64,000 nt of DNA from an uncultured Roseburia sp. (GTDB lineage Bacteria; Bacillota; Clostridia; Lachnospirales; Lachnospiraceae), in NCBI GenBank assembly GCA_947649645.1, contig CANSSP010000005.1:62001-126000 (forward strand), in the 5' to 3' direction. A model generated the notes under the pieces. That model did no database searches and had not been told where the DNA came from. It worked only from the letters and a program-made list of their open reading frames with translations. Both the position numbers and the translations under genes were made by a program. Shown here one piece after another: positions 1-64,000 of this stretch; positions within the stretch are counted from its first letter, which is position 1; each line of letters starts with the position of its first letter.

Positions 1-61
1 TCGCCACACCGCCTGCCTTTGCGGCGATGCCAAGCACTGATAATACTTTATCCGGTTTCAA
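1..61 (-). CDS. ylxQ: YlxQ, L7Ae-family RNA-binding protein (5' end only)
   Basis: Only the first 20 codons are inside the window. Reading starts at a TTG (59-61) and gives MKPDKVLSVLGIAAKAGGVA, which fits the start of the L7Ae/L30e-like YlxQ family of K-turn RNA-binding proteins. The start overlaps the 3' end of rnpM by 14 bases and has GGAG-type purine runs just upstream, so translation is probably coupled. The order nusA-rnpM-ylxQ is the standard Firmicutes arrangement, normally followed by infB, which would lie to the left of the window. Identity rests on this short peptide plus synteny. Confidence 0.8.
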   Translation of the reverse strand, partial: MKPDKVLSVLGIAAKAGGVA

Positions 62-335
62 ACTCCTCCATCTCCTTTGTCAGTTTTTCGTAGATATCTT
101 TTGGAATCGGCATTTTAAATGAGCGTTCGAGACCCTTATTTTTTATTGCTGCATTGAGACAGTCGGCATTTTTACAGATATAGGCTCCTCTGCCGTTTTT
201 TCTTCCGGTCACATCCAGTTCAAATACCGCGTTTTCCTTTTCGTCTGTGATTCTGATTACCCGCATCATTTCTTTTTTGACTTTCATTTCCTGACAGCCG
301 ACACACTGACGCATCGGAATTTTTTTATTCGCCAT
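48..335 (-). CDS. rnpM: RnpM (YlxR), RNase P-associated RNA-binding protein
   Basis: A 95-residue YlxR-family protein. The N-terminus has the paired cysteines in MRQCVGCQ, and the family signature GRGAYIC lies near residue 50. In B. subtilis the homologue binds RNase P RNA and modulates its activity; the role here is inferred. The ATG at 333-335 was chosen over an ATG at 408-410, because MANKKIPMRQC is the usual family start and the 25 extra residues are read out of the acidic tail of nusA. The start overlaps the end of nusA by 11 bases and a GGAG lies just upstream, pointing to coupled translation. Confidence 0.9.
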   Translation of the reverse strand: MANKKIPMRQCVGCQEMKVKKEMMRVIRITDEKENAVFELDVTGRKNGRGAYICKNADCLNAAIKNKGLERSFKMPIPKDIYEKLTKEMEEFETG

Positions 336-1701
336 TTTCTCCGTCCTCGCCTGCACCGCTTTCTCCGTCGTCCGCATAGCTGTTTTCGTCGTTCGCACAG
401 CTATCTTCATCGACTATGCTTTCCCCGGCATAGGTTCCAGTGTCTGCATAGCCTTCATCCGCATATCCGTCGTCTTCCTCTGCACTGTCATGGATGTCAC
501 AGTCAGTCTCTTCCCCATCGTTCAGATAACACTCTTCGTTCCCGGCATCGCTGTCATGTTCCACATACTCTTCGTCGCCGTAACCGCCTTCATCCGTATA
601 CTCTTCGTCATAATACTCGTCATCTTCATACTCGTTCTCATAATCGAGGAAATCGCCGGACTCCCTTGCCTGTGTCTCGCTCTTAATATCAATTTTAAAT
701 CCGGTCAGACGGGCGGCAAGCCTTGCGTTCTGCCCTTCTTTTCCGATTGCAAGAGAGAGCTGATAGTCCGGAACAACGACCTTTGCAGATTTTTCCTCAC
801 CGTCCGCAATGACAGAGATTACTTTTGCAGGACTTAGCGCGTTTTCGATCATCATTGCCGAATTTTCGTTCCAGGTAATGATATCGATCTTTTCCCCGCG
901 CAGCTCGTTTACGATGGCATTGACTCTGGCACCGTTCATACCTACACACGCACCGACCGGATCCACATCCGGATCGTTGGACCAGACTGCGATCTTTGTC
1001 CGGCTTCCCGCCTCACGCGCGATCGCCTTGATCTCCACAATACCCTCTTTGACTTCCGTTACTTCGGACTCAAACAGCCGTTTTACCAGCTCCGGATGTG
1101 TCCGCGAGACCATAATCCTGGGGCCTTTTGAAGTCGATTTGACTTCAAGAATGTAGAGTTTGATGCGCTCGGTCGGCTGGAAGATTTCCCCTCTGACCTG
1201 CTCGTTTTCCGTCAGAACCGCATCGACTTTTCCAAGGTTGATGCTGACATTCCTGCCGATATAGCGCTGTACCACACCGGTCACGACATCTTTTTCCTTG
1301 TTGTAATACTGATCAAACAAAACCTTGCGTTCCTCTTCCCTGATCTTCTGCAAAATGACATTTTTGGCATTCTGCGTGGCGATGCGCCCGAACTCTTTTG
1401 ACTGTACCTCAATATTTACGATATCGCCGGGTTCATACTTGGAATCAATCATCTTTGCGTTGACAACGCTGATCTCCTCCACCGGATCTTCCACCTGCTC
1501 CACTACCGTTTTTTCCTGAAATACGTGATATTCACAGGTAGCCGGATTGATGGTGACATGCACGTTTTCCGATTTTCCAAAATGGTTTTTGCAGGCTGTC
1601 ACAAGTGAATTTTCTATCGCTTCAAGCAGTGTCTCCTTGCTGATGTTTTTTTCCTGTTCCAATATCGTTAACGCTTCTAATAACTCATTGCTGCTGCTCA
1701 T
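325..1701 (-). CDS. nusA: Transcription elongation/termination factor NusA with a long acidic tail
   Basis: NusA binds RNA polymerase and nascent RNA and tunes pausing, termination and antitermination. The 458-residue protein shows the polymerase-binding N-terminal domain (about 1-130), an S1 domain (about 135-200) and two KH domains (about 200-345; the KH2 segment includes AIGKEGQNARLAARL). Homologues such as B. subtilis NusA are about 370 residues. Here residues 348-458 form an extra tail made almost entirely of D, E, G, Y, S and A, with no hydrophobic core, so probably disordered. It lies downstream of rimP, separated by 77 bases that contain a hairpin, and overlaps rnpM at its 3' end. Confidence 0.97.
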   Translation of the reverse strand: MSSSNELLEALTILEQEKNISKETLLEAIENSLVTACKNHFGKSENVHVTINPATCEYHVFQEKTVVEQVEDPVEEISVVNAKMIDSKYEPGDIVNIEVQSKEFGRIATQNAKNVILQKIREEERKVLFDQYYNKEKDVVTGVVQRYIGRNVSINLGKVDAVLTENEQVRGEIFQPTERIKLYILEVKSTSKGPRIMVSRTHPELVKRLFESEVTEVKEGIVEIKAIAREAGSRTKIAVWSNDPDVDPVGACVGMNGARVNAIVNELRGEKIDIITWNENSAMMIENALSPAKVISVIADGEEKSAKVVVPDYQLSLAIGKEGQNARLAARLTGFKIDIKSETQARESGDFLDYENEYEDDEYYDEEYTDEGGYGDEEYVEHDSDAGNEECYLNDGEETDCDIHDSAEEDDGYADEGYADTGTYAGESIVDEDSCANDENSYADDGESGAGEDGENGE

Positions 1702-1725
1702 ATTTTTTCCCTCCTATATTTTATT

Positions 1726-1760
1726 ACACAAAAAGCGTTGTCTTCCTTCGCTCTTTGTGT
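1726..1760 (-). promoter_or_regulatory. Hairpin in the rimP-nusA spacer
   Basis: On the transcribed strand ACACAAAGAGCG (1760-1749) can pair with CGCTTTTTGTGT (1737-1726), 11 of 12 positions, around an 11-base loop. It ends about 14 bases before the nusA ribosome-binding site GGAGGG. No U-tract follows directly, so it is more likely an RNA-processing or translational control element than a terminator. Function is inference. Confidence 0.45.
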
Positions 1761-1778
1761 CCAGTTATTATTACGCAT

Positions 1779-2249
1779 CTATTCCCAGTCAAAGGCAAGA
1801 CGAATCAGGGCAATCTGCGATTTTTCAAATGTCAGGGCCTCTTTGTCTTCCTGCTCGATTGTCACGGTAGTTTCATCATATGCGGATAAAACGCCGTAAA
1901 ATTCCTTTTTATGTCCGATTGCACGGTAAGTGCGGATCTCCACCTTACTTCCCATACTCCGCGCAAAATCTTTCTCCTTTTTCAGCGGCCGTCCGAGCCC
2001 CGGAGAGCTCACTTCAAACACATAGGATTCTTCGATGTAATCCTCCCTGTCTAAAATCACGTTCATCTCCCGCGCAACGGCTTCACAGTCATTTACCGTG
2101 ATGCCGCCCTCCTTGTCGATGTACGCTCTTAAATACCAGGTTCCTCCCTCTTTTACATATTCCACATCCACGAGTTCAAATCCCATCCGCTCCAGAATGG
2201 GCGTAATCCATTCTTCGGTGCGCGCTTCGTACGCTTCATGCTTTGACAT
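1779..2249 (-). CDS. rimP: Ribosome maturation factor RimP
   Basis: A 156-residue RimP (YhbC/YlxS), needed for maturation of the 30S subunit. Visible family features are the N-terminal half ending in FEVSSPGLGRPLK and a C-terminal SH3-like half (about 85-156) with FYGVLSAYDETTVTI. Start chosen at the ATG 2247-2249 (MSKHEAYEARTEEW), preceded by AGAGGAAAG; an upstream in-frame ATG at 2289-2291 would add 14 residues atypical of the family. First gene of the rimP-nusA-rnpM-ylxQ operon. No convincing -35/-10 pair was found upstream, so its promoter remains unplaced. Confidence 0.95.
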   Translation of the reverse strand: MSKHEAYEARTEEWITPILERMGFELVDVEYVKEGGTWYLRAYIDKEGGITVNDCEAVAREMNVILDREDYIEESYVFEVSSPGLGRPLKKEKDFARSMGSKVEIRTYRAIGHKKEFYGVLSAYDETTVTIEQEDKEALTFEKSQIALIRLAFDWE

Positions 2250-2379
2250 TCCGTTCTTTCCTCTGCCTTCCGTTTTCCATATCCTGTCCAATCGCAGGGG
2301 ACCGTTCTTACCCCTGTCCGCCGCACAGAGCGTGTGACAAAGCTGTTAATCCTTGCACGCCCTTATGCATAAACGTGAA

Positions 2380-2407
2380 TTGAGAGAGGACTTTCGTCCT
2401 CTCTCAA
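2380..2407 (-). terminator. Perfect 12-bp hairpin with GAAA tetraloop between the galactan operon and rimP
   Basis: Transcribed from the minus strand the sequence folds as TTGAGAGAGGAC-GAAA-GTCCTCTCTCAA: 12 uninterrupted pairs closed by a GNRA tetraloop. It lies 62 bases past the end of the GH53 gene and before rimP. The following bases (TTCACGTTT) are only weakly U-rich, so it could act as a terminator or as a 3'-end stabilising stem left after processing. Confidence 0.55.
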
Positions 2408-2468
2408 CCCAGTCATCATGTTATCATATTCAGAATAGCACTTTGTATAAGGAAATGCAAGCATTATT

Positions 2469-3935
2469 TCAGGTCACAAGGAAAAACCATCTGAGATGAG
2501 CGCTGTTACTGTCGGCCATCTGTACGCACCACGCCCCGTCGTACATGGAGGCGTCCAGAATGCCAAGATACAGTCCGCTGTTTCTGTTTCTGATCTTATA
2601 GGGCCCCTCCGCCGTCGCGATGATCTCCCACATCTGATTCCAGCCGCCATTATACTCATACTGGATACAGACTGCATTTGCTGCCGTGGACATATCGCCG
2701 ATCTCCAGTACCTTTCCGCTGTTTTTGTTCGTTATCTTATAGTAGTTGCCATCCACCTTTTCAAAAATCCATTTCTGGCTGTCCCAGCGGTCAAAACCAT
2801 ACTGCTCAATTATCGCCCTGTTGTCAAAAGAGCCTCCCTGGACATTCAGGGCCTTTCTGCTGCTGCAGTTTTGGATTTCAAAACAGCACGCCGGATCCAG
2901 AAACAGAGGCTGCGTCTCAAAGGCATCCAGCGCGGACGTAAACTGCAGCGTCTTATCGCCGACCAGGCGGGTCGCCCCCAGGGTGTAACCATCGGGAAGT
3001 ACAGCCGAATTTGCCTCCGGCTCCCAGTAAAAGATACCGATCGCCCGGTTATGCGCCACCGTTTTCAGCGCCCACATCTCCTGTTTCAGCAGATGACAGG
3101 TTCCGGAAGGGTCGTTTTCATTATCTCCTGTCTCACAGATCATCACGTCTTTTCCGTATTTTGCCGGAAGTTCGTTCAGATTAAATGTCATATTTTCAAT
3201 GTCGTTTGCCCCCATCCAGTATGGATAATAGGACATTCCGATCACATCCGTTTTTCCCTTGCACACAGTCAGAAAATTGCTGAAAAACCACTCAAAATGG
3301 TCGATGCTCCCGCCGTGGGTGATATGAGTCACGACCTTGCTGTCGGGGCAAACTGATTTTACGGCATCATAAGCACTGTTTAAATAGCGGGTCAGCTGCG
3401 TAAAATCGTTGGTCGTGTTTGAGCCGGACGGAAAGAGCATACCATGACTCAGCTCATTTCCTGTCTGTACCCATTCGGGATAAATCCCCTCTTCCAGAAG
3501 ACGCTTTAAGATATATGCAGTATAGTCATACACATACTTTTCCAGTTCTTTTGGCGTAGCGCCCTCCCACTCACCCGGCACATCCTGGATAGAAGGATCC
3601 GCAAAATGATCGCTGTAGTGAAAATCCAGCAGTATTTTCATGCCAAGGGCTTTTGCTCTTCTGGCGGAATAAATCAGCCCCGCCGTATCGGCAAACCCGA
3701 GTATGACAACCGTTCCGTCCGGCTTGGTCCATTTAAAGTCGGAGGGTGGTTTTACAAATACTCTGAGCCGGACTGCAGTCACGCCCTTGTCTTTTAACAG
3801 GACAAGGGGGTCGGTGACAACGCCCTGGTCATTTACCCACTTAATACCTTCTTTTTCCATCTGGCTCATCCATCCGATGTCCGCGCCACAGATTATCCTG
3901 TTTTCCGCTGTTTTTGTCCGATCATCTTTCGTCAT
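2469..3935 (-). CDS. GH53 endo-beta-1,4-galactanase with C-terminal ricin-type beta-trefoil
   Basis: A 488-residue protein whose residues 15-340 match arabinogalactan endo-1,4-beta-galactosidase (GH53): GADIGW near the N-terminus, acid/base E161 in TGNE and nucleophile E268 in ICETG. Residues about 350-488 look like a ricin-type beta-trefoil lectin module (repeated QxW-like segments, SQKWIF and NQMWEI). There is no signal peptide and no sortase or lipoprotein signal, so the enzyme appears cytoplasmic, cleaving imported beta-1,4-galacto-oligosaccharides. Last gene of a three-gene operon, 21 bases behind the GH2 gene. The exact substrate and the role of the lectin module inside the cell are inference. 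Confidence 0.88.
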   Translation of the reverse strand: MTKDDRTKTAENRIICGADIGWMSQMEKEGIKWVNDQGVVTDPLVLLKDKGVTAVRLRVFVKPPSDFKWTKPDGTVVILGFADTAGLIYSARRAKALGMKILLDFHYSDHFADPSIQDVPGEWEGATPKELEKYVYDYTAYILKRLLEEGIYPEWVQTGNELSHGMLFPSGSNTTNDFTQLTRYLNSAYDAVKSVCPDSKVVTHITHGGSIDHFEWFFSNFLTVCKGKTDVIGMSYYPYWMGANDIENMTFNLNELPAKYGKDVMICETGDNENDPSGTCHLLKQEMWALKTVAHNRAIGIFYWEPEANSAVLPDGYTLGATRLVGDKTLQFTSALDAFETQPLFLDPACCFEIQNCSSRKALNVQGGSFDNRAIIEQYGFDRWDSQKWIFEKVDGNYYKITNKNSGKVLEIGDMSTAANAVCIQYEYNGGWNQMWEIIATAEGPYKIRNRNSGLYLGILDASMYDGAWCVQMADSNSAHLRWFFLVT

Positions 3936-3956
3936 AATTCTATCCCCTTTCTGTTG

Positions 3957-6428
3957 CTATTTTACTTCCAGTACGATGTGTTCTGCGGCACATCCTTCCG
4001 CTGTAACAGTGACCTTTATCCCTCCTTTCTCCTCGCCTGCCCTGATCACAGCCATGACGTATCCGTCATAGGTATCCCACTGACTGTCGTCATAGCTGCC
4101 CAGTGACTGTGGATCCGCGCTTCCCAATGCTTCCAGCCTCCCGGCTCCCTCTACGGAAACCGTGACTTTTTTCGACGCGGAAAGGTTTTCAATTCCATTT
4201 TTATCTGTCAGCCTGATCGTTAGGAAGGCAAGATCCTCCCCGTCGGCGCAAAGCACCGTACGGTCTGCCTTCACGTCAAGTTTTGTCTCTTCTCCCGCTG
4301 TCACAAGCGTAAATCTGCCGCTTTCTGCTCCGCCCTCGTAACTCACCGCGGTGAGTTCGCCCGGCTCATATATCAATTCGAATGTCGCCGTAAAATTATT
4401 TCTTTCCCCGGCCGGTTTTTTCCCCAGAGAACGCCCGTTTAAAAAAAGTTCCACTTCCCCGGCGTCCGCATAGATATCCACAACCGCCGGTTTTCCCTCA
4501 TATCCCGGCCATGTCCAGCTCGCCACGTTGTCCTTGTACATCCATGGCGTCTTTGTGCATGTCATACCGTACCTGTTCAGGCGTTCAACGCCAATATATG
4601 GCTCTTTTCTGAGTCCGTAGACGATCTCGCGCAGATAACTGATGGGCCGCCGGTATCCGATCAGATCCAGATCACCGATGTAGGCTGTCCGCTCCGGATA
4701 TACGCTGGAAAAGTTCGCAGTGTTGTCATAGTGGAAAATACCGCAGCCCGCCTCGCCCAGATAATCATATCCTGTCCAGGTGAAATCACCGAGCATATGC
4801 GGATATCTTTTTACAATTCCCCAGAGCCGTACAATATCCGCCGGATAAGTCTCCGTTCCCAGAACTGTCTTGTTGGGGTGTAGTTCATGCTCCAGGATAT
4901 GCCGTCCTGTCAGATAATTGAGTCCTATGATATCACTTGATGAAGAACATCCCTCCAGTGCCTCCGTCAGAAGCGGGTGACTGGAAAAGTACTCGCCGCG
5001 CTCCCCCTCCATCAGCCCCATAAAACTGTTAAACGCATTGCTGCCATCCTGGTTTCCTTCGCCCTTTGCCTGTATGCTGCCAAACTTCTCCGCGACATCC
5101 TGCATAATCTCCCTGAGCCGGATCCCGGCGGACATCAGTCCGTTTTGTCCGATTGTCGTAAAGCGGGTGTGGTCCAGTGCGTGCAGTTTGTTGCAGATCC
5201 TGCGGTTGATCGCGGCTCCGGCCTCTGAACCGGCCTCCGAAATCTCATTTCCGGAGGAATACAGAATCACACAGGGATGGTTATAATCTTTTGCCACCAT
5301 CTGCTCCGCCACCTGCTCCCAGCAATCCTTAAAATGCAGGGCAAAATCGTGTGGATTTTTGTGAAGTGTCCACATATCGAAGAGTTCATCCATAACGAGA
5401 ATACCATGACGGTCACACGCGCTCAGCATGGCTCTTCCCATCGGGTGATGTGAACTGCGGATACTGTTAAATCCGGCTTCTTTAATCTGACGTACGCGTC
5501 GTTCCTCCGCGCTTTTTAATGTGGCTGCCCCCAGAATGCCGTTGTCGTGATGGATGCAGGTTCCGCGCAGCTTCACTTCTTTTCCGTTCAGCCTCAGCCC
5601 GTGCGCCGCGTCCAGAAGCAGTGTGCGGATACCAAACGTTTCAACACTCTCGTCCAGCATTTCCTCTCCGTCTCTGATCTCAACCCTGCACTGGTACAGG
5701 CTTGGTGTATCACAGTCCCAGAGATCCGGGTTTTCGACACAGATCATATGTCTTGTCGTCTCTGCGGTATCCGGATACAGTACAGCTTTCTGACGATCCG
5801 ACGCAATCGTCTTTCCATCTCTTAACAGGGAAACGCTGACGTCCACACTTTCCCTGATGCGGCTTGTGCTTTTCAGCTCTGCCGCGACCTCCACAACCGC
5901 AGATTCCCTGTCCGCCGAGAGCGTGGTAATTCTTACCCCGTCTGCCGGAATGTAAATCCTGCCCCCTGTCATCAGATTTACGTCCCGGTAAATTCCACTC
6001 CCGGTATACCAGCGGCTGTTGGGCACAAGGCTGTTGTCTGCGATTACCCTGATGCGGTTTTCCTTTCCGAAATTTAAAAACGGATTTAATTCCACACAGA
6101 AACCGGAATACCCATACAGGTTTGTCGCTGACAGCGCCCCGTTGACATAAACCATCGCCGTCTGATAGACACCTTCAAATTCCAGAAAAACTCTTTTTTC
6201 ACTCCACGCTTCCGGCACGTCAAAGGATTTCTGATATATGTATTCGCCTCCCGGGTAAAACCCGGTCTGCGCGCCGCTTGGCACTTCCGGCGACCGCTCC
6301 TCGTGGATCATGGCATCATGCGGCAGATGTACCGTATGGATATCGTCCGTACCGAGAAAAGCCGCAGCGGCCGCGCTGTTCCCGCCTTTTACGACCTGCC
6401 AGTTCCGGTTGAAATTTTCACGAATCAT
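3957..6428 (-). CDS. GH2 family beta-galactosidase
   Basis: An 823-residue GH2 enzyme: N-terminal jelly-roll sugar-binding domain (about 1-160), immunoglobulin-like domain (about 160-265), TIM barrel (about 270-600) and a C-terminal extension with further Ig-like modules, including a big-like segment near 660-823. Acid/base is E395 (SSGNEISE) and nucleophile E526 (LGTETYP). No signal peptide. Its start codon overlaps the stop of the transporter gene (ATGA), and the GH53 gene follows after 21 bases, so it most likely removes terminal galactose from oligosaccharides delivered by the transporter and trimmed by the GH53 enzyme. Activity on another beta-glycoside cannot be excluded from sequence. 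Confidence 0.88.
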   Translation of the reverse strand: MIRENFNRNWQVVKGGNSAAAAAFLGTDDIHTVHLPHDAMIHEERSPEVPSGAQTGFYPGGEYIYQKSFDVPEAWSEKRVFLEFEGVYQTAMVYVNGALSATNLYGYSGFCVELNPFLNFGKENRIRVIADNSLVPNSRWYTGSGIYRDVNLMTGGRIYIPADGVRITTLSADRESAVVEVAAELKSTSRIRESVDVSVSLLRDGKTIASDRQKAVLYPDTAETTRHMICVENPDLWDCDTPSLYQCRVEIRDGEEMLDESVETFGIRTLLLDAAHGLRLNGKEVKLRGTCIHHDNGILGAATLKSAEERRVRQIKEAGFNSIRSSHHPMGRAMLSACDRHGILVMDELFDMWTLHKNPHDFALHFKDCWEQVAEQMVAKDYNHPCVILYSSGNEISEAGSEAGAAINRRICNKLHALDHTRFTTIGQNGLMSAGIRLREIMQDVAEKFGSIQAKGEGNQDGSNAFNSFMGLMEGERGEYFSSHPLLTEALEGCSSSSDIIGLNYLTGRHILEHELHPNKTVLGTETYPADIVRLWGIVKRYPHMLGDFTWTGYDYLGEAGCGIFHYDNTANFSSVYPERTAYIGDLDLIGYRRPISYLREIVYGLRKEPYIGVERLNRYGMTCTKTPWMYKDNVASWTWPGYEGKPAVVDIYADAGEVELFLNGRSLGKKPAGERNNFTATFELIYEPGELTAVSYEGGAESGRFTLVTAGEETKLDVKADRTVLCADGEDLAFLTIRLTDKNGIENLSASKKVTVSVEGAGRLEALGSADPQSLGSYDDSQWDTYDGYVMAVIRAGEEKGGIKVTVTAEGCAAEHIVLEVK

Positions 6429-7804
6429 GCTTCTTCTCCTCTCAGATGCGCTTTATCCCATTCTCTGTTCGCCTGCTCTACTTTCAGGAAATATATAAGG
6501 ACCGCCATGACGATACCGAAAAGCAGCGGTATGATCGCATACATAAAGAAAATCATATTCACTGCGCCTGCGGACTGTACTGCCGCGGTGCCATCGTATC
6601 CCCCCAGTGCCAGAAGCCATCCTAAAACCGCGCTTCCGATGCCGCCCCCAAGCTTTACGCCGATCGAAGAACAACTGAACATGACACCGTCGATGCGCAC
6701 GCCCTGCGTCCGCCAGGTATAGTCGCTCGTCTCCGCGACAAGCGCGTTGAGTGTTCCGGTAAGCGGTCCGCCGGCCATATTTCTGAGAAACGTGGATACA
6801 AGCATGACCGGAAGGTTTTTCGTCATTGCCCCCGCGATAAAGACGACGCCCATCACAAGCGTGATAATGCGGGCATATAAATTCATTTTCCACATACTCC
6901 CGAATTTTTTTACAAGCATCGGCGTCACGGACAGGATAATCATGACCGGAACGAGCTGGCATAACGAAAACGTTCCAAGAAGCGAATCATTACCCATATA
7001 ATATCTCATAAAGTAAATCGCAGACCCCTGTGTAATTCCACTGTAAACATAATTTGCAAGATACAGACCGAGAATGATCAGATAGTACGGGTTTTTAAAC
7101 AAAAGTTTTAAGGAAGTCCCGAAACTGACCTTATTTTCATCTGTCGTTTTCTTCCCGGCTGCCGGTGACGTCTCCTCATCCGGTACTTCCCTGACCATAA
7201 GCACGCAGAATGTATTGACGATGAGGGCGATCAGGGCAAAAATCAGAGCCACCGTGCGCCATCCCTTTGTACCGCCGCCAAACTTTTCCACCAGCCCCAT
7301 CACATTGTAAGATATGACAAGAGTGGTAAACGTTGCAAAGATAAACCGGATGGAACCGAGCTGCACTCTCTCCTGTCCGTTTTTGGTAATCTTCGCCGCC
7401 AATGCCGCATAGGCGATGCTGTTGGCAGTATAAAAGATGGCATTAAACGCGGTATAAAATACAAAGAAGTATGCATATTGCATGTTCTGACTCATATCCG
7501 GGATGCAGAACACCAGAAACAGACTCGCAGAAACACCGATCTGCCCGTATAACATCCACGGCCTGGCCTGGCCCATCTTACTCTTCGTGCGGTCCATCAG
7601 CCCCCCGAAAAAGATATCTGAAACACCATCCAGGAGCTTTGAAATCATCATCAGAGTTCCGATTACAAGACTGTTCAGTCCCACTGCGTCTGTAAGATAA
7701 ATCATTACAAAACTGGATATCAGCGCGTATCCACAGTTCGACGCCATATCGCCGGAGCCATAGGCCACCTTCTGATACCATTTTAAATATTTTTTTTCAC
7801 TCAT
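6425..7804 (-). CDS. GPH-family sugar:cation symporter
   Basis: A 459-residue membrane protein with about 12 hydrophobic segments and the hallmarks of the glycoside-pentoside-hexuronide:cation symporter family (LacS/MelB/YicJ): N-terminal KVAYGSGDMASNCGY, then SKLLDGVSDIFFGGLMDRT and GQARPWMLYG. There is no C-terminal IIA domain as in LacS. It is the first gene of the galactan operon, opposite a divergent AraC regulator, and is translationally coupled to the GH2 gene by a 4-base overlap. Inferred role: import of beta-galactosides or galacto-oligosaccharides for the two cytoplasmic glycosidases. Substrate is not readable from sequence. Confidence 0.9.
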   Translation of the reverse strand: MSEKKYLKWYQKVAYGSGDMASNCGYALISSFVMIYLTDAVGLNSLVIGTLMMISKLLDGVSDIFFGGLMDRTKSKMGQARPWMLYGQIGVSASLFLVFCIPDMSQNMQYAYFFVFYTAFNAIFYTANSIAYAALAAKITKNGQERVQLGSIRFIFATFTTLVISYNVMGLVEKFGGGTKGWRTVALIFALIALIVNTFCVLMVREVPDEETSPAAGKKTTDENKVSFGTSLKLLFKNPYYLIILGLYLANYVYSGITQGSAIYFMRYYMGNDSLLGTFSLCQLVPVMIILSVTPMLVKKFGSMWKMNLYARIITLVMGVVFIAGAMTKNLPVMLVSTFLRNMAGGPLTGTLNALVAETSDYTWRTQGVRIDGVMFSCSSIGVKLGGGIGSAVLGWLLALGGYDGTAAVQSAGAVNMIFFMYAIIPLLFGIVMAVLIYFLKVEQANREWDKAHLRGEEA

Positions 7805-7836
7805 AAAAATACCCTTTCCCCTTTACTTTTGTCGTG

Positions 7837-7864
7837 ATAATGTATATACTTTATCTTGATACAA
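7837..7864 (-). promoter_or_regulatory. Candidate promoter of the galactan operon
   Basis: On the minus strand a -35 TTGTAT (7864-7859) is followed after 16 bases by CATTAT (7842-7837), about 32 bases before the transporter start codon. The match is modest, as expected for a promoter needing an activator. The -35 lies inside the inverted repeat at 7844-7870. Confidence 0.35.
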
Positions 7865-7870
7865 GTATAT
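7844..7870. promoter_or_regulatory. Inverted repeat, candidate AraC-type operator
   Basis: ATATACTT (7844-7851) and AAGTATAT (7863-7870) are perfect 8-base inverted arms separated by 11 bases, about one and a half helical turns between centres. The repeat sits in the divergent intergenic region between the transporter operon and the AraC gene and overlaps the candidate -35. Binding by the neighbouring regulator is inference. Confidence 0.35.
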
Positions 7871-7989
7871 TTTAGTTATTTTTACCAAATCCAGCAATAT
7901 CACAAACGTCTACATACTTACATTTTTAGTGTCAGATTCGTGGGTAGTTTTATTGAATGCAGGATGGTCCGGGTAATGAGGAGGCCTCC

Positions 7990-9057
7990 ATGAGAGATGA
8001 TCTGATCTGCTCTGGAAAAGAGAGCAACATACTGGAAATTTATGATCTCAACAGCAATATCGATTCTTATTATGACATGTCTGCACCGCTGCAGTTTACG
8101 CTGACCTGTTTAAGCGGCCTTTCTGAGGAAGACTATTACAATATCGTTTCGGTTTCGCCGGACAGGGACTATTTCTTTTCGTCCCACATTTCGCCCGGAT
8201 TTCACGCGTTTAATGCCCGCGCTCCGCACAGACATTCCTTTTTCGAGCTTATGATTGTCCTTGAAGGGACTATGGCGCAGCAGATTGAAGACAGGGAATG
8301 CCTCTATCCGGCCGGCGCCTGCTGCCTGATCAACCAGAACGTATTTCACATTGAGCGATACGTCGGGGAGGCGAAGATTCTCTTTATCGGCATGTCCGTC
8401 GGGTTTATCCGCGATCTGCTTCACACGCATCAGACTTCCTTTTTCAAAAAGGAAGAAGAATGCAATGATTTCATTTTTCAGTTTATGGGTGACAATATCC
8501 AGCTGGGAAAAGGAAAAAATTATCTGGATTTTTTCCCTGCTTTCTGTGACGAAAAAAGCATATCCAATCTGCACGACTTCGCCGACCGTCTGATTCACGC
8601 AATGATGTTCCCGAAATTTGGCTCCACCTACACCATAAAAGGACTGATCTGTGAATTGTTCCAGTACCTTGATACGGAAGAACGCTACCGGATTGACAAC
8701 ATAAAACTTGACTTTCATTCCGATCAGCAGCTATTTTCACGTATCGGACACCTTATGGAAGAGACGGACGGGCGCATGTCGCGTTCCGCCCTCGAAAAGG
8801 CGCTCTCCTACAGCGGCAATTATCTGAACGCAATCGTCAACAAATACGCAGGCATGAATCTCCGTGACTACGGGCTCACCTTCACCCTGAAAAAGGCTGC
8901 CCTCCTTCTGGAAGACACCACCCAGCCGGTTTCCGCCATAGAGTCACAGCTCGGTTTTACAAACCGCACGCACTTTTACAAAGTTTTTAAAAAGAAATAT
9001 GGTCTCACACCGGGAGAATACCGCAGCGAAAAAAAGAAAACCGCCCATGAAACCTGA
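7990..9057 (+). CDS. AraC-family transcriptional regulator
   Basis: A 355-residue regulator with an N-terminal cupin-type sensor (metal/sugar-pocket-like APHRHSFFELMIVLEG near residues 75-95) and a C-terminal AraC helix-turn-helix pair (about 255-350, ending in the signature ESQLGFTNRTHFYKVFKKKYGLTPGEY). The ATG at 7990 was preferred over one at 7957 because GAGGAGG lies just upstream of it. It is divergent from the transporter-GH2-GH53 operon, so it very likely controls that operon in response to an imported sugar. The last codons contain one arm of a terminator that serves the convergent gene on the other strand. Confidence 0.92.
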   Translation: MRDDLICSGKESNILEIYDLNSNIDSYYDMSAPLQFTLTCLSGLSEEDYYNIVSVSPDRDYFFSSHISPGFHAFNARAPHRHSFFELMIVLEGTMAQQIEDRECLYPAGACCLINQNVFHIERYVGEAKILFIGMSVGFIRDLLHTHQTSFFKKEEECNDFIFQFMGDNIQLGKGKNYLDFFPAFCDEKSISNLHDFADRLIHAMMFPKFGSTYTIKGLICELFQYLDTEERYRIDNIKLDFHSDQQLFSRIGHLMEETDGRMSRSALEKALSYSGNYLNAIVNKYAGMNLRDYGLTFTLKKAALLLEDTTQPVSAIESQLGFTNRTHFYKVFKKKYGLTPGEYRSEKKKTAHET

Positions 9058-9071
9058 TTTTTCATGGACGG
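9027..9071 (-). terminator. Intrinsic terminator of the rhomboid-like gene, inside the araC 3' end
   Basis: On the minus strand CCGTCCATGAAA (9071-9060) pairs with TTTCATGGGCGG (9052-9041) with one mismatch and a 7-base loop, followed at once by TTTTCTTTTTTTCGC. This is a good intrinsic terminator for the gene ending at 9104. On the plus strand no U-tract follows, so it is probably one-directional. Confidence 0.7.
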
Positions 9072-9103
9072 CTCTGATTATGGCAGATCCGAAAACATAT
9101 TTT

Positions 9104-9964
9104 CTAACTTTTCTTAATATGCTGATGTGTAAAGAGATGATCCTGGCAATATTCGTAATTTCCCTCGCACCGCGAGCAGAAACGAAAATCCAGCGTCGGA
9201 TCGTCCAGCTCAGTCCTGCCGCAGATGGCACACTTGTGCTTTGTAATCCCTGCGCCTTTCGGCTCACGCATCTGCGCCCGGAATTTCTGTCTCCGATGAA
9301 TCTCATGCGGCGAATAACGCCTTAAATTCCTTGTCGACAGAAAGAAAATAATAAAATTCAGAAGAGACATAAAAATCGAAATCCGCCCGGCCCATCCGCT
9401 TGCAATAAACTGGAACAAAGTGAGAATCCCATAGACCACCGCCATCCATTTCATCTTGATCGGAATGATAAAATAGAGCATCACCTGCATGTCCGGATAC
9501 ATCACCGCAAAGGCGAGGAAAATCGACATATTAATGTAATTGGTGCTGATGCCAAAAGAAATCATATAAGACATCTCCGGCAGCAGAGCCGGTTCATAGG
9601 AGAACGACAAAATGCCATACAACAGGAATGCCCCCAGCACCGTGAACAGCATCCCGCCAAAAATATAAACATTAAAGCGAAAAATCCCCCAGTTGCGCTC
9701 CAGCGTCATGCCAAGCTGGTAGTAAAACATTGCCATGATCAGCAGAAAGAGCAGATTTGTGTCTGTCGGCATAAAAATCCATGTCACCAGACGCCAGATC
9801 TGTCCGTGCAGAACATGATACGGGCTTAAAACAAGATAAGTCAGAAGCCCCGGTGTCGCCATATTGATCACAAATCCGATTGTGTATGCGCCAATCAGCC
9901 ACATAATGAGATTCGGAACCGCATACCTTCCGATTTTTCGTTCCAACTTATTCAGCCAGTCCAT
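9104..9964 (-). CDS. Rhomboid-like membrane protein (probable pseudoprotease) with C-terminal zinc ribbon
   Basis: A 286-residue polytopic protein. Its membrane part (about 15-215) follows the rhomboid layout: the loop motif GQIWRLVTWIFMPT corresponds to the WRLxT region, and ERNWGIFRFN to the E-x-x-x-G-x-x-x-F region. The catalytic GxSG serine motif is not intact (FGISTNY) and the histidine expected in the last helix is missing, so it is probably not a protease. The cytosolic tail carries CAICG and CSRCEGNYEYCQDH, likely a zinc ribbon. Monocistronic, with a strong promoter at 10005-10033 and a terminator at 9027-9071. Function unknown. Confidence 0.75.
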   Translation of the reverse strand: MDWLNKLERKIGRYAVPNLIMWLIGAYTIGFVINMATPGLLTYLVLSPYHVLHGQIWRLVTWIFMPTDTNLLFLLIMAMFYYQLGMTLERNWGIFRFNVYIFGGMLFTVLGAFLLYGILSFSYEPALLPEMSYMISFGISTNYINMSIFLAFAVMYPDMQVMLYFIIPIKMKWMAVVYGILTLFQFIASGWAGRISIFMSLLNFIIFFLSTRNLRRYSPHEIHRRQKFRAQMREPKGAGITKHKCAICGRTELDDPTLDFRFCSRCEGNYEYCQDHLFTHQHIKKS

Positions 9965-10004
9965 ACAAATGATTCCTTACCTTTCCAAAAATTCGTTTAT
10001 CATA

Positions 10005-10033
10005 AGTATATCCGTAGAAGATTTCTTTGTCAA
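10005..10033 (-). promoter_or_regulatory. Sigma-A promoter of the rhomboid-like gene
   Basis: Minus strand TTGACA (10033-10028), 17-base spacer, TATACT (10010-10005), about 40 bases before the start codon at 9964. Near-consensus. Confidence 0.75.
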
Positions 10034-10084
10034 TCCGCCGGATTTACTTCATAAAAAGTTTATACATTTTCCTTTAATTGCACA

Positions 10085-10113
10085 TTGTCTTTTGCAAAAT
10101 CATGTCGTATAAT
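10085..10113 (+). promoter_or_regulatory. Sigma-A promoter of the activase gene
   Basis: TTGTCT (10085-10090), 17-base spacer, consensus TATAAT (10108-10113). Transcription should start near 10120, which is where the palindrome at 10121-10138 begins; the leader before the start codon is about 98 bases. Confidence 0.75.
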
Positions 10114-10120
10114 GTACATT

Positions 10121-10138
10121 GCTTAGCCTGGGCTAAGC
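10121..10138 (+). promoter_or_regulatory. Perfect palindrome at the activase transcription start, candidate operator or 5' hairpin
   Basis: GCTTAGCC-TG-GGCTAAGC is an 18-base perfect dyad lying immediately downstream of the TATAAT box. A repressor bound here would block initiation; alternatively it forms a hairpin at the very 5' end of the mRNA. It is followed by CTCTTTTAATAAG, which is too weak for a confident terminator or attenuator. Confidence 0.5.
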
Positions 10139-10218
10139 TCTTTTAATAAGAAGAAACACGTTAAAGTTCTGTTAAGATTTTCAACGAATATGCCAGAGAA
10201 TTACAATGGAGGTTCGCT

Positions 10219-13200
10219 ATGGAAAAGAACACACTACATAAATTAGGAATCGATATCGGTTCCACTACCGTCAAAGTCGCCGTTCTCGACGAAGAGGACA
10301 ACCTGCTTTTTTCCGACTATGAACGGCATTACGCCAATATCCGGGAAACGCTGATTTCCCTTCTGAAAAAAGCGTCCGGACAGCTTGGGGACCGGCATGT
10401 GGATCCTGTAATCACCGGATCCGGCGGACTGGCTCTGGCAAAACATCTGAATGTTTTGTTTGTACAGGAAGTCATCTCCGTCTCGACCGCGCTGCGCCAC
10501 TATGCGCCGCAGGCCGATGTGGCGATCGAGCTGGGCGGGGAGGACGCAAAGATCATCTATTTCGAAGGCGGCAACGTCGAACAGCGCATGAACGGTATCT
10601 GTGCCGGGGGAACCGGCTCGTTTATCGACCAGATGGCGTCCCTGATTCAGACAGACGCCTCTGGATTAAATGAATATGCAAAACAATATAAGGCCATTTA
10701 TCCGATCGCGGCGCGCTGCGGCGTATTTGCAAAGACAGATATCCAGCCGCTGATCAATGAAGGTGCTACAAAAGAAGATCTCTCCGCTTCCATTTTCCAG
10801 GCCGTGGTCAATCAGACGATCAGCGGCCTTGCATGCGGCAAGCCTATCCGCGGCCATGTCGCTTTCCTGGGCGGTCCGCTCCACTTTTTATCGGAACTGA
10901 AAGCCGCGTTTGTCCGCACGCTGGGGCTTGACGACGATCATGCCATCACACCGGAATATTCCCACCTTTTCGCAGCCATTGGTTCCGCATTAAGCGGGGA
11001 AAACCGCAGCACCATCCTGCTCTCTGAACTCCTCGCAAAATTACACTCTGATATCCGCATGGAGTTCGAAGTCGCCCGGATGGAACCGCTGTTTACAGAT
11101 CAGCAGGAATATGACCAGTTTTTAAAACGCCACAGCGGACACGGTGTGCGCACCGCAGATCTTGCCTCCTGTGAGGGAAACTGTTATCTTGGCATTGACG
11201 CCGGCTCAACGACAACCAAAATTGCACTGGTGGATGAAGACGGCGCGCTGCTCTACTCTTTTTACAGCAATAACAGCGGAAGTCCTCTGGCGACGGCTAT
11301 CCGTTCCCTGAAAGAAATATATTCTCTTCTTCCCGAAAAAGCCTCCATCGTGCATTCCTGCTCCACCGGCTACGGCGAGGCCCTGTTAAAGTCTGCCTTA
11401 AAACTCGACGACGGGGAAGTAGAGACCGTCGCACATTATTACGCGGCCGCTTTTTTTAATCCCGATGTCGACTGTATCTTAGACATCGGCGGACAGGATA
11501 TGAAATGCATCCGGATCAAAAGCCAGACAGTGGACAGCGTCCAGTTAAACGAGGCATGTTCTTCTGGATGCGGTTCCTTTATCGAGACGTTTGCAAAATC
11601 CTTAAACTATTCCGTGCAGGATTTTGCAAAAGAGGCTCTTTTCGCCCCGAATCCGATTGATCTTGGCACACGCTGCACTGTGTTTATGAATTCCAAAGTA
11701 AAACAGGCGCAGAAAGAAGGGGCTTCGGTTGCCGATATTTCGTCCGGCCTGGCCTACTCCGTGATCAAAAACGCTCTCTATAAAGTCATCAAACTCTCGG
11801 ACGCCGGCGAACTTGGAAAAAATATCGTCGTGCAGGGCGGCACTTTTTACAACGATGCCGTTCTCCGAAGTTTTGAAAAAATCGCGGGACGCGAATGTAT
11901 CCGCCCCGATATCGCCGGCATCATGGGTGCGTTCGGCGCCGCGCTGATCGCAAGAGAACGCCATGAAGAAGGATATGAGACGACCATGCTCTCGATTGAA
12001 GAGATCAACGCTCTGACGTTTGACACAAAGCTCGCGCGCTGCCAGGGCTGTACCAACCACTGTCTTCTCACTGTCAACCGTTTTTCCGGAAGCAGGCAGT
12101 ATATTACAGGAAACCGCTGCGAGCGCGGCCTTGGAAAAGAAAAAAATGAGGAACAGCTCCCCAATCTTTTTGAATATAAAAACAGACGGCTTTTCGACTA
12201 TACGCCGCTGTCTCCGAAAGAGGCAAAATACGGTTCGGTCGGCATTCCGAGAGTCTTAAATATGTATGAAAATTACCCGTTCTGGGCCGTGTTCTTCCGG
12301 AAGCTGGGGTTCCAGACGATTCTCTCACCCCAGTCCACCCGAAAGATCTATGAACTTGGCATTGATTCCATTCCAAGTGAATCGGAATGTTATCCGGCAA
12401 AGCTCGCGCACGGACATGTGACCTGGCTGATTCATCAGAATGTAGACTTTATTTTTTACCCATGCATTCCTTACGAGCGCAACGAGTTTCCGGACTCAAG
12501 CAACCATTACAACTGCCCCATCGTCACCTCCTACGCGGAAAATATCAAAAACAATATCGAGGATATCACATCGGGAAAAATACGGTTTTACAATCCGTTC
12601 ATGTCTTTTGCCAGCGAGGACACACTTTCCTCACAGCTTATCCGTATTTTCGGAGGACCGGATTTTGGCATTCCGGAAGCCGAGATACGCGACGCCGTCT
12701 CCGAGGGCTGGAAGGAGATGGCTGTCGTCCGCATGGAAATACGGCAGAAAGGCGAAGAAGTCCTTCGCTACATGGAAGAGAACAAACGGCGCGGCATCGT
12801 CCTGGCCGGACGTCCCTACCACGTTGACCCGGAGATTAACCATGGCATCCCCGAACTGATCAGCTCCTACGGCATCGCCGTGCTGACAGAGGACTCTGTC
12901 TCCCATCTGCAGCCGGTCGAGCGGCCGCTGATCGTCATGGATCAGTGGATGTACCACTCCCGCCTCTATGCCGCCGCCAATTTTGTCAAGACGAGAGACG
13001 ATCTGGATATGATCCAGCTCAATTCGTTCGGATGCGGACTCGACGCAGTTACCACCGACGCGGTAAATGATATTCTGACAAAATCGGGAAAGATTTATAC
13101 CTGTTTAAAAATCGACGAAGTCAACAACTTAGGCGCTGCCAGAATCCGCATCCGCTCTCTTCTCTCCGCTATCCGCGTGCGCGAAAAACGAAAAGAAAAA

Positions 13201-14481
13201 CGGACCGTCGTCTCCTCCGGCTACAGCCGGACTGTTTTCACGGAAGAAATGCGAGAAAATTATACCATTCTCTGCCCACAGATGTCTCCTATTCATTTTG
13301 ATCTGATCCAGCCGGCATTTGCGGCTGCCGGTTATCATCTTGTCGTGCCAGAGATAAACAGCCGTACCAGTGTGGACACCGGGTTAAAATACGTCAACAA
13401 CGACGCCTGCTACCCGTCCATGATCGTCGTCGGACAGATGATGTCGGCCGTACTGTCCGGAGAATATGATATGAACCGGACTGCCATTCTGATGTCGCAG
13501 ACCGGAGGCGGGTGCCGCGCCAGCAATTACGTCGGTTTCCTCCGGCGTGCTCTGGAAAAAGCGGGCTATCCCGATGTACCGGTGATTTCGATCAACGTAA
13601 GCGGGCTTGAGGCCAACCCCGGGTTTTCGCTGACGCCGAAGCTGCTGCAGCACGGGCTTTACGCGCTGGAATTTGGAGATATTTTTATGCGCTGTCTCTA
13701 CCGCACCCGCCCCTATGAGGCGACGCCGGGTTCGGCGGACGCACTGCACGAAAAATGGAAACAGGAAGTGATCCGTTTCGTCGGACAGAAAAAAACACTC
13801 TCTCACAACCGATTTAAGAAAATGTGCCGCCAGATCATCAGAGACTTTGACAATCTCCCGCGGCGCGACCTGAAAAAACCCCGGGTCGGCATCGTCGGTG
13901 AAATTTTAGTCAAATTCCATCCGGAGGCAAACAACCATCTCGTCGAGCTGCTGGAGGCCGAAGGCGCGGAGGCTGTCGTTCCCGATCTGGTAGACTTTCT
14001 GCTCTACTGTTTTTACAACTCGGGATTTAAAGCCGATTATCTTGGGATGAGCAAAAAATCCAAACGAAACGGGCGGCTTGGGATCCGGTTTTTCGAATGG
14101 CTCCGCGGCGCCGCCAGGGATGAATTTAAAAAGAGCAGACACTTTGACGCGCCTGCCCATATCGACTCGCTGGCTCAGTATGCGCGCGATATCGTTTCCG
14201 AAGGCAATCAGACCGGAGAAGGCTGGTTTCTGACCGGAGAGATGCTGGAACTGATCCACTCCGGCACGCCAAATATCGTCTGTGCACAGCCGTTTGCCTG
14301 TCTGCCAAACCATATCGTCGGGAAAGGCGTAATCAAAGAGATACGCCACCGTCACCCGGAAGCAAACATCGTGGCAATCGATTACGATCCGGGAGCCAGC
14401 GAGGTAAATCAGCTGAACCGCATCAAACTGATGCTTTCAACGGCAAACCGGAATCTGGAAAAAGAGACGTTTTCTTCATAA
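10219..14481 (+). CDS. Giant fused 2-hydroxyacyl-CoA dehydratase activase / DUF2229 / HgdB-like protein
   Basis: A 1420-residue protein with two ASKHA (acetate/sugar kinase-Hsp70-actin) activase modules in tandem: residues about 8-260 (GIDIGSTTVKVAV) and 323-580 (LGIDAGSTTTKIALV). Each keeps the cysteine pair that holds the bridging [4Fe-4S] cluster in HgdC-type activators: C128 (GICAGGTGSF) with C167, and C447 (EACSSGCGSF) with C486, both 39 apart. A cysteine cluster follows (C608, C611, C615, C634), then a DUF2229-type region from about 670 and a C-terminal part resembling the HgdB/YjiM D-component (about 1000-1420). It should be an ATP-driven electron-injecting reductase system. No dehydratase A/B subunits or CoA transferase lie nearby, so the substrate is unknown. 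Ribosome-binding site GGAGG precedes the ATG. Confidence 0.85.
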   Translation: MEKNTLHKLGIDIGSTTVKVAVLDEEDNLLFSDYERHYANIRETLISLLKKASGQLGDRHVDPVITGSGGLALAKHLNVLFVQEVISVSTALRHYAPQADVAIELGGEDAKIIYFEGGNVEQRMNGICAGGTGSFIDQMASLIQTDASGLNEYAKQYKAIYPIAARCGVFAKTDIQPLINEGATKEDLSASIFQAVVNQTISGLACGKPIRGHVAFLGGPLHFLSELKAAFVRTLGLDDDHAITPEYSHLFAAIGSALSGENRSTILLSELLAKLHSDIRMEFEVARMEPLFTDQQEYDQFLKRHSGHGVRTADLASCEGNCYLGIDAGSTTTKIALVDEDGALLYSFYSNNSGSPLATAIRSLKEIYSLLPEKASIVHSCSTGYGEALLKSALKLDDGEVETVAHYYAAAFFNPDVDCILDIGGQDMKCIRIKSQTVDSVQLNEACSSGCGSFIETFAKSLNYSVQDFAKEALFAPNPIDLGTRCTVFMNSKVKQAQKEGASVADISSGLAYSVIKNALYKVIKLSDAGELGKNIVVQGGTFYNDAVLRSFEKIAGRECIRPDIAGIMGAFGAALIARERHEEGYETTMLSIEEINALTFDTKLARCQGCTNHCLLTVNRFSGSRQYITGNRCERGLGKEKNEEQLPNLFEYKNRRLFDYTPLSPKEAKYGSVGIPRVLNMYENYPFWAVFFRKLGFQTILSPQSTRKIYELGIDSIPSESECYPAKLAHGHVTWLIHQNVDFIFYPCIPYERNEFPDSSNHYNCPIVTSYAENIKNNIEDITSGKIRFYNPFMSFASEDTLSSQLIRIFGGPDFGIPEAEIRDAVSEGWKEMAVVRMEIRQKGEEVLRYMEENKRRGIVLAGRPYHVDPEINHGIPELISSYGIAVLTEDSVSHLQPVERPLIVMDQWMYHSRLYAAANFVKTRDDLDMIQLNSFGCGLDAVTTDAVNDILTKSGKIYTCLKIDEVNNLGAARIRIRSLLSAIRVREKRKEKRTVVSSGYSRTVFTEEMRENYTILCPQMSPIHFDLIQPAFAAAGYHLVVPEINSRTSVDTGLKYVNNDACYPSMIVVGQMMSAVLSGEYDMNRTAILMSQTGGGCRASNYVGFLRRALEKAGYPDVPVISINVSGLEANPGFSLTPKLLQHGLYALEFGDIFMRCLYRTRPYEATPGSADALHEKWKQEVIRFVGQKKTLSHNRFKKMCRQIIRDFDNLPRRDLKKPRVGIVGEILVKFHPEANNHLVELLEAEGAEAVVPDLVDFLLYCFYNSGFKADYLGMSKKSKRNGRLGIRFFEWLRGAARDEFKKSRHFDAPAHIDSLAQYARDIVSEGNQTGEGWFLTGEMLELIHSGTPNIVCAQPFACLPNHIVGKGVIKEIRHRHPEANIVAIDYDPGASEVNQLNRIKLMLSTANRNLEKETFSS

Positions 14482-14495
14482 AGGCCCTGAAAACG

Positions 14496-14535
14496 ACAGG
14501 GCAGATCCTTTTTGGGATCTGCCCTGTTTCTATTT
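14496..14535. terminator. Bidirectional terminator between the activase gene and pepF
   Basis: ACAGGGCAGATCC (14496-14508) pairs perfectly with GGATCTGCCCTGT (14515-14527) around a 6-base loop, followed by TTCTATTT on the plus strand. On the minus strand the stem is followed by CGTTTTC. It separates two convergent genes (ends 14481 and 14556). Confidence 0.8.
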
Positions 14536-14555
14536 GGTTCAAAGCATCAGATACT

Positions 14556-16352
14556 TTACACCAGCGCTTCAATCTCGTCTAAAATATTGCCAAACACATC
14601 CAGCGCCTTCTGCACCGGAGCCGGATCCTCCATATCAACCCCGGCAATCTTTAACAGCTCTACCGGAGACATCGAGCATCCGCCGGAGAGGAATTTCCTG
14701 TAACGTTCCACCGCAGGAGCCCCTTCTTTTAAAATCGTCTGTGCGATCGAAACGGCGGCGGAAAAACCGGTCGCGTACTGATATACATAGAAATTATAGT
14801 AAAAATGGGGAATCCGCGCCCACTCGTACGCAATTTCCGGATCCGATATCATATCCGGCCCGTAATATTTTTCATTCAGTTCACGATAGACTCTGCACAG
14901 GCTCTCTGCCGTCAGGCTCTCTCCTTCTTCTGCCATCTTATTGGTGCGCATCTCATATTCCGCAAACATTGCCTGGCGGTATACCGTTCCCTTAAAACTG
15001 TCAAGGTAATGGTTGAGCAGATAAGCGCGCTCTTTTTTATCAGTCGTCTTCGCAAGAAGATATTCCATCAGCAGAATCTCATTGCAGGTAGACGCAACTT
15101 CAGCGACAAAAATCCGGTACTGTGAATAAATATAAGGCTGGTTTTCATTGGAATAATAGGAATGCATCGCATGTCCCATCTCATGCGCCAGCGTAAACAT
15201 ATTATCCAGTGTGTCATTGTGGTTTAAGAGCACATACGGATGCGTCCCGTAGGCTCCGGCGGAATAAGCTCCGCTCCGTTTTCCTTCATTTTCATAGACG
15301 TCGATCCAGCGGTTTTCAAAACCTTCCTTTACCTTTGAGACGTATTCTTCCCCAAGCGGCGCGAGCGCAGTAAGAACCGTCTCCTTCGCCTCCGCAAACG
15401 GGATTTTTTTTGCGGCGTCCGCAATCATCGGCGTATAGATATCATACATATGAAGCTCGTCCACGCCGAGACATTTCTTGCGCAGCCGGACATAGCGATG
15501 CATCTTGTCAAGATTGCGGCCGATCGTTTCAATCAGATTGTGATATACCTTTGAAGGTACATTATTGGCATCCACGGCTGCCTCAAGCGTAGAAGGATAG
15601 TTACGTGCTTTCGCATAAAAAATCTGTTTTTTCACCTGTCCGTTGTAGAGACCGGCAAGCGTGTTTGCAAACTGCCTGTAAACGCCATAATATCCCTCAA
15701 ACGCATCTTTTCGGACGCGTCGGTCAGCCGATTCTTCCAGCGGAATAAAGTTTCCGTTCGACAGGCGCACCATTTCACCATTTTCATCTCTGATCTCCGG
15801 ATAGGTAAAATCCGCATTGTTCAGGATTGAAAAGACCTGTTCCGACGTCTGTGCCATCTCCCCTGTCATCGCCACCAGCTTCTCCAGCTCTGCAGAGAGA
15901 CTGTGCGCTTTTGTCCGCTGAATTTCCTTTACCTTGACACGGTAGAGCTCCAGTTCCGGTTTTTCACTAAAATAGCCCTCCAGGACAGCCTCATCCGCGG
16001 CCAGAATTTCCGGTACGACAAATGCAGTCCGGCTATTATAATCCGTATAGACGCCATACATTCTCTGTGACATCGCCTGATGCGCCGTATTCTTCTGATC
16101 CTGGTCAAACAGGCGTTCCGCATAGTTGAATGCCAGTTCGATTTTCTGTTCCGCCTTCGCGGACTGTTCCAGCGTGTTGAACAGATTGTCCGCAGATGCG
16201 GCCACTTTTCCCTCCATCCGCTCTACGATCGAGGTGATGACGGAAACTTCCGCCAGATCTTTTTCCCAGTCTTCCTTCGCAGCGTACATTGCGCTCAGAT
16301 CCCAGGTATCCTCTTCTCTCACTTCACTTCTTTTTGGTAATTCTTTTGCCAT
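14556..16352 (-). CDS. pepF: Oligoendopeptidase F (M3 family zinc peptidase)
   Basis: A 598-residue cytoplasmic metallopeptidase that degrades short peptides. The zinc site is HEMGH at residues 390-394 with the third ligand E418 (VAEVAS), both in normal M3B/PepF context. The N-terminal PepF helical domain begins KRSEVREEDTWDLS. Length is typical (about 600). Start taken at the ATG 16350-16352 because GGAGG precedes it by 9 bases; an in-frame ATG 20 codons upstream would give a non-family extension. Transcribed alone from the promoter at 16384-16412, divergent from the aldo/keto reductase gene. Confidence 0.96.
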   Translation of the reverse strand: MAKELPKRSEVREEDTWDLSAMYAAKEDWEKDLAEVSVITSIVERMEGKVAASADNLFNTLEQSAKAEQKIELAFNYAERLFDQDQKNTAHQAMSQRMYGVYTDYNSRTAFVVPEILAADEAVLEGYFSEKPELELYRVKVKEIQRTKAHSLSAELEKLVAMTGEMAQTSEQVFSILNNADFTYPEIRDENGEMVRLSNGNFIPLEESADRRVRKDAFEGYYGVYRQFANTLAGLYNGQVKKQIFYAKARNYPSTLEAAVDANNVPSKVYHNLIETIGRNLDKMHRYVRLRKKCLGVDELHMYDIYTPMIADAAKKIPFAEAKETVLTALAPLGEEYVSKVKEGFENRWIDVYENEGKRSGAYSAGAYGTHPYVLLNHNDTLDNMFTLAHEMGHAMHSYYSNENQPYIYSQYRIFVAEVASTCNEILLMEYLLAKTTDKKERAYLLNHYLDSFKGTVYRQAMFAEYEMRTNKMAEEGESLTAESLCRVYRELNEKYYGPDMISDPEIAYEWARIPHFYYNFYVYQYATGFSAAVSIAQTILKEGAPAVERYRKFLSGGCSMSPVELLKIAGVDMEDPAPVQKALDVFGNILDEIEALV

Positions 16353-16383
16353 GATCGCAATCCTCCATTTCCAGACTGTCCTC

Positions 16384-16412
16384 ATTATACAAAAAATAAA
16401 ATGACAGCGCAA
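16384..16412 (-). promoter_or_regulatory. Promoter of pepF
   Basis: Minus strand TTGCGC (16412-16407), 17-base spacer, TATAAT (16389-16384), 32 bases before the pepF start. Sigma-A type. Confidence 0.65.
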
Positions 16413-16427
16413 GGATTTTCATTGCAG

Positions 16428-16457
16428 TTGAATTTTCACAAAGCCATGTGATACAAT
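16428..16457 (+). promoter_or_regulatory. Promoter of the aldo/keto reductase gene
   Basis: TTGAAT (16428-16433), 18-base spacer, TACAAT (16452-16457); leader of about 80 bases. Faces away from the pepF promoter, with only 15 bases between the two -35 boxes. Confidence 0.55.
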
Positions 16458-16545
16458 AAAACATACAGGATAAACTCCGGTCCGTGTCAGCGCGGCGTCC
16501 ACCGACCGGGACTGCAAAAAAAGCCGCGCAGAAATGAGGCGTAAT

Positions 16546-17670
16546 ATGACAGATAAAAAACTGGCGTTTGGTCTGATGCGGCTCCCGCTTAAGGATGCGT
16601 CAGATGTGACAAGCATCGATTATGAGGTGCTCTGCGGCATGGCCGATTCGTTTATAAATGCCGGATTTACTTATTTTGACACGGCGGCTCCGTACCATGC
16701 AAAGACCAGCGAAACCGCCTTTCGTGAATGCGTCGCCAGACGATATCCCCGTGAAGCTTTCACAGTGACGGACAAGCTGACGCTCTCCATGATTGATACC
16801 GCAGACGACATCCCCGGATTTTTTGACGCGCAGCTCGCACGCTGCGGCGTTGATTATTTTGATTATTATCTGCTGCATGCCCTGAATCGCGATTCTTATC
16901 AGAAAGCGAAAAATTTTGGTGCATTCGCCTTTGCCGCGGAGAAAAAGGCGGAAGGAAAAGTCAGACACATCGGCTTTTCCTTCCACGATAACGCCGCACT
17001 GCTCGATGAAATCCTGACAAATCATCCCGAAGTGGAATATGTGCAGCTTCAGATCAATTATCTGGACTGGGAAGACCCCGATATTCAGTCAAAAGACTGC
17101 TATGAGGTCTGTGTAAAGCATAAAAAACCGGTTCTCGTCATGGAACCGGTCAAAGGCGGCCTCCTGGCAGGCCTTCCCGGCGATGCGGCAATGCTCCTTA
17201 AGGAGGCGGCTCCCGGAATGTCGGCGGCTTCCTGGGCAATCCGCTACGCAGCCTCCCTCGACAATGTCTGTATGGTATTAAGCGGAATGAGCACACCGGA
17301 ACAGGTAAAGGACAACCTCTCTTATATGACGGATTTTACGCCTCTTAGCGACAGTGAAATGAAAGTTCTTGCCCAGGCTGCAGAAGTCATCCGTTCAAAA
17401 GAGACGATTCCCTGTACCGCCTGTCGATACTGTGTGGAGAGCTGTCCCCAAAAAATTGCGATTCCGGAGTACTTTAAGCTCTGCAACAACATCAGCAAAT
17501 TTGGCGATACCTATTCCGGAAATGCAAAGCGCACTTACGATCACCACGTCTCCCAGGGACACGGAAAGGCTTCGGAGTGTATCGGCTGCAGACAATGTGA
17601 GTCACACTGTCCGCAGCATCTGCCTGTCACTGCCTATCTGAAAGATGCGGTCAGGCTGCTTGAAGTTTAA
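16546..17670 (+). CDS. Aldo/keto reductase with C-terminal 2x[4Fe-4S] ferredoxin domain
   Basis: A 374-residue protein. Residues 1-275 form an aldo/keto reductase barrel: GFTYFDTAAPYH carries the catalytic D and Y, TDKL the lysine, YLLHAL the histidine, and VLSGMSTPEQV is the nucleotide-binding C-terminal segment. Residues about 285-374 carry two clusters of cysteines, CTACRYCVESCP and CIGCRQCESHCP, of the bacterial ferredoxin type. Such fusions are common in anaerobic Firmicutes; substrate is unknown, and the iron-sulfur part suggests coupling to an electron carrier. Start chosen at 16546 for its GAGG at correct spacing. Its stop overlaps the stop of the convergent gene by 3 bases. Confidence 0.92.
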   Translation: MTDKKLAFGLMRLPLKDASDVTSIDYEVLCGMADSFINAGFTYFDTAAPYHAKTSETAFRECVARRYPREAFTVTDKLTLSMIDTADDIPGFFDAQLARCGVDYFDYYLLHALNRDSYQKAKNFGAFAFAAEKKAEGKVRHIGFSFHDNAALLDEILTNHPEVEYVQLQINYLDWEDPDIQSKDCYEVCVKHKKPVLVMEPVKGGLLAGLPGDAAMLLKEAAPGMSAASWAIRYAASLDNVCMVLSGMSTPEQVKDNLSYMTDFTPLSDSEMKVLAQAAEVIRSKETIPCTACRYCVESCPQKIAIPEYFKLCNNISKFGDTYSGNAKRTYDHHVSQGHGKASECIGCRQCESHCPQHLPVTAYLKDAVRLLEV

Positions 17671-18296
17671 AGCATCGGATTCCCCAGGATTTTTAAAAGT
17701 TCTCTGTGCGGCCGGTCCGGATTGCGCTGGAAAACAGCCACGCAGTCCGGGTCGGCGCTTCTGTCGGTAAACGCTGGAAACAAAAAGCCGCAATCCGGAC
17801 TGCCCGGCTCGTATTCTCCGACGAGCGGACAGATTACACAGATCAGATAGGAAAATACCTCTTCCGATTCCCACAGTCTTTCTTTATCGGCAGCTTTTAT
17901 GGGAATATCATAACAGTCGTGAAAGACATACACGGCATATTCTGAATCTGTTTTGTATTCTTCCATCACGACGTCGTAAAACGTGTCCATCAGCGCGTCG
18001 TTTTTCAGACCACAGTCCCGCATCGCCATCAGCATCTGCCACATACTGCCCGGACCCTGTGCCTGTTTTTCATATCTGTATTTTTTTAAGTTTCTGTCCG
18101 GCTCTGAAAACGGAACCACTTTTGCCAGCTTCAGGTTTTTTGCCTTCCCGGCAACAGACAGATTCAGAAAATTTGTGTTAAAACTTCCGTCATAATCTCC
18201 GTCTCTGTCCACATAGCACCCTGCAATTCTCGTAAATGAAGTCCGTTCCGGCGTCATCCGCCTTGTCAGTTCCAGCATGTCTTCCCGATTGATCAT
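17667..18296 (-). CDS. DUF4317 family protein, short form
   Basis: A 209-residue protein whose beginning (REDMLELTRRMTPERTSF, then RIAGCYVD.DGDYDGSFNTNFLNL) is typical of the DUF4317 family of Clostridia. From memory, members are usually about twice this length, so the C-terminal half seems absent; the reading frame ends in a stop overlapping the aldo/keto reductase stop. Start at 18294-18296 is supported by GGAGG five bases upstream. No signal peptide or membrane segment. Function unknown for the family. It could be a truncated but expressed copy, or a natural short variant. Confidence 0.75.
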   Translation of the reverse strand: MINREDMLELTRRMTPERTSFTRIAGCYVDRDGDYDGSFNTNFLNLSVAGKAKNLKLAKVVPFSEPDRNLKKYRYEKQAQGPGSMWQMLMAMRDCGLKNDALMDTFYDVVMEEYKTDSEYAVYVFHDCYDIPIKAADKERLWESEEVFSYLICVICPLVGEYEPGSPDCGFLFPAFTDRSADPDCVAVFQRNPDRPHRELLKILGNPML

Positions 18297-18324
18297 TTCC
18301 GCCTCCATCTGTTTTTTATGATTT

Positions 18325-18353
18325 ATTGTACAACAAATTGTCAGAAAACACAA
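18325..18353 (-). promoter_or_regulatory. Promoter of the DUF4317 gene
   Basis: Minus strand TTGTGT (18353-18348), 17-base spacer, TACAAT (18330-18325), about 29 bases before the start codon. Back to back with the uxaC promoter. Confidence 0.5.
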
Positions 18354-18359
18354 AGATTG

Positions 18360-18388
18360 TTGCTTTCTTTCTCCAGATATTGTATAAT
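18360..18388 (+). promoter_or_regulatory. Promoter of uxaC
   Basis: TTGCTT (18360-18365), 17-base spacer, consensus TATAAT (18383-18388), about 60 bases before the uxaC start codon. Confidence 0.65.
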
Positions 18389-18453
18389 AATTTTACATGA
18401 TTGTAAGTTACTTACACTTTTATAGTGAATATAACAATATTGGAGGAAAAGAA

Positions 18454-19860
18454 ATGAAACAATTTATGGACAAGGACTTCTTATTGCAGACGGAGACTGC
18501 ACAGAAATTATATTTCGATTATGCAGCCACCACGCCGATCCTGGATTATCACTGCCACATCAATCCACAGGAGATCTATGAGGACCGCAAATTTGAGAAC
18601 ATCACGCAGGTATGGCTGGGCGCCGATCATTACAAATGGCGTTTCCTCCGTTCCTGCGGCGTCGAGGAGCGCTTTATCACAGGCGATGCGTCCGACAAAG
18701 AAAAGTTTTTAAAATGGGCTGAGGTCATCGGCAAGGCAATCGGCAACCCGCTTTTCCACTGGAGCCATCTTGAGTTGCAGAAGTATTTCGGCTACAACGG
18801 CGTTCTGAACAAAAATACGGCTGAGGAAGTATGGGAACTGTGCAACAAGCGCCTGGCGGATCCGGATATGACTGCACGCAATATCATTAAGCAGTCCAAC
18901 GTGACTCTGATCTGCACGACGGATGACCCGGTCGACTCTCTGGAGTGGCATAAGAAAATCGCCGAGGATTCCTCCTTTGACGTTCAGGTTCTGCCGGCAT
19001 GGCGTCCCGACAAAGCGATGTACATTGAAAAGACGACCTACACGGACTACGTCGCACAGCTCTCTGCAGTTTCCGGCATCTCTATCGCTACTTTCGCCGA
19101 TCTGTGCCATGCGCTGTCTGACCGGATGGATTTCTTTGCTTCCATGGGCTGCTCCGTATCTGACCACGGCCTGGAATACGTGATGTATGCGCCTGCCTCC
19201 GCAGAAGAGATCGAGGCCATTTTTGCAAAGCGCTTAAGCGGCGTTGCAGTGACCCGCGAGGAAGAGCTGAAATTCAAGACGGCATTCATGCTTTTCGTCG
19301 GAAAAGAATACACAAAGCGAGGCTGGGTAATGCAGCTCCACTATGGTGTCAAGCGCGACAATAATACACCGATGTTCGATAAACTCGGGCCGGATACCGG
19401 ATTCGACTGTATCAACAATTTCGCTCCGTCTTCACAGATGGCAGACTACTTAAATGCACTCAGCAAAGACGGCGGTCTTCCGAAGACCATTATTTACAGC
19501 TTAAATCCGAATGACAATCAGGCGATCGGCACGATTCTTGGATGCTTCCAGGATTCTTCCGCTGTCGCAAAGATTCAGCAGGGGTCGGCATGGTGGTTCA
19601 ACGATCACAAGGTCGGCATGGAAGACCAGATGATCTCACTCGCAAACCTTGGCAATCTCTCCGGTTTTGTGGGAATGCTGACAGACTCGAGAAGCTTCCT
19701 GTCTTATACCCGCCACGACTATTTCCGCCGGATTCTCTGCAATCTGATCGGAAACTGGGTGGAAAACGGCGAGTTCCCGGCTGATTACGAGATTCTGGAG
19801 GAGATCGTCAGAGGCATCTGCTACCAGAACGCAATCAAATACTTCGGCTTCAATCTGTAA
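18454..19860 (+). CDS. uxaC: Uronate isomerase (glucuronate/galacturonate isomerase)
   Basis: A 468-residue UxaC that interconverts D-glucuronate/D-fructuronate and D-galacturonate/D-tagaturonate. Family landmarks are YHCHINPQEIYEDRKFENI (metal-binding HxH of the amidohydrolase fold), CTTDDPVD, and AWWFNDHKVGMEDQM near the C-terminus. Length is typical. The ATG at 18454 is chosen over one at 18397 because GGAGG lies 7 bases ahead of it. It stands alone, without uxaA/uxaB/kdg genes, but fits an organism using plant cell-wall sugars, as does the galactan locus earlier in the window. Own promoter and terminator. Confidence 0.97.
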   Translation: MKQFMDKDFLLQTETAQKLYFDYAATTPILDYHCHINPQEIYEDRKFENITQVWLGADHYKWRFLRSCGVEERFITGDASDKEKFLKWAEVIGKAIGNPLFHWSHLELQKYFGYNGVLNKNTAEEVWELCNKRLADPDMTARNIIKQSNVTLICTTDDPVDSLEWHKKIAEDSSFDVQVLPAWRPDKAMYIEKTTYTDYVAQLSAVSGISIATFADLCHALSDRMDFFASMGCSVSDHGLEYVMYAPASAEEIEAIFAKRLSGVAVTREEELKFKTAFMLFVGKEYTKRGWVMQLHYGVKRDNNTPMFDKLGPDTGFDCINNFAPSSQMADYLNALSKDGGLPKTIIYSLNPNDNQAIGTILGCFQDSSAVAKIQQGSAWWFNDHKVGMEDQMISLANLGNLSGFVGMLTDSRSFLSYTRHDYFRRILCNLIGNWVENGEFPADYEILEEIVRGICYQNAIKYFGFNL

Positions 19861-19908
19861 TTTATTATCACAGCTGCGCGGCATGAGAATTGCAGCATGT
19901 GTCTGTCA

Positions 19909-19947
19909 CCGGACAGAGGAAACGAACTTCCTCTGTCCGGTATTTTA
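19909..19947 (+). terminator. Terminator of uxaC
   Basis: CCGGACAGAGGAA (19909-19921) pairs perfectly with TTCCTCTGTCCGG (19928-19940), 6-base loop, followed by TATTTTA. It lies against the 3' end of the convergent SGNH gene. Confidence 0.8.
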
Positions 19948-20943
19948 TCTGTTTTCTTTTAATGCAGCCACCAGCTTTTTCGTATATTTTTTCTTTCCGG
20001 ATGCCGACAGATGGATATAGTCGGAAAACAGTCCCGCATCAGACGAATCGAACGGGATCACAAACTGCAGATCACAAACCAGTCCGCCCTTTCCCTTCTC
20101 TTCCAGTGCCTGGCTCGTTGCCTCTGACAGGTAAAATGTCACCTGATATTCCTTGAGCAGATCGACATATTCCTCCATGATCGTCAGATAATCTTCCCGT
20201 CCGATGAGTTCTAAGTATTTGGGTGTCTCCACAAAAGTGATCGGAATTTCTCTGCTTTGGCACAATCCAATCAGCTTTACCAGGTACTCTCTCTGTTCTG
20301 AAATGATTTTCCCTTCGGTCAGATCGGGCATATCCATTTTTCTCATTTTTTTTGCAGTAATCCCTTTTATCTTTCTTAAGTTTCCTCCGCGAAACATGGA
20401 AGGATTCACCACAGCCTGATAGACTGGCCAGGTAAAGACGGCCTCATTGTTTGAAGTCACAAACATTTCCCAGAAATCCTTCGCTCCCGCTTTTGAACTG
20501 CGGTACATTTCATTCCAGATGTTTTTCTTAAACTGCAGATCGGTCTGAAGAAGAAGGCGCTCATCAGACAGCCATGGCCGCCGGGCCGCCGTAAACGCAT
20601 ACATGTCCACATAGACATGTCCAATATCGACTCCTGCGTCGATCAGGTAACGGACTTCATAGTATTCAAGAAACGGCTGATTTCCATCATAAGTCAGGAG
20701 GTATTCATTTCCCCCGAGCTGACCATAAAGTTCATTGATATCGAGTCCTCTGCCGAACATGGACGAGCCTACGAAAAGATCGACGGCGCCTTCTCCTTCC
20801 ACCTTTTCATGGCTCTTTGCAATAAGAGCCGGCATTCCGTAATTCGCAGACGCAAGCAGGATTCCGCCGTATTCATTTTTTAACAGAATCATAAACACAC
20901 AGATCACAAGCGTGACACCGATTGTTTTTCCTAATTTTTTCAT
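19945..20943 (-). CDS. Membrane-anchored SGNH-type protein, partner of the MBOAT acyltransferase
   Basis: A 332-residue protein with an N-terminal hydrophobic segment (about 8-22) that anchors an extracytoplasmic domain. The domain has an SGNH-hydrolase layout: nucleophile candidate in GSSMFGRG (S60/S61) and the D-x-x-H pair in DYIHLS (D308, H311) near the C-terminus. This is the arrangement seen in DltD, PatB and AlgJ-type proteins that work with a membrane-bound O-acyltransferase to acylate a surface polymer. Its ATG shares one base with the stop of the MBOAT gene, so the two are co-translated. Polymer and acyl group are unknown. Confidence 0.8.
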   Translation of the reverse strand: MKKLGKTIGVTLVICVFMILLKNEYGGILLASANYGMPALIAKSHEKVEGEGAVDLFVGSSMFGRGLDINELYGQLGGNEYLLTYDGNQPFLEYYEVRYLIDAGVDIGHVYVDMYAFTAARRPWLSDERLLLQTDLQFKKNIWNEMYRSSKAGAKDFWEMFVTSNNEAVFTWPVYQAVVNPSMFRGGNLRKIKGITAKKMRKMDMPDLTEGKIISEQREYLVKLIGLCQSREIPITFVETPKYLELIGREDYLTIMEEYVDLLKEYQVTFYLSEATSQALEEKGKGGLVCDLQFVIPFDSSDAGLFSDYIHLSASGKKKYTKKLVAALKENR

Positions 20944-22340
20944 CAGAAATTCGCATATAGAAAGCTACTGTTTCCCGTAAATCCAAACATGACAATGCCA
21001 AAGAAAAAGATTCCGCTCCACAATAAGCTGTCATATCCTTTCTTTTTATATTCTTCCAGACATTCTTTCACAAACAACAGCACGACCAGAACAAATAAAA
21101 TCATAATGGATGAAATGCTTGTGTTGTTTCCCGTAAAAATGATGACAGAATCAGCAATATCATTATAGCGAAGAGAAAAATCCGACACCATCAGCCATAA
21201 ATAGCGGAAGGCGTCCCGGATGCTTTCCGCCCGGAAGAAAACCCATCCAATGACTACGAGAAGCAGCGTGCACAGCCACCCGGCGATCTGTTTTTTTCTG
21301 CTTCTCCGGTCTGGCGCCCTGAACGCCATTATATTTAAGAGTCCGTGATACATGCCCCATAAGAGGTAATGGGCCTGGCTGCCATGCCACATGCCACATA
21401 CCAGAAATGTGATCATGACGTTTCTGGCCCGTTTCACACGCGATACCCTGCCGCCGCCAGACGGAATATAAATATAATCCCGCAGCCAGGAGGACAGTGA
21501 GATATGCCATCTCCGCCAGAATTGCCGCACATTCAGTGCAAAATAGGGGCGCGCAAAGTTGTTTTCACATTCCAGCCCGAACAGGTTTGTGACACCCACG
21601 GCAATCTCTGAGTATCCCGCAAAGTCACAATATAGCTGTATCGAGAAAAAAAACGCCCCCATCAGGAGGGCAAGAGAAGGATAGCCGGCCGGATTTGCAA
21701 ACACGGTGTCCACATAGCTGCCGAGCCGGTCTGCGATCACCACTTTCTTAAACAGGCCGGATAAAATCTGCACAAACCCCTGCAGACACAGATCACTGCG
21801 GTATACCGGCCCCGCCTGCATTTCTTCCATCATCCTCTCTGACCGCACGATCGGGCCGCATAAAAGCTGCGGAAAAAAGAGAATGTATGCCGCATAACAG
21901 GAAAATGCCCCGCTGTCCCGTTTTTTCCAATAAATATCGATCAGATAACTCAGGATTTTAAAGCTGTAATATGAAATTCCAAGCGGAAGCAGCAGTTTTG
22001 ACGGCAGAAAAGGAAATGAACGTGCAAAAAACCCATAATACTTAAACAGTATAAGTATGCCGGCCACACCGGCAATACCGGAAATCAGATATTTCTTTGC
22101 ACTTTTTTTCTGTTCCTCATTTACCGCCTGTTCTATTTTTTTCCCGAGAAAAAAGCCGGCGCCGGTTTCCGCGACAACCAGCAGAAAATAGCGCATGTCA
22201 CATAAAATATAAAAAAGCAGACTTACAGCACATATCCAGTATCTGCGGTACTTTTCTGGCAGACAGTAGAAAACTGCAGCTGCCAGAAACGCATAAATTA
22301 AAAACAGATATATATTTGACGCCAATATGATTCTCCTCAC
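20943..22340 (-). CDS. MBOAT family O-acyltransferase (AlgI/DltB-like)
   Basis: A 465-residue polytopic membrane protein with the MBOAT hallmarks: LPLGISYYSFKILSYLID, the block QFWRRWHISLSSWLRDYIYIP (H279) and the catalytic histidine H319 in CGMWHGSQAHYLLWG. Length is normal for AlgI/DltB/PatA. It should move an acyl group across the membrane for transfer to an exported polysaccharide or teichoic acid-like polymer by the SGNH protein encoded next. No polymer biosynthesis genes are adjacent, and dltA/dltC are absent, so D-alanylation is not the obvious role. Promoter at 22452-22480. Confidence 0.93.
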   Translation of the reverse strand: MRRIILASNIYLFLIYAFLAAAVFYCLPEKYRRYWICAVSLLFYILCDMRYFLLVVAETGAGFFLGKKIEQAVNEEQKKSAKKYLISGIAGVAGILILFKYYGFFARSFPFLPSKLLLPLGISYYSFKILSYLIDIYWKKRDSGAFSCYAAYILFFPQLLCGPIVRSERMMEEMQAGPVYRSDLCLQGFVQILSGLFKKVVIADRLGSYVDTVFANPAGYPSLALLMGAFFFSIQLYCDFAGYSEIAVGVTNLFGLECENNFARPYFALNVRQFWRRWHISLSSWLRDYIYIPSGGGRVSRVKRARNVMITFLVCGMWHGSQAHYLLWGMYHGLLNIMAFRAPDRRSRKKQIAGWLCTLLLVVIGWVFFRAESIRDAFRYLWLMVSDFSLRYNDIADSVIIFTGNNTSISSIMILFVLVVLLFVKECLEEYKKKGYDSLLWSGIFFFGIVMFGFTGNSSFLYANF

Positions 22341-22451
22341 TGTCTGATTTTTCTGAGTTTCCTTACCTTTTTGTATACTATGTATCCGTCCATATCGAAT
22401 CGATCACGCTTTCTTTCGCACTATGGTGTCAGATTTCCAGGCCTAAGCTCT

Positions 22452-22480
22452 ATTATACACAGCTCCAGGCGAGATTACAA
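22452..22480 (-). promoter_or_regulatory. Promoter of the MBOAT-SGNH operon
   Basis: Minus strand TTGTAA (22480-22475), 17-base spacer, TATAAT (22457-22452). The leader is about 105 bases before the start codon at 22340. Confidence 0.6.
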
Positions 22481-22494
22481 TAAGTGAATTGCCA

Positions 22495-22536
22495 GAAAGC
22501 TCTCCGGCGGAATCAGATTCCACGCGGAGAGCTTTC
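22495..22536 (-). terminator. Stable hairpin after the CotF-like gene
   Basis: GAAAGCTCTCCG (22495-22506) pairs perfectly with CGGAGAGCTTTC (22525-22536), with an inner stem GGAAT/ATTCC. It follows the stop of the gene at 22540 on the minus strand, but no U-tract follows on that strand, so termination efficiency is uncertain. Confidence 0.5.
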
Positions 22537-22539
22537 CTT

Positions 22540-22812
22540 TTACATCGCCTTCACGCACTGCGAAAACTTCTGTTTTGCACTCTGCACCTTGTTGCTCTCT
22601 GCATCCGGCGTGGGATAATATCCGCGCTGATGCATCATATGAAATACATCTTCCTGGATGCAGTGCTCCTGCTCCAGGCAGTGAAGGATTGCCTCCCGCA
22701 CACTGTCATGAACGCACTCGTTGGCAAACGTATTATAATTATTCGTCGCCGTCTTTTCTGCCGTCAGAGCATCTGCCAGCACTTCCTTATCCGAATAAAT
22801 CTGTTCTGTCAT
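22540..22812 (-). CDS. CotF-like spore coat family protein
   Basis: A 90-residue all-helical protein, MTEQIYSDKEVLADALTA at the start and EHCIQEDVFHMMHQRGYYP later, matching the Coat_F family (ferritin-like helical fold) found in spore coats of Bacilli and Clostridia. H- and E-containing helices could bind metal, but not all ligands are obvious. It is 62 bases behind a second small helical protein, and both lie downstream of the three-receiver protein. Suggests a spore former; direct coat localisation is inference. Confidence 0.8.
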   Translation of the reverse strand: MTEQIYSDKEVLADALTAEKTATNNYNTFANECVHDSVREAILHCLEQEHCIQEDVFHMMHQRGYYPTPDAESNKVQSAKQKFSQCVKAM

Positions 22813-22874
22813 CTCTTACCATCCTTTCTGAATCAAAAAACTCCATGACGCAACCGGCTCCATTTGCTGTGCCC

Positions 22875-23060
22875 TTAGCTGAGCTGTGCATACAGGGAAT
22901 TAAAATGTCCCTGGTGCTTGTTGGAAATCTCCGTAAATTTTGCACTGATTTCCGGATCCTGTGTGTGCTCTGCAAGCATCTGGAATTTCTTGATCAGAAG
23001 CTCTTCCTCTGTGAGAAGATCATTCAGGGCGGATAATTCTTTTTCCGATATCTGGCTCAT
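22875..23060 (-). CDS. Small helical protein, probable partner of the CotF-like protein
   Basis: A 61-residue, two-helix protein (MSQISEKELSALNDLLTEEE at the start, then HQGHFNSLYAQLS). Short proteins of this type are commonly paired with CotF-like genes in Clostridia and annotated as spore coat or rubrerythrin-like proteins. A good ribosome-binding site GGAGG precedes the ATG. Together with the next gene it forms a small cassette. No cysteine, no signal peptide. Function is inferred only from company and helical character. Confidence 0.65.
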   Translation of the reverse strand: MSQISEKELSALNDLLTEEELLIKKFQMLAEHTQDPEISAKFTEISNKHQGHFNSLYAQLS

Positions 23061-23146
23061 ATTCTACCTCCGTCTTTTTACCGGGTCTGCGCAGTCTGTG
23101 CGCTTTCCTCTGTTTACGGTCATAGTGTCGCCAGAATATCGCGATT

Positions 23147-25048
23147 TTATGCGTCCAGCTGCTTCATATATTTTTCCATCGTGTAAAAGATCGTCGTTTT
23201 ATCGGCAGAACGTGGAAAAAATGTGTTCATGCCAGCCTCAAATATCTTCGTGACCTCCTCCGGACCACCGCGGTCCAGCACTGCAATAATCGGAATCTGT
23301 TTTTTTTCTGCCCCTTCAAGTCTCCGGATTTCTTTTGCCAGCTGACTGCCGCCGGAGGATGCCGGATAAAGACTGGTCACAATCGCGTCAAATGCCCCGT
23401 CCTGTTTCCGATACTGTATTAATGCCGCTTCCCTGGAAGAAGCTACATGGCATTCCATACCGGCATTCTTAAAATAGTCACGGTAAAGTGCGGCATAACC
23501 AGTATTCCCCTCAACCAGCAGCACCCGTTTTCCCGCAAAACAAAACTCTTTTTTTTCTGTCCGGTCACAATCTGTTTCTCTGCAGATATCAGAAACAAGC
23601 TGATATATTTTCTCCTGAAGAAGGGGACGTTCGAGAAAATAATCTGCTCCGCATTCTCTCAGCGCTGCCTGATTCTGTGCGTCTTTCTCAATGATTGCTA
23701 TAATACACACGGAATTTCCGGTATTCTGTGTCCTGATCTGCCCCAGAAGCTCTGACCCGCCTCTCTCGATCATATTCCAGTCCAGAAAACAGACGTTAAA
23801 TCCACTGCCACATGTGCTTGTTTCCCGAAAAAGCCGCAAAGCATGTCCCACATGATCGGAAACAGTACAGCGGACACCAAGCCTTGACAACCCTGTGGAC
23901 AGATAACCGCTCGTACATTCGTCATCGCTGACAATCACAGCATTCAGATCTCCAAAACTGGTCATCCCTTTTTTTTCCTTTAATCTTCCCGCCGGAAGAA
24001 TCACACGAAATCCAGTCTCTGCTCCCGACGGCGAAATCAGGCGTTCTACCTTTCCTCCCATCAGATCCGCAAGGCTTTCCGCGAGGAGAATACCGTCCGC
24101 TTTTTCTCTTTTGGAAATACAGGGCGGATCCCGCTCACTTGCACGGCAGACTTCAATCTCAACCATCGCCTGTCCTTCTTTGTCCATGCGTTCACAATAA
24201 GTCGTCCACATTTTTGCACCGTCTGCCGTATTCAGATATGTATTTGCCAGCAGGCTTCTCCAGATCGCACGCATTGGCGTCAGATCTGCAGACAGTGCTG
24301 TCTGAATCCATCTGTGCACCTTAAACGAGAGATGAATTTTCCGGTTCTGACATCTCTCATACAGCTCTTTTGAAACCGCCGTTATCATATCATTCAGCCA
24401 GAATGCAGTCGTTGATTTTCTCTTTTCGTCACTGCATAGTTTTCCCATTTCGGAAATATCCTCGGTAATCGCCGCAAGATATCCCGTCTGCTTTCGGACC
24501 TCAGCCAGTGTTTCACGTGTTTTCCCCTCCTTCCAGAAATGAATCTGGCCAGTGACGGCGAGGAGATTCCGGATGGGCCGTCGCAGCTCCGTGACAATCC
24601 CTTTCAGAAAATTTCTGTGAATCTGATTTACATGCATTTCATCTGCCAGCTGTCTCTGGAGCATCATACGGCCAAAAACATAGTTCTGCATGACATTTCT
24701 TACCCGGTTACGGATTACGGACGGGTTGTCGGGAGAAAAGATAAAATCATCCGCGCCCAGCTCCAGCATTCTGGCTTCCATATTTTCGTCCGCCGCTGTT
24801 CTGACCACAACCGGGATATCCCGAAGCCGGCTGTCCGCTTTCATCTGTTTTAACACATCGCAGCCGTCCGCTTCCGACAAAAAGATATCCAGAACAACGA
24901 TGTCGATACGCTGTCGACCGAGTGCCAGCATAGCCTCCTGTGTATTTCTCGCCTCTACGATTTCGTATTCGGATTGAAACATCTCCTTCAATGATACACG
25001 GTTCACTTCTACATCGTCGGCTACAAGCATAGTCAGTTTTTCTACCAT
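23147..25048 (-). CDS. Three-receiver signalling protein with a degenerate histidine-kinase core
   Basis: A 633-residue soluble protein: REC1 (about 6-118, phosphoacceptor D54 and acidic pair D11/D12), a HisKA/HATPase-like core (about 135-355), REC2 (about 368-490, D423 in FLDWNM) and REC3 (about 506-630). The helix that should carry the phosphoacceptor reads IVTELRRPI, with T153 where kinases have H. The G-box is also altered (GILLAESLADLMGG). REC3 has S559 in place of aspartate, and the conserved switch lysine is replaced in REC1 (FSPD) and REC2 (ERP). So it cannot autophosphorylate in the usual way and looks like a phosphorelay decoy, scaffold or reader. Upstream of two coat-type genes on the same strand. 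Confidence 0.8.
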   Translation of the reverse strand: MVEKLTMLVADDVEVNRVSLKEMFQSEYEIVEARNTQEAMLALGRQRIDIVVLDIFLSEADGCDVLKQMKADSRLRDIPVVVRTAADENMEARMLELGADDFIFSPDNPSVIRNRVRNVMQNYVFGRMMLQRQLADEMHVNQIHRNFLKGIVTELRRPIRNLLAVTGQIHFWKEGKTRETLAEVRKQTGYLAAITEDISEMGKLCSDEKRKSTTAFWLNDMITAVSKELYERCQNRKIHLSFKVHRWIQTALSADLTPMRAIWRSLLANTYLNTADGAKMWTTYCERMDKEGQAMVEIEVCRASERDPPCISKREKADGILLAESLADLMGGKVERLISPSGAETGFRVILPAGRLKEKKGMTSFGDLNAVIVSDDECTSGYLSTGLSRLGVRCTVSDHVGHALRLFRETSTCGSGFNVCFLDWNMIERGGSELLGQIRTQNTGNSVCIIAIIEKDAQNQAALRECGADYFLERPLLQEKIYQLVSDICRETDCDRTEKKEFCFAGKRVLLVEGNTGYAALYRDYFKNAGMECHVASSREAALIQYRKQDGAFDAIVTSLYPASSGGSQLAKEIRRLEGAEKKQIPIIAVLDRGGPEEVTKIFEAGMNTFFPRSADKTTIFYTMEKYMKQLDA

Positions 25049-25103
25049 TGAAAATACCTCCCGTTTTCAGATGCTTTCCTTCCTGTCAGTTTTATCCGTC
25101 ACT

Positions 25104-25112
25104 ATTGTACCA
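25104..25112 (-). promoter_or_regulatory. Candidate extended -10 promoter of the three-receiver gene
   Basis: Minus strand TGG-TACAAT (25112-25104), an extended -10 without a recognisable -35, about 56 bases before the start codon. Confidence 0.35.
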
Positions 25113-25176
25113 CCAAATTAGACACTTTTCTTATTTTTTTCCAAAAATCTGCACTTTTTAAACTGTTTTCAACAAA

Positions 25177-25184
25177 TTTCGACA
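25177..25184 (-). promoter_or_regulatory. Candidate Spo0A box
   Basis: Minus strand TGTCGAAA matches the TGNCGAA core of the Spo0A box and is followed by a second near-match (TTGTTGAAAA) seven bases on. It lies about 70 bases upstream of the candidate promoter of the three-receiver gene, a position suited to activation or repression at a distance. An 8-base match in AT-rich DNA can be chance. Confidence 0.25.
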
Positions 25185-25248
25185 TGTATTACGTTAACAC
25201 TGTACATTATTAAAGCGGTGGGCGTGCTTTATTTCCGAAGATTCTCTT

Positions 25249-27105
25249 TTATTTTTTTCTCCTGCGGCTCTCAAAATAGACAAAACGTTCAATCGCGTCA
25301 AGAATATCCGCAAAATCTTCTCTTGGAGCAAGTTCAATGTACCGCTCAAGAAGCTCCCTTTCCTGATCCCTGTACCGCCCGTAAAAGATATCATAGAGAT
25401 TGTGCCCGCGCAGATAGATTCGAATCTCTTCCATATGCGCGCGCATATCGTCCGCGTCCAGAAAATCTCTTCCGAGTACACTGCGAAGGTGTTTTCCGCT
25501 CGAGATACGATAAAGATATTCTCTCCATTTTGCAAAAAGAATCTCATAAAATTGTTCTTCAGATGTCACGATCCCAAGTTTTACCATAATCTCAGGATTC
25601 AGAAAGTAGTTCTCAAATGAATAGTATTTCAGAATCAAAACGTTTTCGCGGCGTACCTTGGGCAGCGTGTCGATGTCTTCCAGATTTCTCTCTTCATAAT
25701 ACCTGCACAGCTGCCTCCCCAGCTCATCGGCATCCTTGCCATCCCCGTCACGTATCATCAGAAAATGGTCTTTTAAATAGACTTGATTGATATATTTCAG
25801 ATTTGCATAAGTTTTAATATTCGTACAGCTATTTGTGGTAATGATGGCGATCCGGGAGAGCTTTCCCTCATCGTCATATGTTTCCGAATAATATTTTTTG
25901 ATAAGAAGCGGCAGACGGCTTTTATCCTGCCTTCCTTCCACGATAAAAACAAAATTTACATTCATCAGATCATTTGCCGTATAGCCGAGATCGTCTAAAA
26001 TTGCGCTGATATCTGTTTTTTCCCGTACCGTCGGACAGCCCTGGGCATCCAGAACCACCTGTCGGATCTGTCTGCTGTTGAAATTGGCAAGAAGATTGGG
26101 CGAATGCGTAGAAAAAATCACCTGGTTTTTTTTTGAGAGCCGGTAGAGAAGATCGCCCGATGTCTTCTGCAGCTTCGGATGCAGAAAAATTTCCGGATCC
26201 TCAATCATAATGATGCTTGGTACTCTCTGTTCATCCTGGACGTAAGCCTCCAGTAAAGAAAGCATATAGATACTGCGCATTCCTTTTCCCATCCGGCTCA
26301 CCGGGCGCGTTAAGTTCTGTATGGGATTGCGCATTTCTGTTGTCACTTTCAGCATCTGTTCTACATCACGGTTCATTGTGTAGAGAATCTCGTCCGAGCC
26401 GCCGTTTTTCCGAAAATTCACATTGACTTTTCTGGCAAAAGTGTCCAGACTGTGCTGATACAGCTTATAATCCAGAAGTTTTGCCGTTTCGGCGACATTC
26501 AGTTCTTCCGGCTGTTTCTGATTGATCAGGCCGATACAGGAAAAGCAGTGGCTGCAATGCCGGGCCTGGTTGAACATACAGGTATCCGCCCGCATTCGTT
26601 TGAGCATTTCATCTTCCTGCAGTATCAGAAAATCCTGTTCCAGTTGTTTTAAGTCACGCTCGGCATCGATATAGTAAATGCGTGGAAATACTTCCGCCAG
26701 AAATACGTTATTTTTACTCACGCCGTCAGAATAACGTACCCGGCCCTCTTTATTTGCATTCATGGCATAGGATAACGTATGTCCCGAAAAAGACGGCAGC
26801 TTCCTGGAAAAGTCTTCCAGCCATGCATCGCGTCTTTTATACTGACTCACAGCACCGTTCTGATGCATCTGTGCAAGATCACTGTCGGAAAATTCCAGTG
26901 AAATCAGAATCTCTATATTGGCATAATCCGCACTGAAATCCTGCGGGTGAATGCGGTATGCCCCGACTGCAGCCCTGACCGCATCCAGGATCGTTGTCTT
27001 TCCGGTGTTATTCTGCCCCACAAGAATCAGCGCGTTCTCCACATCATTTATGACAACGTCCCTGATTGCTTTAAAATTACGGATATGAAGACTGGATATT
27101 TTCAC
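25249..27105 (-). CDS. OLD-family ATPase with TOPRIM nuclease domain, in the feo operon
   Basis: A 618-residue protein: AAA/ABC-type ATPase with Walker A GQNNTGKTT (30-38), Walker B SIIMIEDPEIFLHP (297-310) and switch histidine region FSTHSP, then a TOPRIM domain with E390 (FIVEGRQD) and D453/D455 (RDGDGKD). This is the plan of OLD-family endonucleases. Residues 176-190 contain C-x7-C-x2-C-x2-C (C176, C184, C187, C190) inside the ATPase part, a possible Fe-S or zinc site. It starts at a GTG nine bases after the FeoB-associated gene, with GAGGG overlapping that gene's stop, so it is the fourth gene of the feo operon. No helicase or other Gabija-type partner is adjacent. DNA repair, defence or iron-linked function are all possible. 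Confidence 0.82.
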   Translation of the reverse strand: MKISSLHIRNFKAIRDVVINDVENALILVGQNNTGKTTILDAVRAAVGAYRIHPQDFSADYANIEILISLEFSDSDLAQMHQNGAVSQYKRRDAWLEDFSRKLPSFSGHTLSYAMNANKEGRVRYSDGVSKNNVFLAEVFPRIYYIDAERDLKQLEQDFLILQEDEMLKRMRADTCMFNQARHCSHCFSCIGLINQKQPEELNVAETAKLLDYKLYQHSLDTFARKVNVNFRKNGGSDEILYTMNRDVEQMLKVTTEMRNPIQNLTRPVSRMGKGMRSIYMLSLLEAYVQDEQRVPSIIMIEDPEIFLHPKLQKTSGDLLYRLSKKNQVIFSTHSPNLLANFNSRQIRQVVLDAQGCPTVREKTDISAILDDLGYTANDLMNVNFVFIVEGRQDKSRLPLLIKKYYSETYDDEGKLSRIAIITTNSCTNIKTYANLKYINQVYLKDHFLMIRDGDGKDADELGRQLCRYYEERNLEDIDTLPKVRRENVLILKYYSFENYFLNPEIMVKLGIVTSEEQFYEILFAKWREYLYRISSGKHLRSVLGRDFLDADDMRAHMEEIRIYLRGHNLYDIFYGRYRDQERELLERYIELAPREDFADILDAIERFVYFESRRRKK

Positions 27106-27114
27106 ACAAATCCC

Positions 27115-27285
27115 TCAACTCTCTTTATTCGTTTTATTTCCTGTTCCACAGAACCCCTGGGCACAGTTTTTACAATTCCGGCAGTCTCCGCAGCCTCCGC
27201 TTTTTCTGGAAAAACACAGAAGCGACAGAGAACGGGCAAACCAGAACAAAATCGCACCGAGTAAAACTATATCCACAGCATTCAT
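27115..27285 (-). CDS. FeoB-associated Cys-rich membrane protein
   Basis: A 56-residue protein with one N-terminal membrane helix (MNAVDIVLLGAILFWFARS) and a cysteine-rich cytosolic tail (CGDCRNCKNCAQGFC). This matches the FeoB-associated Cys-rich membrane protein family, thought to help ferrous iron uptake. Its ATG overlaps the feoB stop (ATGA), which decides the start against an upstream in-frame ATG. Followed after nine bases by the OLD-family gene. Confidence 0.9.
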   Translation of the reverse strand: MNAVDIVLLGAILFWFARSLSLLCFSRKSGGCGDCRNCKNCAQGFCGTGNKTNKES

Positions 27286-29297
27286 AAAAATCTCCCGATC
27301 TGATACACCAGAAATGCGACAGTCCACGCCACACAGCACTGCAGCACAACAACCATCGCCGCCTTAAAGCCGCTGTGCAGTTCCCGCTTTACAGCGGCTA
27401 CCGCCGCGACGCACGGCGTGTACAGCAGTGTAAAGATAAGAAAACTGGCTGCAGAAACTCCGGAAAACATCGTGTTCAGAACATTTCCCAGATTTGCCGC
27501 CGAAGTCTGTGTCAGAACACTTAAAGTGCTTACAACTGCTTCTTTTGCGCTGAATCCTGTGATAAGCGCCGTTGAAACACGCCAGTCCGAAAAACCAAGA
27601 GGACCAAACAACGGTGCAATCCATTGGCCGATCATGGCAAGAAGACTGTCCCTGCTCTCGTCCACAACGTTAAACCGCAGATCAAATGTCTGCAAAAACC
27701 AGATAATGATTGTGGCTACAAAAATTACGGTAAAGGCTCTTTCAATAAAATCTTTTGCCTTCTCCCACATCAGTCTCAGAACGCTCTTTGCCGAAGGAAA
27801 GCGATAATTGGGCAGCTCCATGACAAATGGTATGGGATTTCCTTTAAAAGCAGTCCTGTTTAAAAGCAGTGCCGAGAAAATCCCGACCAGAATACCGGTC
27901 ACATAGAGTGCAATCACGACAAGAGCCCCTCTGCCCGGATAAAAAGCAGCCGCAAACACGGAATAAATCGGTATTTTTGCCGAACAGCTCATATATGGTG
28001 TCAGCATAATCGTCATTCGCCGGTCCCTCTCTGAAGAAAGCGTTCTCGTCGCCATGACTGCCGGAACCGTACATCCAAAGCCGATCAGCATCGGGACAAA
28101 ACTGCGGCCGGACAATCCGATTTTGCGAAGCGGCTTATCCATGACAAACGCCACACGGGCCATATAACCAGAATCTTCCAGGATGGACAAAAAGAAAAAT
28201 AACACTACAATAATGGGCAGAAAACTCAAAACACTTCCCACTCCGGCAAACACACCGTCAATCACAAGACTATGTACAACCGGATTCATTCCATAAGAGG
28301 AAAGCGCCGTATCACAGAGCGCCGTAAACGCATCGATCCCCATCGCCAGCAGGTCGCTCAGTGCCGCGCCGATCACATTGAATGTCAGCCAGAAAATCAA
28401 AAGCATAATTGCCAGAAACATCGGGATTGCCAGATATTTGCTGGTCAGAACACTGTCAATTCTGACACTGCGGATATGTTCCCGGCTTTCCTGACACTTT
28501 TTCACTGTCTTTGCACATACCTTTTCAATAAAACGGTAACGCATGTCCGCCAGGGCAGCATTTCGATCCAGCCCACAGTCCTTTTCCATTTCTTCAATGC
28601 TGTGCTCCATCATCTCAAGTTCGTTCTGTGATAAAAAAAGACGCGCAATGATTCCCTCATCTTCCTCCACGATCTTCGCAGCCGCAAACCGCGGCGACAT
28701 CCCGATACGGACCGCATGGTCTTCCACCTGATGAGACAGCGCATGTATACAGCGATGAACCGGTCCCTGCTCGCAGAAATCCATTACTTTCGGATAGATC
28801 TTCTGTCTCGAGACGCGGATTATCGCCTCGATCAGATCTTCGATCCCTTCGTCTTTCGCAGCGCTGATCGGCACTACCGGAATGCCGAGCTCTTTTTCCA
28901 TCTCCCTGTAATCGATGGAACCGCCGTTTCCGCGCACCTCATCCATCATATTGAGTGCCAGTACCATCGGAACATGCATTTCCAGAAGCTGAAGCGTCAG
29001 ATAAAGATTGCGCTCAATATTGGTCGCATCGACAATATTGATAATCCCGTCCGGCCTCTCGTTTAAAATGAAGTCTCTTGTCACAATCTCTTCGTTTGTA
29101 TACGGACGTATGGAATAAATTCCCGGCAGATCCACAACTGAACATTCTTTTGCTGAGCGGATCTCTCCCACTTTCTGGTCAACAGTGACACCCGGAAAAT
29201 TTCCCACATGCTGATTCGCCCCTGTAAGCTGATTGAAAAGGGTTGTTTTCCCACAATTCTGATTTCCCGCTAATGCAAATATCATGTCTTCTCTCAT
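27282..29297 (-). CDS. feoB: Ferrous iron transporter FeoB
   Basis: A 671-residue Fe(II) permease. The N-terminal GTPase domain has G1 GNQNCGKTT, G3 DLPG and G4 NMMD, followed by the helical GDI domain (about 170-260) and a membrane domain with two Gate motifs (IGFGCTVPAVMATRTLSS and TGFSAKEAVVSTLSVL) each preceded by multiple helices. Length and domain order are complete. It overlaps feoA by 4 bases and the Cys-rich gene by 4 bases, a tightly coupled operon. Confidence 0.98.
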   Translation of the reverse strand: MREDMIFALAGNQNCGKTTLFNQLTGANQHVGNFPGVTVDQKVGEIRSAKECSVVDLPGIYSIRPYTNEEIVTRDFILNERPDGIINIVDATNIERNLYLTLQLLEMHVPMVLALNMMDEVRGNGGSIDYREMEKELGIPVVPISAAKDEGIEDLIEAIIRVSRQKIYPKVMDFCEQGPVHRCIHALSHQVEDHAVRIGMSPRFAAAKIVEEDEGIIARLFLSQNELEMMEHSIEEMEKDCGLDRNAALADMRYRFIEKVCAKTVKKCQESREHIRSVRIDSVLTSKYLAIPMFLAIMLLIFWLTFNVIGAALSDLLAMGIDAFTALCDTALSSYGMNPVVHSLVIDGVFAGVGSVLSFLPIIVVLFFFLSILEDSGYMARVAFVMDKPLRKIGLSGRSFVPMLIGFGCTVPAVMATRTLSSERDRRMTIMLTPYMSCSAKIPIYSVFAAAFYPGRGALVVIALYVTGILVGIFSALLLNRTAFKGNPIPFVMELPNYRFPSAKSVLRLMWEKAKDFIERAFTVIFVATIIIWFLQTFDLRFNVVDESRDSLLAMIGQWIAPLFGPLGFSDWRVSTALITGFSAKEAVVSTLSVLTQTSAANLGNVLNTMFSGVSAASFLIFTLLYTPCVAAVAAVKRELHSGFKAAMVVVLQCCVAWTVAFLVYQIGRFL

Positions 29298-29524
29298 CTC
29301 TCCTCTTCTGCAACGGTAATTTTACTGGCGTCTTCCTTCCGGAGCGTAAGCTCATAACCGCGAATGCGGATCTCTATGGGATCTCCCATCGGAGCAATTT
29401 TGCGGACCACAACCACAGTTCCCGGAATCAGACCCATATCCAGAAGCCTGCATCTTAAAGCCCCTTCTCCTCCCACCTTCGTAATCACTGCATCTTTCCC
29501 GATCGGCAGTTCAGCTAATGTCAT
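29294..29524 (-). CDS. feoA: Ferrous iron transport protein FeoA
   Basis: A 76-residue SH3-like FeoA protein (LRCRLLDMGLIPGTVV, IRIRGYELTLRKEDA), a cytosolic regulator of FeoB. First gene of the four-gene feo operon and overlaps feoB by ATGA. GAGGTGA lies before the start. It follows the flagellar run on the same strand, after a 90-base gap; I found no convincing iron-regulator box or -35/-10 pair in that gap. Confidence 0.95.
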   Translation of the reverse strand: MTLAELPIGKDAVITKVGGEGALRCRLLDMGLIPGTVVVVRKIAPMGDPIEIRIRGYELTLRKEDASKITVAEEER

Positions 29525-29560
29525 TGTCTTTTATCACCTCACTGATCCTTATACTTAACT

Positions 29561-29604
29561 AAAACAGTCCCATTTTACGATTACTCTTAAAAACAGGACT
29601 GTTT
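29561..29604 (-). terminator. Weak terminator candidate at the end of the flagellar run
   Basis: On the minus strand AAACAGTCC (29604-29596) can pair with GGACTGTTT (29570-29562) followed by TAGTT. The loop of 25 bases is long, so this may be a weak terminator, an attenuator in front of feoA, or chance. It is the only dyad in the gap between the last flagellar-run gene and feoA. Confidence 0.35.
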
Positions 29605-29614
29605 CTCACATACA

Positions 29615-30295
29615 TTAATATTTGATTGGCCCGGATTTTAAAATATCCGCCACCTGCTCCATGGTAAGACCATAGGGTATCTCATACTCCCCGGTACTCA
29701 TACTCGAAGCATATCCGATCTCAAACAGATACGTCCGCATCGCTTCCGCATCGTTTATCACATTGTTTGCCGCAAGTCTCTCACAGACGGTACGACAGAC
29801 ATCGCCGCGCTCAATTACAAGCCGGTATGCACTTTCCGGAACCGAAACATCATTTCCTTCCGGCGTATTGTCTGCCCCCTGCGTCTGATTGTCGGCTTCT
29901 CCTTCCGGCTCCCCGGCACCCTGATCCGGGTTTTCACCTTCCGGATTCTGTGCATCTCCGGCTCCCTGGTCCGGGTTTTCACCTTCCGGATTCTGTGCAT
30001 CTCCGGCTCCCTGGTCCGGGTTTTCACCTTCCGGATTCTGCGCATCCCCGGCTCCCTGATCCGGAGAAACCGATGTTTCCTTTTCCGGTACTTTGTTTTC
30101 CGGATTTTCATCTAAAGAATTTCCCGCCGCCCCGTCGTCTGCATCCTCCTTCATCACCATTCCAAGCTGGGCAGCCCTTGCAATGATTTCTTCATCCGAA
30201 AGAGAAGCTTCCTTCTTCGGAGAAGCGATCGTCATTATAATTGTCGTGACGAGAATACCGATTCCAAGCCCACGTAAATAATATTTTAATTTCAC
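29615..30295 (-). CDS. Membrane-anchored protein with MltG/YceG-type LysM-like domain and a 15-residue repeat linker
   Basis: A 226-residue protein with an N-terminal membrane helix (about 7-24), a flexible linker holding three exact 15-residue repeats of the type NPDQGAGDAQNPEGE, and a C-terminal domain (about 155-226). That domain has the look of the LysM-like part of endolytic transglycosylase MltG (YRLVIERGDVCRTVCERL, STGEYEIPYGLTMEQVADIL). The catalytic transglycosylase part is absent. It may bind peptidoglycan near the flagellar base. Last gene of the flagellar run, overlapping the previous gene by 4 bases. Family assignment is moderate. Confidence 0.65.
   Translation of the reverse strand: MKLKYYLRGLGIGILVTTIIMTIASPKKEASLSDEEIIARAAQLGMVMKEDADDGAAGNSLDENPENKVPEKETSVSPDQGAGDAQNPEGENPDQGAGDAQNPEGENPDQGAGDAQNPEGENPDQGAGEPEGEADNQTQGADNTPEGNDVSVPESAYRLVIERGDVCRTVCERLAANNVINDAEAMRTYLFEIGYASSMSTGEYEIPYGLTMEQVADILKSGPIKY
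29925..30059. repeat. Tandem 45-bp coding repeat (3 copies)
   Basis: Copies start at 29925, 29970 and 30015, each 45 bp and almost identical at the DNA level, encoding the Pro/Asp/Gly/Glu-rich 15-residue linker unit of the gene around it. A fourth partial copy follows at 30060. Near-identity suggests recent expansion by slippage, and copy number may vary between strains. Confidence 0.95.
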
Positions 30296-30990
30296 GCGTT
30301 TCCTTCCCCTCTGTAAAGTCCGATCACCAGTCTTACCTCTCCGACACCCAGTCCAAGTCTCCGCGCGATTTCCACCTCGCTTAAGCCCTCTCTGTGTAAG
30401 ATAAGAATCTCTTCGTTGTGGTTATCTTTTCCAAAAGCGTCAGACGGCACGGTTTCCGTAAATTCTGATACTGCTGACGGCTCCGATACCACCTCCGCAG
30501 AAAGATCTTCTGTCCGCTCCTCCCGCACTGCTCCGTGCTCCGGCGGAATATACTGCGGCGTATTGCTGCGAATCCGCTCCTGTAAATTCCGGATATCGGC
30601 GGCAAGGCGCTGCAGATCGGATGCCATTCCTGTCATCTCTGTGTGTTTATCATTGAGCATGCTATAGAGAAACATAATTTCATTATGCGACTTATTCATA
30701 TCCGAAATGACTGTATCCGAATACTCACTGATCGCCATAATTTTTTCATTGGTCTCTTTTTCCAGTGCCCGGTCAACCTTATCCGCCACCATCTCAATCC
30801 GGTTTTCAATCGCTTCGTCAACTCTGGGAACTGCATTTGTCAATCCCCGGTCAATGATTCTCTGCAGCTCACCCTCGCTGAGTTCTGCAATCTGGCTTAG
30901 TTCCGAAGGAGATAATTTCTCGGCGATAAAAAAGCTTCCAACCATAAAGACACAGCCTGCCAGAAGCAGTATGATTTGTACTCCAGTCAT
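30292..30990 (-). CDS. DUF6115/SwrB-like membrane-anchored coiled-coil protein
   Basis: A 232-residue protein: one N-terminal membrane helix (about 3-22), a helical coiled-coil middle (about 25-145), an acidic/Pro linker and a C-terminal helix-turn-helix-like segment (ILILHREGLSEVEIARRLGLGVGEVRLVIGL). This is the architecture of B. subtilis SwrB, which sits directly behind sigD in the fla/che operon and promotes assembly of the export apparatus. Here it sits two genes after the sigma factor. Start at 30988-30990 has AAGGGGA upstream. The SwrB equivalence is inference from architecture and position. Confidence 0.7.
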   Translation of the reverse strand: MTGVQIILLLAGCVFMVGSFFIAEKLSPSELSQIAELSEGELQRIIDRGLTNAVPRVDEAIENRIEMVADKVDRALEKETNEKIMAISEYSDTVISDMNKSHNEIMFLYSMLNDKHTEMTGMASDLQRLAADIRNLQERIRSNTPQYIPPEHGAVREERTEDLSAEVVSEPSAVSEFTETVPSDAFGKDNHNEEILILHREGLSEVEIARRLGLGVGEVRLVIGLYRGEGNA

Positions 30991-31000
30991 ATCATTCCCC

Positions 31001-31324
31001 TTATATTTTAATATCAAAGCTAGAACCCTGACCTTTTAACAGGACTTTTCCCTGACTTTCCTGTTCTTTTTTCTGTTTCTTTTTTTGCTTACGGTTATCC
31101 TCATAACTGTTGCTGCCTTTTTCCCTTGCATCATAACGATAACCTTCGTTTTCCTTTTTTTCCGTCTCCTGTACCTGATGCGGAAGGTTTTCCTCCTGTT
31201 TCTGCTGCTGAACCGAAATATTGTGCTGTTGCACAAGGGGTTTGTTTTCCTCGTGTTGTTTTATATTACTGACATCCTGGGTCCGCTGAATCATTCCACT
31301 CATATCTACCGGTCTGATTGACAT
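31001..31324 (-). CDS. Gln/Lys/Glu-rich flagellar-operon protein of unknown function
   Basis: A 107-residue, highly charged protein without hydrophobic segments. It starts MSIRPVDMSGMIQRTQDV, then has a Q-rich stretch (about 30-55) and a K/E/Q-rich coiled or disordered tail (RKQKKKQKKEQESQ), ending FDIKI. I do not recognise a functional domain, though the N-terminal block looks like one conserved in Lachnospiraceae flagellar operons. Lies between the sigma-28 gene and the SwrB-like gene with 10 bases to the latter, so very likely co-transcribed. Confidence 0.6.
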   Translation of the reverse strand: MSIRPVDMSGMIQRTQDVSNIKQHEENKPLVQQHNISVQQQKQEENLPHQVQETEKKENEGYRYDAREKGSNSYEDNRKQKKKQKKEQESQGKVLLKGQGSSFDIKI

Positions 31325-31370
31325 ATGTCATGCACCTCTCTTCCTCATTACGATCCTGCTGCAAAAACGT

Positions 31371-32135
31371 TCAGTCTCTTAATATTCCCATATAACTTCC
31401 CATCTTCCTGCGCATCTTAAGCAGTGCTTTCGTGTGAAGCTGAGATACCCTTGATTCAGAGACATTCAGAATATTACTGATCTCCTTTAACGTGAGATCT
31501 TCGTAATAATACAAAAGAATTACTTTTCTTTCTTTTTCGGTCAGAAGCTCCAATGTCTCGGCGAGAACTTTTTTTAATTCTTCTTCCTGTATGGATTCCT
31601 CCGGCTGCACAAAGTGCGAATTATTTCTGGCATCCATCACCGGTTCGCCGCCCTGTTCCACAAACTCGTTCAGCGAAACAATATTTGTCACTTTTAACTG
31701 GGACTGCCATTCATTCAGCTCTGTCTCTCTGATTCCAAGCTCCTTTGCAAGCTCATCATCAGAAGGATTTCTGCCGGTCCGCGTCTCAATCTGCTTAACA
31801 GCCTCCTCGATCTTCTTTTGTTTCTGTCGGACAGTTCTGGGAATCCAGTCCATCTTGCGTATCTGATCCAGTATGGATCCACGGATCCGCAGGCTCGCAT
31901 ATGTCTCAAATTTTACATCTTTGGCCAGATCAAATTTGTCAATCGCATCAATCAGTCCGAATATACCATAGCTTACCAGATCTTCATATTCTACATTGCT
32001 GCCAAGATACATACTAAGCCTCCCGGCTACCACTTTTACAAGCGGTGCATATTCGGTAATCAGCTTCTCACGCAATACCGGGGATGGATTTTTTCGATAC
32101 TCATCCCACAACTTCTCTCTATCGACCATTTTCAT
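31371..32135 (-). CDS. fliA: Sigma-28 family flagellar sigma factor (FliA/SigD)
   Basis: A 254-residue sigma factor. Region 2 contains DLVSYGIFGLIDAIDKFD and FETYASLRIRGSILDQIR. Region 3 follows (NPSDDELAKELGIRETEL), and region 4 has LTEKERKVILLYYYEDLTLKEISNILNVSESRVSQLHTKAL. Length and features match FliA/SigD/WhiG, which direct late flagellar and chemotaxis genes. Its place after cheD follows the B. subtilis order. The filament genes and the anti-sigma factor flgM expected under or over its control are outside the window. Confidence 0.96.
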   Translation of the reverse strand: MKMVDREKLWDEYRKNPSPVLREKLITEYAPLVKVVAGRLSMYLGSNVEYEDLVSYGIFGLIDAIDKFDLAKDVKFETYASLRIRGSILDQIRKMDWIPRTVRQKQKKIEEAVKQIETRTGRNPSDDELAKELGIRETELNEWQSQLKVTNIVSLNEFVEQGGEPVMDARNNSHFVQPEESIQEEELKKVLAETLELLTEKERKVILLYYYEDLTLKEISNILNVSESRVSQLHTKALLKMRRKMGSYMGILRD

Positions 32136-32163
32136 ATGAAGCCCCCACGTTTAAGTTGCTATC

Positions 32164-32439
32164 TCATTCCTGCTCATCTACTTCCTGCTTTTCCGTTTCG
32201 CCGCCGTCTTCTTCCTCCGTCACGGCTTCCTCACCATCCGTGGTTTCTTCTTTTTTCATCTCTGGAAAGTTTTTATCCAGTATGATCTTGACAATACATC
32301 CCAGTATATAAAATGTCACCAGGACAATCAGGAGCATCTGTGTAAATTTCACCGTCTCCATATGGCCTGCAATTCCTGCAATACAGGCCACAAATCCTGC
32401 TGTCAGCATAATCAATGCCGGTATCGGTTTTGTTTTCAT
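32164..32439 (-). CDS. Small two-helix membrane protein with acidic tail
   Basis: A 91-residue protein with two membrane helices (about 8-24 and 31-52) and a C-terminal tail of about 35 residues rich in E and D. The start at 32437-32439 has GGAG just upstream; longer starts at 32451 and 32490 are possible. Located between cheD and the sigma factor, 28 bases before the latter. I recognise no family; it is probably a conserved accessory of this operon type. Confidence 0.6.
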   Translation of the reverse strand: MKTKPIPALIMLTAGFVACIAGIAGHMETVKFTQMLLIVLVTFYILGCIVKIILDKNFPEMKKEETTDGEEAVTEEEDGGETEKQEVDEQE

Positions 32440-32495
32440 GTAACTCTCCATTCCCGCATCCTGAAAGGACACCTCACCAGTCCGGACCACAGGAT

Positions 32496-32981
32496 TTAAA
32501 TAATCTTCAATGGCTTTCCGACAGATTTTATATGAAATTCACCTGTTTCACAGTGCAGTTCTACCGTCCGGCCATAATTCAGCCCGGTATCTTCCGCAAT
32601 CAGGCGTATTCCCATCCCTTTTAAAATTGCCTTGGCAGCCTCCGCATTTCTGGCCCCGATATTGCCTACTTCAGACAGACCGCTGACCTCAAACATTTTA
32701 GCCCCGCCGGCAATCTTTGCCACCAGACGTCTCCGGTTTGCACCGGCCGCCACCACACGCTTCAACAGTTCATCGATTCCCGTATCCGCAAACTTTGCAA
32801 TGTTGCTGTTATTCCTCACCTTTGTACTGTCCGGAAGCATGTAATGAACCATTCCTCCAACTTTTGTAACCGGATCATAAAAAACAAGCCCGATACAGGA
32901 ACCCAGCCCCAGAGTCGTGATAACGTCAGGGGCTTTGCATATATTTAAATCCGCCATGCCCACTTTTATGACTTTACTCAT
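32496..32981 (-). CDS. cheD: Chemoreceptor glutamine deamidase CheD
   Basis: A 161-residue CheD. It deamidates glutamines on chemoreceptors and enhances CheC phosphatase activity. The catalytic cysteine C29 is in LGLGSCIGL and the histidine H46 in GGMVHYMLP, both in normal context. Follows cheC after 12 bases, the usual pair. Confidence 0.97.
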   Translation of the reverse strand: MSKVIKVGMADLNICKAPDVITTLGLGSCIGLVFYDPVTKVGGMVHYMLPDSTKVRNNSNIAKFADTGIDELLKRVVAAGANRRRLVAKIAGGAKMFEVSGLSEVGNIGARNAEAAKAILKGMGIRLIAEDTGLNYGRTVELHCETGEFHIKSVGKPLKII

Positions 32982-32993
32982 ACTCTTTTCTCC

Positions 32994-33614
32994 TTATACT
33001 GAGATTCCAAGTGACGCCAGTATTTTTTCATACGAGCCCTGCTCCGGCATTAAGATAAAATAACCATTGATCGCCACATCTGCACAAATTTCTGTCTGTA
33101 TCAATAATGCATTATCTCCAAACTGTCCAAATTCGATTGCCGGAACACTTAAGATGGACGCTGCCATGTCAACCGCAATATAGGGTACGGACGGTGCGAT
33201 GACGAGATTGGTCAGTGAAGAAAGCGCAGACAGATACGAACCTGCAATGATATTTCCGATTTCTTTTAATGCAGACAGTTCCATCTCTCCGAAAGCCACA
33301 TCCTCCCCTGCATCTGTCATCATCAGCTTGTTGACCAGATACCGCGCGGAAGGAATATCGATCAGAAACATCATGCTCCCCTCGATATCGTTTTCCACTT
33401 CAAGGAATATACCTACGATCGTCTCATCCTCTGCACCGACTGCCATGCCAAGCTGGGATACTTCCATCAGCCGGACATTGGGTACATTCATATCGATTTT
33501 AATGCCAAGCATATTGGCAATCGCGGACGTTGCATTGCCCGCCCCGATGTTGCCAATCTCCTTGAGCACATCCAGATACATATTATTTACATCTTCTAAC
33601 GACATATTTCCCAT
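32994..33614 (-). CDS. cheC: CheY-P phosphatase CheC
   Basis: A 206-residue CheC with two active-site helices of the form E-x2-N: EIGNIGAGNATSA (E19, N22) and EIGNIIAGSYLSA (E118, N121). It removes phosphate from CheY during adaptation together with CheD. Start taken as MGNMSLEDV; GGAGG lies a few bases upstream. Sits between cheW and cheD. Confidence 0.97.
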   Translation of the reverse strand: MGNMSLEDVNNMYLDVLKEIGNIGAGNATSAIANMLGIKIDMNVPNVRLMEVSQLGMAVGAEDETIVGIFLEVENDIEGSMMFLIDIPSARYLVNKLMMTDAGEDVAFGEMELSALKEIGNIIAGSYLSALSSLTNLVIAPSVPYIAVDMAASILSVPAIEFGQFGDNALLIQTEICADVAINGYFILMPEQGSYEKILASLGISV

Positions 33615-33662
33615 GAAATATATTTATCCTCCTTTCACAACGCCTGTTCCACCGGCAACATT

Positions 33663-34109
33663 TTAATATGCTTCCTCCACAATCGCGTTGATCTCAAGCA
33701 GTGAAATCAGATCGTTTTCATGTTTTCCGATTCCGTTGATGAATTTTCCTTTGTTGGAGGCTTTCTCAATCTCGTCATCACTCAGATTCACAACCTCTTT
33801 CACTTCGTCCACAATAATCCCAAGAGAACCTTTTTCTTCTAATTTTAAAATGATAATCCTCGTGGCATTGTTAAACGTATCGTCATTGAGATCCATCTTT
33901 CTGCGGATACTCATAATCGGTATGATCTCGCCGCGGAGACTGATAATCCCCTTAAAATAGTACTGTGCCTTTGGAACCCTTGTGATTTTCTGCATCCGCA
34001 CGATATTGTCTATGTATCGGATGTCAATTCCATACTGTTCACTGCCGACCATCACAACAATATATTGTTTTACCACTTTTTCGATTACTTCCAGACCATT
34101 ATTCGCCAT
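33663..34109 (-). CDS. cheW: Chemotaxis coupling protein CheW
   Basis: A 148-residue CheW that links receptors to CheA. The two SH3-like subdomains are visible, with YGIDIRYIDNIVRMQKITRVP and GIISLRGEIIPIMSIRRKM. Start set at 34107-34109 behind GGGGGTGG; an in-frame ATG five codons upstream abuts the cheA stop. Part of the cheB-cheA-cheW-cheC-cheD block. Confidence 0.96.
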   Translation of the reverse strand: MANNGLEVIEKVVKQYIVVMVGSEQYGIDIRYIDNIVRMQKITRVPKAQYYFKGIISLRGEIIPIMSIRRKMDLNDDTFNNATRIIILKLEEKGSLGIIVDEVKEVVNLSDDEIEKASNKGKFINGIGKHENDLISLLEINAIVEEAY

Positions 34110-34123
34110 GCTGCCACCCCCCA

Positions 34124-36241
34124 TTACATCAGAGTATTTACATCTAAGATTAATGCAACTTCGCCGTCTCCGAGAATGGTTGCACCGCTGATTATCTTGT
34201 TATTGTTAATAAATTTGCCAAGCGGTTTGATTACAATCTCCTGCTGTCCCATCAGTTCATCGACAACAAGTCCTGCCTGGCTGTCCCCTTTCTGCACAAT
34301 GACTACGGTAAGGCTTGTCGGTTCATCTTCCTTCGGCTCCGTGTCAAGCACCTGGCTTAAGCGGATCAGCGGAATCACTTTGCCGCGAAGATGAATCACT
34401 TCCTGTGCCTCAACGTATTTTATATCTTTTACAGGAATATCTTCGATATTGGAAATAGAGCCGATTGCAATGGCATATTTCTCATCGCCGATTTCGACCA
34501 TAAGCGCCTGAATAATCGCAAGCGTTAAAGGGAGGCGTACCGTAAAGGTTGTCCCTTCCCCTTTATCCGTTTTTACTTCCACATCGCCGCCAAGAGCCTC
34601 GATATTAGATTTTACGACATCAAGCCCCACACCACGTCCGGAAATGTCGGTGATTTTCTTTGCCATGGAAAAACTTGGCAGGAAGAGCAGATTTATAATC
34701 TCTTTCTGGCTCATACTCTCAGCCTGCTCTTCCGTAATCACTCCGCGCTCAATCGCCTTCTCACGGACTGCGTCCACATCAATCCCATTTCCGTCATCGC
34801 CAACTTCGATAATGACATTGTTGCCTTCCTGGAAAGCTTTTAAAAAGATACTTCCAACTTCCGGTTTCCCTTTTTCCAGTCGCGTCGCATTGTCTTCCAG
34901 ACCATGATCTGCCGAATTACGGAGAAGATGCTGCAGCGGATCGCCGATCTGGTCCACCACAGTACGATCCAGCTCCGTATCTTCACCGGTCATGTAAAGC
35001 TCCATTTTCTTATCCAGCTTTCTCGCCAGATCACGGATCATACGCGGGAACTTATTGACGACACTTTCAATCGGAACCATACGCACTTTCATCACAGACT
35101 CATGAAGACTTGTCGTGATGCGCTCAAGCCCTTCAATCTGTTCATGAAACGTCTGGTTCTGGAAACCGCCAGACTCCGTGGAGCTGATGGAGACAAGACT
35201 GTTTTTGGCAATGATCAGCTCAGAAACCTGATTCATCAATGCGTCCAGCTTTTCAATATCTACACGCACAGTACGATTGGTGACCGGCTTTGAAACCGTC
35301 TGCTTTTTATTTCCGGCCGATGCGGACGGCTGTTTTGGCGGAGCAACGGCTGCAGGCGTCTCTTTTTCTGCGGACACGGGATTATTCTCCGGCATAATGG
35401 CAACCGCAATGGCTTCTGCCTCCGCTTTTTCCTGTTTTGCCGCCAGAACCTCATACTTTATTTCTTCTCCGACAACATCTTCGATCTCGGATACGGATCT
35501 GGCCGCTTCGTATACTTTTTCAAACGGTTCTTCCGAAACGATAAAAAAGCTGAAATCACATTCGAAATGTTCGTCTTCGATTTCCTGTGAAGTGGGATTA
35601 TAAACAATGATCTGACCGTATTCTTCGACTGCTTTGAATACAAGAAATGCCCTTGCTGCTTTTAACAGGCATTCTTTCTGTATATATACGGTCATACCGT
35701 ATATCCGCTGCCCATTTTCCTCTTCTGCTTTCAATTTTGCCCTGTCCGCATCGTCCATCTCAAATTCAAGATACTTTTTCCGGCCGGCCGCATTTCCTGC
35801 CACCGGCATCTGCGGTTCAGCTTTTTTTGCGGAGTCGTCCTGCGGTTTCTCGCCGTTGGCTGCTGCGATAAAATCATTCAGTTCTTTGATGATCAGCTCA
35901 TTGTCTTCCGTCCCTTCTTCTGAACTCTCTTTCACATTGTCGAGATATCCTTCAATCGCGTCCAGACACTTAAACAGCAGATCAATCATGGCACTGTTTA
36001 CTTTTATTTTATCGCTCCTGACTTCCTGAAATACATTTTCCATATCATGCGTCAGATGCTGCATGCGCTTAAATCCCATGGTGCCTGCCATTCCTTTTAA
36101 GGAATGGGCCGCGCGAAAAATCTCGTTGATTACGTCCATATTTTCCGGCTCTTTTTCCAGTTCCATGATACAGTCGCTTAAGGTCTGCAAATGTTCATTT
36201 GTCTCGTCGATAAATATCTCCAGGTATTGACTTACATCCAT
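34124..36241 (-). CDS. cheA: Chemotaxis histidine kinase CheA
   Basis: A 705-residue kinase: P1 HPt domain with phosphorylated H46 (AAHSLKGMAGTMGF), P2 response-regulator docking region (about 165-270), a linker rich in Ala/Pro/Lys, P3 dimerisation helices (about 320-380), P4 ATP-binding domain (HLLRNSADHGLE N-box, VGDDGNGID, SGRGVGLDVVK) and P5 CheW-like domain (about 555-705). All catalytic boxes are intact. The ATG at 36239-36241 is preferred over one at 36259 that lies inside cheB; GGGGGT precedes it. Confidence 0.97.
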   Translation of the reverse strand: MDVSQYLEIFIDETNEHLQTLSDCIMELEKEPENMDVINEIFRAAHSLKGMAGTMGFKRMQHLTHDMENVFQEVRSDKIKVNSAMIDLLFKCLDAIEGYLDNVKESSEEGTEDNELIIKELNDFIAAANGEKPQDDSAKKAEPQMPVAGNAAGRKKYLEFEMDDADRAKLKAEEENGQRIYGMTVYIQKECLLKAARAFLVFKAVEEYGQIIVYNPTSQEIEDEHFECDFSFFIVSEEPFEKVYEAARSVSEIEDVVGEEIKYEVLAAKQEKAEAEAIAVAIMPENNPVSAEKETPAAVAPPKQPSASAGNKKQTVSKPVTNRTVRVDIEKLDALMNQVSELIIAKNSLVSISSTESGGFQNQTFHEQIEGLERITTSLHESVMKVRMVPIESVVNKFPRMIRDLARKLDKKMELYMTGEDTELDRTVVDQIGDPLQHLLRNSADHGLEDNATRLEKGKPEVGSIFLKAFQEGNNVIIEVGDDGNGIDVDAVREKAIERGVITEEQAESMSQKEIINLLFLPSFSMAKKITDISGRGVGLDVVKSNIEALGGDVEVKTDKGEGTTFTVRLPLTLAIIQALMVEIGDEKYAIAIGSISNIEDIPVKDIKYVEAQEVIHLRGKVIPLIRLSQVLDTEPKEDEPTSLTVVIVQKGDSQAGLVVDELMGQQEIVIKPLGKFINNNKIISGATILGDGEVALILDVNTLM

Positions 36242-36242
36242 A

Positions 36243-37319
36243 CTACCGTACCCCCACATTCTTTGTTATTGATTGTGCAACCTGTGTAAGAGGAACAACT
36301 TCATTTACCAGACCCGTATCAGCAATTGCCTTTGGCATCCCGTACACCACGCAGGTTTCCGCGTTCTGTGAGATCACGTAGACCGGCTTTTTCTTGATCA
36401 GCGAACAGATCCCGTTGGTCCCATCCGCCCCCATTCCGGTCAGAACGACACAGACAACCTCGTCAAAACCACTGTCCCGCAGAGAGTCATAGGTGATATT
36501 GGCGCACGGTCTTAACCCGCCGATTGCCGGCATCTCATTCAGCTTGATCTTATGACTGCCATCCGGATTCTTTTTGACTTCCATATGTTTGCCGCCTGGC
36601 GCGATGTACACGGTTCCCTTTTTTAAAACGTCTCCGTCTTCCGCTTCCTTGACGTGAATAGGACTCACCTCGTTTAACCGGTCCGCCATGGATTTGGTAA
36701 AACCGGCGGGCATGTGCTGTACAAGCACCATCGGTGCGTTCAGATTCTTCGGAAGATACGGAATTACACTCTGCAGCGCTTTGGGTCCGCCCGTAGAGCA
36801 GGCCAGCGCCACGATTTTATTGCCCGACTTCATCGATGTGGTATTGCGCAGCGGAGCAGCCTTTTTCTGTGCTGCCTGTACCGAAGAGCCGCCCGTTTTG
36901 AGCTCCCGCACAAACTTCTCCGTCTTAAGAACCGCCGAGAGGACGCCGATCAGCTGCTTTTTAAATTCTTCGCCCTTCGCCTCGATAATGTTATCCGGCT
37001 TCGTCACAAAATCGACAGCCCCCAGCTCCATGGCAAGAATTGTGACCTTGGCGTCCTTTGTGGTCATTGTGCTGACCATAATGACAGTCGCCTTGATCTT
37101 GTCTTTCTGCAGCCGTTCCAGAAGTTCCAGCCCGTTCATGCGCGGCATATTAACGTCAAGCACAACACCGTCATACTTTTTCGTCTTCAGCTTTTCGTAT
37201 GCTTCCATTCCGTCGCGGCACAAATCCGTTACTTGAAATGTTCCATCTGAATTGATTATATCACAGATAACCCTTCTCATGAGTGCAGAGTCATCAACAA
37301 CTAAAATGTTTTTTTTCAT
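36243..37319 (-). CDS. cheB: Chemotaxis methylesterase/deamidase CheB
   Basis: A 358-residue protein with an N-terminal receiver (D55 in VVLDVNMP, K107 in TKP) and a C-terminal esterase with the catalytic triad S175 (ACSTGGP), H202 (VQHMP) and D299 (GMGADG). It removes methyl groups from chemoreceptors when phosphorylated by CheA. Ends one base before the cheA start. No cheR is present in this window. Confidence 0.97.
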   Translation of the reverse strand: MKKNILVVDDSALMRRVICDIINSDGTFQVTDLCRDGMEAYEKLKTKKYDGVVLDVNMPRMNGLELLERLQKDKIKATVIMVSTMTTKDAKVTILAMELGAVDFVTKPDNIIEAKGEEFKKQLIGVLSAVLKTEKFVRELKTGGSSVQAAQKKAAPLRNTTSMKSGNKIVALACSTGGPKALQSVIPYLPKNLNAPMVLVQHMPAGFTKSMADRLNEVSPIHVKEAEDGDVLKKGTVYIAPGGKHMEVKKNPDGSHKIKLNEMPAIGGLRPCANITYDSLRDSGFDEVVCVVLTGMGADGTNGICSLIKKKPVYVISQNAETCVVYGMPKAIADTGLVNEVVPLTQVAQSITKNVGVR

Positions 37320-37321
37320 TT

Positions 37322-38062
37322 TTACCTGACTCCCTTTTGACGTTCCATACGTTCTTTTTCAAAAATGTACTTGATAATCTCTTCGCTCGTCTTTGTGTCT
37401 TTAAACAGAAATTTGACGTGCGACTCATACTTCTTTGTCTCCTTGTCCGGCACACATTTGATCACCTTGGAAGGAATATAGTACTGCTTGTTAATGGTTT
37501 CACTCTTAAGATGCACCCCGATCAATACATATGACTCATCTCCGAACGGCTCATCTGACTGAAGGCGCCCCCCGCCTCCGCTGATATCAAGAAGCTGTCC
37601 GGGTTTTTCCTGCCTGGCTCCATTGCTTTTCTGAATCTTGATAAAAACAGCGTTTCCCGACTCCATATCCGCCTCTTCCTCTGAAATCGGATAATAAAAA
37701 ACCTTGATCTGTTTTGAATAGCGGAAAAACTCCCTGCGCTGGAATTTCTCTGGCTGGGACCTTAATTCCACAAGGAGCATATAAATATTATCTTTTTTAT
37801 AGCGCTGTCTGATCTGTCCGACTGCCTGATACATCCCGGCTTTTCCTGCAAAAATAAACTCGTACCGCACTCCAAGCGCAAGCATAACAAGCGTGCCCTC
37901 TTCCATCGGCATAGCGATTTCAATGCCGCCTCCGTCGTCAACGTCAAGCACTTTGCTCAGATAAACCTTTACATTCTCTCCTGACCTTCCCATCTGTCTT
38001 ACTTCCTGCAACAGACGGATTTCTACTTTGTCTCCTGGATGAATCATCTCCGATAATGTCAT
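37322..38062 (-). CDS. PilZ-domain flagellar brake protein (YcgR/MotI-like)
   Basis: A 246-residue protein with an N-terminal YcgR-like beta domain (about 1-105) and a C-terminal PilZ domain. The c-di-GMP-binding signature is complete: R110-x3-R114 in QRREFFRYS and D159-x-S161-x2-G164 in LLDISGGGG. Homologues (B. subtilis MotI/DgrA, E. coli YcgR) slow the motor when c-di-GMP is high. It is inserted between flhG and cheB, two bases ahead of cheB, so the cell appears to make the brake together with the motor. Confidence 0.9.
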   Translation of the reverse strand: MTLSEMIHPGDKVEIRLLQEVRQMGRSGENVKVYLSKVLDVDDGGGIEIAMPMEEGTLVMLALGVRYEFIFAGKAGMYQAVGQIRQRYKKDNIYMLLVELRSQPEKFQRREFFRYSKQIKVFYYPISEEEADMESGNAVFIKIQKSNGARQEKPGQLLDISGGGGRLQSDEPFGDESYVLIGVHLKSETINKQYYIPSKVIKCVPDKETKKYESHVKFLFKDTKTSEEIIKYIFEKERMERQKGVR

Positions 38063-38076
38063 AATTATTTAACTCC

Positions 38077-38955
38077 TTATAGTTTTTGACTCCAAAGTTT
38101 TGAAAATAATTGTGAAATACCCATCGGCACATTTACCGGCTCCTGTTCGTGATTGAGCAGACTGACGGCCATACCTTCAAACGCTTTTGCCGACCTTGAG
38201 CCCGGAACATTTAAGGAAACCGTTTTCTGCTGCCGTACCGATTTTTCCAGCGCATTATCCCGTGGGATCATGCCAAGATAGTGCAGCTCTCCCTGCAGAA
38301 ACTGAGAGACAACAGAATTCAGCTTATCATATACATGCTGCCCCTCCTCAACCGATGTAACGCGGTTCGCCACAACATTGATTGTCGTTCTGGTGCGCAT
38401 AAAATTAGGATTCCGGTAAAGCGTCTTGAGCAGCGAATAGGCGTCTGTCAGAGAACTTGGCTCCGGCGTCGTAATCACAATGACTTCCGGACTTGCAATC
38501 ACAAATTCCAGGACATGATCGGAAATACCCGCTCCCGTATCAATCAGAATGACATCCGCCATCTCGTCAAGTTCCCTTAAACTTTTCACCAGATAGAGAA
38601 TCTGTTCTTTTGACAGGTCGTTCATTCCGGTAATTCCGGTTCCTCCCGATACAAAACCGATCCCGACAGGCCCTTCTGTGATAATCTCACGCACGTTTTT
38701 TCCCCGATAAATTACATCGCTTAAATTATATTCAGGAATGGCGCCAAACATGACTTCGACGTTTGCCAGTCCGAAATCCGCATCAAATATCAGTACCTTT
38801 TTTCCAAGTTTCTGCATCTGTACCGCAAGATTCACAGCCACATTTGATTTGCCTACACCACCTTTCCCACTTGTCACAGTAATGACTCTGGCATTGGGCA
38901 AAACATCTTTATTTTTCGATTTTACTACACTTCTAAGCTTTTCTGCCTGATCCAT
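38077..38955 (-). CDS. flhG: MinD-like ATPase FlhG (FleN/YlxH)
   Basis: A 292-residue MinD/ParA-type ATPase controlling flagellar number and placement with FlhF. The N-terminus is MDQAEKLR, an exact match to the DQAxxLR motif known to stimulate the FlhF GTPase. The deviant Walker A is SGKGGVGKSN, and FDADFGLANV and LIDTGAGI are the switch motifs. The C-terminal amphipathic tail (SQLFSKLWSQKL) is a likely membrane-targeting helix. Confidence 0.95.
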   Translation of the reverse strand: MDQAEKLRSVVKSKNKDVLPNARVITVTSGKGGVGKSNVAVNLAVQMQKLGKKVLIFDADFGLANVEVMFGAIPEYNLSDVIYRGKNVREIITEGPVGIGFVSGGTGITGMNDLSKEQILYLVKSLRELDEMADVILIDTGAGISDHVLEFVIASPEVIVITTPEPSSLTDAYSLLKTLYRNPNFMRTRTTINVVANRVTSVEEGQHVYDKLNSVVSQFLQGELHYLGMIPRDNALEKSVRQQKTVSLNVPGSRSAKAFEGMAVSLLNHEQEPVNVPMGISQLFSKLWSQKL

Positions 38956-38998
38956 AAATTATCCAAGCCTTTCCAGCAGCCTGCAGCCATATAGCGGT

Positions 38999-40276
38999 TT
39001 ATTCCTGTCTGCCGCCCAACAGCTGCTTTACTATCTTCTGTGTGTCAAATTCCTCGATATCATCCGGTACATTCTGCCCCGTTGTCATATAAGACAGAAC
39101 AGCTCCAGAATAAAGTTTGATATTAAGCATGTTTCCAAAAGTGGTTGTCTCGTCAAGTTTTGTAAATATCAGTTTATAATCCGCTATCTCCTTATATATG
39201 TCTGCAATCTCCAGAAGATCCTTGTATTTGGTCGTCGCGCTGACAACCAGATACACTTCTTTCTCATATTTTTTCTCGAGTCCTTCGATCAGCTTCTGCA
39301 TATCCTGACACTGTGCTTCGTTCCGGTGCGAAAACCCAGCCGTATCGACAAATATCAGATCATAATCGCTGACACGCTCAATGGCCTCATTCATTTCATC
39401 TTCTGTATATATGATACTCATCGGCGCATCCAGAATATTGGCGTATATGCGAAGCTGTTCCGTCGCAGCTATCCGATAGGTATCCGCAGTGAGAAATGCG
39501 ACGCGTTTTTCGTGTTCTACTTTATATCTGGAAGCAATTTTGGCGATTGTTGTAGTTTTTCCAACACCGGTAGGACCGATAAAGAAAATAACTTTTGGCT
39601 TTTTGCCCGACAGACCAATCGGATCCGGCTGCCCGAATTTCAATACCATTTTCTGATAAACGCTGGAAAGAATATAGTCCACGCTGCTTCCATTGTGCAT
39701 GATTTTTTCCGCTTCATCCATAATCTGATTGACATACTTTTCATGTACATCATTTTCAAGCAAAGTACGGTAAAGCATTTTTATAAACTGAAACCCTTCC
39801 GGATTTGCCGGTTTCGGCTCCATCTTTTCGTCTTTCTGGCTTCCTTCCGCATAGAACTGCTTTTCAAGCATGTTCGAAAGGTTTTCAAGTCTCCGCTCAA
39901 TGCCCTCACTTGTAGTTTCACTTTTCTGTTCCTTCAGATTCAGAGGATCCGGATCTGGCTGTGGAGAAGTCTGTGGTTTTTTTTCTTCGTGCATTTTCCC
40001 CTGCAGATTTGAGATATTCAGCTTCTCGTCGGCCGCCAGATTAATGCTCTCGTGCATTTTGAGCGGCGTATTCAATGCAGGCCGCGGGTTCTCAAACTGC
40101 TGTTCTTTCTCTTCCATGGCCGCAGTGACTTCAAATAAAGCGCCTTTAAATACCCTGAGCATTCCTTTTGGCTTTACCTCTTTTACATTCAGAATCACGG
40201 CTGCCGGCCCAAGCTCCTGCTTTGCCTTCTCAATTGCTTCTTCTTTTGTACTCCCCTGATATTTATTTATGGTCAT
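38999..40276 (-). CDS. flhF: SRP-type GTPase FlhF
   Basis: A 425-residue SRP-family GTPase for flagellar placement. The first 150 residues are a charged, poorly conserved B domain. The NG domain follows, with P-loop GPTGVGKT (234-241), FLTADTYRIAATEQL, DTAGFSHRN and TKLDETT. Immediately downstream of flhA (1 base between genes) and ahead of flhG, the standard order. Confidence 0.96.
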   Translation of the reverse strand: MTINKYQGSTKEEAIEKAKQELGPAAVILNVKEVKPKGMLRVFKGALFEVTAAMEEKEQQFENPRPALNTPLKMHESINLAADEKLNISNLQGKMHEEKKPQTSPQPDPDPLNLKEQKSETTSEGIERRLENLSNMLEKQFYAEGSQKDEKMEPKPANPEGFQFIKMLYRTLLENDVHEKYVNQIMDEAEKIMHNGSSVDYILSSVYQKMVLKFGQPDPIGLSGKKPKVIFFIGPTGVGKTTTIAKIASRYKVEHEKRVAFLTADTYRIAATEQLRIYANILDAPMSIIYTEDEMNEAIERVSDYDLIFVDTAGFSHRNEAQCQDMQKLIEGLEKKYEKEVYLVVSATTKYKDLLEIADIYKEIADYKLIFTKLDETTTFGNMLNIKLYSGAVLSYMTTGQNVPDDIEEFDTQKIVKQLLGGRQE

Positions 40277-40277
40277 A

Positions 40278-42311
40278 TTATGCTGTCACCATCCCTACTG
40301 ATTGTAATTCCACATTGGAATCCACTTCGTTGTATGAAACAACGATCAAATCCTTAAAGTACTCTTCGGTCAGTTTCTTGAAGTACATTCTCACAATTGG
40401 CGAAGTAATCACAATAGCGCTCTTCCCCATATTTTCCAGCTTCGAGGCCTCTGTCTCCACAGAACCGATAATAGCCTTCGTCTTGTCCGGATCCAGGGTA
40501 AGATATGCCCCCTGTTCTGTCTGTTTCACGGAAGACATAATCTCCTGCTCCACTTTCGGATCCAGCGTGATAACACTTGTCGTCTCATTGGCAGGAAAAT
40601 ACTTGCTCGATATGGCCCGCTTTAAGCTCTGGCGCACATATTCCGTCAGCACATCGGTATCCCGCGTGACACCTGCATGATCTGCAAGCGTTTCAAAGAC
40701 AGTGAGCAGGTCGCGGATGGAAATACCCTCCGAAAGCAGGTTCTGCAATACTTTCTGCACCTCTCCAAGTCCAAGAAGCTTCGGCACAAGTTCGTCGACC
40801 AGCACAGGGTTGCTCTCTTTGAGGTTGCTGACCAGATTCTGAACATCCTGTCTGGTGAGCAGCTCATCGATATGAGACCGGATAACCTCGGTGAGGTGGG
40901 TCGCGATAATCGACGGCGGATCCACAACCGTATATCCAAGGCTCTCCGCCCGCTCTCTCTGACTCTCTGTAATCCAGATCGCGGGGAGATGGAACGACGG
41001 TTCAAACGTCGGAATACCTGTAATCTCTTCTTCCACATAACCGGGATTCATCGCCATATAGTGATCAAAAAGAATCTCCCCTTCCGTCACCTGCACCCCT
41101 TTTATTTTAATGATATACTGGTTCGGATTCAACTGAATATTGTCACGAAGACGGATGATCGGAACGACGGTTCCAAGCTCAAGTGCAATCTGTCTGCGGA
41201 TCATGACCACACGGTCAAGCAGATCGCCCCCCTGATTGACATCTGCCAGCGGAATAATACCATATCCGAACTCCAGCTCAATCGGGTCAACCTGAAGCAG
41301 GGACACCACATTTTCCGGTTTTCGGATCTCTTCCGCCTCCGTTTCCGCCATACTGACTTCTTCTTCAATCGTTTCAATCCCGATGTTTTTGTCTACCATT
41401 TTTCCTACGACAATAAAAAGAATACCGAACGGTACAAACAAAAACCACTCCAGCGGTGTCACAACACCCAGAAAAATAAGTGTCGTTCCGACGATATAAA
41501 GTACCTTGGGAATCCCGAACAACTGACCGACCAGAATATTGGAAAAATCGGCATTTTTAGATGCCTTCGTGACCAGAATACCGGTTGCAAGAGAAATCAG
41601 CAGCGAAGGAATCTGCGAACAGAGCCCGTCGCCCATCGTGAGAACCCCGTAATGCTGAATCGCATCGCCAAAAGTCATCCCATTTCTGAGCATTCCCATC
41701 GCTGTACCGCCAATGAGATTGACAAACGTGATAATAAGACCGGCTGTCGCGTCTCCCTTTACATACTTCGTGGCACCATCCATGGAACCGAAAAAACTGG
41801 ATTCCTCCTGAATTTTATTCCTCCGCTCTCTCGCCTCTTTTTCCGTGATCGCACCGGTATTCAGATCCGCATCGATTGCCATCTGCTTACCCGGCATTGC
41901 GTCGAGAGTAAATCGTGCTGTAACTTCAGCGACACGCTCTGAACCTTTATTGATAACGACAAACTGAATAATGATAAGAATGATAAACACGATGGCGCCA
42001 ATAATAATATCACCGCCGCCAACAAAAGCACCAAATGTCTGAACCACATTTCCAGGCGCCCCCGTCTGAAGAATCAGACGTGTGGAAGACATGTTCAGCG
42101 AAATCCGAAACAGTGTCGTAAAAAGCAGAAGCGTCGGGAAAAAAGACATATCCAGCACTTCCTTTACAAACAAAGTGTTAAACAGTACAATCAGTGCGAT
42201 TGATATATTGAGCGCCAGCATCACATCCAGTAAAGTGGGGTTCATCGGCACAATAAAAAAGACGACTGCAGCGAGTAAATAGAGTGCAACACCAATATCT
42301 GCCTTTTTCAT
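40278..42311 (-). CDS. flhA: Flagellar export gate protein FlhA
   Basis: A 677-residue protein with eight N-terminal membrane helices (about 10-320), the conserved FHIPEP-type segment ARFTLDAMPGKQMAIDADL in the cytosolic loop, and a C-terminal cytosolic domain (about 350-677) that docks export substrates. Length is typical. The opposite strand carries a long open frame (40677-41942), which is only a shadow of this well-conserved gene. Confidence 0.97.
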   Translation of the reverse strand: MKKADIGVALYLLAAVVFFIVPMNPTLLDVMLALNISIALIVLFNTLFVKEVLDMSFFPTLLLFTTLFRISLNMSSTRLILQTGAPGNVVQTFGAFVGGGDIIIGAIVFIILIIIQFVVINKGSERVAEVTARFTLDAMPGKQMAIDADLNTGAITEKEARERRNKIQEESSFFGSMDGATKYVKGDATAGLIITFVNLIGGTAMGMLRNGMTFGDAIQHYGVLTMGDGLCSQIPSLLISLATGILVTKASKNADFSNILVGQLFGIPKVLYIVGTTLIFLGVVTPLEWFLFVPFGILFIVVGKMVDKNIGIETIEEEVSMAETEAEEIRKPENVVSLLQVDPIELEFGYGIIPLADVNQGGDLLDRVVMIRRQIALELGTVVPIIRLRDNIQLNPNQYIIKIKGVQVTEGEILFDHYMAMNPGYVEEEITGIPTFEPSFHLPAIWITESQRERAESLGYTVVDPPSIIATHLTEVIRSHIDELLTRQDVQNLVSNLKESNPVLVDELVPKLLGLGEVQKVLQNLLSEGISIRDLLTVFETLADHAGVTRDTDVLTEYVRQSLKRAISSKYFPANETTSVITLDPKVEQEIMSSVKQTEQGAYLTLDPDKTKAIIGSVETEASKLENMGKSAIVITSPIVRMYFKKLTEEYFKDLIVVSYNEVDSNVELQSVGMVTA

Positions 42312-42323
42312 GCCTTTTCCTCC

Positions 42324-43448
42324 TTAATTTTTAGTATTGTAGACCATTGCCAGAATTTCAGCAACAGCCTGATACAACTCCGGCGGTATCTCGGCGCCGA
42401 TATCCACATTTGCATATAACATCCTCGCCAGCGGCTTATTTTCCACAATTTTGATGTTATGCTCTTTTGCCGCCTCACGAATCTTCTGCGCAAGATAATC
42501 TTCTCCCTTTGCCAGAACGACCGGAGCTCTGGACGTTTCCGGGTCATATTTGATGGCAACTGCCAGATGCGTCGGGTTTGTGATGACGACATCGGCCTGT
42601 GGGACATCCTGCATCATACGCCTTCTGGAAGCGTCCCTCATACGCTGTCTCTGGCGTCCTTTGATTTCCGGATTCCCTTCCGTATTTTTATATTCATCCT
42701 TGACTTCCTGCTTTGTCATCTTCATGTCTTCGCTAAAACGAAACTTCTGATAAATGAAATCCGCCAGACCGACCACAAGATAGACAAGGCTGATTCTCAA
42801 TCCTGTGTCCAGTATAATATTTCCACAGAGCAGCAGTGCCTGCTCCAGTGATATATCATACAGAATAAAAATGTTGTCCACCTCATCTTTGACTGAAGAG
42901 TAGGCGACATAAGTAATTACAAATATTTTTACAATTGATTTAAATAATTCAAAAATAGAATCTTTGGATAAGATACGCTTAAAACCATTGACCGGATTGA
43001 ACTTGTCAAACTTAGGCTTCATCGGTTTTGCCGAAACCTTCCATCCGACCTGCAGTATACTGATAATCAGCGTAATCGAAAAACCAAACACAAAAAACGG
43101 CGAAACCATTTTTAACATCATCCAGAAAATGGTCATAAAAAAGGAATTGATCGCCTGTGCAGAAATTCCTCCCGCATTGACAGACAGAAATTCAGGCATC
43201 AGGTTATACACATAAGAAAATACATCCAGAAAGCCGCCGCCTATCATTGAAATAAATACTTTCAACACGAGAAAGAGGACAATCAGATCAAATGCAGACG
43301 TCAGCTCTTTGCTCTTGGCAACCTTGCCGTCCTCTCTTGCATCCCTCAGCCTCTTCGCCGTCGCAGGTTCTGTTTTTTCTCCGCCCGGTCCGTCTTTTGC
43401 AAACCACTGCAGATTATATTCAAGTACCCATCTCTTTTCCCGATTCAA
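42324..43448 (-). CDS. flhB: Flagellar export switch protein FlhB
   Basis: A 374-residue protein with four membrane helices (about 50-235) and a cytosolic domain containing the autocleavage motif NPTH at 291-294, which sets substrate switching from hook to filament proteins. The start is a TTG at 43446-43448, one base after the fliR stop, with GAGGG upstream. No ATG or GTG start fits the family N-terminus (LEYNLQWFAKDGPGGEKTE) better. Confidence 0.95.
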   Translation of the reverse strand: MNREKRWVLEYNLQWFAKDGPGGEKTEPATAKRLRDAREDGKVAKSKELTSAFDLIVLFLVLKVFISMIGGGFLDVFSYVYNLMPEFLSVNAGGISAQAINSFFMTIFWMMLKMVSPFFVFGFSITLIISILQVGWKVSAKPMKPKFDKFNPVNGFKRILSKDSIFELFKSIVKIFVITYVAYSSVKDEVDNIFILYDISLEQALLLCGNIILDTGLRISLVYLVVGLADFIYQKFRFSEDMKMTKQEVKDEYKNTEGNPEIKGRQRQRMRDASRRRMMQDVPQADVVITNPTHLAVAIKYDPETSRAPVVLAKGEDYLAQKIREAAKEHNIKIVENKPLARMLYANVDIGAEIPPELYQAVAEILAMVYNTKN

Positions 43449-43449
43449 C

Positions 43450-44229
43450 CTAATACATTCCCTCTATCATTGAAACCATAAGCCTCTTCATCTCTTTAAA
43501 AATAAAATCTGCAACTCCAGGCAGGAGCACAATTGTCAGAAACAAAACTCCCAGCCCCACCATAACTTTCATCTGCATACCAACCGCAAACATATTCATC
43601 TGCGGAGCCACCTTGGCCATAATGCCCAGAACACAATTTAAAATCATAATACACGCAAAAATCGGAAGCATAATACGGAACGCAATCACAAACATGTCGG
43701 TCATAAACATTATCATAGAAGTATAAAGACTGTTCCAGTCAAAGACCTGACCATTCACCGGAATGACCTGATAAGAATCTACCAGAGCCCGGAGAATAAA
43801 ATGATGCATATTTGTGATTATCATCAGCAGCAGAATAAAATACTGATACAGATTACCAGTGATCGTAACCTGACTTCTCGTCATCGGATCGAACTGCATC
43901 GCCATTGAAAGCCCGATATCCATATCAATAATATTGCCTGCAAATAAAATAATGGAATTACATACGTTTGCAGCAAGTCCTATCAGCAACCCTGTAATTC
44001 CTTCCTTTAAAACTATAACTGCATACCCAAACAGACCAGTGTACCCGACTCCCGTCTTATCGACCACCCCATAAATTACCATAGCGGTAAACAGAGAAAA
44101 ACCTGTCTTCACCTGCCTGGGAACATTGCTTGTTCCAAAAAAAGGGGCAACCGACACAAAACAGGATATACGGACTATGATCAATATCAGTATTTCTAAA
44201 TTCGTCAGTGAAAATGTATAATTTAGCAT
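43450..44229 (-). CDS. fliR: Flagellar export protein FliR
   Basis: A 259-residue membrane protein of the FliPQR export gate, with about six hydrophobic helices and the family block SMAMQFDPMTRSQVTITGNLYQY. It follows fliQ after 8 bases and is followed by flhB after one base. Confidence 0.95.
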   Translation of the reverse strand: MLNYTFSLTNLEILILIIVRISCFVSVAPFFGTSNVPRQVKTGFSLFTAMVIYGVVDKTGVGYTGLFGYAVIVLKEGITGLLIGLAANVCNSIILFAGNIIDMDIGLSMAMQFDPMTRSQVTITGNLYQYFILLLMIITNMHHFILRALVDSYQVIPVNGQVFDWNSLYTSMIMFMTDMFVIAFRIMLPIFACIMILNCVLGIMAKVAPQMNMFAVGMQMKVMVGLGVLFLTIVLLPGVADFIFKEMKRLMVSMIEGMY

Positions 44230-44237
44230 GCGTCATC

Positions 44238-44504
44238 CTAACCCAGATAATAGCTGAAATTCCATATGCGCTCAACAAACTCTGTCAGGTTAGTCAGAAT
44301 CCAGGAACCAAAAATCATCAGTCCCACAAAAACCGCAAGCACTTTCGGGACAAACGTCAGCGTCTGCTCCTGAATAGATGTAACTGTCTGAAAAATGCTG
44401 ATAACCAGGCCGACCACCAGGGAAATAATAAGCATTGGCGCTGAACAGACTATAATCATATAAAGTGTGTCTCTTGCTACATCGAGAACCTGTCCTTGTG
44501 TCAT
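44238..44504 (-). CDS. fliQ: Flagellar export protein FliQ
   Basis: An 88-residue two-helix membrane protein with the family motif LVVGLVISIFQTVTSIQEQTLTFVPK. Part of the FliPQR gate in the MS ring. Normal length; adjacent to fliP and fliR. Confidence 0.96.
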   Translation of the reverse strand: MTQGQVLDVARDTLYMIIVCSAPMLIISLVVGLVISIFQTVTSIQEQTLTFVPKVLAVFVGLMIFGSWILTNLTEFVERIWNFSYYLG

Positions 44505-44533
44505 CGATACTCAACTCCTGTCTTAAAACCTGG

Positions 44534-45400
44534 TTAATAAAATGTCTCCACAACTTTGCTGAGCACCAGATTCCACCCATCTGCCAATATAAAAAGCAGG
44601 ATCTTAAACGGAAGTGAAATCGTCGTCGGCGGCAGCATCATCATACCCATCGACATTAATACGGAAGATACCACCATATCAATCACGATAAACGGAATGT
44701 AAATCAGAAATCCCATCTCAAAAGCCTGTCGCAGCTCACCTATAATAAAAGCAGGTACAATAATCGTAAACGGAATCTCATCATAATTTTCAGAATCTTC
44801 TATGTCCGGATACACCTCACCCGAAAGATCCACAAAGAGCTTCAAATCTTTCCCCTGCATATCGCGATACATAAAACTGCGGATCGGCGCTTCTGCTTCT
44901 TTCAGCGCTTCTTCCATTGTGATCACACCGTCATCCAGCGGCTTTATCGCCTTTTCGTTAATCTCCTGGAAGGTAGGCCACATAATAAAAAATGTCAGGA
45001 ATAACGTAAGCCCCACCAGCACCTGATTCGGCGGTGCTGTCTGTGTCCCCATGGCAGTCCGCAAAAAATGAAGCACAATAATGATTCTGGTAAAAGAGGT
45101 CATCATGATCAGAAACGACGGTGCCAACGTCAGAATAGTCAGCACCAGCAACATTCTCACGGTCGATGACAAAGTGGCATCCTCGCTGTTGTAATTAATG
45201 GACCAGCCACCGGTATTACCGCTTCCCGTATCCGTCGTATCCCCATCATTGTCAGATGCTTCCCTCTCGCCGACAGTATCCGGATTTGCAGCCGCATACA
45301 CGACAGTGCCTCTTCCAAGAGAGAGACCAGCCACCGCAAACAACATAACCGCTGCAAACAAAAATGAAACGATACAATATGATTTCTTAATTTTCGCCAT
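44534..45400 (-). CDS. fliP: Flagellar export protein FliP with cleavable signal sequence
   Basis: A 288-residue protein with a signal peptide (hydrophobic about 9-30, then YAAA) and a D/G/T-rich stretch of about 30 residues before the conserved core. The core carries four membrane helices and the block TSFTRIIIVLHFLRTAMGTQ with PPNQVLVGLTLFLTFF. Forms the export gate core with FliQ and FliR. The FliP signal peptide is normal for the family. Confidence 0.96.
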   Translation of the reverse strand: MAKIKKSYCIVSFLFAAVMLFAVAGLSLGRGTVVYAAANPDTVGEREASDNDGDTTDTGSGNTGGWSINYNSEDATLSSTVRMLLVLTILTLAPSFLIMMTSFTRIIIVLHFLRTAMGTQTAPPNQVLVGLTLFLTFFIMWPTFQEINEKAIKPLDDGVITMEEALKEAEAPIRSFMYRDMQGKDLKLFVDLSGEVYPDIEDSENYDEIPFTIIVPAFIIGELRQAFEMGFLIYIPFIVIDMVVSSVLMSMGMMMLPPTTISLPFKILLFILADGWNLVLSKVVETFY

Positions 45401-45403
45401 AAC

Positions 45404-45811
45404 CTAATCCTGCTTTTTGGGAAAATGTCCCTTCAATCTGTTCATTACCTCCTGAAATGTCTCCTGTGCCGCAATACTGCCTGCAGTCCCTTTGCCGGAA
45501 ACAGTATCCTCATCGGTCATATCCTCTGTAATCCCCAGCTGCTCACCTGTCAGCTGGGTCAACATCGTCACTTCGTCTTTTCCGACCGCAATTACAAGAT
45601 ACACATCTCCGACCTTTATAATCTGAATGTACTTGTTCGCTGCAATCTGTATTGATTCCACCACCCGCAGACTGCCCCTGTGTATCTGGAGCTTCTGAAA
45701 ATTGCCGATCCACTTTGTCACAAAATATGTGATAAACAGTACAAAGACAAATATCAAAAGCACACCGAGCAGTTGAATAAAACTCTGCAAAGAAGAACTC
45801 AGTAAAATCAT
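45404..45811 (-). CDS. fliO: Flagellar export assembly protein FliO
   Basis: A 135-residue protein with one N-terminal membrane helix (about 10-32) followed by the FliO domain (LQIHRGSLRVVESIQIAAN, VYLVIAVGKDEVTML) and a low-complexity tail. FliO helps FliP assemble. Position between cheY and fliP follows the B. subtilis order, where it is called FliO or FliZ. Confidence 0.9.
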   Translation of the reverse strand: MILLSSSLQSFIQLLGVLLIFVFVLFITYFVTKWIGNFQKLQIHRGSLRVVESIQIAANKYIQIIKVGDVYLVIAVGKDEVTMLTQLTGEQLGITEDMTDEDTVSGKGTAGSIAAQETFQEVMNRLKGHFPKKQD

Positions 45812-45812
45812 A

Positions 45813-46172
45813 CTAACCCACTACTTTTTTTACAGCTTCCAGAACACGCTCAGCCTGGAACGGCTTAACGATAAAGTCTTTTGCACCGGACTGAATCGCC
45901 TCAATTACCATTGCCTGCTGTCCCATGGCAGAACACATAATAACATTCGCGCCTGCATCCATCTCCTTGATTTTCTTAAGTGCCTGAATACCATCCATAT
46001 CCGGCATGGTAATGTCCATCAGTACCAGATCCGGTTTTGTCTCCGGGTACTTCTCAACTGCCACTGCCCCATTTTCCGCCTCTGCAGCTATCTCGTAACC
46101 ATTTTTGGTCAAGATATCCTTAATCATCATCCTCATAAAAGCTGCATCATCGCAAATCATAATTTTTGCCAT
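45813..46172 (-). CDS. cheY: Chemotaxis response regulator CheY
   Basis: A 119-residue single receiver with complete active site: D8/D9, phosphorylated D53 (LMDITMPDMDG), S81 and K103 (IVKPF). CheY-P binds FliM and FliY at the switch. Lies between fliY and fliO, as in B. subtilis. Confidence 0.97.
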   Translation of the reverse strand: MAKIMICDDAAFMRMMIKDILTKNGYEIAAEAENGAVAVEKYPETKPDLVLMDITMPDMDGIQALKKIKEMDAGANVIMCSAMGQQAMVIEAIQSGAKDFIVKPFQAERVLEAVKKVVG

Positions 46173-46213
46173 AATAATCTCTCCTATCCCTACCTTATTA
46201 ATTTTATAGTTTG

Positions 46214-47383
46214 CTATTTTATAATCTCGGTAATTCGTATGCCGTAGCTCTCCTCAATTATGACGACTTCCCCTTTGGCTACAAATTTACCGTTGACCAA
46301 CACATCGATTGGCTCACCAGCAATCCTATTTAATTCTATAATGGTTCCTGGTGTAAAATCAAGGATTTCTTTTATTGATTTTGATGTTCTTCCAAGCTCA
46401 ACCGTAACTTCAAGCGGAACATCCATGATCAGATCTATATTTTCCGGTCCGTAATTCATGGGTATGCTCCCGGCAAATGCCTGGAACTGCGCCGGCTGTA
46501 CATTTACCGGCTGACCATACATCTGCTGCATCGGCTGCCCCATCATGGGCTGCTGTCCCATCATCGGCTGCCCCATCATGGGCTGCTGTCCCATCATCGG
46601 CTGCCCCATCATGGGCTGTGCCTGCTGCTGCGGCGCTGTCTGCGGCTGTGCCTGTGGCGCTGCTGTCTGCTGCTGTCCTCCTCCCGGAGTTGAATTGGTA
46701 TCATCTTCCATATTCTTTGTGATATCCTTACACATCTCCTTGGCGAAGGAAACCGGATACAACTGCATGATCTCACTGTCAATCAGATCTCCGATTTCCA
46801 GACGAAATGAAATTTTGATAAATTCACCGGCCAGAAATTCATCGATCGAACTCTCGTCAATCGTCTGCTGCAGATCTATCAGATCTGCCTGTGGCGGGCT
46901 GATGTCAATCACTTTATTCAACATGGATGACAGTGATGTCGCAGCCGACCCCATCATCTGATTCATTGCCTCACTGATCGCACTCAGGTGCAGCTCTCCG
47001 AGCTCTCCGTCCAGATTCGTCCCATCGCCGCCCATCATAAGATCCGTGATAATCTTGACGTCATTTTCCTTTAAGACAAGAATATTACTTCCGTCAAGTC
47101 CTACCGTATATGCAATCTTAATAAATACACAGGGACGTTCATAAGAGTCGCAGATATCGCTCCATGTAGCATAATCCACCACCGGTGTGGAAATGTCAAC
47201 CTTGTGATTCACAAGCGAAAACAGGGTTGTCGCCGCCGTTCCCATACTGATATTCCCGATTTCCCCTATCGTATCTCTCTCGATGGGAGTCAGATTATCC
47301 GAACCCGTTCCTGCCCCTGCGTCGGCATTCCCGGGATTGTTCAGCAAAGCGTTTATTTCTTCCTGAGACATAACTCCATCCAT
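46214..47383 (-). CDS. fliY: Flagellar switch protein FliY (CheC-like phosphatase plus FliN domain)
   Basis: A 389-residue switch protein. The N-terminal peptide MSQEEINALL is the CheY-binding motif shared with FliM. The CheC-like phosphatase domain (about 32-220) has two active-site helices (EIGNISMGTA and EAMNQMMGSA). The C-terminal SpoA/FliN domain (about 305-389) has IMDVPLEVTVELGRT and GTIIELNRIAGEPIDVLVNG. Between them lies a linker of Q, A and P and a Met-rich repeat (see 46531-46618). Longer than FliN and of typical FliY length. Confidence 0.96.
   Translation of the reverse strand: MDGVMSQEEINALLNNPGNADAGAGTGSDNLTPIERDTIGEIGNISMGTAATTLFSLVNHKVDISTPVVDYATWSDICDSYERPCVFIKIAYTVGLDGSNILVLKENDVKIITDLMMGGDGTNLDGELGELHLSAISEAMNQMMGSAATSLSSMLNKVIDISPPQADLIDLQQTIDESSIDEFLAGEFIKISFRLEIGDLIDSEIMQLYPVSFAKEMCKDITKNMEDDTNSTPGGGQQQTAAPQAQPQTAPQQQAQPMMGQPMMGQQPMMGQPMMGQQPMMGQPMQQMYGQPVNVQPAQFQAFAGSIPMNYGPENIDLIMDVPLEVTVELGRTSKSIKEILDFTPGTIIELNRIAGEPIDVLVNGKFVAKGEVVIIEESYGIRITEIIK
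46531..46618. repeat. Tandem 33-bp coding repeat in fliY
   Basis: A 33-bp unit starts at 46531 and 46564, with a third, partial copy from 46597. It encodes repeats of the kind QQPMMGQPMMG in the linker between the phosphatase and FliN domains. The Met/Gln/Pro-rich linker has no expected fold and may tune the distance between the two domains. Confidence 0.9.
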
Positions 47384-47386
47384 ATT

Positions 47387-48367
47387 TTACTGCTCCTCCC
47401 TCACAACCGTTGTAATCCTTACTGCATAGCCTTCACCGGAGGCGCCCGGCAGAGCAGTAAATTTTTTTATGTTTCCGACATAGACATCCAGTTCTTCATC
47501 TACCTTCGTGTCAAGTCTGATAATGTCACCCATTTGAAGTCCCAGAAAATCATTAACCGTTATGGCACTGGTACCAAGCACCGCCTTAATCGGCATGGGC
47601 GCTTTGGATATCAGCGCTTCTATGGTATCGGTATAAATCTGCTCATCCTTATCCTGGAGACTGGAATACCAGTACTTTGTATTCAGCTTATCCATGACAT
47701 CTTCTAACGTAAGATACGGAAGACAGATGTTGATAAGCCCTTCCACGTCTCCTATTTTTATATTGAGCGTGACAAGCGCCGTCATCTCCGTCGGAGAGAT
47801 AATCTGCGCAAACTGTGAATTTGTCTCAATCCGCTCCAGACGCGGCATCACCTCACAAACATTTGCCCAGGGTTCCTCCAGCAGACTGACGCACACATTA
47901 TATATCCGCTCAAGAATCAGAAGCTCAATCTCCGAAAACTCCCGCGCCTTGTCGAGAGGAACGCCAATTCCTCCCAGCATGCGGTCCACGATCGTATATC
48001 CCAGATTTTCTGCAATCTCGATAATAATATTTCCTTTCAAAGGTGCAAAGTTTACAATCCCAAGCAACACCGGATTTGACAGCGCATTGGAAAACTCCGA
48101 GTAGATCACGGCCTGCGAACTCATCACCTCTACCTGCACCGATTTCCTCAGATAGACCGGGAGATTCGTAGAAAGAAGCCGCCCATAGTGCTCAAAAATA
48201 ATCTCCAATGTGCGCAGATGTTCCTTCGAGAACTTTGCGGGACGGGCAAAATCATAGTCCTTAACCTTTTTTTCGTCTTTATCCTTAATCTCTTCCACAT
48301 CAAGTTCGCCGCTGTTTAACGCCTTGAGCAGACTGTCTATCTCGTTCTGGGATAAGACCTCACCCAT
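47387..48367 (-). CDS. fliM: Flagellar switch protein FliM
   Basis: A 326-residue FliM: N-terminal CheY-binding peptide LSQNEIDSLLKAL, middle CheC-like domain without phosphatase residues (about 45-225; LRTLEIIFEHYGRLL), and C-terminal SpoA domain (about 245-326; ALISKAPMPIKAVLGTSAITVNDFLGLQMGD). Builds the C-ring with FliG and FliY. Three bases separate it from fliY. Confidence 0.97.
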   Translation of the reverse strand: MGEVLSQNEIDSLLKALNSGELDVEEIKDKDEKKVKDYDFARPAKFSKEHLRTLEIIFEHYGRLLSTNLPVYLRKSVQVEVMSSQAVIYSEFSNALSNPVLLGIVNFAPLKGNIIIEIAENLGYTIVDRMLGGIGVPLDKAREFSEIELLILERIYNVCVSLLEEPWANVCEVMPRLERIETNSQFAQIISPTEMTALVTLNIKIGDVEGLINICLPYLTLEDVMDKLNTKYWYSSLQDKDEQIYTDTIEALISKAPMPIKAVLGTSAITVNDFLGLQMGDIIRLDTKVDEELDVYVGNIKKFTALPGASGEGYAVRITTVVREEQ

Positions 48368-48399
48368 TCTCTCTCACCACCTAACTCAATGTTCACAGC

Positions 48400-48933
48400 T
48401 TAACGAAGCGCTTCTGTATTGACTCCCGAGAAATTGACACCCACAATAAAGTCCGATCCGCCGAAAATACTCTGAAGCGATTCCAGAATATCATTTTTGA
48501 CCGCTTTATATCCATCCGCATTAAATTCATCCACCGTGTATGTGCCGACAATGGAATTGATCGTATCCGCGATCACGGCGTCTTTTGCAGCAAGGCCTTC
48601 CAGACCGCCGTATGTCTTATATCCTTCGCTTTCTTTATTTACAGATAACCCAATGGAAAATACTGCATAATACTTCTTTCCGTCCTCACCGTCGCGAAGA
48701 TTCACCGTAAAACTGTTCGCGATACTGTACACCTCAATATTTTCAATCGGAACAGCGGAAAGATCTTTATTCTGTGCGCCTTCCAGATCGATATTAATGG
48801 CCGCACACACCTGATCAATCAGCGCATTGGACTTCTTCGCCTGCGGTATGATCGTAAACGCAAGAATCGCCGTCAAAATAAGATTCGCCAGAACCAGTGC
48901 CAGAATAATTACCGTTATCAGATTTTTTTTCAT
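48400..48933 (-). CDS. fliL: Flagellar basal body-associated protein FliL
   Basis: A 177-residue protein with an N-terminal membrane helix (about 5-28) and an extracytoplasmic stomatin-like FliL domain with the C-terminal segment VKNDILESLQSIFGGSDFIVGVNFSGVNTEALR. FliL surrounds the stator and supports torque. Sequence is more divergent than its neighbours but position between motB and fliM is characteristic. Confidence 0.85.
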   Translation of the reverse strand: MKKNLITVIILALVLANLILTAILAFTIIPQAKKSNALIDQVCAAINIDLEGAQNKDLSAVPIENIEVYSIANSFTVNLRDGEDGKKYYAVFSIGLSVNKESEGYKTYGGLEGLAAKDAVIADTINSIVGTYTVDEFNADGYKAVKNDILESLQSIFGGSDFIVGVNFSGVNTEALR

Positions 48934-48949
48934 TTTTCTACCTTCCCAA

Positions 48950-49759
48950 TCACCTTAAGTCTGAACTGTATGAGTTGTATATTTTGATCTCAACACGCCT
49001 GTTCCTCGCTCTGCCCTCCGGCGTGGTATTATCTGCAACCGGAACATATTCCCCCCGCCCCGCAGATTTAATATGGGCCGGCGAAATATCTGTAATATCC
49101 CGCAGATAACTCGCCACTGTCAGCGCTCTGTACGCAGAAAGCACATTGTTATCTTCATATTTCGCGGAATGAATCGGCACATTGTCCGTGTGCCCCTCCA
49201 CCTCAATGATATGATCCGGATATTGTCCGATAATCTTTCCCAGCTTATCGATCAGAGGCTCCGCTTCCGCGCGAAGTTCTGATTTTCCGGAATCAAACAG
49301 AAGCGCTCCGTTTAAATTCAGCATAACATACGCCGAATTAAAATCCACCTCAACCTTATCCTGAAGGCCGGACTGTTCAATCTGTTCCTCAATCTGTTCT
49401 GCCATCTGCTCAGACTCTTCAAGCGCTTTTTCCTGATAAGCCTCATAGAGCTCCTGCGTTTTTTCCATTTCCTCCTGCGACTGGGAGTTGGCCTGCTCCT
49501 TAAAATATTTATCCAGAAATTCAAGCTGACTGACACCAGATGAGATCAGCTCCCCTTCACCGATGGAAGAGCCGCCCGCCGGAAGGATACTGAACGTATT
49601 CTGAAAAGAGGCAACTACTTTCTGAAACTTCTCCGCATCCACAGTGGACATGGCAAACAACATAACGAAGAAACAGAGCAGGAGATTCATCAAGTCACTG
49701 AATGTCGCCATCCATGCCGGAGAACCGGCCGGTGCATCCTCCTGTTTTTTCCTTGCCAC
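48950..49759 (-). CDS. motB: Flagellar stator protein MotB
   Basis: A 269-residue stator subunit: N-terminal plug/membrane segment with the ion-binding aspartate D22 (TFSDLMNLLLCFFVMLFAM), a long helical linker (about 70-145), and an OmpA-like peptidoglycan-binding domain (EVEGHTDNVPI, SAYRALTVASYL, GRARNRRVEI). Its ATG shares one base with the motA stop. Whether it uses protons or sodium cannot be read reliably. Confidence 0.95.
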   Translation of the reverse strand: MARKKQEDAPAGSPAWMATFSDLMNLLLCFFVMLFAMSTVDAEKFQKVVASFQNTFSILPAGGSSIGEGELISSGVSQLEFLDKYFKEQANSQSQEEMEKTQELYEAYQEKALEESEQMAEQIEEQIEQSGLQDKVEVDFNSAYVMLNLNGALLFDSGKSELRAEAEPLIDKLGKIIGQYPDHIIEVEGHTDNVPIHSAKYEDNNVLSAYRALTVASYLRDITDISPAHIKSAGRGEYVPVADNTTPEGRARNRRVEIKIYNSYSSDLR

Positions 49760-50553
49760 TATTCATCACCTCCGCCCTCTGCAGCCGTCTCGCGCGCAGA
49801 CGGAGCCAGGAAAGATTTCAGCTTTTCCTCTATCACTCGCGGATTCTCTCCTGCCTGAATGGAAAGGATACCTTCCACCGTTATTTCCTTCATCATCACT
49901 TCCTGTGCGTTGTTCGTCTTAAGCTTGGCAGCTGTCGGATTACACAGCCAGTTCGCGATCAGGGAACCGTACAGGGTTGTGAGCAGCGCAACCGCCATCT
50001 TCGGCCCGATCGCACCGGGATCCTGCATATCCTGCAACATAAGTACCAGACCGATCAATGTTCCGATCATACCCCAGGCCGGTCCGAGCTCCGCCCATTT
50101 TTCCCAGACGGCAATCCGCTTTTTATGTCTGTCTTCCACACAGGTGAGATCCGTCTCCATGATACCTCTTACCAGCTCCGGATCCGTACCGTCTACCACC
50201 AGCATAATGCCTTTTTTAAGGAAATCATCCTCTATTCCGTTTGCGGCCTCTTCCAGCGCCAGAAGCCCTTCTTTTCTAGCCGTATTTGACAGATCAATAA
50301 TATTCTTGATCGTCGCAGCCGGATCCAATACATCGTTCTTGAAGGTCAGCGCAATACATTTCAGACCGCCGATAAAATCCTCCATCTTGTTCGAACCGAG
50401 CGTACCGGAAAGAGAACCGCCCAGCGTGATCACGATCGAAGGGAAGTTATACATCGTCTTAAGACCCATAAGCGGATCATCCGTACTCGACATAACTCCG
50501 ATGATAAACATCACTACTCCAAGAACCATTCCAATTAATGAAGCTAAATCCAA
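49759..50553 (-). CDS. motA: Flagellar stator protein MotA
   Basis: A 264-residue protein with four membrane helices. The cytosolic loop has charged residues for FliG contact, and the third helix holds the conserved proline in AELGPAWGMIGTLIGLVLML. Overlaps motB by one base, so the two subunits are coupled. In Clostridia motAB are often inside the fla operon, unlike B. subtilis. Confidence 0.96.
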   Translation of the reverse strand: MDLASLIGMVLGVVMFIIGVMSSTDDPLMGLKTMYNFPSIVITLGGSLSGTLGSNKMEDFIGGLKCIALTFKNDVLDPAATIKNIIDLSNTARKEGLLALEEAANGIEDDFLKKGIMLVVDGTDPELVRGIMETDLTCVEDRHKKRIAVWEKWAELGPAWGMIGTLIGLVLMLQDMQDPGAIGPKMAVALLTTLYGSLIANWLCNPTAAKLKTNNAQEVMMKEITVEGILSIQAGENPRVIEEKLKSFLAPSARETAAEGGGDE

Positions 50554-50587
50554 TTTCGTCCACCTACCATCCTATGTTTTTTCAGCT

Positions 50588-50794
50588 TTATGACAGCTCG
50601 CCGACCAGATCTCTGGCCAAAATATCCCTTTTATATGATTTTACTAAACTTTTGATCTCTTGTCTACTTTCTTTTACAATTAATTTTTTTCCAGTTGTCA
50701 GGGAAATGACGGTATCCGGCGTCTCTTCCACCATTTCGATCAGTTCTGCATTGATCATAATCTCTGTCCCGTTAAGCCTGGTCACGTCTATCAT
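50588..50794 (-). CDS. flbD: FlbD/SwrD family flagellar protein
   Basis: A 68-residue protein, MIDVTRLNGTEIMINAELIE at the start and TPDTVISLTTGKKLIVKES after it, the typical FlbD fold. The B. subtilis homologue SwrD raises motor torque. Start at 50792-50794 is fixed by AGGAGG five bases upstream; a longer in-frame reading to 50944 crosses a hairpin and is not believable. It stands just before motA-motB, which suits a role in stator function. Confidence 0.92.
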   Translation of the reverse strand: MIDVTRLNGTEIMINAELIEMVEETPDTVISLTTGKKLIVKESRQEIKSLVKSYKRDILARDLVGELS

Positions 50795-50914
50795 AACAGC
50801 CTCCTGTTCCATGGATTTGTATCGTTTTCCTGCACCGCTTTTCCATAGCACTGACCGTGCAGGGCCCGCCCCCGTTGCAGAAAGGGACCGGCTCACACGG
50901 CCAGTATACCACAT

Positions 50915-50944
50915 ATGGTAGAATGTGTGAATACATTTTACCAT
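50915..50944 (-). promoter_or_regulatory. Hairpin in the flgE-flbD spacer
   Basis: On the minus strand ATGGTAAAATGT (50944-50933) pairs with ACATTCTACCAT (50926-50915), 11 of 12, loop of 6. No U-tract follows. The 185-base gap between flgE and flbD is the longest inside the flagellar run, so this stem may be an RNA-processing, stability or partial-termination site. Confidence 0.45.
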
Positions 50945-50979
50945 ATATATTTATTTTTTATTTATGACCACCATTCCTA

Positions 50980-52614
50980 TCAGCGCTTCAGGTTAACAAG
51001 TTCCTCGAGCAGGGTGTCAGATGTGGTTATGACACGCGAATTTGCCTGGAACCCACGCTGTGTTGTAATCATGTACGTAAATTCTGTTGAGAGATCCACA
51101 TTCGACATCTCGAGTTCACCGGAAGTCATCTTACTTCCGTCCGCCTGGATTTCAACACCGATACCGTCAAACTCACCGGAGTTAAGCGTCGTCGTGTAAC
51201 AGTTTTCACCTGCCTTCTCAAGACCGGACGCATTGGAGAACTGTGCCACCGCAATCTGTCCAAGCAGCACGTCGTTACCATTGTCATAAGTACCGAAAAT
51301 CTTGCCGTTGTTGTCCACGGAAAGACCGATCAGGGCGCCCAGTTTCTTTCCTTTGCCCGCCTCCTTTGCGTCGCCCGCTGTCATGGAAGCTGTCGTCTTG
51401 CCGCCGTTGTCAGCGTTGCGCATGGTTGAAAAGTCAATCGAAATATTTTCAAAATTACCTTCCGGAAAGAGGCCGGACTCCGCCAGATTAAGGGATACGC
51501 TGTCCATCCCGTTTATCCCGGTAAATGTTCCGTCCGCTGTGCTGAACGTCAGACCATAATTGACAACCTGCCCTCTGAGTTCGAGCGTCCCGTTAGCGGG
51601 ATCATATGTCGCCGTCGCCGTCGGAGGCGTTGCCGTAAGCATGGATATATACTGATCGTCAACACCGAAAACTTCTTTCAGCGTGTACGTATCTGTACCG
51701 TCCGTAAATCCCGTGCCATTGAACGTCAGTGCAGTTCCCTGCGCCGAATCCCCCTTATAGACTGTACCGGTTGCAGGATCCTTATAAAATCCTTCTCTCA
51801 CCGCCGTATACTGTCCCAGCATTGCATCTGCCTGCTCATTTCCAAAGAGACTTGCCCTCTGCGCAGGCGTCATATTTTCCGGGAGAATACTGTTTCCGTT
51901 ACTGTCTAAGATATCTTTGAGCTCAACGGTAAACTGTCCGTCTACCCCCGGCACCTTCTTAATTGAAAACCGTGCCGTGTACGCATATCCCAGTTTGTCA
52001 TAGAAATTAAAATTCTTCATCATACCGTCAGCGTTTAAGACGTCCGGGTCGTTTTTATCGATAATACCACCGCAGCGTCCCAGCGTTGTCGGCTCAGGCG
52101 GAGACGTAAGATTTTCCGTTTTCATAATCTGGAGCGGTGATACCGTATCCTTCCGGATCTGGCCAGTCACCGGATCCACCTGCCATCCCATAACGGTATA
52201 TCCGGTCGAAGTCATGGCAAGATTGCCCGCACCGTCCACATAAAACGAACCGGATCTGGTAAACAGATTCTCGGAACCATTGTTTACGATAAAAAAGTGG
52301 GTTGTACTGGCGTCTGTCAGACGGATATCAAACGGCAATCCGGTTGTCTCAGCCGCGCCAGCCCCTGTGATATTGATATTGGTGGCAGCCATGTTTACAC
52401 CGAGACCAATCTGCTTTGCGTTTACACCGCCGACCCCGGTCGCTGCGTTCGCCCCGGATGCCCCGGATGTTGTTTGATATAAAATATCCTGGAAAATTAC
52501 ATTGGAAGATTTAAATCCTACCGTGTTGACGTTGGCAATATTGTTACCGATAACGTCCATTCTTGTCTGATGTGTCTTAAGTCCCGACACAGCAGAATAC
52601 ATTGATCTCATCAT
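50980..52614 (-). CDS. flgE: Flagellar hook protein FlgE
   Basis: A 544-residue hook protein with the N-terminal rod/hook motif (MYSAVSGLKTHQTRMDVIGN, NNIANVNTVGFKSS) and the C-terminal coiled segment (GELEMSNVDLSTEFTYMITT, QRGFQANSRVITTSDTLLEE). The variable middle domains (about 150-430) make it longer than the E. coli protein (about 400). AGGAGG precedes the start by 10 bases. Confidence 0.95.
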   Translation of the reverse strand: MMRSMYSAVSGLKTHQTRMDVIGNNIANVNTVGFKSSNVIFQDILYQTTSGASGANAATGVGGVNAKQIGLGVNMAATNINITGAGAAETTGLPFDIRLTDASTTHFFIVNNGSENLFTRSGSFYVDGAGNLAMTSTGYTVMGWQVDPVTGQIRKDTVSPLQIMKTENLTSPPEPTTLGRCGGIIDKNDPDVLNADGMMKNFNFYDKLGYAYTARFSIKKVPGVDGQFTVELKDILDSNGNSILPENMTPAQRASLFGNEQADAMLGQYTAVREGFYKDPATGTVYKGDSAQGTALTFNGTGFTDGTDTYTLKEVFGVDDQYISMLTATPPTATATYDPANGTLELRGQVVNYGLTFSTADGTFTGINGMDSVSLNLAESGLFPEGNFENISIDFSTMRNADNGGKTTASMTAGDAKEAGKGKKLGALIGLSVDNNGKIFGTYDNGNDVLLGQIAVAQFSNASGLEKAGENCYTTTLNSGEFDGIGVEIQADGSKMTSGELEMSNVDLSTEFTYMITTQRGFQANSRVITTSDTLLEELVNLKR

Positions 52615-52697
52615 AATGAAATGACCTCCTGAATAAAATCTGTGCTGTCTCCCCCTTCTGGCAATCCGAGGGAGAATGTGCCTCCTTTAAGGTCCGG

Positions 52698-53093
52698 CTA
52701 CATGATCACAGCACCATCAATATTGGTAAAAACCGCGTGGTCTGCTCCCCCCTGATCGATGGCCGTCACAACTGTCCTGTTCGGCACATTCACGATAAAC
52801 GCAAGGGAATCCACGATAACGAGTGATTCTCTGATTCCTTTCTCTCCTGCCCTGATCACGCCGGATTCCAGGCGCTCACTCTGTTCAGCGGAAAGTCTGA
52901 TCTCCCGGTCCGCGAGACGCATTGCGGCATGTTTGGAAAACTTTAACTCCGTGCTTTCGGCAACATCCTGTTTCCGTTTTAGGATTTCCTCAAAGGATAA
53001 CCCCTGAGACTTTGCAGCATCCGTGCTTTTCTGGTTCAGATACTGGTCAGTTACCTGCGCAATCGAAGCAAACTGGTTACTGATCTTAGTCAT
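52698..53093 (-). CDS. Conserved flagellar operon protein (TIGR02530 type)
   Basis: A 131-residue protein with the family core LKFSKHAAMRLADREIRLS, then SLVIVDSLAFIVNVPNRTVVTAID and VFTNIDGAVI. Such proteins occur between flgD and flgE in many Firmicutes, and no molecular role is established. Start at 53091-53093 is chosen for its GGAG spacing over an ATG three codons earlier that directly touches the GGAG. Confidence 0.88.
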   Translation of the reverse strand: MTKISNQFASIAQVTDQYLNQKSTDAAKSQGLSFEEILKRKQDVAESTELKFSKHAAMRLADREIRLSAEQSERLESGVIRAGEKGIRESLVIVDSLAFIVNVPNRTVVTAIDQGGADHAVFTNIDGAVIM

Positions 53094-53127
53094 AAACCTC
53101 ATCTCCTGCCATTTTTAATGTGTTACT

Positions 53128-53868
53128 TTATTTGTTTTCTTCCGTTCCCGATGCACCTTCTGTCTTGTCACCGTCTCCGCTGCCCTCTGTTCCCGGTGTA
53201 TCGCCGGTCGTATTGTCCTCTCCATCCGTTCCCGGTTTTTTGTCGGCCGCCACAAGCTCATTCATCTTCTGAACCAGCGCGCTGAACTTCTCCATCGTAT
53301 CTTTGTCGATATATGACTGCTGATAAGACGTCATACCTGCATACACCGCCGCAATTTTTTCAACAGTATCTTTATCCGCAAGTGTCAGATCATCCGGAGA
53401 AGGCAGCTTCGCGATCTGCTGTTTAAATGCTTCCGCAAGCGCAAGTGCTTCCATGTATTCTGTATCCGCCACCTGGTATACGTCATCAATGGAATACCGG
53501 TTGCCGTTGATATACAGGTATTGTTTTGTGCCTTCATACTGTACATAATCGACAAATCCCGCCTCTGCCGTCGTGTTTCCGTTTGCCGATGTCGATTTTA
53601 CAATCACATACTTGCCGACCAGGTTGTTTGCATTGCTGCTCTCGATTGTATTCTGCATATTGAGCATCGCTTCCATCTGTGAAAATGTCGCGAGCTGCGC
53701 CACATACTCTGTATTGCTGGTAGGCTCCAGCGGATCCTGGTACTGCATCTCCGCACACAACAACTGCAAAAACTGATCGTATCCCAGCTCATTCGTTTTT
53801 GGCGCCTTATCTTCATCCGAAGTAAGGTCAACCACTTTTCCGTTGTCAATCGGTTGAATTAATGCCAT
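53128..53868 (-). CDS. flgD: Hook capping/assembly protein FlgD
   Basis: A 246-residue hook scaffold. The N-terminal FlgD core is clear: LGYDQFLQLLCAEMQYQDPLEPTSNTEYVAQLATFSQMEAM. The middle carries the expected Tudor-like segment (VGKYVIVKS), but the C-terminal half (about 155-246) is a helical, then Gly/Thr/Glu-rich tail rather than a standard FlgD Ig domain. Between fliK and the TIGR02530 gene. Confidence 0.9.
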   Translation of the reverse strand: MALIQPIDNGKVVDLTSDEDKAPKTNELGYDQFLQLLCAEMQYQDPLEPTSNTEYVAQLATFSQMEAMLNMQNTIESSNANNLVGKYVIVKSTSANGNTTAEAGFVDYVQYEGTKQYLYINGNRYSIDDVYQVADTEYMEALALAEAFKQQIAKLPSPDDLTLADKDTVEKIAAVYAGMTSYQQSYIDKDTMEKFSALVQKMNELVAADKKPGTDGEDNTTGDTPGTEGSGDGDKTEGASGTEENK

Positions 53869-53883
53869 AGATTTCTCCTTTCC

Positions 53884-55341
53884 CTACGCAGTAAAATCGA
53901 CGGAGTTCCCCTGATCTGCCATCATCTGTGCCACAAGGCTCTCCTCCTCGGACATCACACCGCTCAGTCCGTCCAGATCGTCCAGACGAATCCTTCTTGT
54001 GCGCTTTGCCGCTTTCTCCTGCTCTTCTGCCTGTCTCTCGTCTCTCCCCGCATTTTGCTCTAAGTTGCGCTCAAACGCATGACTTGCAACCGTCACCTCA
54101 ATCGCCTCTACTTTGACGCCTGCCTCATTCATGCTCTCTCTGAGTTCCACGATCTGAGCTTCCAGGACCTCTTTTACCGTCTCGTTCTGTGCCATAATCC
54201 GCGCCGAGACATTTCCTTCCCGCGCACTCAGCTCGAGATACAATTTTCCGAGATGCTCCGGATTCAGCTGCATCTGAAGCGTCGTGACATCGTTTCCGGC
54301 ATTTACTTTCGTAAACTCTGAAATCTGCCGTATAATACTGGCCACATCGACCTGATCTGGCACACCTGTTGCAGCATCCGGATCATATACAGTCAGTGTT
54401 TCTCCCATATTTTGTCCGAAAGCAGCATCACTGATCTGTCCTGTCGGCTGATTGTAGTTCGCTGTACGCACCGGATTATGGCTTTCCTGTCCGGAAGCAC
54501 TTTCTTTTTCGCTGCCCTGTCGCGTCTCATTTTCCGGCACATCTTCTTTTACCTGTATTACATGTTCGTCTGTGTCTGCCTCTGCAGACTCATTTTTTTC
54601 CAGCACCTCTTCCGGATACTCTGCACTTCTGTCGGTTCCCTCTGCAACCACGCGCACCGTATCCTCCGGAAGCTCTTCATGTTCCGGTTCCGCAACAGCT
54701 TCTGCCGTCTCCGCGGAAAAAATTTCCTGAAATGCACCTTCTTCTGATATGGACACTTTCTGCACTTCGACAAGAGCCTTCAGCTCTTCCAACGTAATAC
54801 CAAGCTCTTCCAGAAGCTCTCTGCCAAGAATCCCTGCCTCCTGTATCACTGTCGTAAATGCATCACTGCAGAGAAGATCACCGACATCACTGATTCCGGT
54901 CAGTTCTGCCGACAGTCCTGCCAGCTTCGCCGGATCCATCAGATCAATAAATGTCAGCCCCAGTGTCTCCATCGCTTCTTCAATCTGCTCCCCGGACACG
55001 CCGAGTTCTTCCTTTAAGACCTCCTTCACATCCTCCGCATACTCTTCCAGCTTAGATGTGACCTGATCGTCCGTCTGGCTGACCGTAGTCTCTTTTTCGC
55101 GAATAGGGCTCTCCCTGTACTGATACCTGTCATAAGTATCAACTGATTCTGCCGGCTGCCGGCTGCCGGGATCTGCTGTCTGACTCTGTGCGGGCATTTT
55201 ACTGCCGGCCCATCCGGTCATCCGGTTCATCATCTGCGAAAAATCGTCTCTGGTATCTTTTGTCTTTGACGTATTTCCCGCCGCTGCAGCCGGTGCCTGT
55301 GGAAATAGCTTTTCAATTCTTGCAATATCTGCTGCTCCCAC
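53884..55341 (-). CDS. fliK: Hook-length control protein FliK
   Basis: A 485-residue protein with a long, low-complexity N-terminal ruler region rich in E, S, T and Q, and a C-terminal substrate-switching domain (about 335-430): LQMQLNPEHLGKLYLELSAREGNVSARI and VLEAQIVELRESMNEAGVKVEAIEV. FliK measures hook length and contacts FlhB. As usual only the C-terminal domain is conserved. Followed by flgD after 15 bases. Confidence 0.92.
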   Translation of the reverse strand: MGAADIARIEKLFPQAPAAAAGNTSKTKDTRDDFSQMMNRMTGWAGSKMPAQSQTADPGSRQPAESVDTYDRYQYRESPIREKETTVSQTDDQVTSKLEEYAEDVKEVLKEELGVSGEQIEEAMETLGLTFIDLMDPAKLAGLSAELTGISDVGDLLCSDAFTTVIQEAGILGRELLEELGITLEELKALVEVQKVSISEEGAFQEIFSAETAEAVAEPEHEELPEDTVRVVAEGTDRSAEYPEEVLEKNESAEADTDEHVIQVKEDVPENETRQGSEKESASGQESHNPVRTANYNQPTGQISDAAFGQNMGETLTVYDPDAATGVPDQVDVASIIRQISEFTKVNAGNDVTTLQMQLNPEHLGKLYLELSAREGNVSARIMAQNETVKEVLEAQIVELRESMNEAGVKVEAIEVTVASHAFERNLEQNAGRDERQAEEQEKAAKRTRRIRLDDLDGLSGVMSEEESLVAQMMADQGNSVDFTA

Positions 55342-55376
55342 TCGCTGTTCCTCCTTTCTTTAAGGCTCTGCCTTTT

Positions 55377-56231
55377 TTATTTATATTCTGAAGGCTTTAG
55401 AATTTCCGTCACCTTTGCGGCGTTTTCGGAACTCATCTTGCCAAGAATATCCGCTCTGGACTGTGTATCCATGTTCTGAAGAATCTGCGCAACAAGATTC
55501 AGATTGTCTGTCATCGTATCAAAAATCGCTGCGGCTTCTTTTGCCTTCATGGACGTATAGGTATTAACATACCCCTGAAGCTTTTCATTTTCCGTCGTCT
55601 GCTCCACCACCTGACGATAAAGCACCTCCGCATTCGCGGGATCAATACTCTCGTAATATGCCTTATATTCTTCTATATCGGGCGCTGAATCGGAAAACAC
55701 AACCTCCTCGTAGAACTTTTGCTTCTCGGCTTCAAAAGCAGCTTCTTCCTGTCGATAACGCGCAAGCTCGGCGGCCTGCGCCTCAAGCTCGGCGATGTGT
55801 TCCGCATCGGTGGATGATGCATTCTGCGCCTCCGCAAGCTGAATCTCCAGTTCTTTTATCTTTGCAATCGCATCTTCCAGTGAATCGTAAGCATACGCCG
55901 CGTCCTCCGTCGACACTTCCTCCACCACACCATCCGGAAGAATCCGGTTAACATAGGGAACATTCTTAAGTACAGGTCCCAGCACCGTAGACCCGAAACC
56001 GCCTACATCCCACTTAATCAGCAGAACGATAATTCCAAGCCAGATCAGAATAATCATCACCGTCACAAAAAATACAACGATCTTACCGCCGATCGAAGTC
56101 TCTTCTTCAAGGTCGTCTGTCTCCGCCGCGGCTTTCGCCTCCCTGGCGGCTTTCTTTTCCGCTTTTTTTCGCTCTTTTTCTGCTTTTCTGGCGGCTTTTT
56201 TATCTAAAACCTCTTCCTTTTCTTCTTCCAT
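55377..56231 (-). CDS. YlxF/MotE-like membrane protein with MgtE-N-type domain
   Basis: A 284-residue protein. A cytosolic K/A/E-rich N-terminal segment (about 1-45), one membrane helix (about 48-73), an extracytoplasmic coiled coil (about 115-180), and a C-terminal helical MgtE-N-like domain (MKAKEAAAIFDTM, VAQILQNMDTQSRADILGKM). This is the YlxF (B. subtilis) or MotE (Rhizobium-type chaperone) architecture. It sits between fliJ and fliK, the ylxF position. Proposed role: chaperoning or stabilising a motor or export component at the envelope. Confidence 0.85.
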   Translation of the reverse strand: MEEEKEEVLDKKAARKAEKERKKAEKKAAREAKAAAETDDLEEETSIGGKIVVFFVTVMIILIWLGIIVLLIKWDVGGFGSTVLGPVLKNVPYVNRILPDGVVEEVSTEDAAYAYDSLEDAIAKIKELEIQLAEAQNASSTDAEHIAELEAQAAELARYRQEEAAFEAEKQKFYEEVVFSDSAPDIEEYKAYYESIDPANAEVLYRQVVEQTTENEKLQGYVNTYTSMKAKEAAAIFDTMTDNLNLVAQILQNMDTQSRADILGKMSSENAAKVTEILKPSEYK

Positions 56232-56255
56232 ATATAACCTCCATGTGACTGTACG

Positions 56256-56696
56256 CTAATCCTCATGATAACTGTAGCTTACCAGCTCATCGATTTCTTT
56301 GCCTTCCGCCCGCTCCAATTCCTGCCGGAACTCTTCAAATGCTCTCTCCCGCAGTTTTTCATGCGTTTTCCGTTCCACCATCACCTGATTGAGCCGTTCT
56401 CTCGTCAGCTCTACATTCTTCTCTGCCGCATGGACGTTCATCAGCTGAATCCGCTGTCTGCCCTTCATAAAATCAATCGCCTTCCGGCACTCCCGGATGT
56501 CCTGTACACGGATCACCCCCTGAACAAGCTCTCTGGAATGCTGTTCATATCCGGCTCTGCGGATCATGATCTCCTGAAGCTTTTCCTGCTCTTCACGCAG
56601 TGCGGCGTTCGCCATCCCATAAGCAATCCTGGCCTGATTTTCCATTTTCATCTTGATGTCTAAAATATTCTGCATCCGATATGTAAATTTTGCCAT
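56256..56696 (-). CDS. fliJ: Flagellar export chaperone/stalk protein FliJ
   Basis: A 146-residue, almost wholly helical coiled-coil protein starting MAKFTYRMQNILDIKMKMEN, the family N-terminus. FliJ is the central stalk of the FliI ATPase and escorts export chaperones. Follows fliI after 21 bases, the usual pair. Confidence 0.93.
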   Translation of the reverse strand: MAKFTYRMQNILDIKMKMENQARIAYGMANAALREEQEKLQEIMIRRAGYEQHSRELVQGVIRVQDIRECRKAIDFMKGRQRIQLMNVHAAEKNVELTRERLNQVMVERKTHEKLRERAFEEFRQELERAEGKEIDELVSYSYHED

Positions 56697-56717
56697 CGTT
56701 TCTGCCTCTCTGCAGAT

Positions 56718-58028
56718 TTAATTCTCAAAAAGAGCCCGTAAAAGTCCGATCTCTTCGTCAAATTCAAACTTTTCATCCGTCCTCTGCATCAGAAATGCAT
56801 TGACCATTTCAATCTTTCTGACTGCATAATCGATCTCACGGTTTGAACCGCTCTTATACGCTCCGATATTGATCAGATCCTCGGCCTCATTATAAGTTGC
56901 AAGAACATTTTTCAGCTTCCCTGCAAGTTCCTTATGCTCGCTCGTTGCGATAGCGCTCATAACCCTCGAAATACTCTGCAGAATGTCGATTGCCGGATAA
57001 TGATTTTTATGTCCCAGCTTACGGGACAACATAATATGTCCGTCAAGAATACTGCGCGCCGTATCAGTAATCGGCTCGTTAAAATCATCACCATCCACAA
57101 GAACGGTATAGAGCCCCGTGATGGAACCCGTATGCGAAGTTCCGGCCCGCTCTAAAAGCTTCGGCATTTCAGAGTAAACACTTGGCGGGTATCCCCTTGT
57201 CACTGGAGGTTCCCCGGATGCCAGACCGATTTCGCGCTGGGCCATGGAAAAACGTGTGAGCGAATCCATCATCAGGAGAACATCCTTCCCCTGATCCCTG
57301 AAGTATTCCGCAATGGCCGTTGCCGTCTTGGCCGCTTTGTTCCGGATCAGCGCCGGTTTATCCGAAGTCGCCACGACGACAACCGACCGGCGCATACCCT
57401 CCTCGCCCAGATCTCTCTCGATAAACTCTCTTACTTCACGCCCACGCTCACCGATCAGGGCAATAACATTGATATCAGCCCGTGTATTTCTCGCAAACAT
57501 GCCCAGCAATGTACTTTTACCGACACCGGATCCGGCGAAAATACCGATACGCTGTCCCTTGCCAACCGTAATCAGTCCGTCCACTGCCTTAACTCCCAGC
57601 GGCAGAACTTCATCGATAATCTTCCTGCTCATCGGATCCGGAGGCTGCGCTTCCACGGGATACTCAAAACAAAGCTCTGGCGTATCGCCGTCAGTCGGCC
57701 TGCCGATCCCGTCCAGCGTATGTCCAAGCACCCCGTCCCCCACTAAAACAGACAATGGATGTCCCGTATTTTCCACGATACATCCAACACCGATTCCCTC
57801 TACATTCTCAAAAGGCATCAAAAGCAGACGTTTATCACGAAAACCGACAACCTCCGCCATAACGGACAAATTTTTCTCTCTGTCCAGAACTATGCGACAC
57901 AGATCGTTCAGTTTTGCATCCGGCCCCACAGATTCAATTGTCAGTCCAACGATTTTTACAACTTTGCCCAGACCATTAAAATAAGTCTTTTCTGCAAGCT
58001 GCAGATACTTATCAAATTTGTGTTCCAT
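56718..58028 (-). CDS. fliI: Flagellar export ATPase FliI
   Basis: A 436-residue F1-beta-like ATPase: Walker A GSGVGKS (166-172), Walker B DVLLMMDSLTRF, and the FliI signature GLASGEPPVTRGYPPSVY. Complete and of normal length, with FliH just upstream and FliJ downstream. Confidence 0.97.
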   Translation of the reverse strand: MEHKFDKYLQLAEKTYFNGLGKVVKIVGLTIESVGPDAKLNDLCRIVLDREKNLSVMAEVVGFRDKRLLLMPFENVEGIGVGCIVENTGHPLSVLVGDGVLGHTLDGIGRPTDGDTPELCFEYPVEAQPPDPMSRKIIDEVLPLGVKAVDGLITVGKGQRIGIFAGSGVGKSTLLGMFARNTRADINVIALIGERGREVREFIERDLGEEGMRRSVVVVATSDKPALIRNKAAKTATAIAEYFRDQGKDVLLMMDSLTRFSMAQREIGLASGEPPVTRGYPPSVYSEMPKLLERAGTSHTGSITGLYTVLVDGDDFNEPITDTARSILDGHIMLSRKLGHKNHYPAIDILQSISRVMSAIATSEHKELAGKLKNVLATYNEAEDLINIGAYKSGSNREIDYAVRKIEMVNAFLMQRTDEKFEFDEEIGLLRALFEN

Positions 58029-58039
58029 ACTTTTCGTCC

Positions 58040-58834
58040 TTACGAGCTTAACGACCGGATATCCTTAATCAGATTCTCGAGCTGTACGTCCAGACTACAG
58101 TCAAACACGCCGGAATCCGTCTCAATCACACATTCCTTTCCGTCCATCGCACCGTCTTCCAGAATTTCTATTTCTATATTATGTCCGACACGGTCCAGAA
58201 TACCTTCTTTATTGTTTAAAAGAAACTGCGCATTTTCCGTTGAAACACGAATGCGAAACTTCTTTTCTCCTTCAATATTTAAAATTGCATCGTTGATCAG
58301 ATGCATCAGAATCTCTTTTTTATTGTCAAACTGAATATGGAAAACCCGGCCAAACACCTCTAAAATAACGTCAACCAGCTCCCTTTCCATATGATCCTGC
58401 TTTTCCTTAAATTCGGCATCCAGCTTCCGGTTCTTCTCCCGAAACGTATCCGCCAGCTCGTCGCGTACTTTTTCAAACTCCTGGTCCGCGCGAATACGGC
58501 CCTCCTCATATCCCTGCGCCCTGGCAGCCTCTTCGATCCCGGCCGCCTGCTCCTGCGCCTGGCTTATCAGAAAATCCGCCTGCTCCTGCGCCTGCATAAG
58601 AATACGTTCCGCTTCTTCCTGCGCGAGTTCAACCGGATCCGGTCCTTCCTCTGCCTCTTCTGCGCTTTCGCCAATGATATCCGCCGGGAAATTGTCAGAA
58701 TCCGCAAATCCGGCCAGCCCCGGCTGAAAACCATTGTTCCTTTCCAGCCGCTCCATCAGAATCGCGTTGGAATTGATTATCCGGGCATTGTCCGCCTCCG
58801 AACGGACAAGCCACTGTTTGTAAAGATTAGACAA
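58040..58834 (-). CDS. fliH: Export ATPase regulator FliH
   Basis: A 264-residue protein. Coiled-coil N-terminal half with Q/A/E-rich repeats (about 90-165) and C-terminal FliH/V-ATPase E-like domain (about 170-264). The start is a TTG at 58832-58834 with near-perfect GGAGGTGA eight bases upstream, giving MSNLYKQWLV. Longer readings up to 58879 lie inside fliG and have worse ribosome sites. It overlaps the fliG stop by 8 bases, so translation is coupled. Confidence 0.92.
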   Translation of the reverse strand: MSNLYKQWLVRSEADNARIINSNAILMERLERNNGFQPGLAGFADSDNFPADIIGESAEEAEEGPDPVELAQEEAERILMQAQEQADFLISQAQEQAAGIEEAARAQGYEEGRIRADQEFEKVRDELADTFREKNRKLDAEFKEKQDHMERELVDVILEVFGRVFHIQFDNKKEILMHLINDAILNIEGEKKFRIRVSTENAQFLLNNKEGILDRVGHNIEIEILEDGAMDGKECVIETDSGVFDCSLDVQLENLIKDIRSLSS

Positions 58835-59837
58835 TGATCTCGTCACCTCCGCCTCTGGAGATAACAATCTCACCCGCATCCTCCAGTTTACGGATGACGC
58901 TCACGATCTTCTGCTGTGCTTCCTCCACATCTTTCATACGTACCGGTCCCATAAACTCCATATCCTCTTTGATCATGGCAGCCAGACGCTTTGAAAGATT
59001 CTTAAAGATCACATTCTGAACTTCCTCAGCCGCACCTTTCAGGGCGATACCCAGATCGGCGTTGTCTACATCTCTGAGTACGCGCTGAATTGCACGGTCG
59101 TCCAGAAGGAGAATATCTTCGAACACAAACATCTTCTTGCGGATCTCGTCTGCAAGCTCCGGCTCTTCGATCTCCAGTGATTCCATAATATGCTTCTCCG
59201 TCGACCGGTCTACTGTATTCAGGATATTCACAATGGCATCCACGCCGCCGACAATTGTATAATCCTGGTTGGCAAGAGAAGCCAGCTTGCGCTCAAGCAC
59301 ACGCTCCACCTCTTTGATGACATCCGGCGAAGTGCGGTCCATCATCGCAATACGCTTTGCCACATCCGCCTGTTTTTCCGGCGCAAGCGAACCAATCACC
59401 ATCGCCGCCTGCGGTGATGTCAGATACGACAAAATCATCGCAATCGTCTGCGGATGTTCTTCCTGAATAAAGTTCAGAAGCTGGCTTGGGTCTGTCTTGC
59501 GGACAAATTCGAACGGCCGGACCTGCAGGGAAGCCGTCAGCTTCGCAATGACCTCCTGTGCTTTTTCATCGCCAAGCGCCTTATCCAGAAGCTCTTTCGC
59601 ATAACCGATACCGCCCTCGGCGATATACTGCTGCGCAAGGCAGACCTGGTAAAATTCATTCAGCACATCCTCCTTCACCTGAGACGATACACTACGGGTA
59701 TTTGCAATCTCAAGTGTCAGTTCCTCTATCTCATCTTCTTTCAGATGCTTAAACACATCTGCCGAGCGCTCCGGTCCCAGGGCGATCAGTAAAATCGCCG
59801 CCTTCTGGACACCATTATATTCATCCGTCTTAGCCAT
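58827..59837 (-). CDS. fliG: Flagellar switch/rotor protein FliG
   Basis: A 336-residue FliG: N-terminal FliF-binding domain, middle domain with the EHPQT motif (NFIQEEHPQTIAMIL), and C-terminal torque helix with conserved charges (MFVFEDILLLDDRAIQRVLRDVDNADL). Start set at 59835-59837 (MAKTDEYNGVQ) behind GGGAG rather than 12 bases upstream. Two bases separate it from fliF. Confidence 0.97.
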   Translation of the reverse strand: MAKTDEYNGVQKAAILLIALGPERSADVFKHLKEDEIEELTLEIANTRSVSSQVKEDVLNEFYQVCLAQQYIAEGGIGYAKELLDKALGDEKAQEVIAKLTASLQVRPFEFVRKTDPSQLLNFIQEEHPQTIAMILSYLTSPQAAMVIGSLAPEKQADVAKRIAMMDRTSPDVIKEVERVLERKLASLANQDYTIVGGVDAIVNILNTVDRSTEKHIMESLEIEEPELADEIRKKMFVFEDILLLDDRAIQRVLRDVDNADLGIALKGAAEEVQNVIFKNLSKRLAAMIKEDMEFMGPVRMKDVEEAQQKIVSVIRKLEDAGEIVISRGGGDEIIV

Positions 59838-59839
59838 AA

Positions 59840-61447
59840 CTACTCCCACTCCTCATTCAGCCAGTTGCGCAACAACGATGCGGCGGCCTCGGGGTTCTCA
59901 TCTACAAACTTCTCGATCAGAAGCCTGGTCTCAGACTTCTCATTATACCCGATATCCTCCAGCGGATTATGCTCCTGTGTCTCCTTTGTCGACTCAAGCA
60001 GCGTCTCCACCGAAAGCTCCGGCTCCATCTCCACAACTCTCTCTTTTCTCGTACTCCGGAATACGACATATCCAAGCAGAAGAAGAATCAGCACCGCAAG
60101 AATAATCTGCAGATAATCAGACAGCGATCTCTCATTGGCAGAATATTTAAATACCGGTTCTTCAAACGCTATAATACTGATCCGTTCCACCGGAAAACCG
60201 GTCGCATTGGCAACCAGGGTATAATATTCCTGATCCACTTCGGTCATGACCGGCGCGCTGTTCGCAGCAACGTATTCTTCAAAGCTCATATTGCCGAGAG
60301 CACCGGAAGCCCTGAGAGTATCTTCATCATAAATCACAAAATTCTTTGCCGTGAGCGAAATAGACGAGCTGTCATAGCGGATACTGCCGACTCCGCTGTC
60401 CGTCTCCGTGACCGTCTTATTATTCTGATACCTTCTGGTACTGTCCGTAATGGATGATTCGGAATAATTGTTGTCGTCAATCACCTGCGTCGGTGTATCA
60501 TCGTTTGTATCTGTACCCGGCACGCCGGCAAGTCCGCCCCGGCTCTCCTCTTCATAGTTGCTCTCTTCCTCGATCATACCGGTCGTCCTGCCCTCAGGCG
60601 CGGAATATTCGGTACTCGTCCGGTTTGTCTGGGCAAAATCCAGATCCAGATTCGGCGCTACCTCCACCTGATCGTAAAGCCCGGATGTGACAAGCACGTC
60701 TTTTACCCGGTTGCGGACAAGCGCCTCCATCTTTGAGCGGTATGAAATCTGGGTACTCGCCATCCCCATTGTGGTGGAAGAATCACCGCCCGAGAAGAGA
60801 ACATTTGAGTCCGAGTCCAGAATCATGATCCTGTCCGTCGTCTCATTTCCAAGCTGTGTCGCTATGTATTTGGCGATTCCCAGGGCCTGCTCATCGTCCA
60901 TTGTCTCCCTGAGGGTAAGTATCACGGAAGCAGAGGATTCCGCCTCTTTTGAAAGGATCGTTCCGTCGTCCGGCGCAAGTTCCAGTGTGACATAAGCGCT
61001 CTCGACATTGGACAGAACTGCAAGCTGGCTCGCAAAACGCTCTTCCAGATACCGCTTATAACGCTTTGCCTTGTCTGCCTCCGTAGAGCTGAAACCGCCC
61101 TCGAACACGTCTTCTATTCCAAATCCTTCTGTCGGAATGCCGCTTGTTCCAAGCAGGATCGAAGCGGAAGCCATATCCTTTTCATTCACAGTAAATGTAA
61201 GCCCATCCTGCGAAATGTCATACGAAATCTTTTCGTCATCAAGAAGTTTTTTCACTTCTCCGGCTTCCTTCGCGCTCTCACACTGAATGAGCTGCGTCAT
61301 CTCCGGTCTGCCCACAACGGCCGCCAGTATCACCAATGCAAGTATGATCGTCGCCGCAATGCTCAGCAAAAGCGCTTTTTGTTTTGTATTAAACTTCTTC
61401 CACCATTCTAAAACCTGATCTAAAACTTTCTGCAATTGTTCCGGCAT
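59840..61447 (-). CDS. fliF: MS-ring protein FliF
   Basis: A 535-residue ring protein with two membrane helices (about 24-46 and 446-468), ring-building motifs in between (VESAYVTLELAPD, ASVILTL, and the second-helix-proximal YTLVANATGFPVERISIIAFEEP), and the C-terminal FliG-binding segment ending LLRNWLNEEWE. Length and topology are normal. Confidence 0.97.
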   Translation of the reverse strand: MPEQLQKVLDQVLEWWKKFNTKQKALLLSIAATIILALVILAAVVGRPEMTQLIQCESAKEAGEVKKLLDDEKISYDISQDGLTFTVNEKDMASASILLGTSGIPTEGFGIEDVFEGGFSSTEADKAKRYKRYLEERFASQLAVLSNVESAYVTLELAPDDGTILSKEAESSASVILTLRETMDDEQALGIAKYIATQLGNETTDRIMILDSDSNVLFSGGDSSTTMGMASTQISYRSKMEALVRNRVKDVLVTSGLYDQVEVAPNLDLDFAQTNRTSTEYSAPEGRTTGMIEEESNYEEESRGGLAGVPGTDTNDDTPTQVIDDNNYSESSITDSTRRYQNNKTVTETDSGVGSIRYDSSSISLTAKNFVIYDEDTLRASGALGNMSFEEYVAANSAPVMTEVDQEYYTLVANATGFPVERISIIAFEEPVFKYSANERSLSDYLQIILAVLILLLLGYVVFRSTRKERVVEMEPELSVETLLESTKETQEHNPLEDIGYNEKSETRLLIEKFVDENPEAAASLLRNWLNEEWE

Positions 61448-61466
61448 TGTTCGTCAACTCCGTTCA

Positions 61467-61778
61467 TTAAATCTGCATATTCATGATTTCTTTGTAAGCG
61501 TCAATCAGTTTATCCCGCACCGCCGTGGTATACTGGATCGCCGCAAGTGCCTTCTGTTCCGCTATCTGCATATCATGCGGATTTTCCGCCTGTCCGAGCG
61601 CAAACGTAATCTTTGCGGACTGTGCATCGTTCTGCAGCGCATTCGTCTCCGTAAGCAGATTCATCGCAGCCGAGAGTACCGAATCAAAACTGTCTCCTGT
61701 CTCTTTCTGCGGACGCATATCTCTGGTGGCATCTGCGTATTCCGCAGACGCAATCCCTGTCAATGACGATATATCCAT
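61467..61778 (-). CDS. fliE: MS-ring/rod junction protein FliE
   Basis: A 103-residue FliE with the conserved C-terminal half FALGQAENPHDMQIAEQKA, then AAIQYTTAVRDKLIDAYKEIMNMQI. It joins the rod to the MS ring and export gate. Between flgC and fliF, as expected. Confidence 0.96.
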   Translation of the reverse strand: MDISSLTGIASAEYADATRDMRPQKETGDSFDSVLSAAMNLLTETNALQNDAQSAKITFALGQAENPHDMQIAEQKALAAIQYTTAVRDKLIDAYKEIMNMQI

Positions 61779-61840
61779 TTTCCTCTCCTCTTTCCGCCGT
61801 CCATATCGTATTCAAACCCGATATTTTATGCCACGATTTC

Positions 61841-62281
61841 TTACTTGCCGATCTGTAAAGCCGACTGTACCATGCTCTTCGTCGCGTTAAAGGCCGTTGT
61901 ATTCGCCTCGTAGGCACGCGTCGCGTCGATCAGATTTGTCATCTCTGTCACCGTATTGACATTCGGATACAGTACATAACCGTTTTCATCTGCATCCGGA
62001 TGCGCGGGATCATACTTCATAATAAAATCCGTCTCGGTATCCTCCCGCAGGGAAGTCACTTTTACCCCGTTTCCGACCCACTTCGCTCTCGCCGACTGAT
62101 AATAATTGCTGAACGGCGTGAGCTTTCGCTCCCCGAATGTCACAATCTTTCTGCGATAAGGCTCGTTGTCCTCCGTCCTGGTCGTATTGATATTGGCAAT
62201 GTTCTGCGCAATCGTGTCAATGCGGAAACGCTCCGCCGTCATTCCCGAACCGCTGATGTCAAACGCCTGAAATAATCCCAT
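61841..62281 (-). CDS. flgC: Proximal rod protein FlgC
   Basis: A 146-residue rod protein: N-terminal FDISGSGMTAERFRIDTIAQNIANINT and C-terminal NTVTEMTNLIDATRAYEANTTAF helices. Ten bases behind flgB. Confidence 0.97.
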   Translation of the reverse strand: MGLFQAFDISGSGMTAERFRIDTIAQNIANINTTRTEDNEPYRRKIVTFGERKLTPFSNYYQSARAKWVGNGVKVTSLREDTETDFIMKYDPAHPDADENGYVLYPNVNTVTEMTNLIDATRAYEANTTAFNATKSMVQSALQIGK

Positions 62282-62291
62282 ATATTACCTC

Positions 62292-62687
62292 CTATTTTAA
62301 TACCACTTTCATCCTTGCAAATTCATCACTGATCGCCGTCGTCAGAAGCTGATAGCGCAGCTGCTCCGAAGCCAGTTCCACCTCTTCCGAATCCGGATCC
62401 ACATTGTTGCGGTCCAGCCGGTAGGAAAAGTGATCATAATCCTGGAAAATATCCACATCAAGTCCGCTCAGATCCGCGTTCATTCTGCGTATCTTCTTAT
62501 CCAGCGTTCCATACCTCGATTTTCCCAGTTCCGATTTCAGTGCAGATTCAAAATCGATATCGGACCGCTTAAAATAAGGAGTGTCTGCATTGGCAATATT
62601 ATTTGCCAGCACGTTCTCCCGCTTCCAGCTTGCATCCGCCGCTTTATCCATAACATTGATGTAGTCAAATGCATTTGTGCTGATCAT
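62292..62687 (-). CDS. flgB: Proximal rod protein FlgB
   Basis: A 131-residue rod protein with the motif NVLANNIANADTPYFKRSDIDF and a C-terminal helix (EVELASEQLRYQLLTTAIS). First gene of the fla/che run; AAGGAGG precedes its start. Promoter and candidate CodY box lie 50-75 bases upstream. Confidence 0.97.
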   Translation of the reverse strand: MISTNAFDYINVMDKAADASWKRENVLANNIANADTPYFKRSDIDFESALKSELGKSRYGTLDKKIRRMNADLSGLDVDIFQDYDHFSYRLDRNNVDPDSEEVELASEQLRYQLLTTAISDEFARMKVVLK

Positions 62688-62735
62688 CTATGTACCTCCT
62701 TCCAGTCCACCGGATTTTACTCCATATCCTATTCT

Positions 62736-62763
62736 ATTATAGAACAAATTTCAAGAAAAACAA
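62736..62763 (-). promoter_or_regulatory. Sigma-A promoter of the fla/che operon
   Basis: Minus strand TTGTTT (62763-62758), 16-base spacer, consensus TATAAT (62741-62736), about 50 bases before flgB. The sequence does not resemble a sigma-28 promoter, which fits transcription of the operon, including the sigma-28 gene, by the housekeeping polymerase. Confidence 0.7.
62747..62761. promoter_or_regulatory. Candidate CodY box at the flgB promoter
   Basis: AATTTCAAGAAAAAC matches the CodY consensus AATTTTCWGAAAATT at 11 of 15 positions and fills the spacer and part of the -35 of the flgB promoter. CodY is known to repress fla/che directly in B. subtilis. In AT-rich DNA an 11/15 match is only suggestive. 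Confidence 0.4.
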
Positions 62764-62899
62764 GTAACTTTTCTATATTTTTTTACATGATATTGTACTT
62801 TTTTTCGTTATACCCACTAGATATCCACTTATTACCAAAAAAAGGACTTATAGCAACATCTTTACACTATAAATCCTTTTACAGTCTGCAATCCTTTTA

Positions 62900-63685
62900 T
62901 TATTTATTTTTCTGATTCTGCTTTTTGAGCCGGGAAAGTTCGTCGAAGACGACATCGTTGAGCACTTTGATATAAGTCCCCTTCATACCCGAAGATCTGG
63001 ACTCAATCACCCCCGCACTCTCAAATTTGCGCAACGCATTTACAATCACGGAGCGGGTAATACCGACGCGGTCTGCGATTTTGCTGGCGACCAGGATTCC
63101 TTCCCTGCCGTCCATCTCGTCAAAAATATGTGTGATCGCTTCCAGTTCGGAAAACGAGAGCGTACTGATGGCAGATTTCACAATCTGTATCTTCCTGCTC
63201 TCTTCCGCATTTTCCTCGTTGACGGAACGCATCATTTCAAGTCCCACAACAGTCGTCCCATATTCGCTCAGAATAATATCGTCGATATCGTACTGCCTGT
63301 CCTGCCGATACACAAACAATGTTCCCAGCCGTTCACCCGCAATATCAATCGGCGTGATAATCGCCGTATACTTTTTTATTTCGTCGATGAATCCCAATGT
63401 CTCGAGGTTGACATTTTCTTTTGTGGACAGGATTCCCAGCAGCCGTTCGTTCAGCAGGGGATCAATAAATCCGCCGACCTCCTCCACAATCAGCTCCCTG
63501 ATCTCTTCCACGCCCTCGCACGCTCCGGTCCCGAGTACTTTTCCTTTTTTGCTGATGACCAGGATGTTGGAATCGAGGATCTCTTTTAAGACATCACAGA
63601 TATCATTAAAGACAACCTTGGATGAGTTGTTATTGTGAAGCAATTTGTTGATCTTCCTTGTTTTGTCCAACAACTGTACACTCAT
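62900..63685 (-). CDS. codY: GTP- and branched-chain amino acid-sensing regulator CodY
   Basis: A 261-residue CodY: N-terminal GAF domain (about 1-155) for branched-chain amino acids and GTP, and C-terminal winged helix with the highly conserved ASKIADRVGITRSVIVNALR, then KFESAGVIESRSSGMKGTYI. The ATG at 63683-63685 (MSVQLLDKTRKIN) is chosen because GGAGG is 7 bases upstream; an earlier ATG at 63691 sits too close to it. Directly upstream of flgB, the same synteny as in B. subtilis. Represses nutrient-scavenging and often motility genes during growth. Confidence 0.97.
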   Translation of the reverse strand: MSVQLLDKTRKINKLLHNNNSSKVVFNDICDVLKEILDSNILVISKKGKVLGTGACEGVEEIRELIVEEVGGFIDPLLNERLLGILSTKENVNLETLGFIDEIKKYTAIITPIDIAGERLGTLFVYRQDRQYDIDDIILSEYGTTVVGLEMMRSVNEENAEESRKIQIVKSAISTLSFSELEAITHIFDEMDGREGILVASKIADRVGITRSVIVNALRKFESAGVIESRSSGMKGTYIKVLNDVVFDELSRLKKQNQKNK

Positions 63686-63730
63686 ATGCATGCCTCCTGC
63701 CTGTCAGAGCAAATTTTCATGTTGATTTCT

Positions 63731-63759
63731 ATTCTAACATGTTAATTCTGAAAATTCAA
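63731..63759 (-). promoter_or_regulatory. Promoter of codY
   Basis: Minus strand TTGAAT (63759-63754), 17-base spacer, TAGAAT (63736-63731), about 46 bases before the codY start. Confidence 0.6.
63742..63756. promoter_or_regulatory. Candidate CodY box in the codY promoter
   Basis: Read on the minus strand AATTTTCAGAATTAA matches the first 11 positions of the CodY consensus exactly. It overlaps the -35 and spacer of the codY promoter. Further AATTTTC half-sites lie at 63712 and 63771. This suggests negative autoregulation, known in other Firmicutes. Confidence 0.5.
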
Positions 63760-63802
63760 TATTTTCATCAAATTTTCAATTTCCCTGCGGACGAGAAATT
63801 TT

Positions 63803-63856
63803 AATGAGGGAAAATATCCTCCGTTTTCATCCGAACCGGAGTTATTTTCCCTCATT
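63803..63856 (-). terminator. Terminator-like stem after gltD
   Basis: AATGAGGGAAAATA (63803-63816) pairs perfectly with TATTTTCCCTCATT (63843-63856), with an inner stem CTCCG/CGGAG (63819-63823 with 63837-63841). It starts 10 bases past the gltD stop. After the stem on the minus strand only AAAATTTC follows, so the U-tract is poor; the strong bipartite stem still favours a 3'-end role. Confidence 0.6.
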
Positions 63857-63866
63857 TATACATCCC

Positions 63867-64000
63867 TTACAGATAAGAATACCCCATCAGGCTCTTATCA
63901 ATCTCGCGCGCCGCCTCGCGGCCCTCGCGGATGGCCCATACCACAAGAGACTGTCCACGGCGGACATCCCCCGCGGCAAAAACATTTCTGATTTTTGTCG
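63867..64000 (-). CDS. gltD: Glutamate synthase small subunit GltD (C-terminal end only)
   Basis: Only the last 43 residues are inside the window. They read [20 protein letters not shown], then [14 protein letters not shown], which is the FAD/NADPH-domain C-terminus of the glutamate synthase small subunit and related NADPH-dependent oxidoreductases. The rest lies to the right. A GltD-like ferredoxin:NADP reductase subunit is possible. Next to codY, a regulator that commonly controls nitrogen genes. Confidence 0.85.

Follow-up and report, generated by a model that had tools for sequence, protein, structure and literature searches.

The closest described relatives of the protein analyzed here are the Class 1 OLD nucleases, which an excerpt of PMC10568477 presents as single genes lying away from other defence genes, and whose isolated genes are called rare, at 0.45% of bacterial genomes, in a portion of PMC13261556. 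P2 Old acts as a 5'-3' exonuclease in vitro according to the same excerpt of PMC10568477 and is reported to cleave host tRNA in the portion of PMC13261556, which also cites a description of an archaeal OLD as a cell-cycle gene. For the Thermus scotoductus protein (TsOLD), an excerpt of PMC7049728 gives the metal ligands as E377, D431 and D433, together with D381, S478 and E480, and places the dimerisation domain in an insertion between beta-8 and beta-9 of the ATPase.

We analyze an OLD-type gene carried by a 64,000-nucleotide stretch of an uncultured Roseburia sp. contig (hereafter, the window), in which it follows the ferrous iron uptake genes feoA and feoB, and we compare it with its relatives in Lachnospiraceae and beyond. 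It is a solitary accessory gene, patchy in its presence and found beside many unrelated genes. The reading we prefer, and hold with moderate confidence, is that these genes form a Lachnospiraceae clade of solitary, Class 1-like OLD nucleases that are probably anti-phage and carry a putative metal-binding insert with four cysteines (Cys4). The nuclease family is known; the Cys4-bearing clade appears to be the new part, as the open-licence literature that we searched contains no published description of it that we could find.

The reading frame is open over 618 codons with no internal stop. Its Pfam match is AAA_15 (8e-29), with OLD-like_TOPRIM below the cut-off (0.0048, 17.8 versus 23.2 bits); the best PADLOC model is Old PDLC02358 (1.6e-35, residues 2-434), and the best PDB match is the T. 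scotoductus OLD 6p74 (2.7e-14 with a profile). As in the OLD family, the N-terminal half holds an ABC-type ATPase (by Pfam, PADLOC and alignment), with GQNNTGKT as Walker A (K36) and IIMIEDPE as Walker B (E302), and the C-terminal half holds the TOPRIM ligands E390, D453 and D455 along with D394, S496 and E498. By motif order, E390, D394, D453, D455, S496 and E498 correspond to E377, D381, D431, D433, S478 and E480 of TsOLD. When the window protein is aligned with 100 family homologues (101 sequences), K36 and all six of these TOPRIM residues are identical in 101 of 101, and E302 and R566 are kept in 100. The closest relative, at 81% identity, comes from a same-genus genome (G015, locus L070). 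These matches and residues identify the product as an intact OLD-type ATPase/TOPRIM protein (Table 1).

Table 1. Features of the OLD locus in the window (coordinates in window positions)
Feature	Position	Strand	Basis or remark
Receiver-domain protein, downstream gene	23147..25048	-	Response_reg (Pfam) in 3 stretches, 3.9e-37
OLD-like ATPase/TOPRIM protein, 618 aa, GTG start	25249..27105	-	Pfam, PADLOC, conserved active-site residues
TOPRIM active site, codons E390, D394, D453, D455, S496, E498	25612..25938	-	motif order versus TsOLD
C176-x7-C184-x2-C187-x2-C190	26536..26580	-	within 24-28-residue insertion
Small cysteine-rich ORF following feoB, with an uncertain start codon	27115..27339	-	overlaps feoB end
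feoB	27282..29297	-	TIGR00437 8.8e-186; FeoB_N 3.8e-67
feoA	29294..29524	-	Pfam FeoA 1.3e-23

An earlier note on this DNA had claimed intact Walker and TOPRIM residues and a C-x7-C-x2-C-x2-C motif at residues 176-190 that could bind Fe-S or zinc, and had inferred a link between the nuclease and iron. The first claim is borne out by the residue counts above, the motif positions are correct, and its cysteines prove to be conserved, so that an OLD protein with a conserved cysteine motif and a credible metal site stands; the link to iron uptake, taken up below, does not. Of a first set (the window and 89 loci), 90 of 90 sequences carry all four cysteines; of a second, 99 of 101 do (the window and 98 of 100 family loci). 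As 13 loci are shared, the two sets hold 175 distinct relatives, and when the window is counted with them, 174 of the 176 sequences have the complete motif: homologues do not lack it as often as they have it. The two exceptions, L339 and L345, lack C187 only and retain the other three. Genomes drawn from the order give the motif in 27 of 27 matches covering the region, again counting the window (the fragmentary L177 and L178 do not span it); the distant order-draw match L179 is without it.

Because four of the protein's seven cysteines are kept in 174 of 176 sequences, the cluster is beyond chance. C427 (176 of 176) and C467 (174 of 176) are conserved as well, so invariance by itself is no proof of a metal site. 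A sister protein from another class, L180 (33% identical), carries C-x2-C-x4-C-x2-C at the same place, and four clustered cysteines that are kept while their spacing drifts are the pattern expected of a metal site; the three genomes searched for further sisters of this kind yielded none beyond L180. Four cysteines within 20 residues occur in none of nine distant relatives (L179, L181-L183, L185-L189; the distant phylum matches L184 and L191 fall outside this tally, having been missed by the profile). In an alignment at about 20% identity, the 24-28-residue insertion with the cysteines is missing from P2 Old and from five further distant OLD proteins. Judging from this alignment and the TsOLD fold, the insertion would lie within the dimerisation region of the ATPase half, and we consider it likely that it forms a metal site there, Zn and Fe-S being indistinguishable from sequence.

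A mechanism can be sketched on this basis. The Cys4 insertion would belong to the dimerisation domain, and its cysteines would bind one structural metal, either Zn2+ or an Fe-S cluster, which may shape the OLD dimer or its contact with nucleic acid. ATP binding, together with an infection or DNA-damage cue, might then switch on the TOPRIM nuclease, whose cleavage of DNA or RNA would be under ATP control, and the outcome would be defence against phages, as with other members of the OLD family. It is membership of the family that suggests this anti-phage role; against it, few direct neighbours match defence models, no relative on a viral contig is confirmed among 65 pattern matches, and the seven phage matches are all distant. 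Of 85 upstream neighbours, those matching defence models belong to 13 families, each represented once; downstream, where 88 of 89 neighbour proteins were scanned (L086 was left out), 47 families match among the 88, the best 25 of the 47 having at most two members each, and one match is Wadjet JetA.

The clade is nearly confined to Lachnospiraceae. The relatives counted number ~430. Within the family, 106 of 396 genomes and 93 of 317 genera have the gene, with one match per genome when at most three candidates are scored in each; within the genus, 15 of 62 genomes have it. The frequency is 28 of 393 genomes in a draw from the order and 2 of 393 in a draw from the class, the window being one of the two. 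A draw from the phylum gives 11 of 398 when the limit is E<=1e-12, with the window, G931 (1.5e-93), G957 and G980 at the top; G957 (~1e-38) and G980 (~1e-33) are without the Cys4, and a search seeded with G957 gave nothing useful. Plasmid matches are limited to L. eligens, of which two plasmid records of ~0.63 Mb carry the gene. In one copy on a 0.63-Mb record (L192:6001-7860), which has the Cys4, the gene shares 35 bases with the end of a DUF975 gene. Elsewhere, a short OLD remnant with an in-frame TAG (L177, genome G320) is a sign of gene loss.

The surroundings of the gene are highly varied. In the second set, the upstream neighbours at 99 loci represent 58 families and the downstream neighbours at 96 loci represent 67. 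Among the top clusters that we read, no neighbour family is constant, as for the isolated single genes of Class 1, which have neither a UvrD-like helicase nor a retron partner. The largest cluster covers 18 of 89 loci in the first set and 31 of 100 in the second, and both are parts of locally conserved gene blocks, the 18 first-set loci having cobalamin-type neighbours that we judge to be such a block. The upstream neighbour is on the same strand in 70 of 99 second-set loci, 41 of them with gaps below 60 nt, and in 60 of 85 first-set loci, 37 of them with such gaps; these gaps are approximate because ORF starts were set at the first possible start codon. A habit of sitting at operon tails was considered and dropped, since downstream genes are on the same strand as often (71 of 96) as upstream ones. 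The upstream share is also not clearly above the usual level in bacterial genomes.

One neighbour bears on the suggestion that these are redox- or oxygen-sensing OLD proteins, in which a labile Fe-S cluster on the Cys4 gates the nuclease. Lachnospiraceae are anaerobes, the clade is nearly confined to them, and CxxCxxC spacing recalls Fe-S ligands; the OLD gene moreover lies directly behind a flavin reductase gene (PF01613) in 29 of 100 second-set loci, all of these being among the 49 loci of the deeper half (L297-L345). However, flavin reductase is in the flank of 0 of 89 first-set loci and is present in 138 of 150 genomes. Among the best 30 flavin reductase loci, eight have a shikimate-kinase-like gene directly behind with no OLD between and six have the OLD gene directly behind, and of the remainder some have neither gene in the first 1.5 kb and others only genes from further along the block; four of the eight genomes with the OLD-free block carry the OLD gene elsewhere. 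Since flavin reductase is near-universal and its block also exists without OLD, we reject it as a partner: it marks a location, the commonest one in the deeper half, at which OLD is an accessory and which is either a preferred landing site or an ancestral one. The L180 spacing, CxxC-x4-CxxC, fits zinc equally well, and two members lack one cysteine, so that we regard a redox-gated nuclease as unlikely. Its fuller form, in which an undescribed stand-alone OLD clade of gut anaerobes would provide single-gene immunity by means of a Cys4 Fe-S cluster in the dimerisation insert, with redox state or oxygen as the switch for arming the TOPRIM nuclease, seems to us rather unlikely. As a separate observation, the OLD gene lies in a housekeeping block between flavin reductase and shikimate-kinase/murA-like genes in 32 loci of L246-L345 (within L297-L342).

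These proteins might alternatively be DNA-repair or chromosome-maintenance ATPases with no part in defence. HhH-GPD glycosylase genes are upstream of the OLD gene in 5 of 85 loci, a RarA/MgsA-like gene neighbours it at L070 and L071, and conservation is high, at 48-81% identity to the window protein. The upstream flanks of L100 and L105 have a glycosylase-like gene before the OLD gene and, nearby, what we take to be SbcC/SbcD-like genes. All of these neighbours are minority placements, and the fact that the gene occurs patchily, in 106 of 396 genomes of the family and at many different sites, also speaks against the idea, which we consider quite unlikely, even if a repair or housekeeping role for the clade is conceivable by analogy with the archaeal cell-cycle OLD cited in the portion of PMC13261556.

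We return to solitary, Class 1-like nucleases and to the position of the gene in the window. The GTG at 27105 is nine bases from the end of the small-ORF stop at 27115, the junction reading AGTTGAGGGATTTGTGTG, and a GAGG-type ribosome site covers that stop. Both the spacing and the overlap had been noted before and are seen in the sequence. The upstream gene had been called FeoB-associated, a label that holds for position and for the cysteine-rich tail and, because the ORF has no Pfam match at either length tried, rests on those two; NCBIfam gives no match either. The minus-strand gap separating the small ORF from the OLD start contains no promoter-like or terminator-like match, which makes co-transcription with feo likely, and the OLD gene is probably co-transcribed with feoAB in the source genome. 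On the other side, 200 nt separate the OLD stop from the receiver-domain gene, which is not part of the OLD system. Relatives of the receiver-domain protein are found in 10 of 62 genus genomes at E<=1e-60, window included, and most of the others match only about 490 of its residues. Upstream of feoA, a protein encoded at 29615-30295 carries tandem repeats, nearly identical to one another, of the type DQGAGDAQNPEGENP.

Beyond the window, the association with feo does not recur as a family trait, and we reject it as such on two sets of flanks, orthologous feoB loci and co-occurrence in the genus. A Feo gene is within the fetched flank of 3 of 89 first-set loci (L070, L109 and L110), flank size varying (L064-L068 have ~1.5 kb per side, and many other loci stop at a contig end), and in 1 of 100 second-set flanks of up to 5.5 kb, where the one case, G325, is L110 again; the second set thus adds no further Feo placement. 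Together, 3 of 175 distinct relatives have Feo in the flank and one has it directly upstream, in agreement with FeoB_N as upstream neighbour in 1 of 85 loci. That one is L070, where the OLD gene lies 25 nt behind a fused FeoAB that differs from the window's genes (28% identical). In two related Lachnospiraceae loci (L109:2202-11952 and L110:6479-15930), Feo lies ~2 kb downstream of OLD, which is followed by what are presumably a Crp-like regulator and thioredoxin-like, DtxR-like and suf-like genes beside Feo, the suf-like ones coming after Feo. Seen from feoB, only the window's own locus among the best 30 of the genus has an OLD gene behind it (0 of the 29 others, with downstream flanks of 250-1500 nt, two of them below 400 nt at contig ends). 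Ten orthologous feoB loci that we read all have a short cysteine-rich frame behind feoB, followed by what we take to be a glutamyl-tRNA-synthetase-like or solute-binding-protein-like gene. In the genus, where many genomes are incomplete, 10 of 15 OLD-carrying genomes have a FeoB at E<=1e-100, as do 38 of 45 that lack the OLD gene, so that there is no positive co-occurrence. With three feoB assumed per 3 Mb, the expectation for the 80 loci L070-L149 (373 kb of flank) is ~0.4 Feo placements within 2.5 kb, against the two seen beyond the window, which at most amounts to a weak excess near OLD genes and no linkage.

An OLD nuclease functionally tied to Fe2+ uptake, whether produced only while feo is expressed or supplied with iron by Feo, is thus very improbable: its operon position behind feoAB, the close relative L070 behind a different FeoAB, and L109 and L110 with Feo and suf-like genes nearby, two further placements against ~0.4 expected, are outweighed by the 3 of 175 relatives with Feo in the flank, the single FeoB_N upstream, the absence of OLD behind the other feoB genes and the lack of positive co-occurrence. 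The earlier note had called the nuclease iron-linked, had proposed looking for the cysteines and the feoAB linkage together, and had named random genomic neighbours as evidence to the contrary; the cysteines are kept without the linkage, and the neighbours are random. The open-licence literature searched likewise yielded no OLD system linked to feoB. Closeness behind an unrelated gene is common in the clade and feo is one such neighbour among many; the best reading is that the placement is incidental to this genome. More generally, since OLD genes of this clade sit beside many different housekeeping genes, the operon context of one genome should not be read as function.

The distribution matters in its own right: isolated Class 1 OLD genes are called rare in the portion of PMC13261556 (0.45%), yet 106 of 396 Lachnospiraceae genomes sampled carry a member of the present clade. 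If the Cys4 metal controls the dimer, it would offer a concrete handle on what turns on stand-alone OLD nucleases; if the redox-switch reading were true, a metal-gated immune system would be present in about a quarter of Lachnospiraceae genomes.

Among known systems, Class 2 OLD proteins (GajA of Gabija) share the ATPase-TOPRIM core (PADLOC GajA 4.7e-27) and may share a longer C-terminal region with the window protein. The adjacent GajB helicase of that class is found neither next door in the window, where the neighbours are feo and receiver-domain genes, nor in the neighbour clusters read (top 25 of the first set, top 14 of the second). The Class 3 effector of retron Eco8 has the same ATPase-TOPRIM architecture and scores far under the cut-off (NF038234, 63.5 versus 250 bits); the window gene adjoins feo genes and the gene of the receiver-domain protein. 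By analogy, cysteines in an insertion between ATPase halves, at a place where dimers form, recall the Rad50 zinc hook; the hook, however, has one CxxC per chain and a long coiled coil, whereas the window protein has four cysteines per chain and no room for a coil. The nearest likeness is to Class 1 (P2 Old, TsOLD 6p74, E. coli YbjD/OldB): these proteins, too, have an N-terminal ABC ATPase and a C-terminal TOPRIM domain, share the ligands E, D, DxD and S-x-E, and are encoded by single genes with no constant partner. P2 Old is 19% identical and lacks the 24-28-residue Cys4 insertion. The window protein has 618 residues versus 528 for the 6p74 chain and, unlike Class 1 OLDs, a conserved RGHN motif near its C-terminus; its C-terminal part includes a conserved stretch (R566 in 100 of 101). 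TsOLD, as a Class 1 protein, is shorter than Class 2 OLDs and lacks their C-terminal helical domain, which the window protein may or may not have. The isolated gene fits Class 1, and with the longer C-terminus we describe the clade as no more than Class 1-like.
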